Below, piece by piece: positions 1 through 64,000 of a stretch of DNA of 64,000 nucleotides. A program made the translations under genes and the position numbers. Each line of letters begins with the position of its first letter. Within the stretch, counting starts at the first letter, position 1. The notes beneath the pieces are model-generated. The model ran no database searches, was not told where the DNA came from, and was given only the letters and a program-made list of their open reading frames with translations. The stretch comes from Flavobacteriaceae bacterium (GTDB taxonomy: Bacteria; Bacteroidota; Bacteroidia; Flavobacteriales; Flavobacteriaceae): assembly GCA_023262185.1 (NCBI GenBank), contig JALRDO010000009.1, positions 1 to 64,000 of the forward strand, written 5' to 3'.

Positions 1-736
1 GTTTGTAGTGCTTCAGTTGCTTACTTTTATGCTGGTCTATTGGCTGAGGCCTGAGATGAACATCGCGCTCGGAATGTTTCTGGTTGCTGCTTGTCCAGGG
101 GGTAATGTATCGAATTTCATGTCACACATAGCCAAGGGAAACAGCGCTCTTTCAGTAAGCCTTACGGCAATTTCATCGGTTGGGGCTGTTTTTATGACTC
201 CGCTGCTTTTTAGTGGATTTTCATCACTTTATTTTGAGATGAATTCAAGCCCTGAGGGGTTAGAGGTTTCATTTTTTGAAATGTTCAAAGTGGTGGTTTT
301 TATACTTGCGATTCCGTTGTTGCTCGGTATGACCTTTGCTCATCTTTACCCAGAGCGTGCACAAAAGCTTTCTAAAGGGTTCAAAATTGCTTCAATGTTG
401 TTCTTTGTGGCTTTAGTGGGTATTATGATTGCTCAAAATAGTGCCGCCTTTCAGTTTTCGATTCTCAGCCTTTTCGGAATTGTGGTACTGCACAATGCGC
501 TCGCTTTGACCTCTGGCTATGGGGTGGGTATGCTCTTTAAGCTAAAATCAGCCGATAGGCGAACCCTTTCTATCGAAACCGGAATTCAGAATTCGGGTCT
601 TGGTTTACTCCTTATTTTTACGTTTTTTGATCAAAACCAATCGATGGCTGTTGTGGCAGCTCTCTGGGGTATTTGGCATCTCGTTTCAGGTTTAGGACTG
701 GCTTTTTATTGGTCAAAACATCCGATTAACTCTTGA
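1..736 (+). CDS. BASS-family (bile acid:sodium symporter-like) transporter, 5' truncated
   Basis: Integral membrane transporter of the bile acid/sodium symporter family, expected to move an organic anion with Na+ across the inner membrane. The reading frame is open from base 2 to the window edge, so the true start lies upstream; a GTG at 8 is only an internal codon candidate. Visible family signs are the segment ACPGGNVSNFMSHIAKGN and the later ETGIQNSGLG motif, which in this family line the crossover and sodium sites, plus about six to seven hydrophobic segments. The substrate cannot be told from sequence. The next gene starts 3 bases after the stop, suggesting cotranscription. Confidence 0.82.
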   Translation, partial: FVVLQLLTFMLVYWLRPEMNIALGMFLVAACPGGNVSNFMSHIAKGNSALSVSLTAISSVGAVFMTPLLFSGFSSLYFEMNSSPEGLEVSFFEMFKVVVFILAIPLLLGMTFAHLYPERAQKLSKGFKIASMLFFVALVGIMIAQNSAAFQFSILSLFGIVVLHNALALTSGYGVGMLFKLKSADRRTLSIETGIQNSGLGLLLIFTFFDQNQSMAVVAALWGIWHLVSGLGLAFYWSKHPINS

Positions 737-739
737 TGT

Positions 740-1738
740 ATGCAAGATTTGATAGTTTCTGGGGTTAAAGCGTTGTTGAGAATTTTACTAAGACTATATT
801 TTGCCGAGCTGCGGCACACTAAGCGCGATATCCCAAAAGAAGGTCCGCTGGTTTTTTTGGCAAATCACCAAAATGCGCTGCTAGATGCGCTTTTGATTGC
901 TGCTTTTAACCGACGAAAAACCTTTTTTCTGGTTCGATCGAATGTCTTTAAGAACAGGCTTGTAGCCCACTTTTTATATTTTTTTGGTTTACGACCTATT
1001 TATAGGATCCGAGATGGAAGAGAGAAACTAGCTCTGAACGAGCCGCTCTTTGATTTCTTTGCTCAAGCTTTGGTTCAAGGAAATTGCGTGCTGCTCTTTC
1101 CTGAAGGGAACCACGCTTTGCAGCGTACAGTGAGACCGCTGCGGAAGGGATTTATTGAAATTATAGATCGGGCCTATGCCATTGCTCCACATCTCAGTCT
1201 CCGGATCGTCCCTGTTGGATTGAGTTATCAGCAGCCAGCTTGTTTTTTTGATCGTGCTGCTATTCAGTACAATCCATCCCTTGATGCTGCTGATTTGTTT
1301 TTAAACCAACAGGATCAAAAGCTTCGTGACAAGCGTATTTTAGATCGTGTACACGCTGAATTGTGCTCGGCCACCGTTCATATACCTAAAGGGTCGTACG
1401 ATGAAATAATTGCTGTATTGGGTACTAAAGCTATTGACTTCACTCAAGTTCAAGAGGTCAATCAAACAATAAAGAAGGTCTTAAAGGAACAAACTGAATT
1501 CGATTTAAATCGCGGGTCGTTGTCGCTGCCAGAGGCGGCATGCACGTATTCCTTTCTTCAAAGGTTTTCTCTTGCATTGGCTTGGCCTGTCACCTTTTTA
1601 TGGCGTTTGATTGTAAAGCCACGAATTAAAGAGGCCGAATTCATAAGCACTTTCAGGTTTGCCTATTTCACGCTTTGGGTTACACTAATCGCCCTCATGG
1701 CTTCATTTCTTTTATTGTATCTTCTAATTCTAAAGTAG
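740..1738 (+). CDS. PlsC-like 1-acyl-glycerol-3-phosphate acyltransferase family protein
   Basis: Membrane-bound acyltransferase that probably transfers a fatty acyl chain to lysophosphatidate or a related lysolipid. The catalytic block is NHQNALLDA at residues 42-50; the His43 to Asp49 spacing is five residues rather than the four of the classic HX4D motif, a spacing I associate with the long Bacteroidota members. FPEGN at 119-123 is the phosphate-binding motif. Two hydrophobic segments sit at the C-terminus (about 275-330), and the 332-residue length exceeds the roughly 240 of typical PlsC. It starts 3 bases after the transporter gene and ends 4 bases before the TM2-domain gene. The exact acyl acceptor is uncertain. 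Confidence 0.8.
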   Translation: MQDLIVSGVKALLRILLRLYFAELRHTKRDIPKEGPLVFLANHQNALLDALLIAAFNRRKTFFLVRSNVFKNRLVAHFLYFFGLRPIYRIRDGREKLALNEPLFDFFAQALVQGNCVLLFPEGNHALQRTVRPLRKGFIEIIDRAYAIAPHLSLRIVPVGLSYQQPACFFDRAAIQYNPSLDAADLFLNQQDQKLRDKRILDRVHAELCSATVHIPKGSYDEIIAVLGTKAIDFTQVQEVNQTIKKVLKEQTEFDLNRGSLSLPEAACTYSFLQRFSLALAWPVTFLWRLIVKPRIKEAEFISTFRFAYFTLWVTLIALMASFLLLYLLILK

Positions 1739-1742
1739 ACTT

Positions 1743-2087
1743 ATGAGTACTTCAAATACAACCAAACCAGAACATCAGATATACTGCAGAGAGTGTGGTA
1801 ATCTCATCAGTAAAAAAGCCTCTATGTGTCCGCATTGTGGACTTTCGTATGCAGAGGCTCCGAAACAACCTTTTAATGCTGAACCACGCTTTTTAGCCAC
1901 GCTATTACTCTGCTGGTTTTTGGGTGTTTTTGGGGTGCACCGCTTTTACACCGGACACACTACAATTGGTATCATTCAACTGTTTACCCTAGGAGGATGC
2001 GGTATTTGGGTCATCATTGATTTCATTCTCATAGTTACCGGGGGGTATAAGGATTCAAATGGAGTTCCTATTCGCGCAAATGGCTAG
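1743..2087 (+). CDS. Zinc-ribbon plus TM2-domain membrane protein
   Basis: Small 114-residue membrane protein of unknown function. The N-terminus carries a zinc ribbon with CxxC pairs at Cys15/Cys18 and Cys29/Cys32. It is followed by a TM2 domain: two hydrophobic helices (about 52-70 and 78-98) joined by the typical GVHRFYTG turn, with a DGxx-like polar tail. TM2 proteins are widespread and functionally undefined. The downstream DUF2752 gene overlaps its 3' end, and this pairing of two tiny membrane proteins suggests a shared membrane role, which is inference only. Confidence 0.8.
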   Translation: MSTSNTTKPEHQIYCRECGNLISKKASMCPHCGLSYAEAPKQPFNAEPRFLATLLLCWFLGVFGVHRFYTGHTTIGIIQLFTLGGCGIWVIIDFILIVTGGYKDSNGVPIRANG

Positions 2088-2412
2088 GGTTTTAAAGCCT
2101 CTTTCAATAGAGAAGAAAATACTCTTTAGTGTCTTACTGTATCAGCTTTTAACGGGGATTTTAGCCGCTTACTCTTCTATTGATGTTATGATTCCCTGCA
2201 TATTCAAAGCTATATTTCACATCGAGTGCTGGGGCTGTGGGCTTTCACGTGCTGCAATTGATGTGGTGTTATTTCGCTGGAATAGTGCTTACGCTCAGCA
2301 TCCACTGGTCTTTTTAATTATAGGTCTTGTAGGGTTTGTGCTCTTCAAAACACAACTACAAAAGGTATTTCGAAAAAAAATATCCCATAGGTTTCATCGA
2401 ATTCATTTTTAA
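2080..2412 (+). CDS. DUF2752-type small membrane protein
   Basis: A 110-residue membrane protein resembling the DUF2752 family, recognised by the CWGCGLSRA motif (family form CPGCGLTRA) between two hydrophobic segments. I chose the ATG at 2080, which overlaps the TM2 gene by 8 bases; an alternative in-frame ATG at 2059 would give a 29-base overlap. The C-terminus is basic (KKISHRFHR), consistent with a cytoplasmic tail. The function of the family is not known to me. It is probably translated by coupling to the preceding gene. Confidence 0.68.
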   Translation: MARVLKPLSIEKKILFSVLLYQLLTGILAAYSSIDVMIPCIFKAIFHIECWGCGLSRAAIDVVLFRWNSAYAQHPLVFLIIGLVGFVLFKTQLQKVFRKKISHRFHRIHF

Positions 2413-2702
2413 TTAGTTTTGCCGAAAAATGTAACCCTTGGGTTGCAACCTTAACGTTTTGAAAATGAATGTTATGTTCGGGCCAAAGGGTGTGTTGAAG
2501 TTCGTCCTGGAAGCCGTATTCAGAGGAGTACGCCGAGCAAAAGGTCAAGCTTCAAAAATGATTTCATTTCTAATGAGAGAACGCATAGTGCTCACGTTTT
2601 CAGAGCTGCATACGCAATCTAGCTCTCATATTCGCATTTAATAGGGCCTTCAAAAAACCGATCGAAGTATTTTTTTGATGTACCATTCTTTTAAATGTTC
2701 TA
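2413..2702 (+). other. Intergenic stretch with a promoter-like box and no convincing gene
   Basis: About 290 bases separate the DUF2752 gene from the polyamine operon. A TAGTTTTG at 2414-2421 fits the Bacteroidota -7 consensus TAnnTTTG. Downstream an ORF from an ATG at 2465 to 2641 would encode 58 basic residues, but it shows no recognisable motif and an opposing reading frame is open too, so I do not call it a gene. A T-rich TATTTTTTTG at 2668-2677 may be the imperfect -7 box of the arginine decarboxylase gene. Confidence 0.3.
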
Positions 2703-4100
2703 ATGAAAACCAAATACATAGATTTAATTGACCAGACGTATTTCTTTCCTCAAGAAGAATTTACGCTGCGTGACGACAACTTACTTTTTCACGGTATAGA
2801 CTTGATGCAATTGGTAGAGCAGTACGGCTCTCCGCTCAAGTTCATGTACCTGCCTAAGATTTCTGAGAATATCGGAAAAGCGAAGCAATGGTTCGCTGAT
2901 GCCTTTCGCAAATACGATTACCACGGAGCCTATCACTATTGCTATTGCACCAAGAGCTCACACTTTCGACATGTGATTGAGCGTGCACTCGATTCAGGGG
3001 TTTATATAGAAACTTCATCGGCATACGACCTTTCAATCGTTGAGGTACTGTTGAATGAGAAGAAGATAAAAACCGATGATTGGGTGATATGCAATGGGTT
3101 TAAGCAAGAAGGATATGTAGATAAGATCGCTCAGTTGATGTCTTCGAAGGCGGTTAATGTGCTTCCTGTACTCGATAATTACGTAGAGATTGATCAGATC
3201 AAAGCGAAAACTACTGAGCCCTTTTCGGTAGGTATTCGTATTGCCTCAGAAGAAGAGCCCAAGTTTGAATTCTACACCTCGCGTTTAGGCATAGGATATA
3301 AAAACATTGTGCCGTTTTACAAGCAATACATCCAAGACGATCCGCAGGTGTCATTGCGCATGCTGCACTTCTTTATCAACACGGGTATTCGAGATACAGC
3401 TTACTATTGGAACGAGCTTCAGAAATGTTTGAAAGTTTATGTCGGATTGAAGAAAATCTGCCCCTCTCTCAAGGCGCTGAACATTGGCGGAGGCTTTCCG
3501 ATTAAGAATTCATTGGCCTTCAACTACGATTATGCCTACATGGTAGACGAGATCGTAAACCAGGTGCGTAATGTTTGTGAAGATGCAGGCATTGAAGTGC
3601 CAGACTTGTACACCGAGTTCGGAAGCTACACGGTAGGTGAAAGCGCCGGAACCGTTTATAAAGTGTTGTATCAAAAGCAACAGAACGATAGAGAAAAGTG
3701 GAACATGATAGATTCGTCATTCATTACCACCATGCCAGATTCATGGGCGATTAACAAGCGTTTTATCATGCTTCCGCTCAATCGATGGAACGATACCTAT
3801 GAACGCGTATTGCTCGGAGGAGTCACCTGCGATAGCGACGACTATTACAATTCAGAGCAGCACGTAAATGCCATTTATTTACCGCGCTTTAGTAAGTCGT
3901 ATCCGCTTTATATCGGATTCTTCCATACCGGTGCCTATCAAGAGACTGTGGGTGGATTCGGAGGATTACAGCACTGCCTGATTCCTCAACCCAAATACGT
4001 ATTGCTCGACAGAGACGAAGAAGGGAACCTTACAACCAAGCTCTTCAAGGGACAACAGACTGCAGATGAATTTTTAACTCAACTTGGATTTACCCAATGA
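2703..4100 (+). CDS. speA: Biosynthetic arginine decarboxylase, PLP fold-III type
   Basis: Decarboxylates arginine to agmatine, the first step of putrescine synthesis. The 465-residue protein has the alanine-racemase/ornithine-decarboxylase fold: the PLP-binding lysine is Lys84 in YCTKSSH, the phosphate-binding glycine loop is LNIGGGFP near residue 262, and the C-terminal CDSDDYY motif near residue 376 supplies the active-site Cys and Asp. The assignment to arginine rather than diaminopimelate or carboxynorspermidine rests on the next gene being an agmatinase, whose ATG overlaps this stop by 4 bases. The protein is shorter than the roughly 630-residue E. coli SpeA. Confidence 0.82.
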   Translation: MKTKYIDLIDQTYFFPQEEFTLRDDNLLFHGIDLMQLVEQYGSPLKFMYLPKISENIGKAKQWFADAFRKYDYHGAYHYCYCTKSSHFRHVIERALDSGVYIETSSAYDLSIVEVLLNEKKIKTDDWVICNGFKQEGYVDKIAQLMSSKAVNVLPVLDNYVEIDQIKAKTTEPFSVGIRIASEEEPKFEFYTSRLGIGYKNIVPFYKQYIQDDPQVSLRMLHFFINTGIRDTAYYWNELQKCLKVYVGLKKICPSLKALNIGGGFPIKNSLAFNYDYAYMVDEIVNQVRNVCEDAGIEVPDLYTEFGSYTVGESAGTVYKVLYQKQQNDREKWNMIDSSFITTMPDSWAINKRFIMLPLNRWNDTYERVLLGGVTCDSDDYYNSEQHVNAIYLPRFSKSYPLYIGFFHTGAYQETVGGFGGLQHCLIPQPKYVLLDRDEEGNLTTKLFKGQQTADEFLTQLGFTQ

Positions 4101-4948
4101 AAACATTCGCCGGAATTCCTCAAGAATTCGCCGGAGCTGATCGCTCTAAAGTAACATTGATTCCAGTGGCTTATGACGGAACTAGCACCTGGGGAAAAGG
4201 TGCCGACAAGGGGCCTGAAGCCTTTCTAGATGCTGCCGAAAATATGGAGCTCTATGACATTGAGACAAGAACAGAGGTCTACAGAGAGGGGATTTACCTG
4301 CATCAAACCTTAGAAGGGTTTACTACTCCCGACGCTATGGTTGAAGCAGTGTATGCCAAGTTCAAAGATCAATATACACGTGGTAAGCTCGTGAGCATGA
4401 TCGGCGGAGAACATTCGGTTTCTATCGGTGCGATTCGAGCTACAGCCGAATTCTTTGACAATGTTACCGTGGTACAACTCGATGCACATACCGATCTCAG
4501 AGAATCGTATCTCGGATCAAAATACAATCATGCGTGTGCTCTTTTTGAGGCGCAACAAACCACAAATCTGATTCAGGTAGGGATCCGTTCTATGGATAAG
4601 CTTGAGCAAGATCGTGTCGACCCAGAACGTGTGTTTTATGCGCATGAATTAGAGGCAGATGAATTTTGGATGGATAAGGCGATCGATCTCATGACTGACA
4701 ATGTGTACATTACTATTGACTTAGATGCCTTTGATCCGTCTATACTTCCTGCTACTGGAACACCTGAGCCAGGAGGAATGCTATGGTATGAAACGCTCTA
4801 CTTCTTACAGCGCATCATAAACGAGAAGAAATTGGTAGGGTTTGATATTGTCGAACTTTGCCCGAATGAGCACTCAAAGCCCTCAAACTTTTTAGCAGCT
4901 AAACTCTATTACAAAATACTATCTTACCACTTTACTAAAGAAGAATGA
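4097..4948 (+). CDS. speB: Agmatinase (ureohydrolase family)
   Basis: Hydrolyses agmatine to putrescine and urea using a binuclear manganese centre. All ureohydrolase metal motifs are present: GGEHSVSIGA, then DAHTDLRESY followed by NHACAL, and DLDAFDPSILPATGTPEPGG. The length of 283 residues is usual. Start ATG overlaps the decarboxylase stop (ATGA) and its own stop overlaps the next ATG in the same way, so the three genes are almost certainly one translationally coupled unit. Arginase is the alternative but is made unlikely by the adjacent arginine decarboxylase. Confidence 0.87.
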   Translation: MKTFAGIPQEFAGADRSKVTLIPVAYDGTSTWGKGADKGPEAFLDAAENMELYDIETRTEVYREGIYLHQTLEGFTTPDAMVEAVYAKFKDQYTRGKLVSMIGGEHSVSIGAIRATAEFFDNVTVVQLDAHTDLRESYLGSKYNHACALFEAQQTTNLIQVGIRSMDKLEQDRVDPERVFYAHELEADEFWMDKAIDLMTDNVYITIDLDAFDPSILPATGTPEPGGMLWYETLYFLQRIINEKKLVGFDIVELCPNEHSKPSNFLAAKLYYKILSYHFTKEE

Positions 4949-5901
4949 GCGTAACGCACTTTATAGAACAACACTTTAAACATTTCAATGCAGCGGCCTT
5001 AGTCGATGCGGCGAAGGGTTATATTGATCAATTGGAACAGGGCAACAAGATGTTGGTATCACTAGCTGGAGCCATGAGTACCGCAGAACTTGGCCGCATT
5101 TTGTCTCCCATGATTCAAGAAGACAAGATACATGTCATTTCTTGTACAGGTGCCAACCTCGAAGAGGATGTGATGAACCTAGTGGCTCACAAGCATTACG
5201 AGCGTATTCCAAATTACCGAGACTTGTCCCCTGAGCAAGAGCGAGATCTGCTTGACCGAGGCTTGAATCGCGTCACTGATACTTGTATTCCTGAAGAGGA
5301 GGCTTTTCGCGTTCTGCAGAAATACATGTTTAAGCTGTGGAAGTCAGCAGAAGAAAAAGGAGAGCGCTACTTTCCGCATGAGTTCTTGTACCAATTGCTG
5401 CTCTCTGGAGACTTAGAGGAGCATTTTCAGATTCCGGTAGCGCATTCATGGATGATGACGGCCGCAAAGAAAAACCTTCCGATGGTCGTTCCGGGCTGGG
5501 AAGATTCTACCATGGGAAACATCTTTGCTAGTTACGTCATTAAAGGTGAATTGAAAGCTTCTACCGTAAAATCAGGAATTGAATACATGACCTTATTGGC
5601 CGATTGGTACACCAAACAAAACCAGGTAGGTTTCTTTCAAATTGGTGGAGGTATTGCCGGAGATTTTCCAATCTGTGTAGTGCCTATGCTGTATCAAGAC
5701 CTAGAGCTCGAACAAACGCCTTTTTGGAGTTATTTCTGTCAAATCAGTGATTCAACCACAAGTTATGGGTCATACTCAGGGGCGGTTCCGAACGAGAAAA
5801 TCACTTGGGGTAAATTGGATATTGACACTCCAAAATTTATTATAGAATCTGACGCTACTATTGTTGCACCTTTAGTTTTTGCATATATCTTAGGATACTA
5901 A
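4945..5901 (+). CDS. Deoxyhypusine synthase-like aminobutyl transferase
   Basis: Member of the deoxyhypusine synthase (DHS) family, which uses NAD and a lysine-imine intermediate to move the aminobutyl group of spermidine. Lys290 in ITWGKL lines up with the catalytic Lys329 of the human enzyme (SWGKI), and the following IESDATIVAPL matches the family C-terminus. The length of 318 is a little short of the eukaryotic enzyme. Bacteria lack eIF5A, the normal target, so the likely product is a polyamine such as homospermidine or spermidine made from the putrescine produced by the two upstream genes; this is inference. It overlaps the agmatinase stop by 4 bases. Confidence 0.78.
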   Translation: MSVTHFIEQHFKHFNAAALVDAAKGYIDQLEQGNKMLVSLAGAMSTAELGRILSPMIQEDKIHVISCTGANLEEDVMNLVAHKHYERIPNYRDLSPEQERDLLDRGLNRVTDTCIPEEEAFRVLQKYMFKLWKSAEEKGERYFPHEFLYQLLLSGDLEEHFQIPVAHSWMMTAAKKNLPMVVPGWEDSTMGNIFASYVIKGELKASTVKSGIEYMTLLADWYTKQNQVGFFQIGGGIAGDFPICVVPMLYQDLELEQTPFWSYFCQISDSTTSYGSYSGAVPNEKITWGKLDIDTPKFIIESDATIVAPLVFAYILGY

Positions 5902-6162
5902 ATGAAACGAGTCATAATTGATTATAAAAAGCTCTCTTCTGGGCAGAAACAAGCCTTCTCTGATTTGTACAGTGAAGGTTATGGCGACAATGAGTTGATA
6001 ACCTTAACCATGGGTGACGGTTCACGCGTAAGCTGCCTGCCTATGTCTTTTGAGGACACTTCTTTCTTGGTTAAAATCGGCTCAGTTTCAAAAGACTTCT
6101 GGGATGCCGATTTTCTCGATAGTATAGAGCCTGTTGAAGATGTCGACTTCGACGACGATTAA
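5902..6162 (+). CDS. Small acidic hypothetical protein following the DHS-like gene
   Basis: I do not recognise this 86-residue protein. It has a basic N-terminus (MKRVIIDYKK), a central stretch that reads like a small beta-rich fold, and a strongly acidic tail ending in DFDDD. Its ATG directly abuts the DHS-like stop codon, so it is very probably translated from the same mRNA. The position suggests a link to polyamine metabolism, but it may simply be a passenger gene. Confidence 0.65.
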   Translation: MKRVIIDYKKLSSGQKQAFSDLYSEGYGDNELITLTMGDGSRVSCLPMSFEDTSFLVKIGSVSKDFWDADFLDSIEPVEDVDFDDD

Positions 6163-6227
6163 ACTGGATTAAGATTTTGTGAGGGTTTGCTAGGGGGCGT
6201 GAATTGGGATTGTACCTTTAAACAAAA

Positions 6228-6947
6228 ATGCACTACCTCATTCACAAAGCAGCTCAACGCGGAACAGCCAATTTTGGATGGCTAAGGTCTTTCCATAGCT
6301 TTAGTTTCGGATCGTATTACAACCCTGACAACATGCAATTTGGTGCGCTACGGGTGCTCAACGATGATTGGGTTGAACCTGCTGCAGGATTCCCGAAGCA
6401 CGGCCACCGCGATATGGAGATCGTCTCTATTCCTCTATCAGGAGACTTGAAGCATCAAGATAGCACTGGGAAGGCTGCGGTTATTCGATCAGGCGATGTG
6501 CAAGTGATGAGTGCAGGAACCGGAATTGAACACAGTGAATTTAATGCGAGTATTACAGAGCCGGTGGCTTTTCTTCAGATCTGGGTAATCCCACGTGAAA
6601 AAGGGGTGCAACCGCGTTATCAGCAGTTGACATTGCCACAACCCTTTCCACAAAACAATTGGATTCAAGTAGTTTCTCCGAATCCAGATGACGATGGAGT
6701 CTACGTTCATCAAGACGCCTGGTTCTCTATGGTGCATGTAAGTAATGGGATTCCCATAGAGTATACATTGAAGTTGCCAGAATCGCACGGCGTTTATTTC
6801 TTTGTGATTGAGGGGGCGCTAGAGGTTGAAGGGGTGCGATTAGACCGTCGAGACGCTTTAGGAGTTTGGGATGTAACTAAGGTTCATCTTGAAGCCAAGT
6901 CTGATTCGAGAGTGCTTGCCATAGAGGTGCCTATGGGGGCGAATTAA
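6228..6947 (+). CDS. Pirin family protein
   Basis: Bicupin of the pirin (YhhW-like) family; some members act as quercetin 2,3-dioxygenases, others have regulatory roles. The N-terminal cupin metal site is visible in GFPKHGHRDMEIVSI (two His) and GTGIEHSEFN (His and Glu). The protein is 239 residues, the usual size, and begins with the typical RGTANFGWLRSFHSFSFG segment. A TACCTTTA a few bases upstream (about 6211-6218) is a one-mismatch fit to the -7 box. The physiological substrate cannot be inferred. Confidence 0.87.
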   Translation: MHYLIHKAAQRGTANFGWLRSFHSFSFGSYYNPDNMQFGALRVLNDDWVEPAAGFPKHGHRDMEIVSIPLSGDLKHQDSTGKAAVIRSGDVQVMSAGTGIEHSEFNASITEPVAFLQIWVIPREKGVQPRYQQLTLPQPFPQNNWIQVVSPNPDDDGVYVHQDAWFSMVHVSNGIPIEYTLKLPESHGVYFFVIEGALEVEGVRLDRRDALGVWDVTKVHLEAKSDSRVLAIEVPMGAN

Positions 6948-6971
6948 TAGCTTTTATCGTCGCATTTTGTC

Positions 6972-6979
6972 TAAATTTG
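6972..6979 (+). promoter_or_regulatory. TAnnTTTG -7 box of the pterin synthase gene
   Basis: TAAATTTG matches the Bacteroidota primary sigma -7 consensus exactly. It ends only 5 bases before the chosen ATG at 6985, so transcription would begin at or next to the start codon and the mRNA would be essentially leaderless. No clear -33 TTTG was found. Confidence 0.5.
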
Positions 6980-6984
6980 CGCCC

Positions 6985-7395
6985 ATGATTGCTACCATCT
7001 GCCGAAAGGCTCATTTTAATGCCGCACATCGATTGCACAATCCAAAATGGAGTGATGCCAAAAATATTGAGGTATTTGGAAAATGCAATAGTGCACATTT
7101 TCACGGGCACAATTTTGACCTTGAGGTTCGCGTTCGCGGAGAGGTGGATCCTGACACCGGTTTTGTAATTGACTTAGGCGTTCTGGGAGTGATCATTAAA
7201 GAGCATATCGAAGATCGATTCGACCACAAAAACCTCAATCTTGATTGCGAAGAGTTCAGTGATTTATTGCCTTCTACAGAACACTTTGTCAAGGTTATTT
7301 ACGATATTTTAAAGCCTATTCTTGGTGCTCAATATCAATTGCACATTACACTTTTTGAGACCGCAAAGAATGCTGCTGAATACGGCGATTGGTAA
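6985..7395 (+). CDS. 6-pyruvoyl-tetrahydropterin synthase / QueD family protein
   Basis: Zinc enzyme acting on 7,8-dihydroneopterin triphosphate. Zinc-binding histidines are in HFNAAHRLH and in the HGH of CNSAHFHGH. The catalytic Cys is six positions before the first His of HGH (CX5HGH), the spacing I associate with true pyruvoyl-tetrahydropterin synthases, whereas queuosine-pathway QueD normally has CX3HGH; the product may therefore be a biopterin-type cofactor. I chose ATG 6985 (136 residues) over an upstream TTG at 6967, because the -7 box overlaps that extension. It converges with murF 1 base later. Confidence 0.78.
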   Translation: MIATICRKAHFNAAHRLHNPKWSDAKNIEVFGKCNSAHFHGHNFDLEVRVRGEVDPDTGFVIDLGVLGVIIKEHIEDRFDHKNLNLDCEEFSDLLPSTEHFVKVIYDILKPILGAQYQLHITLFETAKNAAEYGDW

Positions 7396-7396
7396 G

Positions 7397-8680
7397 CTAT
7401 AAGGCTTCTAAGATTTGCTCGAGAGCCATCCCTCTAGAACCTTTTATGAGTAGGTTGAGCGTTCGTACTTCTTCGGGTAGCGTTGAGATGAAGTCTTTGG
7501 TGCTATTGAAGGTTTGATATTCATTTTTGGTCCCTGTAAAGTGTTCTCCTAATAGATAAACCTTCTTAAATCCGAGAGACTGAACGAAGTTGACAATATT
7601 TTGGTGTTCGAGTGCACTATCTGATCCGAGCTCAAACATATCTCCTAAGATTACTCCTTTGTGCTGCCAATCAAGGGTATCGAAAACTTTTAAGGCCGAA
7701 ATCATACTGCTTGGATTGGCGTTATAAGCGTCTAATAGTATCTTCTGCTGCCCCCACTCGATAATTTCTGATCGCATGCTTGAAGGAACATAGCCCGTGA
7801 TTCCTCTTATCGCATCTGCAGCTGGTATTCCAAAATAACTTCCGATACATAGGGCGGCGGCGCAATTGACTGCATTGTACAACCCGAATAACAAGCTCTC
7901 AAAGGGCTGACCCTGAAAAGAGAGGTGTAAATGAGGGGTTTCGGATAAAACGACCAGGTTGCATTCAGCCGTTGAAGCATTCGAATCACATATTCCATAA
8001 GCGACTTTATGCGAATAGTCTATTATGGCCTTTTGTTGGATGGAGTCTTGACTGTTGTAAAAGAGGGTCCCATCTTTGGCTTTGAGGTGATTATAGAGCT
8101 CTTGTTTTCCTTTAATCACCCCTTCAACACCTCCGAAACCTTCTAGATGGGCTTTTCCGAAATTGGTAATCATTCCGTGCGTAGGATCTGCAATATTCGC
8201 TAGAGCTGCAATTTCTCCTTGATGATTGGCACCCATTTCAATCACAGCCATCTCATGGTCGGGATTCAAACCTAGAAGCGTTAGGGGGACACCAATGTGA
8301 TTATTAAGGTTCCCCTGAGTGACTAAAACCTGGTATTTCTGACGCAATACACTGTTTATAAGTTCTTTGGTAGTGGTCTTACCATTACTTCCCGTTAAAG
8401 CGATCACCGGAATGTCAAAGGTTTTTCGGTGAAAACGGGCTAACTCTTGTAGTGTGATCAGCGGATCATCAACATGAATGAGTTGAGGATGATCTGAAGA
8501 AAAGGCGTTGCTTACGATGGCATAATGCGCCCCTTGATTCAGCGCCTCAAGAGCAAAGTCATCTGCATTAAATGCAGGTCCTTTCAAGGCAAAAAAGAGT
8601 TGCCCCTTCTTGAGCGTTCTCGTATCAGTACTTACTCCATTACTCTCTAAAAAAAGACGGTGTAGCTCTTGAAGTTTCAT
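7397..8680 (-). CDS. murF: UDP-N-acetylmuramoyl-tripeptide--D-alanyl-D-alanine ligase
   Basis: Cytoplasmic ATP-dependent ligase adding D-Ala-D-Ala to the UDP-MurNAc tripeptide, the last soluble step of peptidoglycan precursor synthesis. It has the Mur ligase ATP loop TGSNGKTTTKE, the NNHIGVPLTLL segment, the MGANHQGEI motif and the substrate-domain DAYNANPSS signature of MurF. The frame is open to 8764, but that extension would run through the promoter region; the ATG at 8680 gives MKLQELH and a normal 427-residue protein. A candidate promoter lies just upstream on this strand. Confidence 0.9.
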   Translation of the reverse strand: MKLQELHRLFLESNGVSTDTRTLKKGQLFFALKGPAFNADDFALEALNQGAHYAIVSNAFSSDHPQLIHVDDPLITLQELARFHRKTFDIPVIALTGSNGKTTTKELINSVLRQKYQVLVTQGNLNNHIGVPLTLLGLNPDHEMAVIEMGANHQGEIAALANIADPTHGMITNFGKAHLEGFGGVEGVIKGKQELYNHLKAKDGTLFYNSQDSIQQKAIIDYSHKVAYGICDSNASTAECNLVVLSETPHLHLSFQGQPFESLLFGLYNAVNCAAALCIGSYFGIPAADAIRGITGYVPSSMRSEIIEWGQQKILLDAYNANPSSMISALKVFDTLDWQHKGVILGDMFELGSDSALEHQNIVNFVQSLGFKKVYLLGEHFTGTKNEYQTFNSTKDFISTLPEEVRTLNLLIKGSRGMALEQILEAL

Positions 8681-8698
8681 ATAGAATTCTTGAAAGTC

Positions 8699-8706
8699 TA
8701 AAGATA
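8699..8706 (-). promoter_or_regulatory. Candidate -7 box of murF
   Basis: On the minus strand TATCTTTA fits TAnnTTTG with one mismatch and ends 18 bases before the murF ATG. It supports the shorter murF start. No convincing -33 element is visible. Confidence 0.35.
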
Positions 8707-8756
8707 CGTATTGAACGAATGTTCGTATTTTAAACTTTTGATATAATACGGTACCC

Positions 8757-9782
8757 ATGCGCAAACTATTGGCGTTATTTTTCTTTCTTCCTCTTTCTTT
8801 TTTCGTTCAAAGCCAAGAGGAGGTCCTTCCAAACGCGGCAGTTCTATGGATTCGGATACCTGCCGACATCAGGGCCTCAGGTATGGGAGATACAGGAGTT
8901 GCCACAGAGGCTGATGTGAATGCTGCACGCTGGAATCCAGCAAAATTGGTTTGGCTGGGGCATACTACTGAGTTGGGAGTTTCATACTTGCCTTACCTAA
9001 GAACCTTGATCCCTGATGCTTTTTTATTGGGTGCCAACTACGCGAAGCGGATTAACGATGAGAATAGTCTGGCTATAGGATTTACCTATTTCACGATCGG
9101 AGAGGTACCGCTAAGAGAAACCATTGATCAAGAAGCGTTAATTGTTCAGCCATATACATTTACCATAGACGTTGCTTATGGATTACAGCTCAACGACGAG
9201 CTTTCGGTAGGAGCTGGATTGCGCTTTATCAGCGACAACCAGCAAACGCCAGACGATTTCACTAGCGATCGAGCCGGAAATGCTCTTGCGGCAGACGCGG
9301 GTGTTTTTTATCGCTCTAGGTTACGTGTGACTGAAGGGAACGACACACGCTGGAGGGCAGGTATTGCCTTGACGCAAATCGGAACCCCTATTTCTTATGT
9401 TTCAGATGGACCTGAGTCTCCGTTGCCCTCAACGCTGCGCTTTGGTGTAGGGCGGGACATCATCTATGATTACGATTCTATGCTCTCGCTGACCCTTGAA
9501 GCGAATACTTTGGTGGTTAACGATGCTGATCGTTCATGGGGAGTGGGATTGGGAGGCGAATATGTTTTTAGGGGAGATCTATTCTTGCGATCGGGATACT
9601 ACATCGATACCGCCTCAAACACCGATAGGAACTACCTTACGGTAGGCGCGGGAGTACGTCGTGGAAACCTCTTACTAGACATGTCGTATTTGTTTTCAAC
9701 GAGTAGAGTAGTCAACCCCTTTGAGAATACCTTGAGGCTTGGTGTAACATTTAGTTTTGGTCAGCGATTCTATCATTATTAA
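8757..9782 (+). CDS. porV: PorV/LptO-like type IX secretion outer-membrane barrel protein
   Basis: Outer-membrane beta-barrel related to PorV (LptO), the FadL-like shuttle that delivers type IX secretion cargo to the PorU sortase. It begins with a signal peptide (about 1-20, cleavage near VQSQ). The family block follows: IPADIRASGMGDTGVATEADVN then WNPAK. Repeated amphipathic strands and a terminal aromatic (YHY) fit a barrel. At 341 residues it is somewhat short for PorV. In many Flavobacteriia porV lies just upstream of cdd and pdhA, as partly seen here, though porU and cdd are absent. A PorV paralogue is the alternative. Confidence 0.75.
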   Translation: MRKLLALFFFLPLSFFVQSQEEVLPNAAVLWIRIPADIRASGMGDTGVATEADVNAARWNPAKLVWLGHTTELGVSYLPYLRTLIPDAFLLGANYAKRINDENSLAIGFTYFTIGEVPLRETIDQEALIVQPYTFTIDVAYGLQLNDELSVGAGLRFISDNQQTPDDFTSDRAGNALAADAGVFYRSRLRVTEGNDTRWRAGIALTQIGTPISYVSDGPESPLPSTLRFGVGRDIIYDYDSMLSLTLEANTLVVNDADRSWGVGLGGEYVFRGDLFLRSGYYIDTASNTDRNYLTVGAGVRRGNLLLDMSYLFSTSRVVNPFENTLRLGVTFSFGQRFYHY

Positions 9783-9819
9783 TGCCCGATTTCGCATCGA
9801 ATACGATCTAATTTTGTCT

Positions 9820-9827
9820 TATTTTTG
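9820..9827 (+). promoter_or_regulatory. TAnnTTTG -7 box of pdhA
   Basis: TATTTTTG is an exact consensus match ending 20 bases before the pdhA ATG. A second TAATTTTG lies 11 bases upstream (9809-9816). Either could start the pdhA-pdhC mRNA. No clear -33 box. Confidence 0.45.
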
Positions 9828-9847
9828 CGACTACCAATAGTGACTTC

Positions 9848-10846
9848 ATGAAAAAGATTACGAAAGAGACCTACATTCAGTGGTACGAAGACATGTTGTT
9901 CTGGAGAAAATTCGAGGACAAGCTAGCCGCTGTATATATCCAACAAAAAGTAAGAGGCTTTTTACACCTATACAACGGTCAAGAAGGATTGTTAGCTGGA
10001 TCACTGCACGCTATGGATCTTTCAAAAGACCGCATGATTACTGCTTATCGTAACCACGTTCAACCCATTGGAATGGGTGTGGATCCTAAACGCGTTATGG
10101 CGGAGTTGTATGGAAAGGTCACCGGTACCTCAAAAGGGATGGGTGGATCAATGCACATCTTCTCTAAAGAACATCGTTTTTATGGTGGTCACGGTATTGT
10201 TGGTGGACAGATTCCTCTAGGAGCAGGTTTAGCCTTTGCCGACAAGTATTTTGATCGTGACTCTGTGACATTAACATACATGGGTGATGGTGCAGTCCGT
10301 CAAGGTTCACTTCATGAAACCTTCAACTTGGCCATGTTGTGGCAACTTCCTGTGGTATTTATTTGTGAAAATAACGGATACGCCATGGGTACCTCAGTAG
10401 CCAGAACGACCTACGATACGGATATTTATAAGCTCGGACTTGGATACGGAATGCCATGTTCTGCCTTTGACGGGATGGATCCTGCTGCTTCGGCAGAGGC
10501 CGTTTCAGAGGCTATTGAACGTGCACGTTCAGGAGGAGGCCCTACTTTTTTAGAAGCAAAAACGTATCGCTACCGCGGACACTCGATGTCAGATGCGCAG
10601 CATTATCGTACAAAAGAAGAGGTACAAGAATACCAAAAAATAGACCCGATCACTCAGGTTAAAGAGCTCATCCTACAGAAGAAATGGCTGAACGAAGATC
10701 AAATTAAAGAGATCGACCAACGTGCGAAGGCACTAGTAACCGAATGTGAGGAGTTTGCTGAGAATTCAGACTTCCCGCCAATCGAGCAATTGTACGATAC
10801 GGTTTACGAACAAAAAGACTATCCATTTTTAGCACATAAACTCTAA
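9848..10846 (+). CDS. pdhA: Pyruvate dehydrogenase E1 component, alpha subunit
   Basis: Alpha chain of the thiamine-diphosphate-dependent E1 of the pyruvate dehydrogenase complex, which decarboxylates pyruvate and passes the acetyl group to E2. The 332-residue protein carries the TPP/Mg motif GDGAVRQGSLHETFNLA ending in ENNGYAMGT, and the regulatory-loop region YRYRGHSMSD. The E2 gene follows after 9 bases, so both are one operon. The E1 beta gene is not in the window, which is normal in Flavobacteriia where it is encoded elsewhere. Confidence 0.93.
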   Translation: MKKITKETYIQWYEDMLFWRKFEDKLAAVYIQQKVRGFLHLYNGQEGLLAGSLHAMDLSKDRMITAYRNHVQPIGMGVDPKRVMAELYGKVTGTSKGMGGSMHIFSKEHRFYGGHGIVGGQIPLGAGLAFADKYFDRDSVTLTYMGDGAVRQGSLHETFNLAMLWQLPVVFICENNGYAMGTSVARTTYDTDIYKLGLGYGMPCSAFDGMDPAASAEAVSEAIERARSGGGPTFLEAKTYRYRGHSMSDAQHYRTKEEVQEYQKIDPITQVKELILQKKWLNEDQIKEIDQRAKALVTECEEFAENSDFPPIEQLYDTVYEQKDYPFLAHKL

Positions 10847-10855
10847 AGAATTAGC

Positions 10856-12502
10856 ATGGCCGAAGTAGTGAATATGCCACGTTTGAGCGATACCATGGAA
10901 GAGGGTACCGTTGCAAAATGGCTTAAAAAGGTGGGAGACGCAATTGAAGAAGGAGATATTCTAGCAGAAATTGAGACCGACAAAGCGACCATGGAATTTG
11001 AGTCGTTTTATTCTGGGACCTTGCTGCATATCGGAATTCCTGAGGGTGAAGGAGCTCCTGTCGATTCACTGCTCGCTATTATAGGTGAAAAAGGAGAAGA
11101 CATCTCAGGTTTAATCTCTGGGGGGGCGTCAGCTCCTGCAACTCCAGCACCTGCCGCTGAGGTAGCCGCTGCGACACCTACGACTGAAGTAAAAGCCGCG
11201 ACTCCGGTACCTGCTGCTATTCCAGAAGGTGTTGAGATCGTGACGATGCCTCGTCTAAGTGATACCATGGAAGAAGGAACCGTAGCCACTTGGCTTAAAA
11301 AAGTGGGTGATACGGTTGAAGAAGGAGATATTTTAGCGGAAATAGAGACCGATAAGGCGACTATGGAATTTGAGTCGTTTTATTCAGGAACACTCTTGCA
11401 TATCGGAATCCAAGAGGGACAATCTGCACCCGTTGATGATGTTTTAGCGATTATAGGTCCTGCAGGAACAGATGTAAGTGCTGTTCTTTCAGGGGGTATG
11501 GCTACTGCAACATCAGCTCCGGCTGCTGTCTCTGCACCAGCTGCTTCAGCAGGAGCAGTTTCTGCTCCTGCTGAAGCTTCAAGCCAAACGGTTCAAGTCA
11601 CAACAAGCGGTGGAGAACGTGTTTTAGCCTCACCTTTGGCCAAGCGTATTGCAGCGGATAAAGGCATTGATCTTTCACAACTAAAAGGTTCTGGAGAAAA
11701 TGGACGTATCATACGTCGTGATTTAGAAGGAGCAACTGCTCCACAGGCTGCGGGTGCACCAGTGTCATCTGCAGCAGCAACAGCTTCTTCAGCGCCTGCT
11801 GTTCAACTTCTAGCCGGACAAGAATCTGTAGAGAGCGTTAAAAACTCTCAGATGAGAAAGGTAATTGCAAAGCGCTTAAGTGAGTCTAAATTCACTGCAC
11901 CTCACTATTACCTGACTATTGAAGTTGAAATGGATGAGGCAAAAGCGGCTCGTGAGAGCATGAATGAATTGCCAGACACCAAGGTGTCATTCAACGATAT
12001 GGTGCTAAAAGCTTGTGCTATGGCACTTTTAAAACACAAACAGGTAAACACTACCTGGAAAGACGATCATACCCTTTTCAACCACCACGTTCATTTAGGC
12101 GTTGCGGTGGCTGTTGAGGACGGATTGGTAGTTCCGGTAATACGACATGCCGATCAGCTTTCGTTGAGTACTATTGGCGCTCAGGTAAAAGATATGGCTG
12201 GACGTGCACGTACCAAGAAACTCACCCCGGCAGAAATGGAGGGTAGCACTTTTACGGTGTCAAATCTAGGAATGTTCGGAATCGAAGAATTTACATCGAT
12301 TATTAACCAACCCAACTCGGCAATTTTGTCGGTTGGCGCTATCGTTGAAAAGGCGGTAGTAAGAGATGGGCAGATTGCGATTAGAAGCATGATGAAGCTC
12401 ACACTGGCTTGCGACCACAGAACGGTTGACGGTGCCACTGGTGCTCAATTCTTGCAGACGCTTAAAACCTATCTAGAGCATCCGGTAACGATGCTCGCAT
12501 AA
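10856..12502 (+). CDS. pdhC: Dihydrolipoamide acetyltransferase, E2 of pyruvate dehydrogenase
   Basis: Core subunit of the pyruvate dehydrogenase complex, moving acetyl groups from lipoamide to CoA. Order of domains in the 548 residues: lipoyl domain 1 with lipoyl-lysine Lys43 in ETDKATM, Ala/Pro-rich linker, a second nearly identical lipoyl domain with Lys167, another linker, the E3/E1-binding domain (ASPLAKRIAADKGIDL), linker, and the catalytic domain ending with the CDHRTVDG active-site motif. The two lipoyl domains clearly come from an internal duplication. A terminator follows the stop. Confidence 0.94.
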   Translation: MAEVVNMPRLSDTMEEGTVAKWLKKVGDAIEEGDILAEIETDKATMEFESFYSGTLLHIGIPEGEGAPVDSLLAIIGEKGEDISGLISGGASAPATPAPAAEVAAATPTTEVKAATPVPAAIPEGVEIVTMPRLSDTMEEGTVATWLKKVGDTVEEGDILAEIETDKATMEFESFYSGTLLHIGIQEGQSAPVDDVLAIIGPAGTDVSAVLSGGMATATSAPAAVSAPAASAGAVSAPAEASSQTVQVTTSGGERVLASPLAKRIAADKGIDLSQLKGSGENGRIIRRDLEGATAPQAAGAPVSSAAATASSAPAVQLLAGQESVESVKNSQMRKVIAKRLSESKFTAPHYYLTIEVEMDEAKAARESMNELPDTKVSFNDMVLKACAMALLKHKQVNTTWKDDHTLFNHHVHLGVAVAVEDGLVVPVIRHADQLSLSTIGAQVKDMAGRARTKKLTPAEMEGSTFTVSNLGMFGIEEFTSIINQPNSAILSVGAIVEKAVVRDGQIAIRSMMKLTLACDHRTVDGATGAQFLQTLKTYLEHPVTMLA

Positions 12503-12530
12503 TAGTAATTCACACACGAGTATATCTAAG

Positions 12531-12560
12531 AAAGCATTCTCCATCAGGGAATGCTTTTTT
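12531..12560 (+). terminator. Rho-independent terminator after pdhC
   Basis: AAAGCATTC (12531-12539) pairs perfectly with GAATGCTTT (12549-12557) across a 9-base loop, followed by a T run to 12560. Confidence 0.85.
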
Positions 12561-12592
12561 GTTAATTTCAAGGTGTATTTAAAAGGTATAAA

Positions 12593-13267
12593 GTGGGATA
12601 TTTCATTGTTACGGGTGCAAGTAGGGGAATAGGACTAGAAACGGTAAGAGTATTGCTAAACGAAGGGCATCGGGTGTTAGCCATTTCTCGATCTGATGTG
12701 AAGTTGCAGCATGAGCACCTACATTTACTTAAATCTTGTAGTCTAGACCTTTCAGCCAATGACTTCTCTGATGTCGTAAAGGCCATCTCTGATTGGCCTA
12801 GAGTTGACGGTTTGATACACAATGCAGGAGCCTTTTTAAACAAACCTTTTGCTGCCACTACTATGGACGATTTTAAAACGGTATACAGTGTCAATGTCTT
12901 TGCGGTAGCAGGACTGACTCAGGCGATTGATTCAAAGCTTGAGATAGGTTCGCACGTTCTGGGGATTAGTTCAATGGGTGGTGTGCAGGGCAGTGCAAAA
13001 TTTCCCGGGCTATCGGCCTATAGCTCTAGCAAAGGAGCGCTTATCACCTTATTTGAATTGCTTGCTGAAGAGTATAAAACCCGGGGAGTTTGTTTCAACA
13101 GCCTCGCCTTGGGCGCAGTGCAGACCGAGATGCTCGAAGCAGCTTTTCCGGGCCTTAAGGCTCCTGTAAGTGCCAAACAGATGGGGGCCTATGTGGCAGA
13201 TTTTGTGCAGCACGGTCATCAGTATTACAATGGTAAAGTGCTACCAGTAAGCAGCTCAACTCCTTAA
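12593..13267 (+). CDS. Short-chain dehydrogenase/reductase (SDR) family oxidoreductase
   Basis: NAD(P)-dependent oxidoreductase with a Rossmann fold. Visible SDR motifs are the cofactor loop TGASRGIG at residues 8-15, the structural HNAG, the catalytic Ser in GISSMGG, and the YSSSK catalytic pair. Length is 224 residues. The start is a GTG at 12593; no suitable ATG lies upstream, and the glycine loop would be cut by later starts. The substrate is unknown. It follows the pdhC terminator and runs 6 bases ahead of the SprT-like gene. Confidence 0.82.
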   Translation: MGYFIVTGASRGIGLETVRVLLNEGHRVLAISRSDVKLQHEHLHLLKSCSLDLSANDFSDVVKAISDWPRVDGLIHNAGAFLNKPFAATTMDDFKTVYSVNVFAVAGLTQAIDSKLEIGSHVLGISSMGGVQGSAKFPGLSAYSSSKGALITLFELLAEEYKTRGVCFNSLALGAVQTEMLEAAFPGLKAPVSAKQMGAYVADFVQHGHQYYNGKVLPVSSSTP

Positions 13268-13273
13268 AATTCT

Positions 13274-13897
13274 ATGATTGAAGTTCTTGGTCGATACTTA
13301 CCAGAAGCGGCAATTATTCCTTGTTTTGAATTGATCAAAAAACATGGGGTTCATTTGAAGATAGTCGATCAGCGTTTGACGCGGCATGGCGATTACAGAA
13401 AACTTCCGGGAGGAGGCCATTTGATTACGATCAATGCAGGACCTAATCCTTATCGGTTTTTGATCACACTCATTCACGAGTTGGCGCATCTAGTTGCATT
13501 CATTGAATACGGGCAACGAATAGCGCCACATGGAATAGAATGGAAGACCACCTTCAAAGAAATGATGCTTCCATTCTTCAACCCTACCGTTTTTCCGAAA
13601 GACTTACTTCCGGTGCTTGCAAGACATTTTAAAAATCCAAAAGCGAGCAGTAGTGGTGATGCTGTTTTAGATAAGTTTCTCGCTTTATATGATACCGAAA
13701 CAACCGGAGTTTTTATCGAAGATCTCGCAGAAGGTGCCCTGTTTTCATATCGCAAAAATCGTACATTTAGAAAGGGAATGAAGCGACGAAAACGCTTTGA
13801 GTGTATTGAAATCGCCACCCAAAAAATGTTCCTGTTTCAACCTAACGCACGGGTTATACCGCTACCTTATGACAACGAATCAAGAAAATCACATTAA
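13274..13897 (+). CDS. SprT-like zinc metalloprotease-fold protein
   Basis: The 207-residue protein contains the zincin motif HELAH in LITLIHELAHLVAF, preceded by a hydrophobic beta segment, as in SprT/Spartan-like domains. Eukaryotic Spartan cleaves DNA-protein crosslinks; the role of short bacterial forms is unclear. The second half is basic (RKNRTFRKGMKRRKR), compatible with nucleic-acid contact. Its end overlaps the DUF389 gene start by 29 bases. The function is inferred only from the fold. Confidence 0.75.
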   Translation: MIEVLGRYLPEAAIIPCFELIKKHGVHLKIVDQRLTRHGDYRKLPGGGHLITINAGPNPYRFLITLIHELAHLVAFIEYGQRIAPHGIEWKTTFKEMMLPFFNPTVFPKDLLPVLARHFKNPKASSSGDAVLDKFLALYDTETTGVFIEDLAEGALFSYRKNRTFRKGMKRRKRFECIEIATQKMFLFQPNARVIPLPYDNESRKSH

Positions 13898-15290
13898 GCA
13901 AAACGCAAAGGGTTTTGTTCAGAGTATACTGGTGTTTCTTAAAGAGCTCTTAGATATTCGAACTAATACCGACATGCAGGCCACACGAGATTCGATTATC
14001 GCTGACATTCCATTTAAAGGGCATACCTCTTGGATTTTAATCAGCTCAATATTTATTGCTTCTATCGGTCTTAATGCAAATTCTACCGCAGTGGTTATTG
14101 GAGCCATGCTAATTTCACCGCTTATGGGTCCGATTTTAGGGCTTGGGTTCTCCTTGGCCACAAACGATATTGATCTACTCAATCGATCACTCAAGAATTT
14201 CTTGGTGATGGTGGGATTATCGGTAGTGACGGCCTATCTCTTCTTTGCCCTCTTTCCGTTGCGTGATGAGAGTTCAGAGCTTTTAGCACGTGTGAGGCCG
14301 GATATTCGTGATGTATTGATTGGATTTTTCGGGGGAGTCGCGCTTGTTGTTGCGCGGGCGAAAAGGGGAACCATTGCAAGTGTCATTTTTGGAGTAGCCA
14401 TTGCAACGGCGCTTATGCCACCTCTCTGTACGGTAGGATTTAGTCTTGCGATCTCAAACTGGAGCTATGCATTAGGTGCGCTCTATCTCTTTCTGATTAA
14501 CACAATCTTCATCGCTCTGGCAACCTTCGTGGTCATCAAGTATTTGAAGTTTCCGATGGAGCGTTATGCAAACTCTTCGCGCCGCAGATTAATCTCAAGG
14601 ATTGCCTATATCTTGAGTATTGTAGTAATGATTCCTGCAACCTATATCTTTTATGGGGTATTGCAAGAGTCTCTGTTTAAACGCGATGCCCAGCAGTTTT
14701 TAAAAGAAACGATCGAGCTCTATCCTTTTGAGGGCAATGGGGTGTACAGAAGAGATTTTTCAACCCTTAATTTTAATCGCGGACAGGCGCCAGAGATCAG
14801 TGTGATGGTGTTAGGAGATGAGGTGATACCGCAAGAAGTGATTAACACCTGGAAGGTAAAGCAACAACAATACGCACGCCTTCAGGATGCCTCTTTTCAA
14901 GTGCTTCAGGGCAATCAAGAAGACAGTGAGGCCCAGTTTAATTACGTCATGGAGCTCTATGAGAGTAAGAAGAGCGAGTTGGTTTCAAAAGACAGACAGA
15001 TACAACTTTTGGAGCAAGAGCTTGCGCGATTAAGCCGTTCGGGTAGTCTGCAGCTTCCTTTTGAGCAAATCAAAAGTGAATTGGTGCTTACCTTTCCTGA
15101 GCTCATTAATTTGAGTTATGGCGCAAAGATTCAAACCGATTTCGCACGTCAAGACACCTTGCAGGTGTTTGAAGTTCAATGGCTCGGAGAATTAGATCCA
15201 TCACGTAAATCAGAACTTTCTACGCGTCTAGAGGCTTGGCTTAAAACACGACTGCAACAAAAGAATGTGGTGTTAGAGGTGAAAGACTAG
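13869..15290 (+). CDS. DUF389 integral membrane protein
   Basis: Inner-membrane protein of the DUF389 family (function unknown). The core has about six transmembrane helices with the conserved SIGLNANSTAVVIGAMLISPLM-like block, the GFFGGVALV loop and ATALMPPLCTVGF, all hallmarks of the family. After the membrane part (about residue 275) comes a roughly 200-residue soluble region with a likely coiled coil rich in Glu, Gln and Lys. I used the ATG at 13869 (473 residues), because the longer open frame from 13797 lies wholly inside the SprT-like gene. Its 3' end overlaps the convergent ABC gene by 4 bases. Confidence 0.8.
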   Translation: MTTNQENHIKQNAKGFVQSILVFLKELLDIRTNTDMQATRDSIIADIPFKGHTSWILISSIFIASIGLNANSTAVVIGAMLISPLMGPILGLGFSLATNDIDLLNRSLKNFLVMVGLSVVTAYLFFALFPLRDESSELLARVRPDIRDVLIGFFGGVALVVARAKRGTIASVIFGVAIATALMPPLCTVGFSLAISNWSYALGALYLFLINTIFIALATFVVIKYLKFPMERYANSSRRRLISRIAYILSIVVMIPATYIFYGVLQESLFKRDAQQFLKETIELYPFEGNGVYRRDFSTLNFNRGQAPEISVMVLGDEVIPQEVINTWKVKQQQYARLQDASFQVLQGNQEDSEAQFNYVMELYESKKSELVSKDRQIQLLEQELARLSRSGSLQLPFEQIKSELVLTFPELINLSYGAKIQTDFARQDTLQVFEVQWLGELDPSRKSELSTRLEAWLKTRLQQKNVVLEVKD

Positions 15291-16063
15291 GTCTTGCTTT
15301 TAGCTTTCTCGATGTAAACTTTGCGTACATTCTGATAAAGATCAGAGGCATAAACGAAATCGCTGATCGCCTGATTGTTGGTAACAAAGATTTCTTCTTT
15401 ACTGCCCTCCCAAGCCACTTTACCTTCTTTTATAAAGACGATCTTTTCACCAATCTGCATGACGGAGTTCATATCATGGGTGTTGATAAGGGTAGTGATA
15501 TTGTATTCTCTTGTGATCTCTTGAATCAGGTCGTCAATAAGAATAGCGGTTTTAGGATCAAGCCCTGAGTTAGGTTCGTCGCAGAAAAGAAACTTAGGAT
15601 TCATGACAATCGCACGTGCAATGGCCACACGTTTCTTCATTCCCCCAGAGAGTTCAGAAGGGTATTTCTGATGTGCATCAACAAGATTAACGCGCTCTAA
15701 TACTCGGTCTACCTGTTCGCTCTTTTCTTTAGATGAGTAGGAGGTGAACATTTGAAGCGGAAAACAAACATTTTCGGCTACTGTCATAGAATCAAATAGA
15801 GCGCTTCCCTGAAAGACCATCCCCATTGCTTTTCGCAGTTCACGTTGCTCATCGCGCTCTAAGGTGTCAAGATAGACCCCATCGAATGCAATTCGCCCCT
15901 TATCGGTCTCATGCAGTCCAATCAACGATTTGAGAAAGACCGTTTTACCTGATCCACTCTGACCTATGATGAGGTTTGTTTTACCGCGCTCAAAAGTGGT
16001 ACTAATGTCTTTGAGTACGGTGGCTTCTCCGAATGCCTTTGATATGTGCTCGACTTGTATCAT
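15287..16063 (-). CDS. mlaF: MlaF-type ABC transporter ATP-binding protein
   Basis: ATPase of a phospholipid-trafficking (Mla/MCE) ABC importer. It has Walker A GQSGSGKT, the Q-loop segment MVFQGSALFD, signature LSGGMKKR, and Walker B KFLFCDEP followed by NSGLDP. The SALFDSMTVAENV wording is typical for MlaF/Ttg2A. The 258-residue protein is adjacent to its permease, sharing one base with the permease stop. The MCE-domain substrate-binding subunit (MlaD) is not next to it. Confidence 0.87.
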   Translation of the reverse strand: MIQVEHISKAFGEATVLKDISTTFERGKTNLIIGQSGSGKTVFLKSLIGLHETDKGRIAFDGVYLDTLERDEQRELRKAMGMVFQGSALFDSMTVAENVCFPLQMFTSYSSKEKSEQVDRVLERVNLVDAHQKYPSELSGGMKKRVAIARAIVMNPKFLFCDEPNSGLDPKTAILIDDLIQEITREYNITTLINTHDMNSVMQIGEKIVFIKEGKVAWEGSKEEIFVTNNQAISDFVYASDLYQNVRKVYIEKAKSKT

Positions 16064-16800
16064 TAGCCTAAGAGTAATTGAGTGAGCACATAGTTGACAA
16101 TGATTATAACAACACTCGTCCAGATAAATGATACGGTAGCCGCTTTTCCGACCTCTAATGCTCCACCTTTTAGGTAATAGCCGTGATAGGCGGGTAGGGT
16201 AGCGATGATAACAGCAAACACTAACGACTTAATAAAGGCGTAGGTGACGTGAAATCCAACGAAGTCCTCTTGAATCCCAGCAATGAAGTCAGCCGTGGGT
16301 GCGTAGTTTCCGAACATTGCCGCCATCCATCCACCGAAAATACCGGTATACATTGCAATAGCGATAGCAAATGGATAAAAAAGCATGGCAATGAGCTTCG
16401 GGAAGATGAGGTAATTCACTGAATTTACCCCCATAACCTCAAGAGCATCGATTTGTTCGGTAACCCTCATCGAACCGATACTAGAGGTAATATAAGAGCC
16501 GACCTTACCCACCATGATGATTGAGATGAAGGTTGGGGCAAATTCTAAAATCACCGATTGACGTGTCGCAAAACCTATCAGGCTTTTCGGTAAAAAAGGG
16601 GAGGTCAGGTTGAGTGCGGTTTGAATGGTAACTACTCCGCCGATGAAAAACGAAATAAAAATGATTATTCCTAAAGAGTTAAAAATAAGCTCATCGATCT
16701 CCTTGAGGATAAGCTTACGCATAACGCTCCACTTGGTAGGCTTTCTAAATATCTCTAGCAACATGAGCCCATAACGGCCAATTTCTTCGATGTAGCGCAT
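16063..16800 (-). CDS. mlaE: MlaE/YrbE-type ABC transporter permease
   Basis: Integral membrane permease paired with MlaF for lipid transport between inner and outer membranes. Family blocks are seen: GVVTIQTALN near the N-terminal third, ELAPTFI-like EFAPTFISIIMVGKVGS, and the EQIDALEVMGVN loop. About five to six membrane segments. The frame opens at 16839, but the ATG at 16800 (MRYIEEIGRYG) matches the usual amphipathic N-terminal helix, giving 245 residues. Divergent from the PafA gene. Confidence 0.86.
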   Translation of the reverse strand: MRYIEEIGRYGLMLLEIFRKPTKWSVMRKLILKEIDELIFNSLGIIIFISFFIGGVVTIQTALNLTSPFLPKSLIGFATRQSVILEFAPTFISIIMVGKVGSYITSSIGSMRVTEQIDALEVMGVNSVNYLIFPKLIAMLFYPFAIAIAMYTGIFGGWMAAMFGNYAPTADFIAGIQEDFVGFHVTYAFIKSLVFAVIIATLPAYHGYYLKGGALEVGKAATVSFIWTSVVIIIVNYVLTQLLLG

Positions 16801-16892
16801 GAAACCAAAAATACGTTTTTGATGGCATTTAAAGTTCATTTATCGTTGCGCTTTCCCTTAAATTGTAGCTTCGTAAGAAATCCATTACAACC

Positions 16893-18527
16893 ATGAAAAG
16901 AATACTGTTAATTGGCGCTTTGCTGCCTTTTTTTAGCCTTCAAGCTCAAGAAGAAAAACCTTTTGAAACTCCAAAGCTTGTCGTCGGAATTGTAGTCGAT
17001 CAGATGCGTTTTGATTATCTAACTCGTTTTTGGGACCGCTATTCTGAAGATGGGTTCAAGCGGATGGTCAATAAAGGCTTTAATGCTAAAAATCACCACT
17101 TCAACTATTTACCCACTACTACAGGGCCAGGGCACGCCTCGGTCTATACCGGAACGACTCCTTCAATACATGGGATACTTGGAAACGATTGGTACGATAA
17201 ATTCGCTCAAGAGATGGTGTATTGCGCGGGTGATGAAACTTATCCTGCACTCGGAACTGAAAACAAGCGCGGTATGGCTCCTACGCGCATGTTGAGCACA
17301 ACCATTACTGATCAATTGCGCATTCATTATCAGTTTCGTTCGAAGGTAATCGCGATGTCTATCAAAGACCGCGGTGCGGTTCTGCCAGGGGGCCATAGTG
17401 CCAATGCGGCTTATTGGTTTGAAGGAGGGTCTACTGGAGATTGGATTTCATCGACCTATTATATGAATGAATTGCCAGAATGGGTGCAAAAGTTCAACCG
17501 TTCAAAAGCGGTTGAACGCTATAAGAAAACCTGGAACACTCTTGAACCCGTTCAGTCTTATGTTGAGAGTGGTTCAGACCGCAATGCCTATGAGGGACTT
17601 TCAAAGGGTGAAACGCATAGCGGGTTCCCACACGAAATTGATAAGGTGTGGGATGAAAATGGATTGTTTAGCAGTTTAGCGGCTACCCCCTTTGGGAACA
17701 GCATTCTGACCGATTTCGCCTTAGAAGCAGTCGAAAAAGAAGAAATGGGTGTCGATAGCATTCCTGATTTTTTAGCCATCAGCTATTCTTCGACCGATTA
17801 TGTAGGGCATAAGTATGGAGTAAACTCTGTTGAGGTACAAGACACCTACATGCGATTGGACCTTGAACTTGCTCGACTCTTTAATTATTTAGACCAGCAG
17901 GTAGGAGAGGGTGAGTACCTTGTCTTTCTCACAGCCGATCACGGTGCGGTTCATGTTCCTGCCTTTTTGAGCGATCATAAAATCCCTTCAGGGTATGTAG
18001 ATAATAAAGCCATGGCAAATGCTTTAAGTGAAATGATAGTCGAGCGCTACGGAAAAAGTGACCTAATCGAAAAATTGAATTACAATGAACTGTTTTTAAA
18101 TCACGGATTGATCAAGGAGATGGGTCTTGATCTAAGGACGGTACGTGAAAACATTGCAGACATGATCATACAATTAAAGCATGTTGAGCAAGTATTCACG
18201 GCTCACGAACTCGAGCGACTGGGAACAGCAGATCGCATCAAAGAATTGGTCCGCAATGGCCATAACGCAAAGCGATCAGGAGATATCATCTTTACCATGC
18301 AACCTGCTTATATCTCTTATTCTAAAACAGGTTCGACGCACGGTTCTCCGCATATTTACGATACGCATGTGCCGCTTCTCTTTTACGGAACAGGTATACC
18401 TGAAGGAAGCTCAACTCCTGAGCGCACAGAGATTCCAGATATTGCACCGACATTGGCAGTACTCCTTGGAGTGGGGATGCCAAACGGTACCACGGGTACT
18501 CCTATAGAAGATCTTATTGAGGATTAA
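16893..18527 (+). CDS. pafA: PafA-type alkaline phosphatase
   Basis: Exported zinc phosphomonoesterase of the alkaline phosphatase superfamily. A signal peptide spans about 1-18. The nucleophilic threonine is most likely Thr77 in PTTTGPGHAS; Asn98 and the Lys158/Arg160 pair in SIKDRG correspond to the phosphate-binding residues known from Elizabethkingia PafA (Asn100, Lys162, Arg164). Metal ligands include DQMR, SSTDYVGH and TADHGAVH. The 544-residue length is normal. A TAGCTTCG about 20 bases before the ATG is an imperfect -7 box. The 3' end overlaps the convergent glycosyltransferase gene by 4 bases. Confidence 0.9.
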   Translation: MKRILLIGALLPFFSLQAQEEKPFETPKLVVGIVVDQMRFDYLTRFWDRYSEDGFKRMVNKGFNAKNHHFNYLPTTTGPGHASVYTGTTPSIHGILGNDWYDKFAQEMVYCAGDETYPALGTENKRGMAPTRMLSTTITDQLRIHYQFRSKVIAMSIKDRGAVLPGGHSANAAYWFEGGSTGDWISSTYYMNELPEWVQKFNRSKAVERYKKTWNTLEPVQSYVESGSDRNAYEGLSKGETHSGFPHEIDKVWDENGLFSSLAATPFGNSILTDFALEAVEKEEMGVDSIPDFLAISYSSTDYVGHKYGVNSVEVQDTYMRLDLELARLFNYLDQQVGEGEYLVFLTADHGAVHVPAFLSDHKIPSGYVDNKAMANALSEMIVERYGKSDLIEKLNYNELFLNHGLIKEMGLDLRTVRENIADMIIQLKHVEQVFTAHELERLGTADRIKELVRNGHNAKRSGDIIFTMQPAYISYSKTGSTHGSPHIYDTHVPLLFYGTGIPEGSSTPERTEIPDIAPTLAVLLGVGMPNGTTGTPIEDLIED

Positions 18528-19375
18528 CTATTACGAAGCGCTCTGAAGAGTTTTCGGTAACGCATTTTGAGGATGTCTTTACGTGCCTGGTCATCGACCA
18601 GGCGCTTTCCTTTTAGAAGGGCGCTGAAATAGCCGCGCATGAGAAGCAAAAACATCCTTAAACTCTTTTTCTTAAAGGCCATCTTTAAAGCACTTAGCCC
18701 GCTTATCACAAAATCGTATCCAATGTGATAAAAGTTAGCGCCCCGGTTCACTAAATAAGAGGTGCTGAGGTAGTCATTGTTGGTCGGTCTTAGGTGTTCT
18801 ACCACTAGTGTTTCATCAGTCTGTACTCCATACCCTCTAGCTTCAGCTAGAAGCGTGTCTATGCTGTCCCATCCTAATGCAGGAAGCAAGCCATTGATGG
18901 CTTTGAAACAGGCTGCAGAATATAGCTTGATTGGACCACGCACATGCTGACGATTTGAGATGTTTTCATAGGTGAGCGTCCCATTGAGATCCATATGCAA
19001 GAGACCTCCAAATATTCCTAACATAGGGTTACTTTTGAAGGCTAGTTCGCAGCGCTCGAAGTAGGTGGATGGGAGTAGGACATCAGCGTCAAACTTGCCA
19101 ATCAGATCGAATGGGGCAGCGCTTTTCATTCCATAATAAAATGCCCGAATGATCTTCTCTCCTGGAATTTTGGTAGGTTCTGATTGCTGTGAGAGGAGTG
19201 AGATAAATGAATACTGATCGGCATAGTGCTTTGCAATAGATTCACTGTCGTCTGTACTAGAATCGTTTACAAGAATGAGCTGGTCGGGTTGCCTGCTTTG
19301 TGATACAAAGCTTTTGAGGCAGGTATCGAGATGCTCAGCTTCATTGTGAAAAGGTATAATGATGCTGATGCGCAT
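18524..19375 (-). CDS. Family 2 glycosyltransferase
   Basis: GT-A fold glycosyltransferase with the N-terminal SIIIPFHNEAEHL and LVNDSSTDDS nucleotide-binding segments and a DxD-type metal site in KFDADVLLP. It has 283 residues, no clear membrane helix, and a basic C-terminus, so it is probably a peripheral membrane enzyme acting on lipid or surface glycan acceptors. It starts 9 bases after the ketoacyl-ACP synthase gene and is likely cotranscribed with it. Sugar and acceptor are unknown. Confidence 0.83.
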   Translation of the reverse strand: MRISIIIPFHNEAEHLDTCLKSFVSQSRQPDQLILVNDSSTDDSESIAKHYADQYSFISLLSQQSEPTKIPGEKIIRAFYYGMKSAAPFDLIGKFDADVLLPSTYFERCELAFKSNPMLGIFGGLLHMDLNGTLTYENISNRQHVRGPIKLYSAACFKAINGLLPALGWDSIDTLLAEARGYGVQTDETLVVEHLRPTNNDYLSTSYLVNRGANFYHIGYDFVISGLSALKMAFKKKSLRMFLLLMRGYFSALLKGKRLVDDQARKDILKMRYRKLFRALRNS

Positions 19376-19384
19376 GAGCAGCGA

Positions 19385-20443
19385 TTAGTAACGGTAAACG
19401 ATGCAATTGATGTTCATTCCGGCCCCCACACTAGCAAACAGAATGATATCGCCTTTTGAAAGCTGATGCTCCTCGTAGGCTCCTCTGCGAACCATGTCTA
19501 AAAGAATAGGTACTGTTGCCACGGAGTTATTTCCAACCTCTTGAATGTTCATAGGCATGACATCTTTCGGGGCTTCAGTTTTGTAGTTTCTGTACAGGCG
19601 TTTAACCATGGCCTCATCCATTTTTTCATTGGCTTGGTGTAGAAACACCTTTTTCAGCTCTTGAATAGATACCCCAGCCTCATCTAAACATTCAGCCATT
19701 GCTTTGGGTACTTCAACTACCGCCAATTCATAGACTTTTCTCCCGAGCATCTTGATGTATCGGGTGTCGTCTCCTGGTGTTGCACAATTTCCTTTGCCGA
19801 AATACAGATAGTAGGCCTCATCATTCGCTAGTGTTGCACTAGAATGCGCTAAGATTCCTCGATCTTCTTCAGTGGCAGAAACTATACAAGCTCCTGCGCC
19901 ATCGGCGAAAATCATACTGTCTCTATCATTGTGGTCTACCACTCTTGAGAGGGCTTCAGCTCCAATCACAAGACAATTTTTGGCCATCTTCGAGCTGATG
20001 AATGCTTTTGCTTGAATTACAGCCTCAATCCACCCCGGGCAACCGAAGATCATGTCGTAACAGATGCATTTGGGATTTTTAATACCCAAGCGATGCTTAA
20101 CGCGAGAGGCTAGGCTAGGAAGCATGTCTGTTTGTGTCTCTCCGTGTCGAACGTCTCCGAAATTATGTGCAAAAATGATGTAATCGATCTGTTCTTGATC
20201 TAAACCTGCATTGGCAATGGCTTGCTTAGAGGCCTCATACCCCATATCTGAGGTGAGCATGGCGGGATCGATATAGCGTCTATTTTGAATACCTGTGATG
20301 GCTTTGAATTTCTCAATAATCTCTTGATTAGAGTTTGGAAAACGCTCTCCATCTTCAGTGTAGAACTCATGTGCCAGAAAATCTTCGTTCGACTGCACCT
20401 TTTCTGGTAAAAAGTGACCAGTACCCGTAAAGCATATATTCAT
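19385..20443 (-). CDS. 3-oxoacyl-ACP synthase III family protein (FabH-like)
   Basis: Thiolase-fold condensing enzyme. The catalytic triad of KAS III is readable: Cys in IFGCPGW, His in FLHQANEKM and Asn in GNNSVATVP. At 352 residues it is slightly longer than housekeeping FabH (about 320-335), with an extended N-terminus, so it may be a specialised KAS III for an unusual acyl primer or a secondary lipid rather than the main fatty acid initiator. It is paired with the glycosyltransferase downstream. Confidence 0.85.
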   Translation of the reverse strand: MNICFTGTGHFLPEKVQSNEDFLAHEFYTEDGERFPNSNQEIIEKFKAITGIQNRRYIDPAMLTSDMGYEASKQAIANAGLDQEQIDYIIFAHNFGDVRHGETQTDMLPSLASRVKHRLGIKNPKCICYDMIFGCPGWIEAVIQAKAFISSKMAKNCLVIGAEALSRVVDHNDRDSMIFADGAGACIVSATEEDRGILAHSSATLANDEAYYLYFGKGNCATPGDDTRYIKMLGRKVYELAVVEVPKAMAECLDEAGVSIQELKKVFLHQANEKMDEAMVKRLYRNYKTEAPKDVMPMNIQEVGNNSVATVPILLDMVRRGAYEEHQLSKGDIILFASVGAGMNINCIVYRY

Positions 20444-20501
20444 TGAAGCGTTCTTCTAGCGAATGAAGTTATAAAATAATGTGCTGCCTCAAAACAGTTG
20501 G

Positions 20502-23351
20502 TCAGGATTCATAGGCTTCCATAGGTGCACAGGTGCAAATCAGATTACGATCCCCGAAGGCTTCGTCTGCCCTTCTAACTGAAGGCCAAAACTTGTTCTC
20601 TTCAACAAATGGGAGCGGATAGGCCGCCTGTCTTCGCGAATAACTATAGGGCCATTGATCCGCCGTAATCATTGCTAAAGTATGTGGTGCATTCTTTACC
20701 ACGTTGTCGGGCTGTTCTAATTCAACGTGATCGATCTCGTCTTTAATAGCTAGCATTGCTTCACAAAAACGATCGATTTCAGCCAGACCCTCACTCTCTG
20801 TAGGTTCTATCATCATTGTGCCCGCTACTGGGAAGGAAACCGTGGGGGCGTGGAATCCGTAATCCATTAGACGCTTAGCGATATCGGTTACCTCGACTCC
20901 TTTTTCTTTAAATGCACGGCAGTCAATGATCAATTCATGTGCGGCTCTGCCTTTTTCTCCGGTGTAGAGGATAGGATAACTAGACGATAAACGATCTTTG
21001 ATGTAGTTTGCATTGAGTATAGCTATTCGAGTAGATTGTGTCAGTCCCTCGTCACCTAACATTCTGATATAGGCATACGAAATAAGACAGGCCAAGGCGC
21101 TTCCGAAGGGTGCGGCTGAAATGGCAGTGATGGCCTTTTTACCCCCCGTTTTAACCAAAGGGTTACCAGGTAAAAACGGTGCGAGCTGCGGTGCAACACA
21201 AATAGGGCCAACTCCAGGTCCTCCTCCTCCGTGAGGAATGGCAAATGTTTTATGAAGGTTCAAGTGACATACGTCTGCTCCGATGGTCGCGGGGTTAGTT
21301 AGCCCTACTTGGGCGTTCATGTTGGCCCCGTCCATATAGACTTGACCACCGAATTCGTGAATCAATGAGGTGATCTCTTGAATCGAAGATTCAAATACGC
21401 CGTGCGTAGAAGGATAAGTCACCATTAGTGCGGCCAGATGGTCCGCATGTGTCTTAGCCTTTTCTCTTAGATCTTCTAGATCAATGTTTCCTTTGTCGTC
21501 TGTTTTAGTAACTACGACCTGCATACCGGCCATCACAGCTGAAGCCGGGTTTGTGCCGTGTGCTGAAGAGGGTATCAGGCAAATGTTGCGATGAGATTCT
21601 CCTCTAGAGGCATGATAGGCTCTAATGGTCATAAGTCCGGCATATTCACCTTGTGCTCCTGAATTGGGCTGCAATGAGGTGGCGGCGAAACCGGTAATCT
21701 CATTCAGATAAGTTGCGAGTTCGTCTAGCACAATGCGGTATCCTTGAGCCTGATCTTCTGGTACAAAAGGATGAATGTTGGCCCACTTAGCCCAACTTAA
21801 TGGAAGCATTTCAGTGGCTGCATTCAACTTCATTGTGCAGCTTCCGAGCGCAATCATGGAGTGATTAAGGGCTAAGTCTTTACGCTCTAAGCGCTTAATG
21901 TAGCGCATGAGCTCGGTTTCACTTTGATAACTCTTGAAAACATCGTGCTCGAGGAAAGGAGTGCTGCGCTTATTGCCTGCAGCGATAGTCGTTACATCTA
22001 TCGTGTTGATTGCAGCATCCACTGCCGTTGGGGCGCATGAGTCACCAGTAATTACTTCAACAAGTATGGCTAGGTCTTTTACTGATACAGTCTCTCCTAA
22101 AGAAAGCGAAAGGCTAGTGTCGTCGATATAATTCAAATTGACCTCATGAGCCAGAGCTCTTTTTTGAATGGCTTTTGCATCTGCATTGACAATGTGAATC
22201 GTATCAAAAACCGGGGTGTGGCCTAACCCTATTCCTTTTTGGGTCAAGAGCTGACCTAAGCCAGCCGTCATTTTTTGGATATGAGAGGCTATCGCCTTCA
22301 GGCCTTCAGGGCCGTGATATACCGCATACATTGATGCCATGACAGCTAAAAGCACTTGCGCCGTGCAGATGTTTGAGGTGGCCTTATCGCGTTTTATGTG
22401 CTGTTCACGTGTTTGAAGTGCCATTCTCAAGGCAGGGTTGCCATCAGTGTCTATGGTTCTTCCGATGATACGACCTGGTATGGCGCGCTTGTATTCTTCT
22501 TTGGTTGCAAAGAAAGCTGCGTGTGGTCCTCCATAACCAAGCGGTATGCCAAAACGTTGCGTAGTTCCGACAACAACATCTACCCCATACTGTCCGGGAG
22601 CTTCGAGCACCACTAGACTCATGATATCGGCTGCTACGGCAATCTTAATTTCGTGTGCTGTGCAGCGCTCTTTTAAGGTAGCAAGATTCGGTAAAGCCCC
22701 GTACTTGCCGGGATATTGTGCAAGTACGCCAAAGTAATTTTCATCCAAGGTTACCTCCTCTAATGAACCTACAACAAGTTGTATGCCTAATGGGGTGGCT
22801 CTTGTTTGAAGGAGACTTAGGGTTTGAGGTAGGATCTCTTGATCGACGTAAAACCCTAAAACGTCTTCTTTTTTCTGAACTCTTGATCTTAGATCGTACA
22901 TCATGGTCATCGCTTCAGCAGCAGCAGTGCTTTCATCGAGTAACGAGGCATTTGCTACTTGCATACCCGTTAACTCTGTGATTACCGTTTGATAGTTCAG
23001 TAATGCCTCTAGTCTTCCTTGTGCAATCTCGGCTTGGTACGGGGTGTATGCGGTATACCAACCTGGGTTTTCTAAAATATTGCGTTTGATGACAGACGGA
23101 AGAATGGTTTCGTGATACCCTAACCCTATGTATTGACGATAGCATTTATTCTTTTCTGATAGTCCTTGAAGGTGATCGAGTATCTCAGCTTCGCTCATAG
23201 ATGCTGGAAGATCCATTGGCTTTTTCAGACGAATAGCAACCGGAATAGTCTCTTCAATGAGTTGTTCAACAGAAGATGCGCTCACTTGCTGGAGCATTTT
23301 TGGAAGGTCAGATGGTTGAATTCCAATATGGCGATCTGCAAATGTTTTCAT
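20502..23351 (-). CDS. gcvP: Glycine dehydrogenase (decarboxylating), glycine cleavage P protein
   Basis: PLP enzyme of the glycine cleavage system that decarboxylates glycine and loads the aminomethyl group on the H protein. It is the long single-chain form of about 949 residues with both homologous halves. The PLP lysine is in HLNLHKTFAIPHGGGGPG. I place the start at the ATG giving MKTFADRHIG, the typical N-terminus (FxxRHIGP type); the open frame extends 9 codons further. gcvT and gcvH are not in the window. Confidence 0.94.
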   Translation of the reverse strand: MKTFADRHIGIQPSDLPKMLQQVSASSVEQLIEETIPVAIRLKKPMDLPASMSEAEILDHLQGLSEKNKCYRQYIGLGYHETILPSVIKRNILENPGWYTAYTPYQAEIAQGRLEALLNYQTVITELTGMQVANASLLDESTAAAEAMTMMYDLRSRVQKKEDVLGFYVDQEILPQTLSLLQTRATPLGIQLVVGSLEEVTLDENYFGVLAQYPGKYGALPNLATLKERCTAHEIKIAVAADIMSLVVLEAPGQYGVDVVVGTTQRFGIPLGYGGPHAAFFATKEEYKRAIPGRIIGRTIDTDGNPALRMALQTREQHIKRDKATSNICTAQVLLAVMASMYAVYHGPEGLKAIASHIQKMTAGLGQLLTQKGIGLGHTPVFDTIHIVNADAKAIQKRALAHEVNLNYIDDTSLSLSLGETVSVKDLAILVEVITGDSCAPTAVDAAINTIDVTTIAAGNKRSTPFLEHDVFKSYQSETELMRYIKRLERKDLALNHSMIALGSCTMKLNAATEMLPLSWAKWANIHPFVPEDQAQGYRIVLDELATYLNEITGFAATSLQPNSGAQGEYAGLMTIRAYHASRGESHRNICLIPSSAHGTNPASAVMAGMQVVVTKTDDKGNIDLEDLREKAKTHADHLAALMVTYPSTHGVFESSIQEITSLIHEFGGQVYMDGANMNAQVGLTNPATIGADVCHLNLHKTFAIPHGGGGPGVGPICVAPQLAPFLPGNPLVKTGGKKAITAISAAPFGSALACLISYAYIRMLGDEGLTQSTRIAILNANYIKDRLSSSYPILYTGEKGRAAHELIIDCRAFKEKGVEVTDIAKRLMDYGFHAPTVSFPVAGTMMIEPTESEGLAEIDRFCEAMLAIKDEIDHVELEQPDNVVKNAPHTLAMITADQWPYSYSRRQAAYPLPFVEENKFWPSVRRADEAFGDRNLICTCAPMEAYES

Positions 23352-23375
23352 AGAAAAACAGTGGTATAGAAAGAA

Positions 23376-23383
23376 CAAAATTA
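23376..23383 (-). promoter_or_regulatory. TAnnTTTG -7 box of gcvP
   Basis: Minus-strand TAATTTTG is an exact -7 consensus, ending 24 bases before the gcvP ATG. It supports the start at 23351. Confidence 0.5.
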
Positions 23384-23456
23384 TAGATTTAAGACCTCTA
23401 GAAAACCTAAAAGACGGTGTAATTTTCGTCAGTTATCAAACATGTGTTAAGAAGTG

Positions 23457-23464
23457 TATTTTTG
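23457..23464 (+). promoter_or_regulatory. TAnnTTTG -7 box of the UbiA-like gene
   Basis: TATTTTTG is an exact match and ends 4 bases before the ATG at 23469, implying a leaderless or near-leaderless transcript. It also argues against the upstream GTG at 23454 as the start. Confidence 0.5.
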
Positions 23465-23468
23465 TTCA

Positions 23469-24284
23469 ATGGCGTTTCTGAAGCAAGCCCTTGATTTTTA
23501 TCTAAAATCTAGTATTCACGTGGCCTTATCGGTAGTGGCCTTGAGTGTTCTGAACGGAATGTTCTTAAACAAAATTCTTGACGTAAACCTGCTGATTTTT
23601 CAGTTCTCTTCAACGATTTTCTACTACAACGGTTTGAAATACGGTCAATTGCTTTTAAAGGGCACCTTAAAGCAGCTTTGGTTTACAATAGCGCTATGCG
23701 TTCTTATTGGTATTTCCCTAATTGGTTCGTTGTACACGCTTATCCATTTGAGCTACTTTCAATTTCTCATGATAGGAATTGCGGTAATTCTCGGATTGAG
23801 CTATGTCTTTTTACCTAGCTCTGTTTTTGGAAGAGAAAACGGCACTTTCAAGACATTAACCGTCGCACTTGTATGGGCTATTGTAACAAGCGCATTACAG
23901 GCTGAGGATGCCAAAGATATCACCATCTCAAATGTCGTTCAATTCATCGCGACCTCGTGTTGGATTCTTGCCCTTATGTTCCCCTTTGAATTTCGAGACA
24001 GAAAAGACGATCAATTGAGGCATCCGACTTTAGTACAGCGTTTTGGATTGGGCGCGAGTCGCTTTTTGGCACAGTTCTTTCTCGCTTGCTGGGTAATTCT
24101 AATACTTGCTTCAGTGCGTTTTGAGCGGCAATATATAATTGTGCTCTTGCTGTCTTATGTCCTAGCCGCTCCAATAGTTGCCAAGGGTATGAGAACTTCT
24201 TCGCTTCTTTATACCGAGTTTTGGGTTGAGGCCTTACCAGTAATGGTGTTACTGAGCTTTGGACTGGCGTGTATTATTTTTTAA
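23469..24284 (+). CDS. UbiA-like integral membrane protein
   Basis: A 271-residue protein with about eight or nine hydrophobic segments. It resembles the UbiA prenyltransferase superfamily: the second aspartate-rich loop is suggested by [12 protein letters not shown], but the first NDxxDxxxD loop is not obvious, its place being taken by [12 protein letters not shown]. It may therefore be a divergent or non-catalytic member. The start is ATG 23469, just after a -7 box. The 3' end overlaps the convergent purE by 11 bases. Substrate and role are unknown. Confidence 0.6.
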
Positions 24285-24759
24285 GAGCGGCAGCTCCTTC
24301 TTCTACTTTTTGTTTAAGCTCTTCTTTGTAGGCAATAATTTTTGCTTGGAGTATGGCGTCTGAAGCCCCTAAGATTTGTGCTGCTAAAATTCCGGCATTT
24401 TTTGCACCGTCAAGTGCAACCGTCGCTACGGGCACTCCTCCGGGCATCTGAAGTATTGATAATACAGAGTCCCATCCGTCTATAGAATTTCTGCTCTTTA
24501 CCGGGACCCCAACAACTGGGAGTGGTGAAATAGAGGCGACCATACCTGGAAGGTGGGCGGCACCTCCTGCCCCTGCTATGATGACCTTAATTTCTTTTTG
24601 GTGAGCTTCTTTTGCAAAAGAAACCATCTTTTCGGGTGTGCGATGAGCAGATACAATATCCGTAACAACCTCTACACCAAACGATTGAAGTATATCGATG
24701 GCTTCTTGCATGACGTTGAGGTCACTGGTGCTCCCCATAATTACCGCTACTTTACCCAT
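24274..24759 (-). CDS. purE: N5-carboxyaminoimidazole ribonucleotide mutase
   Basis: Class I PurE, converting N5-CAIR to CAIR in purine synthesis. The 161-residue protein has the substrate-binding [10 protein letters not shown], the SAHRTPEKM motif with the catalytic His, and the [12 protein letters not shown] loop. The upstream purK overlaps it by 8 bases, so the two consecutive enzymes are translationally coupled and can pass the unstable N5-CAIR intermediate on directly. Confidence 0.95.
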
Positions 24760-25897
24760 TGCTTTTTATGATTAAGATTTCTTTGACTTTTTTAGCTTTT
24801 TCATAGGCCGATTCACGGTCTTGATCTACTATTGTGACATGTCCCATTTTTCTAAAGGGTCGTGTCTCACTCTTGCCGTAGATATGTACCGTAACACCCT
24901 TTAGTTTCATTACTTGCTCAATGTTTTCATACAGCACTGGTCCCTCAAAACCCTCTGCACCTACTAAATTAACCATAATTCCGATGGCCTTAGAGTCTGT
25001 GCTACCTAGAGGCAATCCTAATATGGCTCTGAGATGTTGTTCGAATTGATTGGTATAACTAGCCTCGATGCTGTAATGTCCACTATTGTGGGGCCTTGGA
25101 GCTACTTCATTGACTAAGATGCGATCGTCTTGGTCTAGAAAAAGTTCAACTGCAAGTAATCCGGTGATTTTAAGGTTCTCTGCCACCTTAACCGCAATTT
25201 GACGCGCCTCATTGGCGATTACATCATCGATAGCTGCCGGACAAACCACATACTCAACCTGATTTGCAGTCGGATGAAAATCCATTCCGACTACGGGGTA
25301 GGTGGTCATTTCTCCATTCTCATTGCGCGCAACGATTACTGCAAGCTCTTTTTTAAACGCTATCTTTTCTTCGATAAGGCAAGGGGTGTCTGGTAGGGCC
25401 TTTAGGTCTTCAGCGTCACGAAGTACAGAAACTCCTTTACCGTCGTAGCCGAATTCTGCGCTCTTCCACACACAGGGATAAGAGAGTTGAGCTTCTAAAA
25501 GTCCTTCTTTTGAACTGAAGTTTTGATGCGCCGCAGTGGGAATACCTTTTTCACAGTAGAAATCCTTTTGTTTGCTTTTGTTGCTTATGATTTCAAGGGC
25601 CTCGGGTTCAGGATACACCTTAACACCTTGGTTCTTAAGAGTTTTTAGTGCCTCTATATTGACGTTTTCAATCTCTATAGTTAGCAAGTCTAGCCCTTTA
25701 CCAAAATCTAAAACAGTTTGGTAATCAAGAAGGTCACCCTGCACAAATTCATTACAGCTTATTCGGCAAGGTGCATCTGCCGAAGGATCCAAAACTTTGG
25801 TGTTCACATCCCATTTACGGGTTTCGTACAAGAGCATCTTTCCGAGCTGTCCTCCACCAAGGATTCCGAGACGAAACGAAGACGAGAAATACTGCAT
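24752..25897 (-). CDS. purK: N5-carboxyaminoimidazole ribonucleotide synthase
   Basis: ATP-grasp enzyme forming N5-CAIR from AIR, bicarbonate and ATP. It begins with the [13 protein letters not shown] fold typical of PurK and contains the ATP-grasp [13 protein letters not shown] segment. The start is the ATG at 25897 (381 residues); the longer open frame would read through the promoter. It precedes purE and is divergent from hpt, so purine synthesis and salvage genes share a promoter region. Confidence 0.93.
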
Positions 25898-25913
25898 AGT
25901 GGCTATTTCAAGG

Positions 25914-25921
25914 CAAAAGTA
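25914..25921 (-). promoter_or_regulatory. TAnnTTTG -7 box of purKE
   Basis: Minus-strand TACTTTTG matches the consensus exactly and ends 16 bases before the purK ATG. It lies 17 bases from the opposing hpt -7 box, so the two promoters overlap and may compete for polymerase. Confidence 0.5.
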
Positions 25922-25938
25922 GCACAATTCTAAAATTG

Positions 25939-25946
25939 TATCTTTG
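25939..25946 (+). promoter_or_regulatory. TAnnTTTG -7 box of the hpt-adk-obg operon
   Basis: TATCTTTG is an exact consensus match ending 21 bases before the hpt ATG. It is back to back with the purK promoter. Confidence 0.52.
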
Positions 25947-25967
25947 AAAGCTTAAAAGTACCCACTC

Positions 25968-26498
25968 ATGCGCCTTTTGGATCAAGATTTTGAACTCTTC
26001 CTGACCCAGGCAGAAATTGAATCGGCGATTGCCGCAATGGCACGTCAACTCGCTGAAGATTATCGCGGAACTTGTCCGCTATTTGTGGGAGTGCTCAATG
26101 GGTGCTTTCGCTTTGCGGCAGAGTTATTTAAATATTATGATGCGCCCTGTGAGGTGAGTTTTGTGAAAATGGCCTCCTATCAGGGATTGACCTCTACCGG
26201 AATTGTGGAGACGCTACTAGATGTATCTGAATCGGTTGAGGGCCGTGATGTGGTGATTCTTGAAGATATTGTTGATTCAGGACATACCTTGCAACATTTG
26301 GTAACGCATTTTTCCGATAAAAATATCCGCAGTTTTAAAATCGCCACCTTATTCTATAAGCCTGCTTCTTACGACAAAGAATATGAGATTGCCTACAAGG
26401 GTATTGACTTGCCTAGTGAGTTTGTAGTGGGTTACGGATTGGATTATAACGAAAAAGGGAGAGAACTCAACAACCTATATATTTTAAAGAATACATGA
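25968..26498 (+). CDS. hpt: Hypoxanthine phosphoribosyltransferase
   Basis: Purine salvage enzyme making IMP (and GMP) from the base and PRPP. The PRPP-binding loop VVILEDIVDSGHTL is clear, and the C-terminal VGYGLDYNEKGREL matches the base-binding region. Length 176 residues. Its stop overlaps the adk start (ATGA), and the gene is divergent from purKE. Confidence 0.92.
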   Translation: MRLLDQDFELFLTQAEIESAIAAMARQLAEDYRGTCPLFVGVLNGCFRFAAELFKYYDAPCEVSFVKMASYQGLTSTGIVETLLDVSESVEGRDVVILEDIVDSGHTLQHLVTHFSDKNIRSFKIATLFYKPASYDKEYEIAYKGIDLPSEFVVGYGLDYNEKGRELNNLYILKNT

Positions 26499-27067
26499 AA
26501 ATCATAGTATTATTCGGAAAGCCAGGGGCTGGTAAAGGTACCCAGGCGGCACTTTTGAAAGAAACATTTTCTCTTGTTCACATTTCAACAGGGGACGTGT
26601 TCAGGGCGAATATTAAAGGAAATACACCACTTGGTGTAATGGCCAAATCGTTTATCGATAAGGGTGAGCTCGTACCCGATGCAGTCACGGTAGATATGCT
26701 TAGCGCAGAGGTAGAGAAAAATCCCGATGCGAAGGGCTTCATCTTTGACGGATTTCCGCGAACTACGGCTCAGGCAGAGGCTCTTGACGCTTTGCTCGAG
26801 GAAAAATGCCTGAAGGTCGACGCTACCATTGCGCTAGTTGCGGACGATGAAGTGTTGATTGAACGCCTTCTTGAGCGTGGAAAAAGAAGCGGTAGGTCTG
26901 ACGATACTGACGCCTTGAAGATTCGTACGCGATTTGAGGAATACAACTTAAAAACAGCCCCATTAATAACTTATTATTCGCAGCAGGGTAAATACCAAGA
27001 AGTGAATGGAATAGGTGAAATTGAATCTATTAGCGCGAAGCTGGCTGCCATTATTGAGGCTTTATGA
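26495..27067 (+). CDS. adk: Adenylate kinase
   Basis: Interconverts AMP, ADP and ATP. P-loop [10 protein letters not shown] at residues 7-16, the AMP-site [10 protein letters not shown], the FDGFPRT motif and the [14 protein letters not shown] segment are present. The 190-residue protein is the short form: the LID domain is reduced to a few residues and carries no zinc cysteines. It overlaps hpt and obg by 4 bases at each end, so the three are translationally coupled. Confidence 0.94.
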
Positions 27068-28071
27068 CCGAAGGAAATTTTGTCGATTACGTAAAAATCC
27101 ATGTATCCTCAGGAAATGGTGGTAAAGGATCTACGCATTTGCACCGTGAAAAATATGTAGCCAAGGGTGGACCTGATGGCGGAGACGGTGGCCGCGGAGG
27201 CCATGTTATACTCCGCACCAACTCTAACCTCTGGACCTTGGTGTCGTTTAAGTTTAAGCAACACTTTAAGGCCGGTCACGGAGAGCACGGAAGTAAAAAC
27301 CGATCGACCGGAGCCGATGGAGCAGATGTCTTCGTTGATGTTCCTTTAGGTACGGTGGTTCGTGATGCAGAGACCAATGAAGTACTCACAGAACTTACCG
27401 AAGAGAACCAAGAATTCTGTGCCGCTGAAGGTGGACTGGGGGGCAGAGGAAACTGGCATTTTAAAACCCCAACCAATCAAACACCGCGCTACGCTCAACC
27501 CGGAATACCGGGATATGAAAAGCAGCTGCTACTCGAGCTAAAGGTGCTTGCCGATGTTGGGCTTGTTGGTTTTCCGAATGCAGGTAAATCAACACTATTA
27601 TCTGTGTTGACATCAGCGAAACCTAAAATTGCAGATTATCCGTTTACCACCTTAAAACCGAATCTTGGTATCGTAGAATACAGAGATTTCAAAAGCTTTG
27701 TGATTGCCGATATTCCTGGAATTATAGAAGGAGCTTCAGAGGGTAAAGGACTTGGACATTATTTTCTACGACACATAGAGCGCAATTCTATTTTGCTCTA
27801 TGTGATCGCCGCAGATGCCGATGACGTTGCAGAAGAATATCGCATTTTAAAATCTGAATTGACCAAATACAATCCTGGCCTTTTAGATAAGCGACAAGTC
27901 ATCGCCATTTCAAAAAGTGACCTCCTAGACGACGAGCTCAAAACCGAGCTTTCAGAAAGGATAAAAGCAGATTTTAAAGGAATCTCTCACTTGTTTATTT
28001 CTTCGGTAGCCCAGCAGAATTTAAGCGCGCTTAAAGATCTACTCTGGAATGAGTTAAATACTGAGGATTAA
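27064..28071 (+). CDS. obgE: Obg family GTPase (ribosome assembly)
   Basis: Essential GTPase in 50S assembly and stress control. The N-terminal glycine-rich Obg fold is visible ([10 protein letters not shown] and similar repeats, residues about 1-155), followed by the G domain with G1 GFPNAGKS, the switch TTLKPNLG, G3 DIPGII and G4 SKSDLL. No C-terminal OCT domain is seen at 335 residues, as usual in Bacteroidota. It is last in the hpt-adk-obg operon and overlaps the convergent cupin gene by 4 bases. Confidence 0.94.
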
Positions 28072-28388
28072 CGGTATTCTTCACGCACAGGGGTAAAGAC
28101 ATCCATTAGCACGCATTCGGTAATAGCCTTTCCGTAATGCGGAACATTAGAAGGAATACAGACCACATCTCCTGGATGGCACAAACGTTTAGTTCCATCA
28201 ATTTCAAATTCAAATTGGCCTGAAACCACATGCATCATTTGTTCATGGACATGTTGGTGTCTCGGTACCTCTGCCTGGGCATCAATATTCCAAAAAGCCC
28301 AAGAAAGTCCGTCTCCGTGAATGAACTTACCTTTGACTCCAGGAAAAAGTTCTTTCGCCTCTATTGCATCTAAATTTGAGTGATTCAT
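28068..28388 (-). CDS. Single-domain cupin protein
   Basis: A 106-residue cupin. The first metal motif is [24 protein letters not shown] (ligands His, His, Glu region) and the second is VPHYGKAI. The size and simple fold suggest a small dioxygenase, isomerase or sugar-binding protein, but nothing in the sequence fixes the role. It stands alone on the minus strand between obgE and the Mpl-like gene. Confidence 0.8.
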
Positions 28389-28435
28389 AGCTGAACTTAT
28401 TTGTAATTTGACAAGTAGACTCGAAAGGTAGAACT

Positions 28436-28443
28436 TATTTTTG
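28436..28443 (+). promoter_or_regulatory. TAnnTTTG -7 box of the Mpl-like operon
   Basis: TATTTTTG is an exact match and ends 4 bases before the ATG at 28448, again implying a leaderless mRNA. A TTTG at 28407-28410 is 25 bases upstream, longer than the usual spacing. Confidence 0.48.
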
Positions 28444-28447
28444 CTTC

Positions 28448-29791
28448 ATGAACTATCACTTTATCGCCATTGGGGGCAGTGCAATGCACAACCTAGCCCT
28501 TGCACTACACGATTCTGGACACCAAATTACGGGTAGCGATGATGCTTTGTACGATCCGGCTAAAACCCGATTAGAAAAAGCTGGTATAGCCCCAAAAGCC
28601 TTAGGGTATCATCCTGAAAACATTCACCAGGGATTAGACGCGGTAGTTCTGGGTATGCACGCTAAAGCCGATAATGTCGAACTGAAAAAAGCTCAAGAAT
28701 TAGGGATTACGATTTATTCATATCCAGAATTTGTTTACGAGCAATCGAAGCACAAGACCCGTGTCGTGATTGCTGGAAGTCACGGTAAAACAACCATCAC
28801 TTCTATGATTCTTCACGCCATGCATTACCACGGAAAGGAAATAGATTATCTCGTGGGCGCCCAATTGGAGGGTTTTGACCGCATGGTTCGACTCAGCGAC
28901 GGCTCGGATTTCATTATTATTGAGGGTGACGAGTACCTTTCATCGGCCATTGATCGCAGATCTAAGTTCTTGTGGTACCAGCCCAATATTGCTTTGGTAA
29001 GCGGCATCGCTTGGGATCACATTAATGTCTTTAATTCAGAAGACATCTATGTCGATCAGTTTAGAAAATTTATGAATACCATTATTCCTGGGGGGTCGCT
29101 GACGTACTTCGAGAACGACTCTAAGGTAAGAGCCTTAGTAGAAGAGTTGCAGGTTCCAATACGTAAGTTTCCGTATGTTGCAGCGGCGCATGAAGTGTTG
29201 GCTGACCAAACCATGGTGCATACTGAAGAAGGTGAGTTGCCTCTGAAGATTTTTGGAGAGCATAATATGGCAAATCTTGAGGGAGCCCGCTGGATCTGTC
29301 AGCAGCTAGGAATAGAGCCTATGGATTTTTACGAGGCGATGATGTCGTTCAAGGGAGCGGCTAAACGCCTAGAACGAATGCCGTCTTCAAAGGGGACAGT
29401 ATTCAAAGATTTTGCCCATGCGCCGTCTAAGGTAAGGGCAACCTGCTCGGCCGTCAGACATCAGTTTCCGAATAAAAAATTACACGCAGTACTAGAGCTT
29501 CACACGTTCAGTTCGTTAACCCCTGCCTTCATTGAACATTACAAGGGAGCTCTTTCCAATGCAGATACCGCAGTTGTAATGTACGACCCTGAGACTTTGT
29601 TGAAAAAGGGAATGGCGCCACTCGACCCTTTATTTATTCAAAAGGCTTTTGATAGAGACGATTTAATCGTAATGCATTCGGCTGATGCCTTGCGAACCCA
29701 TCTCGAACCGTGTCGTGAAGAAAATGCCCTTATTTTGATGATGAGTTCGGGTACTTTTGCCGGCTTCGACTTTGGTTATTTTCAGACGTAA
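28448..29791 (+). CDS. mpl: Mur ligase family protein, Mpl-like (UDP-MurNAc peptide ligase)
   Basis: ATP-dependent Mur ligase resembling MurC/Mpl; Mpl recycles murein tripeptide by joining it to UDP-MurNAc. The N-terminal domain has IAIGGSAMHNLA-type Rossmann loop (FIAIGGSAMHNLAL), the central domain the P-loop AGSHGKTT and the EGDEYL segment, and the C-terminal domain HAPSKVRAT, which corresponds to the Mpl-type HHPTAI/HAP motif. MurC normally has a different N-terminal IGIGG(I)GMSG. Length 447. The next gene starts on the last base of the stop codon. Confidence 0.83.
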   Translation: MNYHFIAIGGSAMHNLALALHDSGHQITGSDDALYDPAKTRLEKAGIAPKALGYHPENIHQGLDAVVLGMHAKADNVELKKAQELGITIYSYPEFVYEQSKHKTRVVIAGSHGKTTITSMILHAMHYHGKEIDYLVGAQLEGFDRMVRLSDGSDFIIIEGDEYLSSAIDRRSKFLWYQPNIALVSGIAWDHINVFNSEDIYVDQFRKFMNTIIPGGSLTYFENDSKVRALVEELQVPIRKFPYVAAAHEVLADQTMVHTEEGELPLKIFGEHNMANLEGARWICQQLGIEPMDFYEAMMSFKGAAKRLERMPSSKGTVFKDFAHAPSKVRATCSAVRHQFPNKKLHAVLELHTFSSLTPAFIEHYKGALSNADTAVVMYDPETLLKKGMAPLDPLFIQKAFDRDDLIVMHSADALRTHLEPCREENALILMMSSGTFAGFDFGYFQT

Positions 29792-31071
29792 TGATTTTAA
29801 TCTATACCCATAAGAATACTCCTAGGCTGCGCTTTGTGGTCAGGCATCTCTTTAGACGGATCATGGGTGCAAACGCTGAACTGACTGACTCGGTCGATGA
29901 CTTTGTAAAGCATGCGGGACCCAAACTCACCTATGCGCGTCAACCCTTGCAATCTGAGTTTTTTATACGGTCAAATGAATTACTGTTTGATCGTAATATT
30001 GAGCCTCAAGACATCCACTGGCGCGATTGGGAGGGAGTACCATGTTTCTTTGAACTCGATTCGAGGTCAAGTGTTCCATTCGATATTTTTTCTGCCTCTT
30101 TTTTTCTGCTCAGTCGTTATGAAGAATACCTACCGCATCAGAAAGACGACTTAGGCCGTTTCAGGGCGATAGAGAGTGTTTTGAGCGATAGGCAAGGGGC
30201 AATGAAACGTCCATTGGTTGATTTATGGGCGCTAAAACTGAAGGCAGCATTATTGGAGGCTTTTCCGGGGATCGAATTTAACGATCGCATTTACCAGGTC
30301 AATGTGGTGATCACCGCTATAAGTGCTCATAAGTATAGTTATCGCTCCATTAGTCGGCATGTTTTAGAATCGCTGATCGATATAGGTAAGATGCGGTTTA
30401 CGGCACTTTCTTCGCGATTTAAGACCGTGGTGCTTGGCCAGAAAGATCCCTATGACAACTATCTTGAATTGCAGCAACCCTTAAGCGAGATGGGTGTCAG
30501 TTTGTTCCCCTTCTTTCAATACTCGCGCTACGATGTAAACGACAGAAACGTTTCTTGGTCAAAGAGCAAATACGGCTTCTTTCTAAAGCATATTAACGAT
30601 TACCTTGAAATTGGGTATTTGCGTTCGCGTATGGCTATAGAAGATGCAGGATTATTCAAGCTTGAACTCAAGAAGATGCAACAGTTACTTCACAGACCCT
30701 TGTACAAGGTGGTTTTATCAGAGCACCGGGTTTTGCTTCCAGACGCCTATCAAGAATTGGTGCAAGAAGAGGTTAAAGAAGACTTTTCAATGGGGTATGC
30801 AGATGTGATAGGGTTTCGTGCAGGAACCTGCACTCCCTTTCCTTTTTACGACTTAGGATTAGAGGTAGAGCAACCTTTGAGAGTTTATCCGATCTGCGCT
30901 TCGCATGAGGCCTTAAGAGCACTTGACATTGAAACTGTTGAAAAGCAGCTTATGAATAGTGCTAATGAGGTCAAGGCGGTTAATGGAATCTTTTGTCTTC
31001 AGCTTTCAAATAAGTATATTCATGAGATGGGTATTGAGTCGGTAACACGATTTGTAAATGCTGTAGTATGA
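29791..31071 (+). CDS. Polysaccharide deacetylase-like protein (DUF7033 type), apparently lacking the catalytic Asp
   Basis: A 426-residue protein of the Bacteroidota family that joins a DUF7033-like N-terminal domain to a carbohydrate-esterase-4-like barrel. Family signs are ASFFLLSRYEEYLPH and the late EDFSMGYADVIGFRAGTCTPFPFYDL block. In the members I remember, the barrel begins with an IIDVPxAY-like strand carrying the catalytic Asp; here the corresponding stretch reads VNVVITAISAHKY, with no Asp. The protein may therefore be inactive or act differently. It overlaps both neighbours and is translationally coupled with Mpl and the HAD phosphatase. Confidence 0.65.
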   Translation: MILIYTHKNTPRLRFVVRHLFRRIMGANAELTDSVDDFVKHAGPKLTYARQPLQSEFFIRSNELLFDRNIEPQDIHWRDWEGVPCFFELDSRSSVPFDIFSASFFLLSRYEEYLPHQKDDLGRFRAIESVLSDRQGAMKRPLVDLWALKLKAALLEAFPGIEFNDRIYQVNVVITAISAHKYSYRSISRHVLESLIDIGKMRFTALSSRFKTVVLGQKDPYDNYLELQQPLSEMGVSLFPFFQYSRYDVNDRNVSWSKSKYGFFLKHINDYLEIGYLRSRMAIEDAGLFKLELKKMQQLLHRPLYKVVLSEHRVLLPDAYQELVQEEVKEDFSMGYADVIGFRAGTCTPFPFYDLGLEVEQPLRVYPICASHEALRALDIETVEKQLMNSANEVKAVNGIFCLQLSNKYIHEMGIESVTRFVNAVV

Positions 31072-31757
31072 TTCCGAATACTATTACCGATATATTTTTT
31101 GATCTTGATCATACGCTTTGGGATTTTGAGCGAAACTCTGCTGCCACCTTTCAACATTTATTAGAAAAACATGAACTCGGGTTAAGTCTACACGATTTCC
31201 TGGCAGTTTACGTTCCGATCAATAGAGCTTATTGGAAGGCCTATCGCAATGCAGAGGTCACCAAGGAACAGTTGCGCTACGGGCGCCTGAAAGATGCTTT
31301 TGATAAGCTGGGTCACCCTGTCAATGACACTATCATACACGATCTGGCTGAAGGATATATCACCCATCTCACCTCTTTTTCACATGTTTTTGATCATACC
31401 CATTCGACGCTTGAATATCTAAGTACGAAGTATAGACTGCACATTCTGACCAATGGATTCAAAGAAATACAGCACAAGAAGCTGTCAGGTGCTCAAATAG
31501 ATCAATTCTTTTCTTGTGTGATAAATGCAGAGGAGGTAGGGGTGAAAAAACCCGATCCGGAAATCTTTAATGCTGCGCTGAAACGGGCTGAGGTTCTACC
31601 TGAACAAGCACTTATGATAGGGGATGATCTTGAAGCAGACGTATATGGAGCGCTGAATGCCGGTTGGTCGGCTCTGCATTTCAACAATGATGATTTAGCC
31701 TCAGATCCTAATTGTGTTAGCTTTAGCTGCCTGAGCGAATTGAAGCAATTGCTGTAG
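31068..31757 (+). CDS. HAD phosphatase, YjjG-type pyrimidine nucleotidase family
   Basis: HAD superfamily hydrolase close to YjjG, a house-cleaning nucleotidase that removes non-canonical pyrimidine nucleotides. Motif I FFDLDHTLWDFERNS is the typical YjjG wording; motif II is ILTNGF, motif III the Lys in GVKKPDPEIF, and motif IV MIGDDLEAD. The length of 229 fits. It overlaps the preceding gene by 4 bases and ends directly against the convergent rlmB stop. Confidence 0.85.
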   Translation: MIPNTITDIFFDLDHTLWDFERNSAATFQHLLEKHELGLSLHDFLAVYVPINRAYWKAYRNAEVTKEQLRYGRLKDAFDKLGHPVNDTIIHDLAEGYITHLTSFSHVFDHTHSTLEYLSTKYRLHILTNGFKEIQHKKLSGAQIDQFFSCVINAEEVGVKKPDPEIFNAALKRAEVLPEQALMIGDDLEADVYGALNAGWSALHFNNDDLASDPNCVSFSCLSELKQLL

Positions 31758-32507
31758 TTAATACAATTTTCGCTGGCGAATCACCTCATATAGCATCACC
31801 CCACAGGCTACAGATACGTTTAGTGAAGCGATTTGTCCGAGTTGCGGAAGACTCAAGGTGGCATCTACCATTTTTAAGACTGAAGGATTGACTCCGCGTT
31901 CTTCAGACCCCATTATCAATGCAATGGCTTCGGTAAGGTCGCTTTCGTAAAGTGAAGTATCACTTTTTTCAGATGCCGCTAACACTTTAATCCCTGAGCT
32001 TTGAAGGTACATAACCGCATCCTTGAGGTGGGTTACTTTGGCAATAGGAACCGAAAATGCAGCACCTTGAGAAGTTTTAATGGCATCTCTGTTTAAAGGG
32101 GCCATTCCTTGCTGAGGAATCACTACGAGGTCAACCCCACTTGATTCTGCTGTTCTTAGTACCGCTCCGAAATTTCTAACGTCTGTGAGGCCGTCAAGTA
32201 ATAATATGAGGGGTGCAGATGTTTTTTGTTCTAGCAAATGTTCTACACTTTCTTCAAAAGATGCAAAGGGGATCGGGACGATCTCAGCCACAGCTCCTTG
32301 GTGATTGGCTGAAGTGAAGCGCTGAAGCCTTTCAGCTGGAACATATGATATTTGAATCTTGGCTTTTCTCAATTCTTGCTCTAATTCTTTGAAGAGCGGT
32401 CCAGAGGCTCCCTTTAGCAAGTAGGCCTTCTGAAGGTCTTGATCAGCCTTTAGTGCTTCTAGAATAGTTCTGATCCCATAAATGAAGGGAATAGATGGTT
32501 GACTCAT
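31758..32507 (-). CDS. rlmB: 23S rRNA (guanosine-2'-O-)-methyltransferase, TrmH/SpoU family
   Basis: SPOUT methyltransferase methylating a ribose in 23S rRNA. The three SPOUT motifs are present: LLLDGLTDVRNFGAVLRTAE, ALIMGSEERGVNP, and LPQLGQIASLNVSVACGVMLYE, which form the trefoil SAM site. A short N-terminal substrate-binding domain (about 1-85) precedes it. Length 249. A tRNA-methylating TrmH paralogue is the alternative, so RlmB is the best but not certain name. Confidence 0.85.
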   Translation of the reverse strand: MSQPSIPFIYGIRTILEALKADQDLQKAYLLKGASGPLFKELEQELRKAKIQISYVPAERLQRFTSANHQGAVAEIVPIPFASFEESVEHLLEQKTSAPLILLLDGLTDVRNFGAVLRTAESSGVDLVVIPQQGMAPLNRDAIKTSQGAAFSVPIAKVTHLKDAVMYLQSSGIKVLAASEKSDTSLYESDLTEAIALIMGSEERGVNPSVLKMVDATLSLPQLGQIASLNVSVACGVMLYEVIRQRKLY

Positions 32508-32573
32508 TTTTATGCTTAAAACAGGTGCAAATTCTTACTTTTAAATGAATATTCGACCAAATCCAGCGTTTAA

Positions 32574-33098
32574 ATGAAATTTTTCAAGCTTCTATGGGTG
32601 CTGACCCCATTGATTTATTCTTTTGAATACCGCAGCGAGGATAAATCCTACACCGCTTATATCTTCATGGGCCTCGAGTGTCCTATCTCTCAAAAATACA
32701 TCCCCACCTTGAATGAGATAGCCGATTCACAGACCGATTTAGCGATAATTGGGGTGTTTAGTGGAGCAATTACTGATCAAGAGATAGCCAAATTTAAAGC
32801 CCAGTTTGGAGTTGAATTTGAATTGGTGTCGGATGTTCATTATAAGTTAGCTGATAGGTATAAGGCATCCGTTACCCCTGAGGTGTTTTTGATCGATGCC
32901 TTTGGTGCATTGCGGTATTCAGGAGCTATTGACAATTGGTTTGTGAGCCTCGGAAGAAACCGCTTTAAACCAAGTGAATTTTATCTACTTGACGCTTTGG
33001 CAGCCATTAGGAAAGGAAACGAAGTCGATCCGGATAGAACCTTACCCATAGGATGCTTTTTAGAACGCAATAAAGCGATGTCTCATGAGCACCATTAA
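32574..33098 (+). CDS. Redoxin / thioredoxin-fold protein
   Basis: A 174-residue thioredoxin-like protein of the peroxiredoxin/SCO-type redoxin group. An N-terminal hydrophobic stretch (about 5-18) suggests export or membrane anchoring. The active-site motif is ECPISQKY, so only one of the two redox cysteines remains (CxxS). The later SVTPEVFLID segment supplies the cis-proline. Its last 14 bases overlap the following cytochrome c gene, so the two are coupled and may form a periplasmic electron-transfer pair. The exact reaction is unknown. Confidence 0.75.
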   Translation: MKFFKLLWVLTPLIYSFEYRSEDKSYTAYIFMGLECPISQKYIPTLNEIADSQTDLAIIGVFSGAITDQEIAKFKAQFGVEFELVSDVHYKLADRYKASVTPEVFLIDAFGALRYSGAIDNWFVSLGRNRFKPSEFYLLDALAAIRKGNEVDPDRTLPIGCFLERNKAMSHEHH

Positions 33099-34308
33099 AT
33101 CAATTTTGACCATAGGGTTGATGGGGGCAGTGGCTACAGTAGGAGCACAAACTACCTATGAGAAAGATGTAGCTCCTATTATTCAAAAAAATTGCGTGAG
33201 CTGTCACACGCCAGGAGGTTATGGTCCATTTTCACTGCAAACCTTTAACGATGTTTATAAGCGCGCAAAATTTATAGGTCATGTTACTCAAACGCGATAT
33301 ATGCCTCCATGGAAGGCAGATCCAACTTTTAGTCGGTTCGCAAATGAACGTTTTTTGAGTGATGATGAAATTGCTACCATACAACGGTGGATTGATGAAG
33401 GATTGTTGAGAGGTGAGGATAATTCAGAATCGCCAAGAATTATTGAAATTACTGATGAGGAGCCTGCAGATTTGGTTTTAGAGATGGCCAAGCCATTTGA
33501 ATTATCCAATAATGGGATAGAGGACTATCGTTTTTTTCATATTCCTACTGGCCTTAAAAAGGACACCTATGTATCCAAGATTGAATTCATTGCAGGAAAT
33601 AAGCGCTATTTACATCACAGTCGCGTTATGGTAGATACTTCAGGTCAAACTGCCGGAATTGACGGGCTTTCAGAATTTGATCCGCTATCTAGATTCTTTC
33701 AGACCCAACCTTTAATGGATGAATTTCTATATGGTTGGGTTCCGGGAAATCTTCCGGTAACTTTCCCTAAGGGTATTGCAAAATTAATTCCAGCAAACTC
33801 TGATTTAATCCTTAACATACATTACGCCCCATCTGCAGAAAGAGTTACCGATTTATCGGCAGTGAAATTATATTTTTCAAAGAATCCTGTTGAACACCTG
33901 GTAAAGAGTTTTTATATCGAAGAAGAGGATATCGCAAATCCCCCTTTCATTATAAAGGCCTATGAAAAGCCGACGTTTTATGTCAGTAAGACGATCACCC
34001 AAGACATGAATGTGGTTTCTCTTTTGCCGCATATGCATTTCTTAGGTAAAAAAATGGTTGCCTTAGCCATCACACCTGATAATAAGGAAATCCCTTTGAT
34101 ACGTATCAATGATTGGGACTTTAATTGGCAAAGCACCTATTTGCTTCAAGAGCCTTTATTTTTACCAAAAGGTACCGTACTATTACTAGTAGCTGAATAT
34201 GATAACACTATTGAGAATCCATTAAATCCATCGGATCCACCTCGTGACGTAACTTATGGTTGGAATTCTACGGATGAAATGATGAACCTAATCTTTTATT
34301 ATTACTAA
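33085..34308 (+). CDS. Monoheme cytochrome c fused to a copper type II monooxygenase-like (PHM) domain
   Basis: Exported 407-residue protein with a signal peptide (about 1-21), an N-terminal cytochrome c domain with heme site C37-V-S-C40-H41, then a region resembling peptidylglycine alpha-hydroxylating monooxygenase. The copper ligands seem complete: adjacent His177-His178 and His246 for the CuH-like site, His316-x-His318 and Met399 for the CuM-like site, in the same order as in PHM (HH, H, HxH, M). This suggests an oxygen-activating periplasmic enzyme fed by its own heme, inferred from motif order only. The upstream redoxin gene overlaps by 14 bases. Confidence 0.74.
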   Translation: MSTIKSILTIGLMGAVATVGAQTTYEKDVAPIIQKNCVSCHTPGGYGPFSLQTFNDVYKRAKFIGHVTQTRYMPPWKADPTFSRFANERFLSDDEIATIQRWIDEGLLRGEDNSESPRIIEITDEEPADLVLEMAKPFELSNNGIEDYRFFHIPTGLKKDTYVSKIEFIAGNKRYLHHSRVMVDTSGQTAGIDGLSEFDPLSRFFQTQPLMDEFLYGWVPGNLPVTFPKGIAKLIPANSDLILNIHYAPSAERVTDLSAVKLYFSKNPVEHLVKSFYIEEEDIANPPFIIKAYEKPTFYVSKTITQDMNVVSLLPHMHFLGKKMVALAITPDNKEIPLIRINDWDFNWQSTYLLQEPLFLPKGTVLLLVAEYDNTIENPLNPSDPPRDVTYGWNSTDEMMNLIFYYY

Positions 34309-34310
34309 TA

Positions 34311-34343
34311 AAAAAGGCCACCTTTTTGGGGTGGCCTTTTTTT
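34311..34343. terminator. Bidirectional intrinsic terminator
   Basis: AAAAAGGCCACC pairs with GGTGGCCTTTTTT around a short loop; A tract on the left and T tract on the right let it end both the cytochrome gene (+) and the lipoprotein gene (-). Confidence 0.88.
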
Positions 34344-34362
34344 ATAATCCTTTATTCAAGAA

Positions 34363-35307
34363 TTATTCTTTACATAGATCAAGTAGCATAAGCCCTTGAG
34401 CTCTAGCGGCATCATAAGGAACCCAATTTAAAAGGGTATTTCCATTAGGATTTTTGATGGTTACACCAACCTCAGAATCCCAATCTCCTTTGTTATAGCT
34501 AAAGTACATTGAGCTTGAGCCAGCTGGAATAGTGATAGTTGCAGAAGCTGCTGCTGCGGCTACAGTAAATGAAGTGAACACTGCTCCATCAACATACACA
34601 TCAATTGATGCGCCGTTCCATCCGTCACCATATGCATCAATACCGGTTATAGTCCAATCTCCTGTTCTTAATGTGATTTCTGTTGCACATGTAACACCCC
34701 AGTCGATAGCGCAATTGGCTTCTGGGAATTCCGTACATACAGAAGGCGACCAAGAATCAAAGACTCTTCCATCTTCGGTAGTTAGAACCCAAGTAAGTCT
34801 AAAGGTATCTCCAGGAACAAACTTTTTGTTTGCTCCACGTCCTTTTCCAAGCGGGTCTGAATAAACTGATTGAGATCCGTTTCCAAATCCATAATCAAAG
34901 GTGGCTGATGAATAAACATTATAAACCTCCGCTTGACTTATTGAGAAGGATCCAAACTCACCATCTGCTTTAGGGGTAATTGATTTTACCTTTTTCCCTT
35001 GAGCACCTCCATGTGAGGCAACAGCCTTGTTACCATCCTTGTCTGTATATTCCTCGTTAAAGGTTACATAAAGGTCAATATTAGTCACTGTATTTAACTT
35101 ATCGATTGATTTCCATTTGAAATTCACGTCGATAGTTGCCGCGGCGTTAGATGTACTAAAACCAACAGCAGGATCTGATGTTAGTAGTCCATAACCATGA
35201 ACTCCAGATTCCCAATCAGGAACAGCAATTAAAGATTCATCTTTACAAGATAGTAAGGTAACTGCTATAAGTGATAGAGAAAACAAATATGTAGTTATTC
35301 TTTTCAT
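34363..35307 (-). CDS. SusE-position lipoprotein with a GDGWNG domain
   Basis: Outer-membrane lipoprotein: a signal peptide ends at a lipobox LLSC near residue 21. The N-terminal part (about 25-190) is an unrecognised beta-rich region; the C-terminal part contains the block TGDWTITGIDAYGDGWNGAS (about 217-236), a calcium-type loop domain that recurs in secreted proteins of marine Bacteroidota. It follows SusD by 21 bases and probably serves as an accessory surface glycan- or peptide-binding protein of the SusCD unit. Substrate unknown. Confidence 0.72.
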   Translation of the reverse strand: MKRITTYLFSLSLIAVTLLSCKDESLIAVPDWESGVHGYGLLTSDPAVGFSTSNAAATIDVNFKWKSIDKLNTVTNIDLYVTFNEEYTDKDGNKAVASHGGAQGKKVKSITPKADGEFGSFSISQAEVYNVYSSATFDYGFGNGSQSVYSDPLGKGRGANKKFVPGDTFRLTWVLTTEDGRVFDSWSPSVCTEFPEANCAIDWGVTCATEITLRTGDWTITGIDAYGDGWNGASIDVYVDGAVFTSFTVAAAAASATITIPAGSSSMYFSYNKGDWDSEVGVTIKNPNGNTLLNWVPYDAARAQGLMLLDLCKE

Positions 35308-35328
35308 CGTTTCTATATGTTTAATTTA

Positions 35329-37062
35329 TTAAAACTGGAATTTTAAAGAATCCCAGAATACAGCAGAACTCGGAGAGTCATAAACCTTGCTAGGTGTATT
35401 GCTATTCAAATTCACTTCGTCTTGAGCGTACGGTAAGCTCAACGCGTACTGTCTAGGCAACTGCATAGGTGCTTGTATATCTGCTGGAAGACCAGTTCTT
35501 CTGAAAGCATTATATCCTTCGAATCCGTTACCAAAATTAGCTTTCCATGCTTGTTTTAGCACATATCCTAATTTTTGATTTTCAGTACCTGCAGCAGGGT
35601 AAGCAGCTTTTACATTTGCAATATAATCTGCTTGCGTAAGATATGTTACGGCCCATTGGCTATAACTAGCTGGCCAAGTGGTTACATCTGCTTTAGCGTT
35701 TGCATCAGCTGTAGTTCCAACCTTCCATACTTTTGCAAACTGATCAGTTAAGGCTGATGCTAATAGATCAGCATCACTAGATCCAGAATTTACTCCCAAA
35801 GTGATTTGAGCTTCAAGTAGGTAGAATTTAACCATCCATGAAGTAATGATTGGGAAAATACCATCCCCTTTTCCATACTTGTTACCACCTGTAGTACCAT
35901 ACGTTGCATCAAACAATCCTGCTCCTGGGTAGGCTGCAGTGGTAGTTCTAAGTGGGTTATCGTTAGGAATACCTGATGGATCTGAACGATCTCTTCCAAA
36001 GAATCCTGCGAGGTATGCAGCTTCTTTTGAAGAAAGTGCACTGGCATCTTTTCCGTAAACTGCTTGAGTTACGAAATTACTAAGCGGGAAATATCCATAA
36101 GTACAATCCGTTCTTTGAGAACAAGGAATAGTCTGCTTGTCAGTTGGATCTTCCGGGTTTAGAATAGTAGCGGTCTGTCTTTTAAAATAAAACGGTGTTC
36201 TAGGATCTTTAGAAGCTAGCATTTCTGTCATTAATTGGTGACCGAAATAAGAATATCCAGCATCCCCACCAACATAACCTGCTTGATACATTGGGTGACG
36301 GTTATCAGGATTTTTCAAAGCTCCATAGCGCAATACAAAGTCATCGGCTTCAGATTTAATATAGTTACCTTCAGTAACAATAGCTTGAATGGCAGCTCCG
36401 TTGCTTTGAACATTACGTGTTTGAATTAAAAGTCTAAGCTTTAATGAATTAGCCATTTTAATCCATTTGGTAGCATTACCACCGTATATGATATCTCCCT
36501 TAACCGAACCAGAAGTTCCTGTCAGGTTAGCTATCCCTTTATCAATCAATGAGAAGGCATCCGCATAAATATCAGCACCTTTATCATAAACGGGCTCTAG
36601 GATTTTCTCTTCTCCTAAAGCATTTCCTTTAAATGCTTGTGTGTATGGAACATCCCCCCAAAGGTCTACCATCATAGTAAAATAGTAGGCCTTTAGAATT
36701 TGGGCAATCCCCAGATATTTTGGATTTGTTTCTGGATCTGCTGCAGCGATTAATTCTTCAAGATCCTTTAAAGGTCCTGAGTATAGGAAGTTCCAAGTAC
36801 CGTTCCAGCTAGAATTTGTAAAGTTAAAGTCATCGCTAGAAGTGTTAATGGCTTGAAAGCCCATGGTGGTGTTATTGAGACCTCCACCGAAAGTGCTTAT
36901 TCCTTCCCACTGTGAGTTTGTAAGCAAGAGCTCTAACGATGCTTGGCTTGCACTGTTTGGATCTACGTTAATATCTAGATCATCAAGCTCACATGATATC
37001 ATTCCTAGAGCAAGGATACTTCCTCCAAGAAAGAAACGTATGTTATTGAATTTGAATTTCAT
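35329..37062 (-). CDS. SusD/RagB-family outer-membrane lipoprotein
   Basis: Substrate-binding lid of a SusCD importer. A lipobox GMISC follows a hydrophobic signal; the family block is seen in ILKAYYFTMMVDLWGDVPYTQAF, typical of the SusD-like_2 group. I prefer the ATG at 37062 (577 residues, MKFKFNNIRFF) to the open frame start at 37086, because it leaves 27 bases after the SusC stop. It is cotranscribed with SusC and the lipoprotein. The ligand cannot be read from sequence. Confidence 0.88.
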   Translation of the reverse strand: MKFKFNNIRFFLGGSILALGMISCELDDLDINVDPNSASQASLELLLTNSQWEGISTFGGGLNNTTMGFQAINTSSDDFNFTNSSWNGTWNFLYSGPLKDLEELIAAADPETNPKYLGIAQILKAYYFTMMVDLWGDVPYTQAFKGNALGEEKILEPVYDKGADIYADAFSLIDKGIANLTGTSGSVKGDIIYGGNATKWIKMANSLKLRLLIQTRNVQSNGAAIQAIVTEGNYIKSEADDFVLRYGALKNPDNRHPMYQAGYVGGDAGYSYFGHQLMTEMLASKDPRTPFYFKRQTATILNPEDPTDKQTIPCSQRTDCTYGYFPLSNFVTQAVYGKDASALSSKEAAYLAGFFGRDRSDPSGIPNDNPLRTTTAAYPGAGLFDATYGTTGGNKYGKGDGIFPIITSWMVKFYLLEAQITLGVNSGSSDADLLASALTDQFAKVWKVGTTADANAKADVTTWPASYSQWAVTYLTQADYIANVKAAYPAAGTENQKLGYVLKQAWKANFGNGFEGYNAFRRTGLPADIQAPMQLPRQYALSLPYAQDEVNLNSNTPSKVYDSPSSAVFWDSLKFQF

Positions 37063-37089
37063 TTTTCTTTTGTTTAGAGATTTCAATAA

Positions 37090-40000
37090 TTAGAATGTCA
37101 AACTAAGGTTAAAGCTAATGCTGCTAGTAGTTGGTGTAGCGCCATATTCAAAACCTTGAACATTAGACCCGGCATTTTCTGCCAATACCTCTGGATCAAG
37201 ATTTAATCCTTCTAGCATGTTAGGAGCTTTCCACCATAGGTTACGTCCACTAACTGCTAAAGCACCTGATCCGAATGGAGTCTTATCTAATAATCGTTTA
37301 GGAATATCATAGCTTAATGCTACTTCACGTAAACGAATAGTTGTAGCGTCATAAATATTCACCTCATCCTGTCCATAAGCACCCCATCCGTTAGAGAAGT
37401 GTGAGTCAAATGCAGTAATAGGGGTGGTATTTCGAATCTTATTTCCACTAGCGTCAAGAACTGCTTGGAAAGTTTGGTTACTACCGTAAACTCCAGGAAC
37501 AACACGTAAATCTTCACGTTCTACAGAATTAGCTAACTGTCCTCTTAACATCAAAGAGGCTGCGGTGAAGGAATAGATATCACCACCTTCTCTCCAGTCA
37601 ATTAACGCACGAAGCGTAACATTCTTAAACTTGAAGCTATTAGTAATACCTAAAGTAAAATCTGGGTTTGGATCTCCAACTACTGTAGATACCTCTGCAG
37701 GGAAAGGAAGACCAGTTGCTTTATCAATCAGCAAGTTTCCTTCGTTATCCTTGGCGTTTTCAGTACCGAAAATTTGCCCGTAAGGAAGACCGTTTCTATG
37801 GATAGTTCCTAGTGAAGAACCAGGACCACCGATAAAGATCTCTCCATTTGGACCAGCATCAACAACTAATGATTTGATTTTAGTGAATGCGAAGTAGGTA
37901 TTCCAAGTAAAGTTGTCATTGGCAATAGGATAGACATCCATTCCTATTTCTAGTCCTGTATTGTCAAGCTGACCAATGTTAACTACCTGACTTGTGAATC
38001 CACTTGAACGAGCAACAGAAGCTGTTGCAATTTGCTCGGTAGAAGTTCTCTTAAAGTAGGTAACATCCAAACTCATTCTATTATTGAATAAAGTAGTGGC
38101 TAAACCTGTTTCGAATTCTGTGGTAAACTCAGGTTTTAACGTTGAGTTACCTAAAGTATTAGCCAAGGCCGCTCTATTTAGCGCACCATAAATCGGCGAG
38201 GTAAATGGAGTAAGGATGTTAAAGTTTGTAAGTGTTCTGTAAGGCGAAGCATCGTTACCAACTTTGGTGTTTGAAACTCTCAATTTCAAGCTATTGATTA
38301 CTTCTGGTAATTCAACGGCTTCACTAAGTAGGAATGATAAACTCGCTCCTGGATAGAAATAGCTGTTAGCATCCGATGGAAGAGTTGAAGAATAATCCTG
38401 TCTTCCAACCAAGCCCAAATATAGCATATCCTTGTAGCCTACAGACACATCAGCAAAAACACCATAAAGTCTTCTAAGACTTAAAAAATCATAGTCAACA
38501 ATTTGGGTAGAAGTGGCACTTGTAATATTTAAACCACGTGAAATGATTTGATTACCAGTAACAGCACGACTAGTGCGTTTTCTTTCGTTCGCGTTTAGAC
38601 CAGCAACAGCTGTTAAGGAGATATCATCACTTAAATCCTTGTTGATGTTTAATAGGGCAGTAAAGTCGCGTTCAGTATTGTTGACATCGACTGTTGAAAC
38701 ATTACCTAAAGCATTGTAAACCCCTCCTGGAACAATATTACTTCTTTGGAAATCATGGTAGTTATTGATACCACCTTTAAGAGTTACATTGATTCCATCA
38801 GCGATATCATATCCGATGGTAAGGTTTCCATATGCGCGATTTACATCAGATTTATACAAGTTATTGTTTGCAATCCAAATTGGGTTGTCTAGTGCACGAT
38901 AGAAAATATTCGATCCATCAGCAGGGTTTTCCCAAGGGAGACCCATTAAGTCGAAGTTTCTAGGTAGATAGAATAAACGTGCATAGAGCGATCCTCCACC
39001 ACCTCCATAATAATCGTTGAATGCAGATGCACCTGAACGAGGAGATTGCTGCGAAGTATTCACATAATTCACGGTACCTGAAACAGTTATTCCATTGTCG
39101 AGAGTTGCATTTCCTCCGGCAAAGAAACTCGTTCTTCTAACAAACTGATTAGGAACTATACCTCCTTGGTTGGTATTTGAAAATCCAGCATTAACGTTGG
39201 CTTTCTCACTACCTCCACTCAAACTAACAGCATGATCCATGGTTTGACCTGTTTGGAAGAATCCTCCCACAATATCGTTTGCTTTGATTTCGTAAGGAGC
39301 AGAAACATTTCTTACCGATCCATCAGGCATAGTGTACTTCTGCATTAATTCAGGAAACACATTAGGAAATCTGTTTGAAACAGGGTTTGAAGCATATCCA
39401 TCTGGATATGGTTTTCCGTCAGGATATAGTGAATAGGTTTTGGTATAATTAGTACCGTATTGTTGATTAATTCTATCCACATGATTAGGCATTGGAGAAC
39501 CCCAGTTTCCAATGAATGCCCCGTTATACACCTGGTTCGACCCTTGAGTATAAACGTCTTGGTAATCAGGAATACCAGAAATATTAGTGGTCATCATAGA
39601 ACCATTGTAGGTAACCTCTAATCCTTTACGTGTTCTAGTAGAAGCTCCTTTGGTCGTAATTACCACCACACCATTTGTAGCACGAGATCCGTAAAGCGCA
39701 GAAGCAGCAGCACCTTTAAGTACCGAAATACTTTCGATTGAGTTAGGATCTAAGTCAAAACCACGGTTTGAAAACACAGTGTTTTGTCCTGCACTAGCTG
39801 TTGCATTAGTACTATTGTCAAAAGGAATACCATCAACTATGAATAAAGGTTGGGTGTTACCTGTTAGAGAAGACATACCGCGGATGTTGATCTTTGTACC
39901 CTGTCCAGGAGCTCCACCACCACCGGTAATGTTCACCCCAGTCATTTTACCTTGCATTGCACGAAGTAAGTCTGGTTCGGCACGCCCTTGAACATCTTCG

Positions 40001-40383
40001 CCCGTAACTTTTGCGACCGCATAACCTAACGATCTAGCTTCTCTTTTAAGACCAAGTGAAGTAACAACCACCTCGTCTAGTTGCTGGGCATCTTCTTCCA
40101 TTTGAATGGAATAGAAGTCGCTTGAACCAACGGTAATGCGTACTTCTCTTTGACCAATGTAAGAGAGTACAAGAACATCTCCTACAGACGCCTGAAGTGT
40201 AAAGTTACCGTCAAAATCAGATTGAGTTCCAGTAATGGTTCCATCGATAATGATGTTAACACCAGGCAGCGGAACATTTGACGAGTCTGTCACTGTTCCT
40301 GAAATCGTCTTCGACTGCGCAAAAGTGAACTGCGCAACTAACACTAAAAGAAGAGTTAGGATTCCATTTGACATTGCTTTCAT
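37090..40383 (-). CDS. SusC/RagA-family TonB-dependent outer-membrane receptor
   Basis: TonB-linked outer-membrane importer of about 1097 residues. Order: signal peptide (ending FTFAQS), carboxypeptidase regulatory-like domain (ISGTVTDSSNVPLPGV onward), the DEVVVTSLG TonB-box-like segment, plug domain (GRAEPDLLRAMQGKMTGVNI to VLKGAAASALYGSRATNGVVVI), and a 22-strand barrel ending in SFNLSLTF. ATG 40383 or 40395 could be the start; I prefer 40383, the first residue of a typical signal peptide. It is the first gene of the SusC-SusD-lipoprotein operon, with no enzyme gene beside it. Confidence 0.92.
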   Translation of the reverse strand: MKAMSNGILTLLLVLVAQFTFAQSKTISGTVTDSSNVPLPGVNIIIDGTITGTQSDFDGNFTLQASVGDVLVLSYIGQREVRITVGSSDFYSIQMEEDAQQLDEVVVTSLGLKREARSLGYAVAKVTGEDVQGRAEPDLLRAMQGKMTGVNITGGGGAPGQGTKINIRGMSSLTGNTQPLFIVDGIPFDNSTNATASAGQNTVFSNRGFDLDPNSIESISVLKGAAASALYGSRATNGVVVITTKGASTRTRKGLEVTYNGSMMTTNISGIPDYQDVYTQGSNQVYNGAFIGNWGSPMPNHVDRINQQYGTNYTKTYSLYPDGKPYPDGYASNPVSNRFPNVFPELMQKYTMPDGSVRNVSAPYEIKANDIVGGFFQTGQTMDHAVSLSGGSEKANVNAGFSNTNQGGIVPNQFVRRTSFFAGGNATLDNGITVSGTVNYVNTSQQSPRSGASAFNDYYGGGGGSLYARLFYLPRNFDLMGLPWENPADGSNIFYRALDNPIWIANNNLYKSDVNRAYGNLTIGYDIADGINVTLKGGINNYHDFQRSNIVPGGVYNALGNVSTVDVNNTERDFTALLNINKDLSDDISLTAVAGLNANERKRTSRAVTGNQIISRGLNITSATSTQIVDYDFLSLRRLYGVFADVSVGYKDMLYLGLVGRQDYSSTLPSDANSYFYPGASLSFLLSEAVELPEVINSLKLRVSNTKVGNDASPYRTLTNFNILTPFTSPIYGALNRAALANTLGNSTLKPEFTTEFETGLATTLFNNRMSLDVTYFKRTSTEQIATASVARSSGFTSQVVNIGQLDNTGLEIGMDVYPIANDNFTWNTYFAFTKIKSLVVDAGPNGEIFIGGPGSSLGTIHRNGLPYGQIFGTENAKDNEGNLLIDKATGLPFPAEVSTVVGDPNPDFTLGITNSFKFKNVTLRALIDWREGGDIYSFTAASLMLRGQLANSVEREDLRVVPGVYGSNQTFQAVLDASGNKIRNTTPITAFDSHFSNGWGAYGQDEVNIYDATTIRLREVALSYDIPKRLLDKTPFGSGALAVSGRNLWWKAPNMLEGLNLDPEVLAENAGSNVQGFEYGATPTTSSISFNLSLTF

Positions 40384-40409
40384 ATAAATTAACATTTGTT
40401 TAAGAGTAG

Positions 40410-40440
40410 CAAAAATGTAAATAATATGTTAAATCACCAA
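40410..40440 (-). promoter_or_regulatory. Candidate promoter of the SusC operon
   Basis: On the minus strand a TTG (40440-40438) is followed after 18 bases by TACATTTTTG (40419-40410), a -7 box with two extra T's relative to TAnnTTTG. The box ends about 26 bases before the SusC ATG. Confidence 0.42.
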
Positions 40441-40736
40441 CATTTTTTTTAATGAATTCACAGATTTAACTTTCTGATATATAGGATTACTACTATATTT
40501 TCGCTCTATCTGATCAATGCGCTTCTTTTGTTAACCTCACATTTTTCTAAGAAATCTACTCCATATGTGAATGAGTTTTATGTTGGTGTTTATTTCAACC
40601 AGTAGAGAGGTCGAAACATGAAAAATACTATTTCTTTTGAATAGGGGTGCTCCAAGCTAAAAATTGCACACAATATAATTAGGTAGGATTTAAATTGCGA
40701 TTTAGTGCGGCATTCTAAGAAATTTTCAAAAGCCCA
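40441..40736. other. Gene-free AT-rich spacer between SusC and rpsL
   Basis: No ORF longer than a few codons with support, no tRNA shape and no repeat is visible. It separates the divergent SusC and rpsL promoters. A 13-codon ATG-TGA frame near 40580-40621 is too short to claim. I see nothing else in it. Confidence 0.6.
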
Positions 40737-40785
40737 TTTGAATAGTAAATAAAAATGGATACATTTGCAGCCCCTTAAAATGGGG
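40737..40785 (+). promoter_or_regulatory. Consensus promoter and 5' hairpin of the ribosomal super-operon
   Basis: TTTG at 40737-40740 and TACATTTG at 40760-40767 are separated by exactly 19 bases, fitting the Bacteroidota TTTG-N19-TAnnTTTG promoter in every fixed position. Directly downstream CCCC (40771-40774) and GGGG (40782-40785) can form a hairpin at the extreme 5' end of the mRNA, which would protect it from decay. No other strong promoter is seen before rpsL. Confidence 0.8.
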
Positions 40786-40799
40786 AGTAAATAATTTAC

Positions 40800-41174
40800 A
40801 TGCCAACTATATCACAATTAGTAAGAAAAGGTAGACATTCATTAGCCAAGAAGAGTAAATCGGCGGCTTTGGAGTCGTGTCCTCAACGTAGAGGTGTATG
40901 TACTCGTGTATATACTACCACCCCTAAGAAACCAAACTCAGCGATGAGAAAGGTAGCAAGGGTTAGGTTGACCAATGGAAAAGAGGTCAACGCCTACATT
41001 CCAGGAGAAGGACACAATCTTCAAGAGCACTCGATAGTATTGGTACGTGGTGGACGTGTTAAGGACTTGCCTGGAGTTCGTTATCACATTATTAGAGGAG
41101 CCCTTGATACCGCAGGTGTTGCTGGGAGAACACAAAGACGTTCTAAATACGGTGCTAAACGCCCTAAGAAGTAA
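40800..41174 (+). CDS. rpsL: 30S ribosomal protein S12
   Basis: Small-subunit protein at the decoding centre, 124 residues. The conserved [15 protein letters not shown] and [13 protein letters not shown] segments are intact, with the lysines whose mutation gives streptomycin resistance elsewhere. First gene of the super-operon; the leader is about 30 bases with the hairpin described for the promoter. Confidence 0.97.
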
Positions 41175-41195
41175 CCCGCTTAATTACGCAGTATC

Positions 41196-41672
41196 ATGAG
41201 AAAAAGACAAGCAAAAAAACGCCCGTTACTTCCAGATCCAAAGTTTGGTGATCAATTAGTAACGCGTTTCGTTAATATGATGATGTGGGACGGAAAGAAA
41301 TCAGTTTCGTTTCGCATTTTTTACGATGCTATTGATATCGTAAACGAGAAAAAAACAGACGACGAAAAGACAGCTTTAGAAATTTGGAAAGACGCCCTAT
41401 CGAATGTAATGCCACACGTTGAAGTGCGCAGTCGTCGTGTAGGAGGAGCTACTTTTCAGATTCCAATGCCTATTCGTCCAGATCGCAAGATTTCAACCGC
41501 AATGAAATGGCTAATCAGTTTCGCGCGCAAGCGTAACGAAAAATCTATGGCTCAGAAGTTAGCTGCCGAAATTTTAGCTGCTGCTAAAGAAGAAGGTGCT
41601 GCTGTGAAGAAGCGCATGGATACGCACAAGATGGCCGAAGCAAATAAAGCATTCTCACACTTTAGATTCTAA
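41196..41672 (+). CDS. rpsG: 30S ribosomal protein S7
   Basis: Primary 16S rRNA-binding protein organising the 30S head, 158 residues. It starts [19 protein letters not shown] and carries the conserved [16 protein letters not shown] block. In E. coli S7 represses the str operon; no obvious S7 site is recognisable in the 21-base gap to rpsL here. Confidence 0.96.
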
Positions 41673-41680
41673 TTGTAATA

Positions 41681-43801
41681 ATGTCAAGAGATTTATCACT
41701 TACTCGTAACATTGGAATTGCAGCGCATATTGACGCTGGAAAGACAACGACTACTGAGCGTATTCTTTTTTACACTGGTGTGAGCCACAAAATTGGTGAA
41801 GTGCACGATGGTGCTGCCACTATGGACTGGATGGAGCAAGAGCAAGAGCGTGGAATCACGATTACCTCTGCTGCAACCACATGTACCTGGAACTTCCCAT
41901 CTGAAAATGGTCAGCCAACTGCTGATTCAAAACCTTACCATTTTAACATCATTGACACCCCCGGACACGTTGATTTTACCGTAGAGGTAAACAGATCATT
42001 GCGTGTACTTGATGGTTTGGTGTTCTTATTTAGCGCTGTAGATGGGGTAGAGCCTCAGTCTGAAACGAACTGGAGACTTGCGGACAACTACAAGGTACCT
42101 CGTATGGGCTTTGTGAACAAGATGGACCGTCAAGGAGCGAACTTCTTAAATGTTTGTAATCAGGTGCGCGAGATGTTAAAGTCTAATGCAGTACCTATCG
42201 TACTTCCAATTGGTGATGAGGCAGACTTTGAAGGAATTGTGGATCTAGTTAAGAATCGTGCGATTGTATGGCATGACGATAACTACGGATCTACTTTTGA
42301 TGTAATCGATATTCCTGCCGATATGGAAGACGAGGTTAGAGAGTATAGAGCGGCCCTTATAGAAGCGGTTGCTGAATACGACGAAAACCTTATGGAAAAA
42401 TTCTTCGAAGATGAAGATTCAATTACCGAGGACGAGGTACATGCTGCCCTTCGTGCTGCTGTAATGGACATGAGCATCATTCCTATGGTATGTGGTTCTT
42501 CTTTTAAGAATAAAGGTGTTCAATTCTTGCTAGATGCGGTTTGTCGTTACCTACCTTCTCCTTTAGATAAAGAGGCGATTATTGGAACAAATCCGGATAA
42601 TGATCAAGAAGTTGCTCGTAAGCCTGATCCAAAAGAACCATTTGCGGCTCTTGCCTTTAAGATTGCTACAGATCCTTTCGTTGGACGTTTGGCATTCTTT
42701 AGAGCCTACTCAGGTACATTGAACGCTGGATCATACGTGTTGAACAACCGCTCAGGAAACAAGGAGCGTATTTCACGTATTTATCAGATGCATTCAAATA
42801 AGCAGAATGCAATCGAGTCCATCTCTGCCGGTGATATCGGAGCTGCTGTAGGATTCAAGGATATCAAAACAGGAGACACCCTGTCTGATGAAAAACACCC
42901 AATCGTACTCGAGAGTATGGTGTTTCCTGATCCAGTTATCGGTATCGCTGTTGAGCCTAAAACGAAGGCTGACGTTGATAAGTTAGGTATGGCTCTAGCC
43001 AAATTGGCTGAAGAGGATCCAACCTTCCAAGTTAAAACGGATGAAGCTTCAGGTCAGACCATTATTTCTGGTATGGGTGAGCTTCACTTAGATATTATTG
43101 TGGATCGTCTTAGACGTGAGTTCAAAGTTGAGGTAAATCAAGGACAACCTCAAGTGGAGTACAAAGAGGCTATTACGGCTTCTGCAAACCATCGTGAGGT
43201 CTACAAAAAACAAACGGGTGGTCGTGGTAAATTCGCGGATATCGTATTTACTATGGAGCCTGCTGAAGAAGGAAAAACTGGCCTTGAATTCGTTAACGAA
43301 ATTAAGGGTGGTAATATTCCTAAGGAATTCGTTCCATCAGTAGAAAAAGGATTTAAAGAGGCTATGAAGAATGGTCCTTTAGCTGGATTCGAGATGGATA
43401 GTATGAAGATTATCTTGAAAGACGGTTCTTTCCACGCTGTGGATTCCGATCAACTTTCTTTCGAGTTAGCCGCCAAATTGGGATACAAAGAGGCAGCTAG
43501 AGCGGCAAGAGCGGTAATTCTTGAACCGATCATGAAATTAGAAGTATTGACTCCAGAAGAGAATATGGGTGATATCGTTGGGGATCTTAACCGCAGACGC
43601 GGACAAGTAAACAATATGGACGATAGAGCCGGATCTAAAGTAGTTAAGGCTCAAGTTCCTCTTTCAGAGATGTTTGGGTATGTAACTTCTTTAAGAACAC
43701 TCTCTTCAGGACGTGCTACTTCTACTATGGAATTTTCACATTATGCCGAAACTCCTCCGAATATCTCTGAAGAGGTCATTAAGGCTTCAAAGGGAGTTTA
43801 A
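41681..43801 (+). CDS. fusA: Elongation factor G
   Basis: GTPase driving ribosomal translocation and recycling, 706 residues. G1 [11 protein letters not shown]3 DTPGHVDFT and G4 NKMDR are clear; the domain IV and V regions are complete. It lies between rpsG and rpsJ; no tuf gene follows, unlike the str operon of E. coli. Confidence 0.97.
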
Positions 43802-43819
43802 CGAAACTATTTAGCGGCC

Positions 43820-44125
43820 ATGAGTCAAAAGATTAGAATTAAACTAAAATCCTACGATCACAACCTAGTAGACAAGTCTGCTGAGAAGATTGTGAAAACG
43901 GTAAAGACAACCGGTGCTGTTGTAACGGGTCCAATTCCATTACCAACAAACAAGAAAATCTTTACAGTGCTTAGATCACCTCACGTGAATAAGAAGTCTA
44001 GAGAACAATTTCAATTGAGCTCTTACAAGAGGCTTCTCGATATCTACAGCTCTTCATCGAAGACTATCGATGCACTTATGAAGCTTGAGCTTCCGAGTGG
44101 AGTTGAGGTTGAGATCAAAGTATAA
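43820..44125 (+). CDS. rpsJ: 30S ribosomal protein S10
   Basis: Small-subunit head protein (NusE in antitermination), 101 residues, with the [11 protein letters not shown]-like start and [10 protein letters not shown] loop. It is the last gene before a structured 135-base gap, so S10 may be transcribed from the rpsL promoter at a higher level than the genes beyond that gap. Confidence 0.96.
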
Positions 44126-44260
44126 GTGATAGGGCACATGCCCGTAACTGACATGTCTTAAACGAGGGTTTAAGAAAAACGGTGAAAGAAAAAATCTGGG
44201 TCAGAGCTTTTCTTGACCCAATTTTTTTGAGAATAAGTATTAATTAAAATTAGAAATAGA
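44126..44260 (+). promoter_or_regulatory. Structured leader with terminator-like hairpin before rplC (candidate attenuator)
   Basis: Three hairpins fall in this non-coding gap: GGGC-ACAT-GCCC (44132-44143), CTTAAAC-GAGG-GTTTAAG (44157-44174, perfect 7 bp) and TGGGTCA/TGACCCA (44197-44203 with 44214-44220), the last followed by a run of seven T's. The third has the form of an intrinsic terminator, with the A-rich stretch before it able to pair with the T run. Because essential genes lie downstream, it must be read through or regulated, as the L4-controlled S10 leader of E. coli is. An attenuator controlled by L4 or another r-protein is the likely meaning. Confidence 0.65.
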
Positions 44261-44878
44261 ATGTCTGGGTTAATTGGAAAGAAAATCGGCATGACCAGCA
44301 TCTTTGATGAGAACGGAAAAAACATTCCTTGTACCGTCATTCAAGCTGGACCATGCGTGGTTACCCAAGTCAGAACCGAAGAGGTTGATGGGTACAAAGC
44401 GCTTCAACTGGGTTTCGATGACAAGGCAGAAAAAAGTGCGAACAAGGCCGAGATCGGTCACGCCAAAAAAGCCGGAACTTCTCCTAAAAAGAAGCTCGTC
44501 GAATTCCTGAATTTTAGCGGTGATCACCAATTAGGAGATACACTCGATGTGTCTCTCTTTAATGAGGGTGAGTTTATTGATGTTATTGGTACATCAAAAG
44601 GAAAAGGATACCAGGGGGTTGTGAAGCGCCATGGTTTCGCCGGTGTTGGCCAGTCTACGCACGGTCAGCACAACAGACTTAGAGCTCCTGGTTCTATTGG
44701 TGCGGCTTCTTATCCTGCACGTGTGTTTAAAGGCCTTCGAATGGCTGGACGCATGGGTGGTGATACCGTAACGGTTGAGAACTTACAGGTAGTTAAGGTC
44801 GATGCTGAGAAAAATATTATTGTAGTAAAAGGCTGTGTTCCTGGTCACAAGAACGCATACGTAACAGTTCAGAAATAA
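44261..44878 (+). CDS. rplC: 50S ribosomal protein L3
   Basis: Large-subunit assembly initiator, 205 residues, with the [17 protein letters not shown] start and the [10 protein letters not shown] loop reaching the peptidyl-transferase centre ([17 protein letters not shown]). First gene after the structured leader; its stop shares a base with the rplD ATG (TAATG). Confidence 0.97.
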
Positions 44879-45507
44879 TGGAACTAGAAGTTTTAGATTT
44901 TAAAGGAAAGTCAACAGGTAGAAAGGTTACCCTTTCTGACGCTGTTTTTGGAATTGAACCAAACGAGCACGCTATTTACTTAGATGTTAAACAGTATTTA
45001 GCACACCAACGCCAAGGTACTCACAAGGCGAAGGAGCGTGCCGAGATTGCGGGTAGTACGCGCAAACTTAAAAAGCAAAAAGGCACAGGTACTGCACGTG
45101 CCGGTTCTATCAAGTCTCCTGTATTTAGAGGAGGTGGCCGTATTTTTGGACCACGACCAAGAGCCTACGAGCAAAAGCTGAACAAAAATGTGAAGCGTTT
45201 AGCACGTAAATCTGCTCTAAGTATGAAGTCTAAAGGTCAAGCACTGCATATCATAGAGGATTTCCAATTTGATGCACCAAAAACCAAAAGCTTCTTAGGG
45301 TTGCTTGAGTCATTGGGTATTAACGACAAAAAGTCGCTCTTCGTGTTGGCAGACACTAACAAAAATGTATATTTGTCGTCTCGAAATTTAGAGCACTCTA
45401 AAGTCGTAACTTCCTCAGATTTAAATACTTACAACATTATGAATGCTTCAAATGTTGTGGTTTCTGAGGCTGCTGTTGCGCTAATCGAGGAGAGTTTAAC
45501 CAAATAA
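44878..45507 (+). CDS. rplD: 50S ribosomal protein L4
   Basis: Exit-tunnel protein and, in E. coli, autogenous repressor of the S10 operon; 209 residues. The KGTGTARAGSIKSPVFRGGG tunnel loop is intact. L4 is the natural candidate for the factor acting on the leader before rplC, but this is inferred from other bacteria. Confidence 0.96.
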   Translation: MELEVLDFKGKSTGRKVTLSDAVFGIEPNEHAIYLDVKQYLAHQRQGTHKAKERAEIAGSTRKLKKQKGTGTARAGSIKSPVFRGGGRIFGPRPRAYEQKLNKNVKRLARKSALSMKSKGQALHIIEDFQFDAPKTKSFLGLLESLGINDKKSLFVLADTNKNVYLSSRNLEHSKVVTSSDLNTYNIMNASNVVVSEAAVALIEESLTK

Positions 45508-45514
45508 TGGGATC

Positions 45515-45805
45515 ATGAGTGTATTGATAAAACCAATTATTACAGAAAAAATGACGGCGGACAGCGAGCTGTTTAACCGTTATGGATTCATTGTTGATCC
45601 CAAAGCGAATAAGCTCCAAATTAAGGAAGCCGTTGAACAAGCTTATGGTGTGCGTGTTGAAAAAGTTAGAACCATGAATTATGGTCCTGAGCGCAAGACG
45701 CGTTACACTAAAACAGGTATTCAGCATGGTAAGTCAAACGCTATTAAGAAGGCGATTGTTGACGTAGCCGAAGGTGATGCTATTGATTTTTACAGTAATC
45801 TATAA
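45515..45805 (+). CDS. rplW: 50S ribosomal protein L23
   Basis: Tunnel-exit protein that docks trigger factor and SRP, 96 residues, starting VLIKPIITEKM as usual and containing NKLQIKEAVEQ. Confidence 0.95.
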   Translation: MSVLIKPIITEKMTADSELFNRYGFIVDPKANKLQIKEAVEQAYGVRVEKVRTMNYGPERKTRYTKTGIQHGKSNAIKKAIVDVAEGDAIDFYSNL

Positions 45806-45814
45806 TACGAACAG

Positions 45815-46636
45815 ATGTCGGTTAGAAAATTAAAACCAATAACTCCAGGACAGCGCTTTAAGGTGGTGAATGGCTTTGATGCGATCACAACCTCGACTCC
45901 TGAGAAGTCATTGATTGCTCCGCTTAAAAAGACTGGAGGCCGTAACTCTTCTGGTAAGATGACTGCATCACACCGTGGTGGTGGTCACAAAAGACGTTAC
46001 CGTCTTATTGACTTTAAGCGTAATAAGTCAGGTGTTGCTGAGGTACTTAGTATAGAATACGATCCGAATAGAACAGCGTTTATTGCACTTACGCAATACA
46101 CAGATGGAGAAAAGCGTTATATCGTTGCTCCTACCGGCTTGGCTGTCGGATCTAAAATCTCTTCAGATACAGGTTCTTCTCCAGAAATAGGGAATGCACT
46201 TAAATTATCAGAGATTCCTCTAGGTACGATCATTTCTTGTATTGAATTGCGTCCTGGTCAAGGAGCAGTTCTTGCGAGAAGTGCCGGAACATTCGCTCAG
46301 TTAATGGCGAAGGACGGTAAGTTCGTAACCATTAAACTTCCTTCAGGAGAAACTCGATTGATTTTAGCTGAATGTTTGGCTATGATTGGTGCTGTTTCTA
46401 ATTCTGATCATCAACTTATCGTATCTGGTAAGGCTGGTAGAAGTCGTTGGTTAGGAAGAAGACCACGTACACGTCCTGTTGTGATGAACCCTGTTGATCA
46501 CCCGATGGGTGGTGGTGAAGGTAGAGCTTCAGGAGGTCATCCACGTTCTAAGAACGGTATTCCTGCTAAAGGTTTCCGTACGCGTTCTAAGACTAAGGAT
46601 AGCAACAGATATATTGTAGAACGAAGAAAGAAATAA
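45815..46636 (+). CDS. rplB: 50S ribosomal protein L2
   Basis: Conserved 23S rRNA-binding protein near the peptidyl-transferase centre, 273 residues. The signature [20 protein letters not shown] is present, as is the GGGHKRRYR segment. Confidence 0.97.
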
Positions 46637-46639
46637 TCA

Positions 46640-46918
46640 ATGTCACGTTCATTAAAAAAAGGTCCGTTTGTGCACCATAGTCTTGATAAAAAAGTTCAAG
46701 CTAATGTTGCTTCAGGTAAGAATTCAGTGATTAAAACCTGGTCTAGAGCATCAATGATCACTCCAGATATGGTAGGTCAAACGATAGCGGTTCACAACGG
46801 TAAGCAATTTGTTCCTGTGTATGTCACAGAAAACATGGTAGGTCACAAACTTGGAGAGTTTTCACCTACGCGTTCCTTTAGAGGTCACGCGGGTGCAAAA
46901 AACAAGGGTAAAAAGTAA
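46640..46918 (+). CDS. rpsS: 30S ribosomal protein S19
   Basis: 30S head protein, 92 residues, starting [14 protein letters not shown] and ending with the basic [11 protein letters not shown] tail. It starts 3 bases after the rplB stop. Confidence 0.96.
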
Positions 46919-46927
46919 TCTTGAGCT

Positions 46928-47341
46928 ATGGGAGTTCGTAAAAAATTAATGGCAGACAGAATTAAGGAAGAGCGCAAGAGCATTGCTTTTGCACGTCTTA
47001 ATGACTGTCCGACATCACCAAGAAAGATGCGATTAGTTGCTGACCTTATTAGAGGCAAGCAAATTGAAATGGCACTAGGAATTTTGAGGTTTAACTCAAA
47101 AGAGGCTTCAAAGCGCCTTGAAAAATTAGTGCTATCTGCTGTAGCTAATTGGCAGGCTAAGAATGAGGATGCTGATGTTGAATCGGCAAATCTTTACATT
47201 AAAGAAATCACGGTTGATCCTGGAACAATGCTCAAGCGTTTGCAGACTGCCCCTCAGGGTAGAGCGCACCGTATCCGTAAAAGATCAAACCACGTGACTG
47301 TGACTTTGGGTTCAACTACTAACGCTGAAGCAACAAAATAA
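46928..47341 (+). CDS. rplV: 50S ribosomal protein L22
   Basis: Tunnel protein, 137 residues, recognised by [15 protein letters not shown] and the hairpin tip [22 protein letters not shown]. The N-terminus has about 17 extra residues relative to E. coli, common in Bacteroidota. Confidence 0.95.
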
Positions 47342-47342
47342 T

Positions 47343-48053
47343 ATGGGACAAAAAACTAACCCAATCGGAAATCGTTTAGGAATCATCAGAGGATGGGAGT
47401 CGAACTGGTACGGCGGAAACGATTATGGTGATAAAATTGCCGAAGACGATAAGATCAGAAAGTACGTTAAAGCACGCCTTTCTAAAGCTAGCGTTTCAAG
47501 AGTAATCATTGAGCGTACCCTCAAATTGATCACGATCACCATTACAACAGCGCGTCCTGGTATCATTATTGGTAAGGCTGGACAAGAGGTGGATAAATTA
47601 AAAGAAGAGCTCAAGAAGATTACCTCTAAGGATGTTCAGATCAACATCCACGAGATTAAGCGTCCTGAGCTTGATGCCAACTTAGTAGCTGCCTCTATTG
47701 CGCGTCAGATTGAGAATCGTATCTCATACAGACGTGCCATTAAAATGGCCATCGCTGCTGCTATCCGCATGAATGCAGAAGGAATTAAAGTTATGATTTC
47801 AGGTCGATTGAACGGTGCTGAGATGGCGCGTTCAGAATCGTATAAAGAAGGTCGTATTCCGCTTTCTACATTTAGAGCAGATATCGATTACGCTCTTGAA
47901 GAAGCACATACTACCTATGGTAGACTCGGAATCAAGGTTTGGATTATGAAAGGTGAGGTTTACGGTAAGAGAGAATTATCTCCTTTAGTAGGCTTGTCTA
48001 CCAATCAATCTAAATCTAAACAAGAAGGGCCGAAACGCCGTCGTAGAAAGTAA
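47343..48053 (+). CDS. rpsC: 30S ribosomal protein S3
   Basis: mRNA-entry protein with helicase activity, 236 residues. It has the [20 protein letters not shown] start, the KH-domain GKAGQEV motif and a basic C-terminal tail (PKRRRRK). Confidence 0.96.
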
Positions 48054-48073
48054 TTAACACAACGTAAAGTAAG

Positions 48074-48499
48074 ATGTTACAACCGAAAAGAACCAAATTC
48101 CGTAAGGCCCAGAAAGGCCGCATGAAAGGAATCTCGCAAAGAGGACATCAGTTGTCTAACGGAATGTTCGGAATAAAATCAATGGACTCTATGTTCATTA
48201 CCTCAAGACAGATCGAGGCTGCTCGTATTGCTGCTACAAGGTATATGAAGCGTCAAGGTCAACTTTGGATTAAAATTTTCCCAGATAAGCCTATTACAAA
48301 GAAGCCTCTTGAGGTTCGTATGGGTAAGGGTAAAGGAGCACCTGAGTATTGGGTAGCTGTAGTAAAACCTGGACGTATTTTATTCGAGGTTGCTGGAGTT
48401 CCTAAGGATGTAGCTCAAGAAGCTTTGCGTTTAGCTGCACAGAAATTACCTGTGCGTACAAAGTTTATTGTAGCTAGAGATTACACGGCTGCCGAATAA
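48074..48499 (+). CDS. rplP: 50S ribosomal protein L16
   Basis: A-site-region protein of the large subunit, 141 residues. The [19 protein letters not shown] start and the [18 protein letters not shown] segment are typical. Confidence 0.97.
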
Positions 48500-48510
48500 T
48501 TACAGTAAGG

Positions 48511-48702
48511 ATGAAACAGTCAGAAATTCAACAACTATCAAACGAAGAGCTAGTAGCAAAATTAGCCTCATTGAAAAAGGAATACGCAGACATGCAAGTG
48601 TCTCATGGAGTCTCTCAATTAGAGAACCCAATGGTGATTAGAGCTGCACGTAAGACCGTGGCTCGTCTAGCAACAGAATTGTCAAAAAGGGAAATACAAT
48701 AA
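48511..48702 (+). CDS. rpmC: 50S ribosomal protein L29
   Basis: Small helical tunnel-exit protein, 63 residues, with the LSNEELVAKLASLKKEY helix and the RAARKTVARL pattern. Between rplP and rpsQ as in other bacteria. Confidence 0.94.
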   Translation: MKQSEIQQLSNEELVAKLASLKKEYADMQVSHGVSQLENPMVIRAARKTVARLATELSKREIQ

Positions 48703-48714
48703 CACCCTGGCCCT

Positions 48715-48972
48715 ATGGAAAATAGAAACCTAAGAAAAGAAAGAATTGGTGTAGTTACCAGCAACAAAATGGAGAAATCTATTGTTGTATCTGAGGTTAA
48801 GCGCGTTAAGCATCCGATGTACGGAAAATTCGTTTTGAAGACCAAGAAATATGTGGCTCATGACGAGAAAAACGATTGCAACGAAGGGGATACCGTAAAG
48901 ATTATGGAAACCCGTCCGATGAGTAAGCGCAAATGCTGGAGATTAGTAGAAATTTTAGAACGAGCTAAGTAA
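48715..48972 (+). CDS. rpsQ: 30S ribosomal protein S17
   Basis: OB-fold 16S rRNA-binding protein, 85 residues; [19 protein letters not shown] and the [12 protein letters not shown] end are diagnostic. Confidence 0.96.
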
Positions 48973-48978
48973 TTCGAT

Positions 48979-49347
48979 ATGGTACAGCAAGAGTCTAGAC
49001 TTAAAGTAGCCGATAATACAGGAGCAAAAGAGGTGCTTACCATCCGTGTTCTTGGAGGTACAAAAAGACGTTATGCGTCTTTAGGCGACAAGATTGTAGT
49101 TACTGTGAAAGAAGCTACCCCGAACGGAACAGTGAAAAAGGGATCTGTTTCAACTGCTGTTGTGGTTAGAACTAAGAAAGAGGTGCGTCGTCCAGACGGA
49201 TCTTACATCCGTTTTGACGACAATGCCTGTGTATTGTTGAATGCTGCAGGAGAAATGAGAGGTACTCGTGTTTTTGGTCCAGTGGCCAGAGAACTTAGAG
49301 ACCGTCAGTTCATGAAAATCGTTTCATTAGCTCCTGAGGTGCTATAA
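48979..49347 (+). CDS. rplN: 50S ribosomal protein L14
   Basis: Subunit-interface protein, 122 residues, beginning [19 protein letters not shown] and containing [16 protein letters not shown]. Opens the spc part of the cluster. Confidence 0.97.
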
Positions 49348-49357
49348 TTTCACTACC

Positions 49358-49672
49358 ATGATTAAACTAAAAGTTAAAACAGGAGACCAAGTAAGAGTTA
49401 TCGCCGGTGAGCACAAAGGTTCAGAAGGTGCAATTCTTAAGATTGATCGCGAAAAGAATAGAGTTCTCGTTGAGGGAGTAAATCTTGTTTCTAAACACGA
49501 GAAACCAAGTTCGAAAAACCCACAAGGAGGTATCGTTAAAAAAGAAGCTCCTATTCACCTTTCAAATGTTGCTTTGATTGATGCAAAGTCAGGTAAGACT
49601 ACACGCGTTAAGTATGAAGTGAGAGACGGAAAGAAAGTTCGAGTTTCAGTAAAGTCTAACGAAGTTATTTAG
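49358..49672 (+). CDS. rplX: 50S ribosomal protein L24
   Basis: Assembly-initiating KOW-domain protein, 104 residues; [18 protein letters not shown] is the KOW motif and [15 protein letters not shown] is conserved. Confidence 0.95.
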
Positions 49673-49676
49673 TGTG

Positions 49677-50228
49677 ATGGAATACACGCCAAGATTAAAG
49701 AAAGAATACAGAGAGCGCATTATTGCTGCTTTGATTGAAGAATTCGGGTACAAGAATACCATGATGGTACCTAAACTAGAGAAAATTGTAATCAGCCGAG
49801 GTGTCGGTGCTGCTGTCGCAGACAAGAAACTTGTAGACCAAGCTGTTGATGAATTAACTCTTATCACAGGTCAAAAAGCAATCGCTACGATTTCTAAGAA
49901 GGATGTCGCTTCATTCAAATTGCGTAAGGGAATGCCAATCGGTGCGAAAGTGACATTGAGAGGAGAGCGCATGTACGAGTTTTTAGATCGCTTAATTACA
50001 GTGGCGCTTCCTCGTGTTAGAGATTTCCAAGGTATCAAAGCTTCTGGCTTTGATGGTAGAGGAAACTACAACTTAGGGGTTACAGAACAAATTATCTTTC
50101 CAGAGATGAACATTGATAAAATCAATAGAATCAGTGGTATGGATATCACATTCGTGACTACAGCTCCTACGGATAAAGAAGCAAAATCACTATTAACAGA
50201 ACTAGGTCTACCTTTCAAAAAGAACTAA
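49677..50228 (+). CDS. rplE: 50S ribosomal protein L5
   Basis: 5S rRNA-binding protein, 183 residues from the ATG at 49677; a GTG one codon earlier is possible but unnecessary. [12 protein letters not shown] and the [19 protein letters not shown] segment are family signatures. Confidence 0.96.
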
Positions 50229-50229
50229 G

Positions 50230-50499
50230 ATGGCTAAAGAATCAATGAAAGCCCGTGAGCGTAAAAGGGCAAAACTTATTGCGAAATATGCAGCGAAGCG
50301 TCAAGCCCTATTAGAGGCAGGTGATTACGAGGCATTGCAAAAGCTTCCTAAAAACGCTTCACCTGTTCGCGCTAGAAACCGATGCAAGTTAACTGGTCGT
50401 CCAAGAGGATACATGAGAACTTTCGGTATATCACGTGTAACCTTTAGAGAAATGGCGAACAAAGGGCTAATCCCTGGAGTAACTAAAGCCAGCTGGTAG
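50230..50499 (+). CDS. rpsN: 30S ribosomal protein S14 (zinc-independent form)
   Basis: 30S head protein, 89 residues. It is the long zinc-free form: no CxxC pairs, only Cys in [21 protein letters not shown] and [12 protein letters not shown] are conserved. It starts one base after the rplE stop. Confidence 0.96.
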
Positions 50500-50521
50500 A
50501 TTAAAATAAAGAACGTTAAAG

Positions 50522-50920
50522 ATGGTAACAGATCCAATCGCAGATTATTTGACCCGCATCCGTAATGCAAACAGTGCTGGGCACCGTGTGGTCGAAATTC
50601 CGGCATCAAATTTGAAAAAAGAGATCACAAAGATTCTCTTTGATCAGGGTTATATTTTGAGCTACAAGTTTGAAGAAAACGACGCTCAAGGGAGCATTAA
50701 AATTGCCTTAAAGTACGATAAGGCGACTAAAGAACCTGTAATTAGAAAGATCCAGCGTGTTAGTAAGCCTGGTTTGAGAAAATACGCAGGTTCAGATGAT
50801 CTTCCTCGCGTTTTAAATGGATTGGGAATTGCTGTGGTTTCAACTTCTCATGGAGTGATGACCTCTAAACAAGCCCGTGAACAAAAAGTAGGTGGCGAAG
50901 TACTTTGCTACGTATACTAA
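50522..50920 (+). CDS. rpsH: 30S ribosomal protein S8
   Basis: Primary 16S rRNA binder, 132 residues, with [14 protein letters not shown] and the [22 protein letters not shown] end. In E. coli it represses the spc operon through a site at rplE; no such site was recognised here. Confidence 0.96.
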
Positions 50921-50933
50921 GAAACGAATTATT

Positions 50934-51476
50934 ATGTCTAGAATAGGAAACAATCCCGTTAGAATACCTGAAGGTGTTACTGTTGACATTCAAGGTCAAG
51001 AAATCACCGTCAAGGGAAAACTTGGAGAACTCAAGCAAACTTTCGACGCTGTAGAGATTAAGGTTGATGATTCGAATGTTTATGTTACGCGTCCTTCTGA
51101 CTCAAAGGAGCACAAAGCGAAACACGGTCTTTACCGCTCGCTTGTGAATAATATGGTTAAAGGCGTTTCTGAGGGTTGGACCAAAGAACTTGAATTTGTT
51201 GGGGTAGGATACAGAGCGAGCAATCAAGGGCAAACCCTTGATCTAGCTGTAGGGTTCTCTCACAATATTGTTTTGGAGGTTGCTCCAGAGGTAAAGGTTG
51301 AGACTATTTCAGAAAAAGGTAAGAACCCGATTGTGAAGTTGACCTCACATGACCGTCAATTAGTAGGGCAGGTAGCGGCTAAAATCCGCGCCTTTAGAAA
51401 GCCTGAGCCTTACAAAGGAAAAGGAATCAAGTTTGTTGGAGAACAAATTAGAAGAAAAGCTGGTAAGTCAGCATAA
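50934..51476 (+). CDS. rplF: 50S ribosomal protein L6
   Basis: Factor-binding-region protein of two similar domains, 180 residues from the ATG at 50934 (SRIGNNPVRIPEGV); the longer open frame would overlap rpsH. The C-terminal EPYKGKGIKFVGE motif is diagnostic. Confidence 0.96.
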   Translation: MSRIGNNPVRIPEGVTVDIQGQEITVKGKLGELKQTFDAVEIKVDDSNVYVTRPSDSKEHKAKHGLYRSLVNNMVKGVSEGWTKELEFVGVGYRASNQGQTLDLAVGFSHNIVLEVAPEVKVETISEKGKNPIVKLTSHDRQLVGQVAAKIRAFRKPEPYKGKGIKFVGEQIRRKAGKSA

Positions 51477-51488
51477 TATCATTGCGCT

Positions 51489-51842
51489 ATGGCATTAAGT
51501 AAACTAGAAAGAAGACTTCGAATTAAAAAGAGAATCCGTAAGGTCTCTTTCGGTACTGCTGAAAGACCACGTTTAGCAGTTTTTAGAAGTAACAAAGAAA
51601 TCTATGCCCAGATTATCAATGACACGGATGGAGTAACCTTAGTTGCTGCCTCGTCTAGAGATAAAGGGGTTCCTGTTGACGGAAACAAAATCGATCAGGC
51701 TGCTGCAGTTGGTAAAGCACTTGCTGAAAAGGCTGTCGCTAAAGGTATTTCTGAAGTCGCCTTCGATCGTGGAGGAAACTTGTACCACGGAAGAGTAAAA
51801 TCACTAGCTGAAAGTGCTAGAGAAGGTGGATTAAAATTCTAA
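51489..51842 (+). CDS. rplR: 50S ribosomal protein L18
   Basis: 5S rRNA-binding protein, 117 residues. [20 protein letters not shown] and [18 protein letters not shown] are typical. Confidence 0.96.
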
Positions 51843-51850
51843 TAAGAGCT

Positions 51851-52375
51851 ATGTATCAAAACTATAAAAACGTCGAGACTGTAAAGCCAGGTGGTTTAGA
51901 ATTGAAAGACCGTCTCGTTGGCGTTCAGCGTGTTACCAAAGTAACCAAAGGAGGTAGAGCATTTGGATTTTCTGCAATTGTTGTTGTAGGTGACGAAAAT
52001 GGTGTTGTTGGTCACGGTTTAGGTAAGTCTAAAGAGGTTGCAACGGCGATTTCTAAGGCCGTTGAAGACGCAAAGAAAAATTTAGTACGTATTCCATTAG
52101 ACAAAGGAACACTTCCTCATGAGCAGAAAGGAAAGTTCGGTGGAGCGCGAGTATTTATTAAACCTGCTTCTCAAGGTACCGGGGTGATCGCCGGTGGAGC
52201 TGTTCGTGCAGTACTTGAAGCAGTTGGTGTACACGACGTATTGTCTAAGTCACAAGGATCTTCAAATCCACATAACGTGGTGAAGGCAACCTTCGACGCC
52301 CTATTGCAATTACGCAGTGCTAAGGTGATCGCTAGACAAAGAGGAGTAAGTCTTGATAAGGTATTTAAAGGATAA
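51851..52375 (+). CDS. rpsE: 30S ribosomal protein S5
   Basis: Decoding-fidelity protein, 174 residues, with the [20 protein letters not shown] loop (site of spectinomycin resistance elsewhere) and the [12 protein letters not shown] segment. Confidence 0.96.
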
Positions 52376-52386
52376 AGTTGTCCGTT

Positions 52387-52569
52387 ATGGGAAAAATAAA
52401 AGTTACTCAGGTAAAAAGCAGCATTAAGCGCCCTCAGAATCAAAAGCGTACGCTTGAGGCTTTGGGTCTTAAAAAGATTGGGCATTCTGTTGAGCATGAG
52501 ACCACTGCTTCTGTACTTGGAATGGTAAAAGTTGTTGATCACTTAGTCTCTGTTGAAGAGCTTAAATAA
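52387..52569 (+). CDS. rpmD: 50S ribosomal protein L30
   Basis: Small large-subunit protein, 60 residues from ATG 52387 ([20 protein letters not shown]); an upstream TTG at 52378 adds only three codons and is not needed. [12 protein letters not shown] is characteristic. Confidence 0.94.
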
Positions 52570-52575
52570 GAGCAT

Positions 52576-53022
52576 ATGAATTTACATAGTCTAAAACCTG
52601 CAGAGGGTTCAGTTCATAGAGAAGGAAAGCGATTAGGTCGCGGTGAAGGTTCTGGTAAAGGTGGAACTGCTGCTCGTGGGCATAAAGGAGCTAAGTCTCG
52701 TTCTGGTTATTCTAAAAAGATCGGTTTTGAAGGAGGTCAGATGCCACTTCAACGTCGAGTTCCAAAATTTGGATTCAAGAATATTAATCGCGTAGCTTAT
52801 CAAGGAGTTGATTTATCTAAGCTTCAAGAACTAGCGGATGCCGGTATAAACGAAATCTCATTCGAGACCTTAGTAGAAAACCGTATTGTAAGTAAAAACG
52901 ACAAAGTGAAGATCCTTGCAAATGGATCTCTTAAGTCAAAAGTGTCTGTAACCGTTCACAAATTCACTGGTGCTGCTCAGGCAGCTATTGAAGCTGCAGG
53001 CGGTTCAGCTACAACACTTTAA
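52576..53022 (+). CDS. rplO: 50S ribosomal protein L15
   Basis: Assembly protein, 148 residues. The glycine-rich N-terminus GRGEGSGKGGTAARGHKGAK and the GFEGGQMPLQRRVPKFGF motif are diagnostic. Precedes secY, as usual. Confidence 0.96.
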   Translation: MNLHSLKPAEGSVHREGKRLGRGEGSGKGGTAARGHKGAKSRSGYSKKIGFEGGQMPLQRRVPKFGFKNINRVAYQGVDLSKLQELADAGINEISFETLVENRIVSKNDKVKILANGSLKSKVSVTVHKFTGAAQAAIEAAGGSATTL

Positions 53023-53035
53023 ATCGCTTAGTTGC

Positions 53036-54379
53036 ATGAAGAAATTTATAGAAACACTAACCAATATCTGGAAGATTCAAGAGTTGCGCGAACGCGTATT
53101 ACTTACTCTAGGCCTTTTGTTAGTGTATCGTTTCGGAGCTCAAGTGGTATTGCCAGGTATTGATACAGAACAACTTGTTCAGTTGAACCAGAATACAGAG
53201 CAAGGAATCTTGGGTATTCTTAATGCCTTCACCGGAGGTGCATTTGCGAACGCTTCGATTTTTGCATTGGGGATCATGCCTTACATCTCTGCCTCTATTG
53301 TAGTGCAGTTGATGGGAATTGCCATTCCGTATTTACAAAAATTAGATAAAGAAGGAGAGAGTGGACGTAAGACAAAGACTCAGATCACGCGCTGGTTAAC
53401 TATCGTGATTTGTATTGTTCAGGCTCCGGCTTACTTATTTGGTTTAAGTGCGCTAGGAGTTCCGGATTCTGCTTTTGTCTTAGGAAAGGGTCTTGACTTT
53501 ATGATTCCTGCTGTTGTTATCCTTTTAACGGGAACCATCTTTGCGATGTGGTTAGGAGAGCGTATTACGGATAAAGGAATAGGTAATGGTATCTCTTTAT
53601 TGATTATGATTGGTATCATCGCCAATTTACCTCAATCTTTTGTTCAAGAATTTATCTCAAGAACCTCTACCAATAATGGTGGACTGATGATTATTCTGTT
53701 AGAAGTAATTCTTTGGTTCTTAGTGATCCTTGCGTCTGTTCTCATTGTTATGGCGGTTCGACAAGTTCCCGTGCAATATGCAAGACGCTCTGCCTCAGGG
53801 GCTGTAGATAGCTCTGCGATGGGAGCACGACAATACATTCCATTGAAAGTCAATGCCTCTGGTGTTATGCCTATTATTTTCGCTCAGGCCATCATGTTTG
53901 CGCCGGCGTTAATTGGTAGATCATTCAATAGCACAGCTGCAGGTCAGTGGTTAGAGGTAAACTTCCAAGATATCTTTGGATTGGCTTACAACATATTGTT
54001 TGCCTTCTTAATCGTGTTGTTTACTTTCTTGTATACTGCGATTACGATTCCGACATCGAAAATGGCGGATGATTTAAAGCGAAGCGGTGGTTTTGTTCCT
54101 GGAGTTCGTCCTGGAGCAGAAACTGGCGATTTCTTAGATCGTATCATGTCATTGATCACTTTCCCCGGAGCATTGTTCTTGGCCCTTCTTGCAGTTTTAC
54201 CTGCGGTTGTGGTTAAAGTGCTAGATGTTCAATCGGGTTGGGCCTTGTTTTACGGAGGTACATCTCTTCTAATTATGGTTGGGGTTGCCATTGATACTGT
54301 ACAACAAGTAAACGCATACCTGTTGAACCGTCATTACGACGGACTTATGAAGACAGGGAAAAATAGAAAAGTGGCTTAA
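53036..54379 (+). CDS. secY: Preprotein translocase subunit SecY
   Basis: Channel subunit of the Sec translocon. The ATG at 53036 gives [18 protein letters not shown] and 447 residues with ten membrane helices; the longer open frame is an overlap with rplO. Conserved pieces include [11 protein letters not shown] at the plug region, [24 protein letters not shown] and the cytoplasmic loop [20 protein letters not shown]. Confidence 0.96.
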
Positions 54380-54381
54380 TT

Positions 54382-54597
54382 ATGGCAAAGCAGGCTGCAA
54401 TAGAACAAGATGGAACTATTATTGAAGCACTCTCTAACGCGATGTTTAGAGTAGAGCTTGATAATGGCCATGTGGTTACTGCGCATATTTCTGGTAAGAT
54501 GAGGATGCATTACATCAAACTTCTTCCAGGAGATAAGGTCAAGCTTGAGATGAGCCCTTATGATTTAACGAAAGCAAGAATTACATACAGATACTAA
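54382..54597 (+). CDS. infA: Translation initiation factor IF-1
   Basis: OB-fold factor binding the 30S A site, 71 residues; [21 protein letters not shown] and the [17 protein letters not shown] core are diagnostic. Follows secY by 2 bases. Confidence 0.97.
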
Positions 54598-54598
54598 T

Positions 54599-54715
54599 AT
54601 GAAAGTTAGGGCATCCATTAAGAAAAGAAGCGCAGATTGTAAGATTGTGCGTCGTAAAGGTCGCTTATTTGTGATCAACAAGAAGAATCCAAAATTTAAA
54701 CAAAGACAAGGATAG
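54599..54715 (+). CDS. rpmJ: 50S ribosomal protein L36 (zinc-free form)
   Basis: Tiny 38-residue large-subunit protein, [20 protein letters not shown] at the start and NPKFKQRQG at the end. It is the zinc-independent type with a single Cys instead of the CxxC...C/H set. ATG begins one base after the infA stop, and its stop is followed 2 bases later by rpsM. Too short for many ORF finders. Confidence 0.95.
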
Positions 54716-54717
54716 TT

Positions 54718-55092
54718 ATGGCAAGAATCGCTGGGGTAGATATACCAAAACAGAAGCGCGGTGTAATTGCACTTACCTACATTTTCGGAATCGGAAAGAG
54801 TAGAGCTAAAGAAATTCTCGATCAAGCTAGTGTCTCTGAAGACAAAAAAGTATCTGATTGGGATGACGATGATATCAGTAAAATTCGTGAGGCCGTTTCT
54901 CAGTTCACTATTGAAGGAGAGTTGAGATCTGAGGTTCAATTGAACATCAAGCGTCTTATGGATATCGGATGTCAGCGAGGAATCCGTCACAGACTAGGTC
55001 TACCATTACGTGGTCAGCGCACTAAGAACAATTCGCGTACACGTAAGGGTAAACGTAAAACAGTTGCTAACAAGAAAAAAGCGACTAAATAA
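54718..55092 (+). CDS. rpsM: 30S ribosomal protein S13
   Basis: 30S head protein contacting the P-site tRNA and the large subunit, 124 residues. [20 protein letters not shown] and [20 protein letters not shown] are diagnostic. Opens the alpha part. Confidence 0.97.
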
Positions 55093-55116
55093 TCTTTGAG
55101 TTAATAGCTAGTACGT

Positions 55117-55512
55117 ATGGCAAAAGGAACAAATACTAAAACAGCAAAAAAGAGAAAGGTTATCGTTGAATCGAACGGTGAAGCGCATATCGTTTCTTCT
55201 TTTAACAACATTATTATCTCATTAACCAATAAGAACGGGGATGTAATCTCATGGTCTTCAGCTGGTAAAATGGGTTTTAGAGGCTCAAAGAAAAACACCC
55301 CTTACGCTGCTCAAGTAGCTGCTGAAGAGTGTGCTAAAGTGGCCCACGAATCAGGTCTAAGAAAGGTGAAAGTCTTTGTTAAAGGACCAGGTAATGGAAG
55401 AGAATCAGCCATCCGCTCATTACACAATGCAGGTATTGAGGTAACGGAAATAATTGATGTTACTCCACTGCCACACAATGGATGTAGACCTCCAAAAAGA
55501 AGAAGAGTATAA
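55117..55512 (+). CDS. rpsK: 30S ribosomal protein S11
   Basis: mRNA-exit-site protein, 131 residues, with [20 protein letters not shown] and the end [17 protein letters not shown] 76-base structured gap follows before rpsD. Confidence 0.97.
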
Positions 55513-55588
55513 TTTTTAATCAACCAACTTGGGCTATGGTTATCGAAGGATAAGCCTTAATTCATAACCGCTCAGTTAATTTTTAGTT
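55513..55588 (+). promoter_or_regulatory. Structured gap before rpsD with two alternative hairpins (candidate S4 site)
   Basis: Two foldings exclude each other. One pairs GGTTAT (55538-55543) with ATAACC (55564-55569) around an inner AAGG/CCTT (55546-55549 with 55555-55558). The other pairs TTATC (55540-55544) with GATAA (55549-55553) over a GAAG loop, extended by GGC/GCC (55532-55534 with 55554-55556). This lies directly upstream of rpsD, whose product autoregulates its mRNA in other bacteria. No T run follows, so control would be at translation or stability. Confidence 0.42.
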
Positions 55589-56194
55589 ATGGCAAGATAC
55601 ACAGGACCTTCTACTAAGATCGCACGAAAGTTTGGCGAGGCCATTTTCGGAGACGATAAATCATTCGAAAAAAAGAATTACCCTCCAGGGCAGCACGGTC
55701 AAAACCGTCGTCGTGGTAAGAAATCAGAATACGCCGTTCAGCTCATGGAGAAGCAGAAGGCGAAATACACTTACGGTATCCTCGAGCGTCAGTTTAGAAA
55801 CTTGTTTTCTAAAGCGAATCGCAGCAAAGGAGTTACCGGTGAAGTGCTTCTTCAATTGTGTGAATCACGTCTTGATAATGTGGTTTACCGTTTTGGAATT
55901 ACTTCTTCAAGAAGAGCTGCAAGACAGTTAGTATCACACAGACACATCACTGTTGACGGTGAAATCGTAAACATCCCTTCTTTTCTGGTAAAACCTGGTC
56001 AAGTCGTTGGAGTGCGCGAAAAATCAAAGTCTGTACAATCGATTGCTGATGCCCTAGCATCTCGCTCGGCTTCATACGATTGGTTGAACTGGAATGACGC
56101 AAAGATGGAGGGAACGTTCGTTTCTGTACCTACCCGCGATCAAATTCCTGAGGCGATTAAAGAGCAGCTTATCGTCGAATTGTATTCTAAATAA
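55589..56194 (+). CDS. rpsD: 30S ribosomal protein S4
   Basis: Primary assembly protein and, in other bacteria, translational repressor of its own operon; 201 residues. [19 protein letters not shown] and the S4 RNA-binding domain ([36 protein letters not shown]) are present. It lies after the candidate S4 leader. Confidence 0.97.
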
Positions 56195-56218
56195 TTCCAC
56201 CCTTCAATTATTATTTCT

Positions 56219-57211
56219 ATGGCGTTACTTAATTTTCAAAAACCTGATAAAGTTATAATGGTTGAATCTACCGATTTTGACGGTAAATTCGAATTTCGTC
56301 CTTTAGAACCGGGTTATGGCCTTACCGTAGGTAATGCGCTTCGTCGCGTACTACTATCATCTCTTGAGGGCTTTGCAATTACTTCAATTCGCATTGAGGG
56401 TGTAGATCACGAGTTTTCTGTAATACCTGGTGTTGTAGAAGACGTTACTGAGATCATCTTAAATCTTAAGCAAGTTCGATTTAAGCGTCAAATTGAAGAC
56501 GTAGAAAACGAAACTGTTGCGATTTCATTAAATAATGCAGATCAAATTACCGCTGGTGATTTTCAAAAGTTCATCTCTGGGTTTCAAGTGTTGAATCCTG
56601 ATCTTGTGATCTGTAATCTTGACAAGAAGGTATCTCTTAACTTCCAGTTATTTATTGAGAAGGGTAGAGGTTACGTTGCTGCAGATGAGAACAAGAAAGC
56701 GAATGCTCCAATGGGTACTATCGCTATCGATTCAGTTTTCACGCCGATCAAAAATGTTAAGTATAGCATTGAGAACTTTAGAGTTGAGCAAAAGACTGAC
56801 TTTGAGAAGCTAGTTTTTGAAATCAATACTGACGGATCGATCACCCCTAAAGATGCGTTGACTGAAGCAGCGAAGATCTTGATTCACCACTTCATGTTGT
56901 TCTCTGATGAGCGTATCACGCTTGAAGCAGAAGAGCTTGAGCGCACTGAAACTTATGACGAAGAATCTCTTCACATGCGTCAATTGCTTAAGACTAAACT
57001 CGTAGATATGGACCTTTCTGTTCGTGCATTGAATTGCCTTAAAGCAGCAGAGGTTGATACGCTAGGGGATTTGGTTTCATTCAATAAGAATGACCTTATG
57101 AAGTTCAGAAACTTTGGTAAGAAGTCGCTTACTGAATTAGAAGAGCTAGTACAAACTAAGGGACTTGAGTTCGGTATGGACTTGGCCAAGTATAAATTAG
57201 ACAGAGACTAA
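56219..57211 (+). CDS. rpoA: RNA polymerase alpha subunit
   Basis: Assembly platform of RNA polymerase and binding target for activators, 330 residues. N-terminal domain: [20 protein letters not shown] and [18 protein letters not shown]-terminal helix-hairpin-helix domain: [19 protein letters not shown] and [16 protein letters not shown]. Between rpsD and rplQ. Confidence 0.97.
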
Positions 57212-57217
57212 GAGATT

Positions 57218-57865
57218 ATGAGACACGGAAAGAAAATAAATCACTTGAGCCGCACGGCTTCTCACAGAAGCTCGATGCTCGCCAATATGGCGTGTTCTTT
57301 GATTGAGCATAAACGCATTCAAACGACTACTGCAAAAGCAAAAGCATTGAAGCGTTTTGTTGAGCCTATTATTACAAAGGCAAAGGCAGAGAACAACGAT
57401 AATGTTGAGCGTAATACACACAACAGACGTATCGTTTTCAGTTATCTAAGAAATAAGGAAGCCGTTTCACAACTTTTTGCTGAGGTTGCCGAAAAGGTTG
57501 CAGATCGTCCAGGTGGTTACACGCGTATTATTAAGTTAGGTAATCGTTTAGGAGATAATGCTGATATGGCACTTATCGAACTTGTAGATTTTAATGAAAC
57601 CTATGATACAGGAGCGAAAAAGAAGTCTTCACGCAGAAGAAAGAAAGCTGCTGATGCTCCAGCCCAACAAGCCGCCGCTAAAGAAGAAGCTCCAGTAGAA
57701 GAAGCAGCTCCGGCTGTAGAAGTTGCTGAAGAGGTTGCTGCTCCAGAAGCAGAAGAAGCTCCAGAAGCAGAAGTAGCCGTTGAAGAGACTGCTGCTCCTG
57801 AGGAGTCAACTGAAGAGCCTTCTGAAGAGGCACATGACGATACTAAGAAAGACGCGGCTGAGTAA
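57218..57865 (+). CDS. rplQ: 50S ribosomal protein L17 with long acidic tail
   Basis: Large-subunit protein. Residues 1-127 form the normal L17 domain ([60 protein letters not shown]). After a basic hinge ([11 protein letters not shown]) comes a tail of about 75 residues made almost only of Ala, Glu, Val and Pro, unusual for a ribosomal protein, although tails on L17 are known in Bacteroidota. Ends the super-operon before a strong terminator. Confidence 0.95.
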
Positions 57866-57898
57866 ATGACGATGTTGATTACTTTCGAATAGAACCTT

Positions 57899-57929
57899 AA
57901 AGGATACTCCAAAAGAGTATCCTTTTTTT
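57899..57929 (+). terminator. Rho-independent terminator of the ribosomal super-operon
   Basis: AAAGGATACTC (57899-57909) pairs perfectly over 11 bp with GAGTATCCTTT (57915-57925) across a 5-base loop CAAAA, followed by T's to 57929. Confidence 0.9.
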
Positions 57930-57954
57930 ATGTTTTTTTGCCTAAACGTTTTAC

Positions 57955-59061
57955 ATGAAATATCAGAAAAGAAAAAAAGCTCTTTTAATGCTCGAAGACG
58001 GTACCATTTTTTACGGTAAATCTGTCGCAAACAAAGAGCATACTGCTTTCGGTGAAATCTGTTTTAATACGGGTATGACAGGGTATCAAGAGATATTCAC
58101 CGATCCTAGTTATTTCGGTCAAATAATGGTCTTGACCAATGCGCACATCGGAAACTATGGAGCCGCTCTTGATGAGGTTGAATCAGACAGTGTAAAAATT
58201 GCAGGTCTGGTGTGTAAGAATTTCAGTTATACCTATTCGCGTCCTCATGCGAATGAGAGTTTAGAAACGTTTTTAGAATGCAACAATACCTTCGCAATTT
58301 CTGATGTTGACACCAGAGCCTTGGTAAGTCATATTCGTGAACACGGTGCTCAAAATGCAGTGATATCAACGCGTGTAGACGAGATTGAGGCTTTGAAGAA
58401 TGAATTAAAGGCTGTACCCTCTATGGCAGGATTAGAACTTTCTTCAAAGGTTTCTACCACCGAGCCTTATTTCTTTGGCGACGCAGACGCACCTTATAAG
58501 GTTGCGGTTTTAGATATTGGAGTTAAAAAGAATATTCTGCGCTGCTTGGCAGAGCGTGGGGCCTATTTAAAGGTTTTCCCATACAACACTCCTTTCAGTG
58601 AGATGAAATCCTGGAGCCCTGACGGATATTTTCTTTCAAATGGTCCTGGGGATCCTGAGCCATTGGTAGATGCTATAGAGACAACCAAAGAAATACTAGC
58701 TTCTGGGAAACCTTTGTTCGGTATTTGCCTGGGACACCAAGTTTTGGCTTTAGCAAATGGGGTTTCAACCTTTAAGATGCACAATGGACACAGAGGGATC
58801 AACCACCCTGTTTTAAACCTCATTTCAAAGCGCGGAGAAATTACTTCACAGAATCACGGATTTGCGGTCTCAAAAGAAGAGGTGCTCGCGCATGCTGAGC
58901 TTGAAATTACCCATGAGCATCTCAACGATCACACCGTTGCTGGTATTCGTTTAAAGAATAAGCCGGCATTCTCTGTTCAGTATCACCCTGAGGCGAGTCC
59001 TGGACCGCACGATTCACGTTACTTATTTGACGAATTCATAACCTCTCTGGCTGAGGCATAA
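57955..59061 (+). CDS. carA: Carbamoyl-phosphate synthase, small (glutaminase) subunit
   Basis: Glutamine amidotransferase subunit providing ammonia for carbamoyl phosphate (arginine and pyrimidines). The N-terminal domain has GEICFNTGMTGYQEIFTDPS; the class I amidotransferase triad is Cys in FGICLGHQ, and His/Glu in SVQYHPEASPGP. 368 residues. carB is not in the window. A T-rich TATGTTTT at 57929-57936 could serve as a weak -7 box inside the terminator tail. Confidence 0.95.
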   Translation: MKYQKRKKALLMLEDGTIFYGKSVANKEHTAFGEICFNTGMTGYQEIFTDPSYFGQIMVLTNAHIGNYGAALDEVESDSVKIAGLVCKNFSYTYSRPHANESLETFLECNNTFAISDVDTRALVSHIREHGAQNAVISTRVDEIEALKNELKAVPSMAGLELSSKVSTTEPYFFGDADAPYKVAVLDIGVKKNILRCLAERGAYLKVFPYNTPFSEMKSWSPDGYFLSNGPGDPEPLVDAIETTKEILASGKPLFGICLGHQVLALANGVSTFKMHNGHRGINHPVLNLISKRGEITSQNHGFAVSKEEVLAHAELEITHEHLNDHTVAGIRLKNKPAFSVQYHPEASPGPHDSRYLFDEFITSLAEA

Positions 59062-59083
59062 CAAAAAAGGCCAGTATATTTAA

Positions 59084-60394
<1,311 letters not shown>

Positions 60395-60414
60395 CAATGT
60401 GTTAAACTCAATGA

Positions 60415-60442
60415 AAAGCGTCACGAGAGTGGCGCTTTTTTT
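60415..60442 (+). terminator. Rho-independent terminator after eno
   Basis: AAAGCGTCAC (60415-60424), loop GAGA, GTGGCGCTTT (60429-60438), ten pairs including one G-T, then a T run to 60442. Confidence 0.85.
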
Positions 60443-60465
60443 ATGAAAAAAGCTTGGCTGTTTAG

Positions 60466-60473
60466 TATATTTG
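60466..60473 (+). promoter_or_regulatory. TAnnTTTG -7 box of gltA
   Basis: TATATTTG is an exact match ending 25 bases before the gltA ATG; no matched -33 element at the ideal spacing. Confidence 0.5.
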
Positions 60474-60498
60474 CAATTCCACTACAATCCAATAAATT

Positions 60499-61770
60499 AT
60501 GGCCGATAAAGCGTTCTTAGAATTAGAAGGTAAGCGATACGAATTTCCTTTAGTGAAAGGATCTGAAGGAGAAGTAGGTATCGATATTAAGACCTTAAGA
60601 GCGCAGACTGGGGTAGTAACTTTAGATCCCGGATATAAGAATACGGGTTCGTGCCAAAGCGCCATCACATTTTTAAATGGAGAAAAAGGAGAGCTGCGCT
60701 ACCGAGGGTATTCGATTGATGAGCTCGCCGAAAAGGCCTCTTTTCTTGAAGTTGCTTATTTATTGATTTTTGGAGAGTTTCCTACAGAGGAGCAAATTCA
60801 GCAATTTCAATCAGACATTCAGAAAGAATCGAAACTAGACGATAAGCTAGTTGATATCATTGATGCGTTTCCGAGTTCGGCACACCCTATGGGGGTTTTG
60901 GCCTCGGCTACCAGTGCTTTGATTGCATTCAATCCATCTTCTGTTAATGTCTCTTCAGAAGAAGACATGTATAAGGCCATCGTCAAGATCATGGGTAAAT
61001 TCCCAATTTTAGTGGCTTATGCGCAGCGTAAACTTACCGGTCAGCCTTTTGTGAGTTCTGATGCGTCACTTGATTATATGCAGAACTTCTGTCAAATGAT
61101 GTTCAGTAAGGAAGGTACTGCCTATCAGGCCAATCCGATCGTTCTTGATGCCCTAAATAAACTGCTTATTTTACACGCCGATCACGAACAGAACTGCTCT
61201 ACTTCAACAGTGCGCATAGTAGGATCATCACATGCCGGATTATATGCCTCTATCTCTGCGGGTATTTCTGCCCTGTGGGGCCCTTTACATGGTGGGGCCA
61301 ATCAAGCGGTATTAGAGATGTTAGAAGCCATTGAAAAGGATGGAGGAGACACTAAGAAATACATGGCGAAGGCTAAAGATAAAGGTGATGCTTTTAGACT
61401 AATGGGCTTTGGCCACCGCGTTTACAAGAACTTCGACCCTAGAGCGAAGATCATTAAGGTTGCAGCTGATCAGGTGCTAGCCGATTTAGGTGTACATGAT
61501 CCTATACTTGATGTTGCTAAAGGCCTTGAGAAAGAAGCCCTTGAAGATCAGTACTTCGTCGACCGAAAGCTATATCCGAACGTAGATTTCTATTCGGGAA
61601 TCATTTACAGAGCTATGGGTATACCCGTTGAGATGTTCACTGTGCTGTTTGCTTTAGGACGTATCCCAGGATGGATTGCTCAATGGAAAGAAATGCGATT
61701 GAACAATGAGCCGATTGGTCGTCCTCGTCAAATTTTTACTGGAGAAACACTGCGTCTACTCAACCGCTAG
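60499..61770 (+). CDS. gltA: Citrate synthase (type II)
   Basis: Condenses oxaloacetate and acetyl-CoA at the entry of the TCA cycle, 423 residues. RGYSIDELAEKASFLEVAYLL, the catalytic His in LHADHEQNCSTSTVR, GPLHGGANQAVLEML and GFGHRVYKNFDPRA with the later Asp are typical of the hexameric type II enzyme. Own promoter and preceding terminator indicate an independent transcript. Confidence 0.96.
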   Translation: MADKAFLELEGKRYEFPLVKGSEGEVGIDIKTLRAQTGVVTLDPGYKNTGSCQSAITFLNGEKGELRYRGYSIDELAEKASFLEVAYLLIFGEFPTEEQIQQFQSDIQKESKLDDKLVDIIDAFPSSAHPMGVLASATSALIAFNPSSVNVSSEEDMYKAIVKIMGKFPILVAYAQRKLTGQPFVSSDASLDYMQNFCQMMFSKEGTAYQANPIVLDALNKLLILHADHEQNCSTSTVRIVGSSHAGLYASISAGISALWGPLHGGANQAVLEMLEAIEKDGGDTKKYMAKAKDKGDAFRLMGFGHRVYKNFDPRAKIIKVAADQVLADLGVHDPILDVAKGLEKEALEDQYFVDRKLYPNVDFYSGIIYRAMGIPVEMFTVLFALGRIPGWIAQWKEMRLNNEPIGRPRQIFTGETLRLLNR

Positions 61771-61776
61771 AAATAT

Positions 61777-62205
61777 TCAGGCCTTTTCGTTTAAGGAAGG
61801 GGGTAAATGCACGGTTTTTTCATCTATAATGCGTTTAAAGAATGCTTTAATACGAGCGTTCTTTGCCTCTAATTTTATATTGTGTTGGTCTATGAAGACC
61901 GTAAATACATCTTTATCACCCTTATATAGAGTCAGTTTGTAATAGGGTATCGGTAAGGCGTACGTGTCTAAACGCGACTTAAGGTGTACGATAATTCCTT
62001 TAGGTCGAAGCTCTATAGAGCACTGGTGTCGATCTTGATTAACGTAAATGAGTCGTGACAACTCTTCTGAAGCCGAAATGATGTTTAGCTTGGGAGAACC
62101 GATACCTCCTTTTAGGATACGATCTATTAGTGAGTAGGGTGATCCGACAGCGGTATTGATTTCTCGTTCTACCTTTTGATCACTGTGCGATGTATTCCAT
62201 ACCAT
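61777..62205 (-). CDS. Hypothetical protein between gltA and argS
   Basis: A 142-residue protein I do not recognise. It is basic and soluble, with no signal peptide; the second half (about 65-130) has regular alternation suggesting a beta sheet followed by a helix (NARIKAFFKRIIDEK). It converges with gltA, ending 6 bases from its stop, and is divergent from argS. A TAATTTTA lies about 8-15 bases upstream of its ATG on the minus strand as a candidate -7 box. The uninterrupted frame and promoter make it a likely real gene. Confidence 0.68.
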   Translation of the reverse strand: MVWNTSHSDQKVEREINTAVGSPYSLIDRILKGGIGSPKLNIISASEELSRLIYVNQDRHQCSIELRPKGIIVHLKSRLDTYALPIPYYKLTLYKGDKDVFTVFIDQHNIKLEAKNARIKAFFKRIIDEKTVHLPPSLNEKA

Positions 62206-62251
62206 AACCCTATAAAATTACTTAGTTTTACGGCCAAATTGCGAAGTACCC

Positions 62252-64000
62252 ATGAAAGACCTTCAATTACAACTCAGCGGACTTGTTGAGCGTGTTATTC
62301 ACGAGCAATTCGGTGTTCGTATTTCTAAGGTTGATTTTACCCCTACCAAAAAAGAGTTTGAAGGCGACTTGACTATTGTGCTTTTTTCGCTGCTAAAAGA
62401 AATCAAAGCTAGTTTACCTGATTTGGCTAAAACCATTGGAGATTACCTCGAGCAAGAGTGTGACGAGGTGAAGTTTTATTCGGTAGTTAAAGGCTTTTTG
62501 AATTTATCTTTTTCAGACGCCTATTTGTTAGGACAGTTTGAGGTTCTTTACAGAAACCCATCCTGGGGAACGCATGAACGAAAAGCTAAGACCTACATGG
62601 TCGAATACTCGTCTCCTAACACCAATAAGCCCTTGCATCTAGGGCATATCCGAAATAATGTACTAGGGTATTCCGTAGCTCAGATTTTAGAGGCGGCCGG
62701 TAACAAGGTTATCAAAACTCAAATCATCAACGATAGAGGGATACATATCTGTAAAAGTATGGTCGCTTGGAAGCGTTTTGGGAACGGAGAAACACCTCAG
62801 TCATCAGGTCTTAAAGGAGATCACTTAGCCGGAAAGTACTATGTGCATTTCGATAAGGTTTACAAAGAAGAGCAGGCTGACCTTATGACCCAAGGGCTCT
62901 CAGCTGAAGAAGCAGCAAAACAGGCACCTATTTTTGTAGAAGCTCAAGAAATGTTGCGCAAGTGGGAGGCTCAAGATGCAGAAATAAGGGCTCTGTGGAG
63001 TGAGATGAATGCATGGGTCTATGAAGGATTCAATGAGACCTATCGCAAATTGGGTGTTGACTTTGATCAATTGTATTACGAAAGTGACACCTATCTCTTG
63101 GGTCGAGACATTATTGATGAAGGACTTGATAAAAAAGTCTTTTTCAGAAAACCCGATCAAAGCGTATGGGCCGATCTGACTGCTGACGGTCTCGATGAGA
63201 AGTTAGTACTGAGAAGCGACCAGACCGCCGTTTACATGACTCAAGATCTTGGAACCGCAGTTCAACGCGTGGTAGACTTCCCTGAAATTGACGGAATGGT
63301 GTATACCGTTGGGAATGAGCAAGATTATCACTTTAAGGTACTGTTTTTATTACTTCAGCACTTGGGTTATCCATGGGCCTCGAATCTTCATCACCTGTCG
63401 TACGGAATGGTTGATTTACCTTCAGGAAAGATGAAAAGCCGAGAAGGAACGGTGGTTGATGCAGATGATTTGATGAGTGAGATGGCAGAAACTGCCGGAA
63501 AGATTGCTTCGGAGCTCGGTAAATTGGACGGGTTTAGTGAAGAAGAAAAACAAGTCTTGTTTCACCAAATTGGTCTTGGCGCCTTAAAATACTTTATCTT
63601 AAAGGTAGATCCGAAGAAACGAATCTTATTTGACCCCGAGGCATCTGTCGATTTCCAAGGAAATACAGGTCCGTTTATTCAATACACTTACGCCCGTATC
63701 CGCTCGATTGCTCGAAAAGCAAATGAGAATGAATTTACTTTTTCTTCAGTGACATTAGAGGGTAAGGAGAGAGATTTGATACTTTCACTAACCCAATACC
63801 CCTCTGTGATTGAACAAGCCGCTGAGATGCTATCTCCGTCGATTGTTGCCAATTACCTTTATGAATTGGTAAAGCAATTCAATTCTATGTATCAGCAGCT
63901 TCCAATTCTCGGGGTTGAAGACCCTTATCTGCGTTCGTTCAGAGTGGCACTTACTATGAAAGTAGGTGATGTTATTAAGCATGCCTCTTCGCTTTTAGGT
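62252..64000 (+). CDS. argS: Arginyl-tRNA synthetase, 3' truncated by the window edge
   Basis: Class I synthetase charging tRNA-Arg. The N-terminal additional domain (about 1-110) is followed by EYSSPNTNKPLHLGHIRNN with the HIGH-type motif HLGH; the second signature appears as KMKSREGT. The anticodon-binding all-helical domain runs to the edge, and the last readable residues (KVGDVIKHASSLLG) lie very near the usual C-terminus, so only a few codons are missing. The ATG at 62252 follows a TAGTTTTA (62223-62230), an imperfect -7 box. Confidence 0.95.
   Translation, partial: MKDLQLQLSGLVERVIHEQFGVRISKVDFTPTKKEFEGDLTIVLFSLLKEIKASLPDLAKTIGDYLEQECDEVKFYSVVKGFLNLSFSDAYLLGQFEVLYRNPSWGTHERKAKTYMVEYSSPNTNKPLHLGHIRNNVLGYSVAQILEAAGNKVIKTQIINDRGIHICKSMVAWKRFGNGETPQSSGLKGDHLAGKYYVHFDKVYKEEQADLMTQGLSAEEAAKQAPIFVEAQEMLRKWEAQDAEIRALWSEMNAWVYEGFNETYRKLGVDFDQLYYESDTYLLGRDIIDEGLDKKVFFRKPDQSVWADLTADGLDEKLVLRSDQTAVYMTQDLGTAVQRVVDFPEIDGMVYTVGNEQDYHFKVLFLLLQHLGYPWASNLHHLSYGMVDLPSGKMKSREGTVVDADDLMSEMAETAGKIASELGKLDGFSEEEKQVLFHQIGLGALKYFILKVDPKKRILFDPEASVDFQGNTGPFIQYTYARIRSIARKANENEFTFSSVTLEGKERDLILSLTQYPSVIEQAAEMLSPSIVANYLYELVKQFNSMYQQLPILGVEDPYLRSFRVALTMKVGDVIKHASSLLG

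Follow-up and report, generated by a model that had tools for sequence, protein, structure and literature searches.

The window, the whole 64,000-nucleotide stretch of a Flavobacteriaceae contig analysed here, contains an overlapping gene pair for a redoxin and a heme-fused copper monooxygenase, and next to it genes for a SusC transporter, a SusD-like lipoprotein and an unclassified lipoprotein, called LIPO below. The reading towards which we lean, with restraint, is an uptake-and-oxidation system in which a heme-wired copper monooxygenase would act on an imported substrate with the redoxin as helper. More tentatively, and as a proposal that we would not presume to hold, Bacteroidota may possess a TonB-coupled uptake-and-oxygenation system of this kind, made of SusC/SusD and a new lipoprotein family, a periplasmic two-copper monooxygenase fed by its own heme, and a redoxin helper.

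In the proposed scheme, SusC/SusD and LIPO would carry the substrate over the outer membrane, and we infer that the periplasmic enzyme of 407 residues would hydroxylate it with O2. Electrons would arrive singly at the N-terminal His/Met heme c, a stand-in for the ascorbate of the animal enzymes, and would move on to CuH, the copper with three His ligands (H177, H178, H246), and then to CuM, the His2Met copper (H316, H318, M399). There they would be used, with O2 activation and attack on a C-H bond as in PHM and DBM. The redoxin would be a dedicated helper, most likely keeping the copper/heme protein assembled and reduced through copper or thiol handling, or alternatively supplying electrons from thiols to the heme. 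If the scheme is true, it would add an ascorbate-free, cytochrome-wired branch to the PHM/DBM class and give a SusCD locus an oxygenase of its own, and through the SusCD link the question of the substrate would become approachable via transport mutants.

The redoxin-monooxygenase gene pair

The redoxin gene (32574-33098, plus strand) encodes an exported AhpC-TSA/thioredoxin-like protein of 174 residues, with a match to PF00578 above the cut-off (E 2.7e-7). The second gene (33085-34308, plus strand) encodes a cytochrome c - PHM/DBM-type copper monooxygenase of 407 residues with an N-terminal signal sequence. Both ORFs lie where a preliminary description of the pair had placed them and share bases 33085-33098, the 14-base overlap claimed there. 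The 407-residue protein was matched by the Pfam model Cu2_monoox_C (PF03712, E 2.8e-6), and as the match passes the Pfam cut-off, the copper monooxygenase domain is not a chance similarity. At the N-terminus of the protein, the Pfam matches were of cytochrome type only, with Cytochrome_CBB3 below the cut-off. The source genome is a small one (1.64 Mb, 94 % complete; Bacteroidota). The 407-residue protein is the only one in it that matches PF03712, and the redoxin is the sole member of its family.

Copper and heme sites of the monooxygenase

A PDB search with the single 407-residue sequence gave no match, but a profile of 19 relatives succeeded and found human DBH (2e-8) and rat PHM (2e-7). The six residues for which copper binding in the order of PHM had been claimed, H177, H178, H246, H316, H318 and M399, are all in place in the profile alignment and invariant in 84 of 84 sequences. 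His177-His178 (33613-33618, plus strand) correspond to the CuH ligands H107/H108 of PHM and His246 (33820-33822, plus strand) to the third CuH ligand, H172. On the CuM side, His316-x-His318 (34030-34038, plus strand) align with H242/H244 and Met399 (34279-34281, plus strand) with M314. The ligand spacings of 68, 70 and 81 are close to those of PHM (64, 70, 70), and Q349, aligned with Gln272 of PHM, is invariant in the 84 bacterial relatives.

The structure prediction of 33085-34308 that the preliminary description had called for gave an AlphaFold (AF2) model of high quality (pLDDT 93.3, pTM 0.86), which matches PHM and DBH over about 295 residues; at the level of the fold, the refuting outcome named there did not arise. 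The top 31 Foldseek matches in the PDB were all DBH or PHM (E 2e-14 to 2e-10), with a TM (target) of about 0.6 for PHM, and the double jelly-roll core fold of PHM is present in the model. Sequence and model together indicate that in this protein a c-type heme domain precedes a PHM/DBM-type two-copper monooxygenase domain, which is complete. The protein has the double jelly-roll, the order of the six copper ligands and the equivalent of Gln272 in common with PHM (PDB 1opm, 1sdw). PHM has no heme, whereas the 407-residue protein has an N-terminal heme c, is bacterial, is paired with a redoxin and often occurs with SusCD. DBH (PDB 4zel) was the best match both in structure (E 2e-14) and in the profile search (2e-8), and the two proteins each have an extra N-terminal domain. 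In DBH this is a DOMON domain, which Pfam did not find in the 407-residue protein; a cytochrome c stands in its place.

The heme site, read earlier as CVSCH at residues 37-41 (33193-33207, plus strand), is indeed there, with C37, C40 and H41 invariant in the 84 relatives. The probable axial ligand is Met73 in YMPPW (33301-33303, plus strand), also invariant in the 84 sequences. The combination of CxxCH and axial Met that characterises class I cytochromes c is found in the 407-residue protein and in all 84 relatives. PHM and DBM are regarded as animal enzymes dependent on ascorbate, and it is plausible that here the built-in heme c replaces ascorbate as the electron donor of the copper monooxygenase. 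The two coppers of this class are about 11 Å apart, and heme-driven electron entry, if proven, would give the long debate on electron transfer over this distance a simpler test case. The window protein stops at the PHM domain and is therefore probably periplasmic.

The redoxin as partner of the monooxygenase

We surveyed the neighbours of the monooxygenase at 78 genome loci, taken from the matches listed in a similarity search with this protein. The redoxin turned out to be next door to the monooxygenase, or fused with it, in 57 of the 78, which bears out the earlier view of the two as a pair and makes the redoxin, with its overlapping gene, a real partner of the monooxygenase. Separate redoxin ORFs directly adjoin a monooxygenase gene in 52 of 55 cases (hypergeometric P about 1e-33, assuming free positions and inflated by kinship among the loci), and the redoxin is the upstream gene in 41 of 48 same-strand cases. 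Fusions in the order redoxin - cytochrome - PHM were found at five of the 78 loci. They are known from Bacteroidota, Planctomycetota and Armatimonadota, and the family to which the window belongs also includes genomes with redoxin-monooxygenase fusions (L043-L045). Four loci (L116, L137, L140 and L145) have PHM - redoxin - PHM triplets, with two different paralogues around one redoxin that form two separate clades on the tree; this suggests a two-enzyme unit in some Flavobacteriales.

Regarding the residues of the redoxin, the alignment of relatives shows conserved Cys36-Pro37, Asp87, Glu103 and Gly160-Cys161, with P102-E103 belonging to a putative cis-Pro motif, TPE. The CxxS centre of the preliminary description is present in the window as CPIS, but its Ser is not conserved, and CPxS, CPxC, CPxT, CPxA and CPxV all occur. 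The fourth position thus varies where thioredoxin, TlpA and ResA have their CxxC, and the TPE cis-Pro motif is there. The redoxin profile came closest to PDB 2ywi and 2cvb, proteins of the PRX_like1/ResA type with a thioredoxin fold, with which it has the Cys-Pro start, the TP cis-proline motif and the distal Gly-Cys in common. It differs from them in being exported and linked to a monooxygenase and in the lack of a conserved CxxC.

The match to the AhpC-TSA family, the Cys-Pro conserved as in peroxiredoxins and a second conserved Cys that could act as resolving Cys would also suit a peroxide scavenger, which would guard the copper enzyme from H2O2 of uncoupled turnover and supply it with neither electrons nor metal. 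We consider this role somewhat unlikely, as the peroxiredoxin motif PxxxTxxC is absent from the alignment (no Thr stands three residues before the conserved Cys-Pro) and by its profile the redoxin is closer to 2ywi/2cvb and to thioredoxin folds of the ResA type that have the TP(E) cis-proline motif. A helper in copper or thiol handling remains the role that we prefer for the redoxin.

SusC, SusD and lipoprotein genes at the locus

Three genes on the minus strand face the pair. LIPO (34363-35307) is an unclassified lipoprotein of 314 residues with an SCKD lipobox, included here for its genomic linkage to the monooxygenase. Beyond it, at higher coordinates, lie a SusD-like lipoprotein (SusD-like_2, 35329-37086; PF12771, E 2.6e-52) and a SusC/RagA TonB-linked outer-membrane transporter of 1101 residues (37090-40395; TIGR04056, 589 bits with a cut-off of 368). 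The locus therefore has the adjacent SusC TonB receptor and SusD lipoprotein by which SusC/SusD uptake systems are recognised. The importer genes and the pair occupy different strands of the window and hence are not one operon there. The two convergent sets have between them a GC-rich near-perfect palindrome, read from the sequence and flanked by an A-run and a T-run (34311-34341), a probable bidirectional terminator. It was not listed in the terminator (consensus) scan, and the Rfam matches piling up on it were sub-threshold only.

In the source genome three SusC/RagA proteins score above the curated TIGR04056 cut-off (contigs C7, C22 and C87), so the locus represents a third of the SusCD capacity of the genome. 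LIPO matched no Pfam or NCBIfam family. Its model is a beta-sandwich (pLDDT 86) for which the PDB gave generic Ig-like/beta-sandwich matches only (TM about 0.2, none diagnostic), and no function can therefore be drawn from the fold. As in known SusCD/RagAB pairs, SusC is above the TIGR04056 cut-off, SusD is of the SusD-like_2 type and a lipoprotein gene lies alongside. In contrast to them, no glycoside hydrolase or peptidase adjoins, and the partner is an oxygenase.

By neighbour clustering, SusC, SusD-like_2 and LIPO adjoin the redoxin-monooxygenase pair at 18 loci from about ten Bacteroidota families (Flavobacteriaceae, Fulvivirgaceae, Catalimonadaceae, Saprospiraceae, Spirosomataceae, Flammeovirgaceae, Cytophagaceae, Chitinophagaceae, Cyclobacteriaceae and Haliscomenobacter-like genomes). 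A frequent arrangement among them is co-directional, SusC>SusD>LIPO>redoxin>PHM. Carriers of a linked cluster include the culturable Fulvivirga lutimaris (L086) and Fibrisoma montanum (L096). The preliminary description had recommended a survey of neighbouring genes; it confirmed the redoxin partner and brought out the SusC-SusD-LIPO unit, which had been overlooked.

Neighbouring genes and the substrate

Recurrent arylsulfotransferase-family genes in a few lineages hint at aromatic or sulfated compounds. The clusters of L100, L103 and L229 contain such a gene or have one as a neighbour, and in L100 and L229 it is accompanied by chromate-transporter and sulfotransferase genes. In three genomes with the PHM pair elsewhere it comes directly after SusCD-LIPO, and distant LIPO homologues also adjoin a gene of this family. 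The enzyme might accordingly oxidise an aromatic or sulfated small molecule by a DBM-like benzylic hydroxylation, coupled to sulfate transfer in some relatives. We judge this unlikely, as the window cluster and most SusCD-linked loci have no arylsulfotransferase gene beside them, the ASST name is an annotation only and the repeated occurrences may stem from a single lineage. Near the cluster, neither a riboswitch nor any other RNA hinting at a substrate was found.

In the Cyclobacteriaceae-type loci L087-L095, DUF1611 and dipeptide-epimerase-like genes precede the pair and siderophore-type ABC transporter genes face it, an arrangement that may be inherited synteny. These neighbours were set aside because they are confined to one clade with shared ribosomal-operon synteny.

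Linkage of the importer genes to the pair

The SusC, SusD and LIPO genes (34363-40395) belong with the redoxin-monooxygenase pair, and the uptake system is specific to one clade of the monooxygenase. In a reverse test we used LIPO as query against 150 genomes of one family, probably Spirosomataceae, and took the best 20 loci with their flanks. The monooxygenase was next door or one gene off in 18 of these 20, and one of the two loci without it ends at a contig edge. A sample of 345 Bacteroidota genomes yielded just two more strong LIPOs of full length, each located no more than about 5 kb from a monooxygenase. The PHM profile had matches in 131 of the 345 genomes, most of them short stretches; these mainly covered the cytochrome region by itself and were left out of the counts. 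In seven Cyclobacteriaceae-type genomes the pair is unlinked, and six of them encode LIPO at another site (E below 1e-84), in each case together with SusD, whereas six genomes whose PHMs are outlying gave no LIPO. In the tree of PHM sequences, those linked to SusCD-LIPO all fall within one clade of 24 (SH-aLRT 98), and the linkage trait requires four changes as against 13 in shuffles.

The importer genes are missing from most of the wider monooxygenase family. Among near relatives in Flavobacteriaceae, L035, L084 and L085 have the redoxin-PHM pair with no LIPO at the locus, and in L084 and L085 LIPO is absent genome-wide; the importer is therefore not obligatory. Such relatives, and the convergent orientation of the gene sets in the window, are what would be expected of chance or inherited neighbours functionally unrelated to the monooxygenase. 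That explanation is improbable given that the linkage recurs in about ten families despite varied flanking genes and orientations, that the reverse LIPO search leads back to the monooxygenase and that LIPO co-occurs even where the pair is unlinked.

Peptide amidation

In PHM the peptide carboxylate is bound by Arg240 and Tyr318. The position of Arg240 (residue 314) is Leu in the window protein and never Arg in the 84 sequences, which makes peptide amidation unlikely. At the position of Tyr318 (residue 403) the window protein has Ile, and Tyr occurs in 12 of the 84. With no Arg240 and Tyr318 rare, the group has the PHM/DBM core without the substrate pocket of PHM, and the substrate is probably not a peptidyl-glycine. 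A genuine peptidylglycine alpha-hydroxylating monooxygenase that would make or recycle amidated peptides, with a RagAB-like SusCD to import peptides, is thus highly improbable in spite of the PHM fold and ligands, the Asn kept in the window protein at the position of PHM N316 (variable among the 84) and the known import of peptides by RagAB-type SusCD pairs, and no amidating-lyase domain was found fused to the monooxygenase or among the neighbouring genes.

Extent of the family

Judged by sequence, the 407-residue protein is not an isolated oddity and belongs to a large uncharacterised bacterial group of at least 568 genome loci. Six closer sequences served as the query of the genome scan. Our literature search found no description of bacterial heme-fused PHM/DBM relatives. 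Some members have additional parts. A long homologue in L138 (6001-7536) ends in a T9SS sorting tail (PF18962) and is therefore probably exported to the cell surface; long homologues with such tails may act outside the cell, which counts against a periplasmic location for those proteins. The same tail, with the same probable destination, is present on an arylsulfotransferase-family protein in L225 (9114-10778). This is one of three loci (L223-L225) in which an arylsulfotransferase-family gene comes after SusC-SusD-lipoprotein genes and the genome carries its redoxin-monooxygenase pair at another site; the arylsulfotransferase-family gene of L223 is divided between two frames. In L037 a monooxygenase homologue of 777 residues (7337-9670) has a Kunitz/BPTI domain near the C-terminus and is directly followed by an aldehyde dehydrogenase gene.
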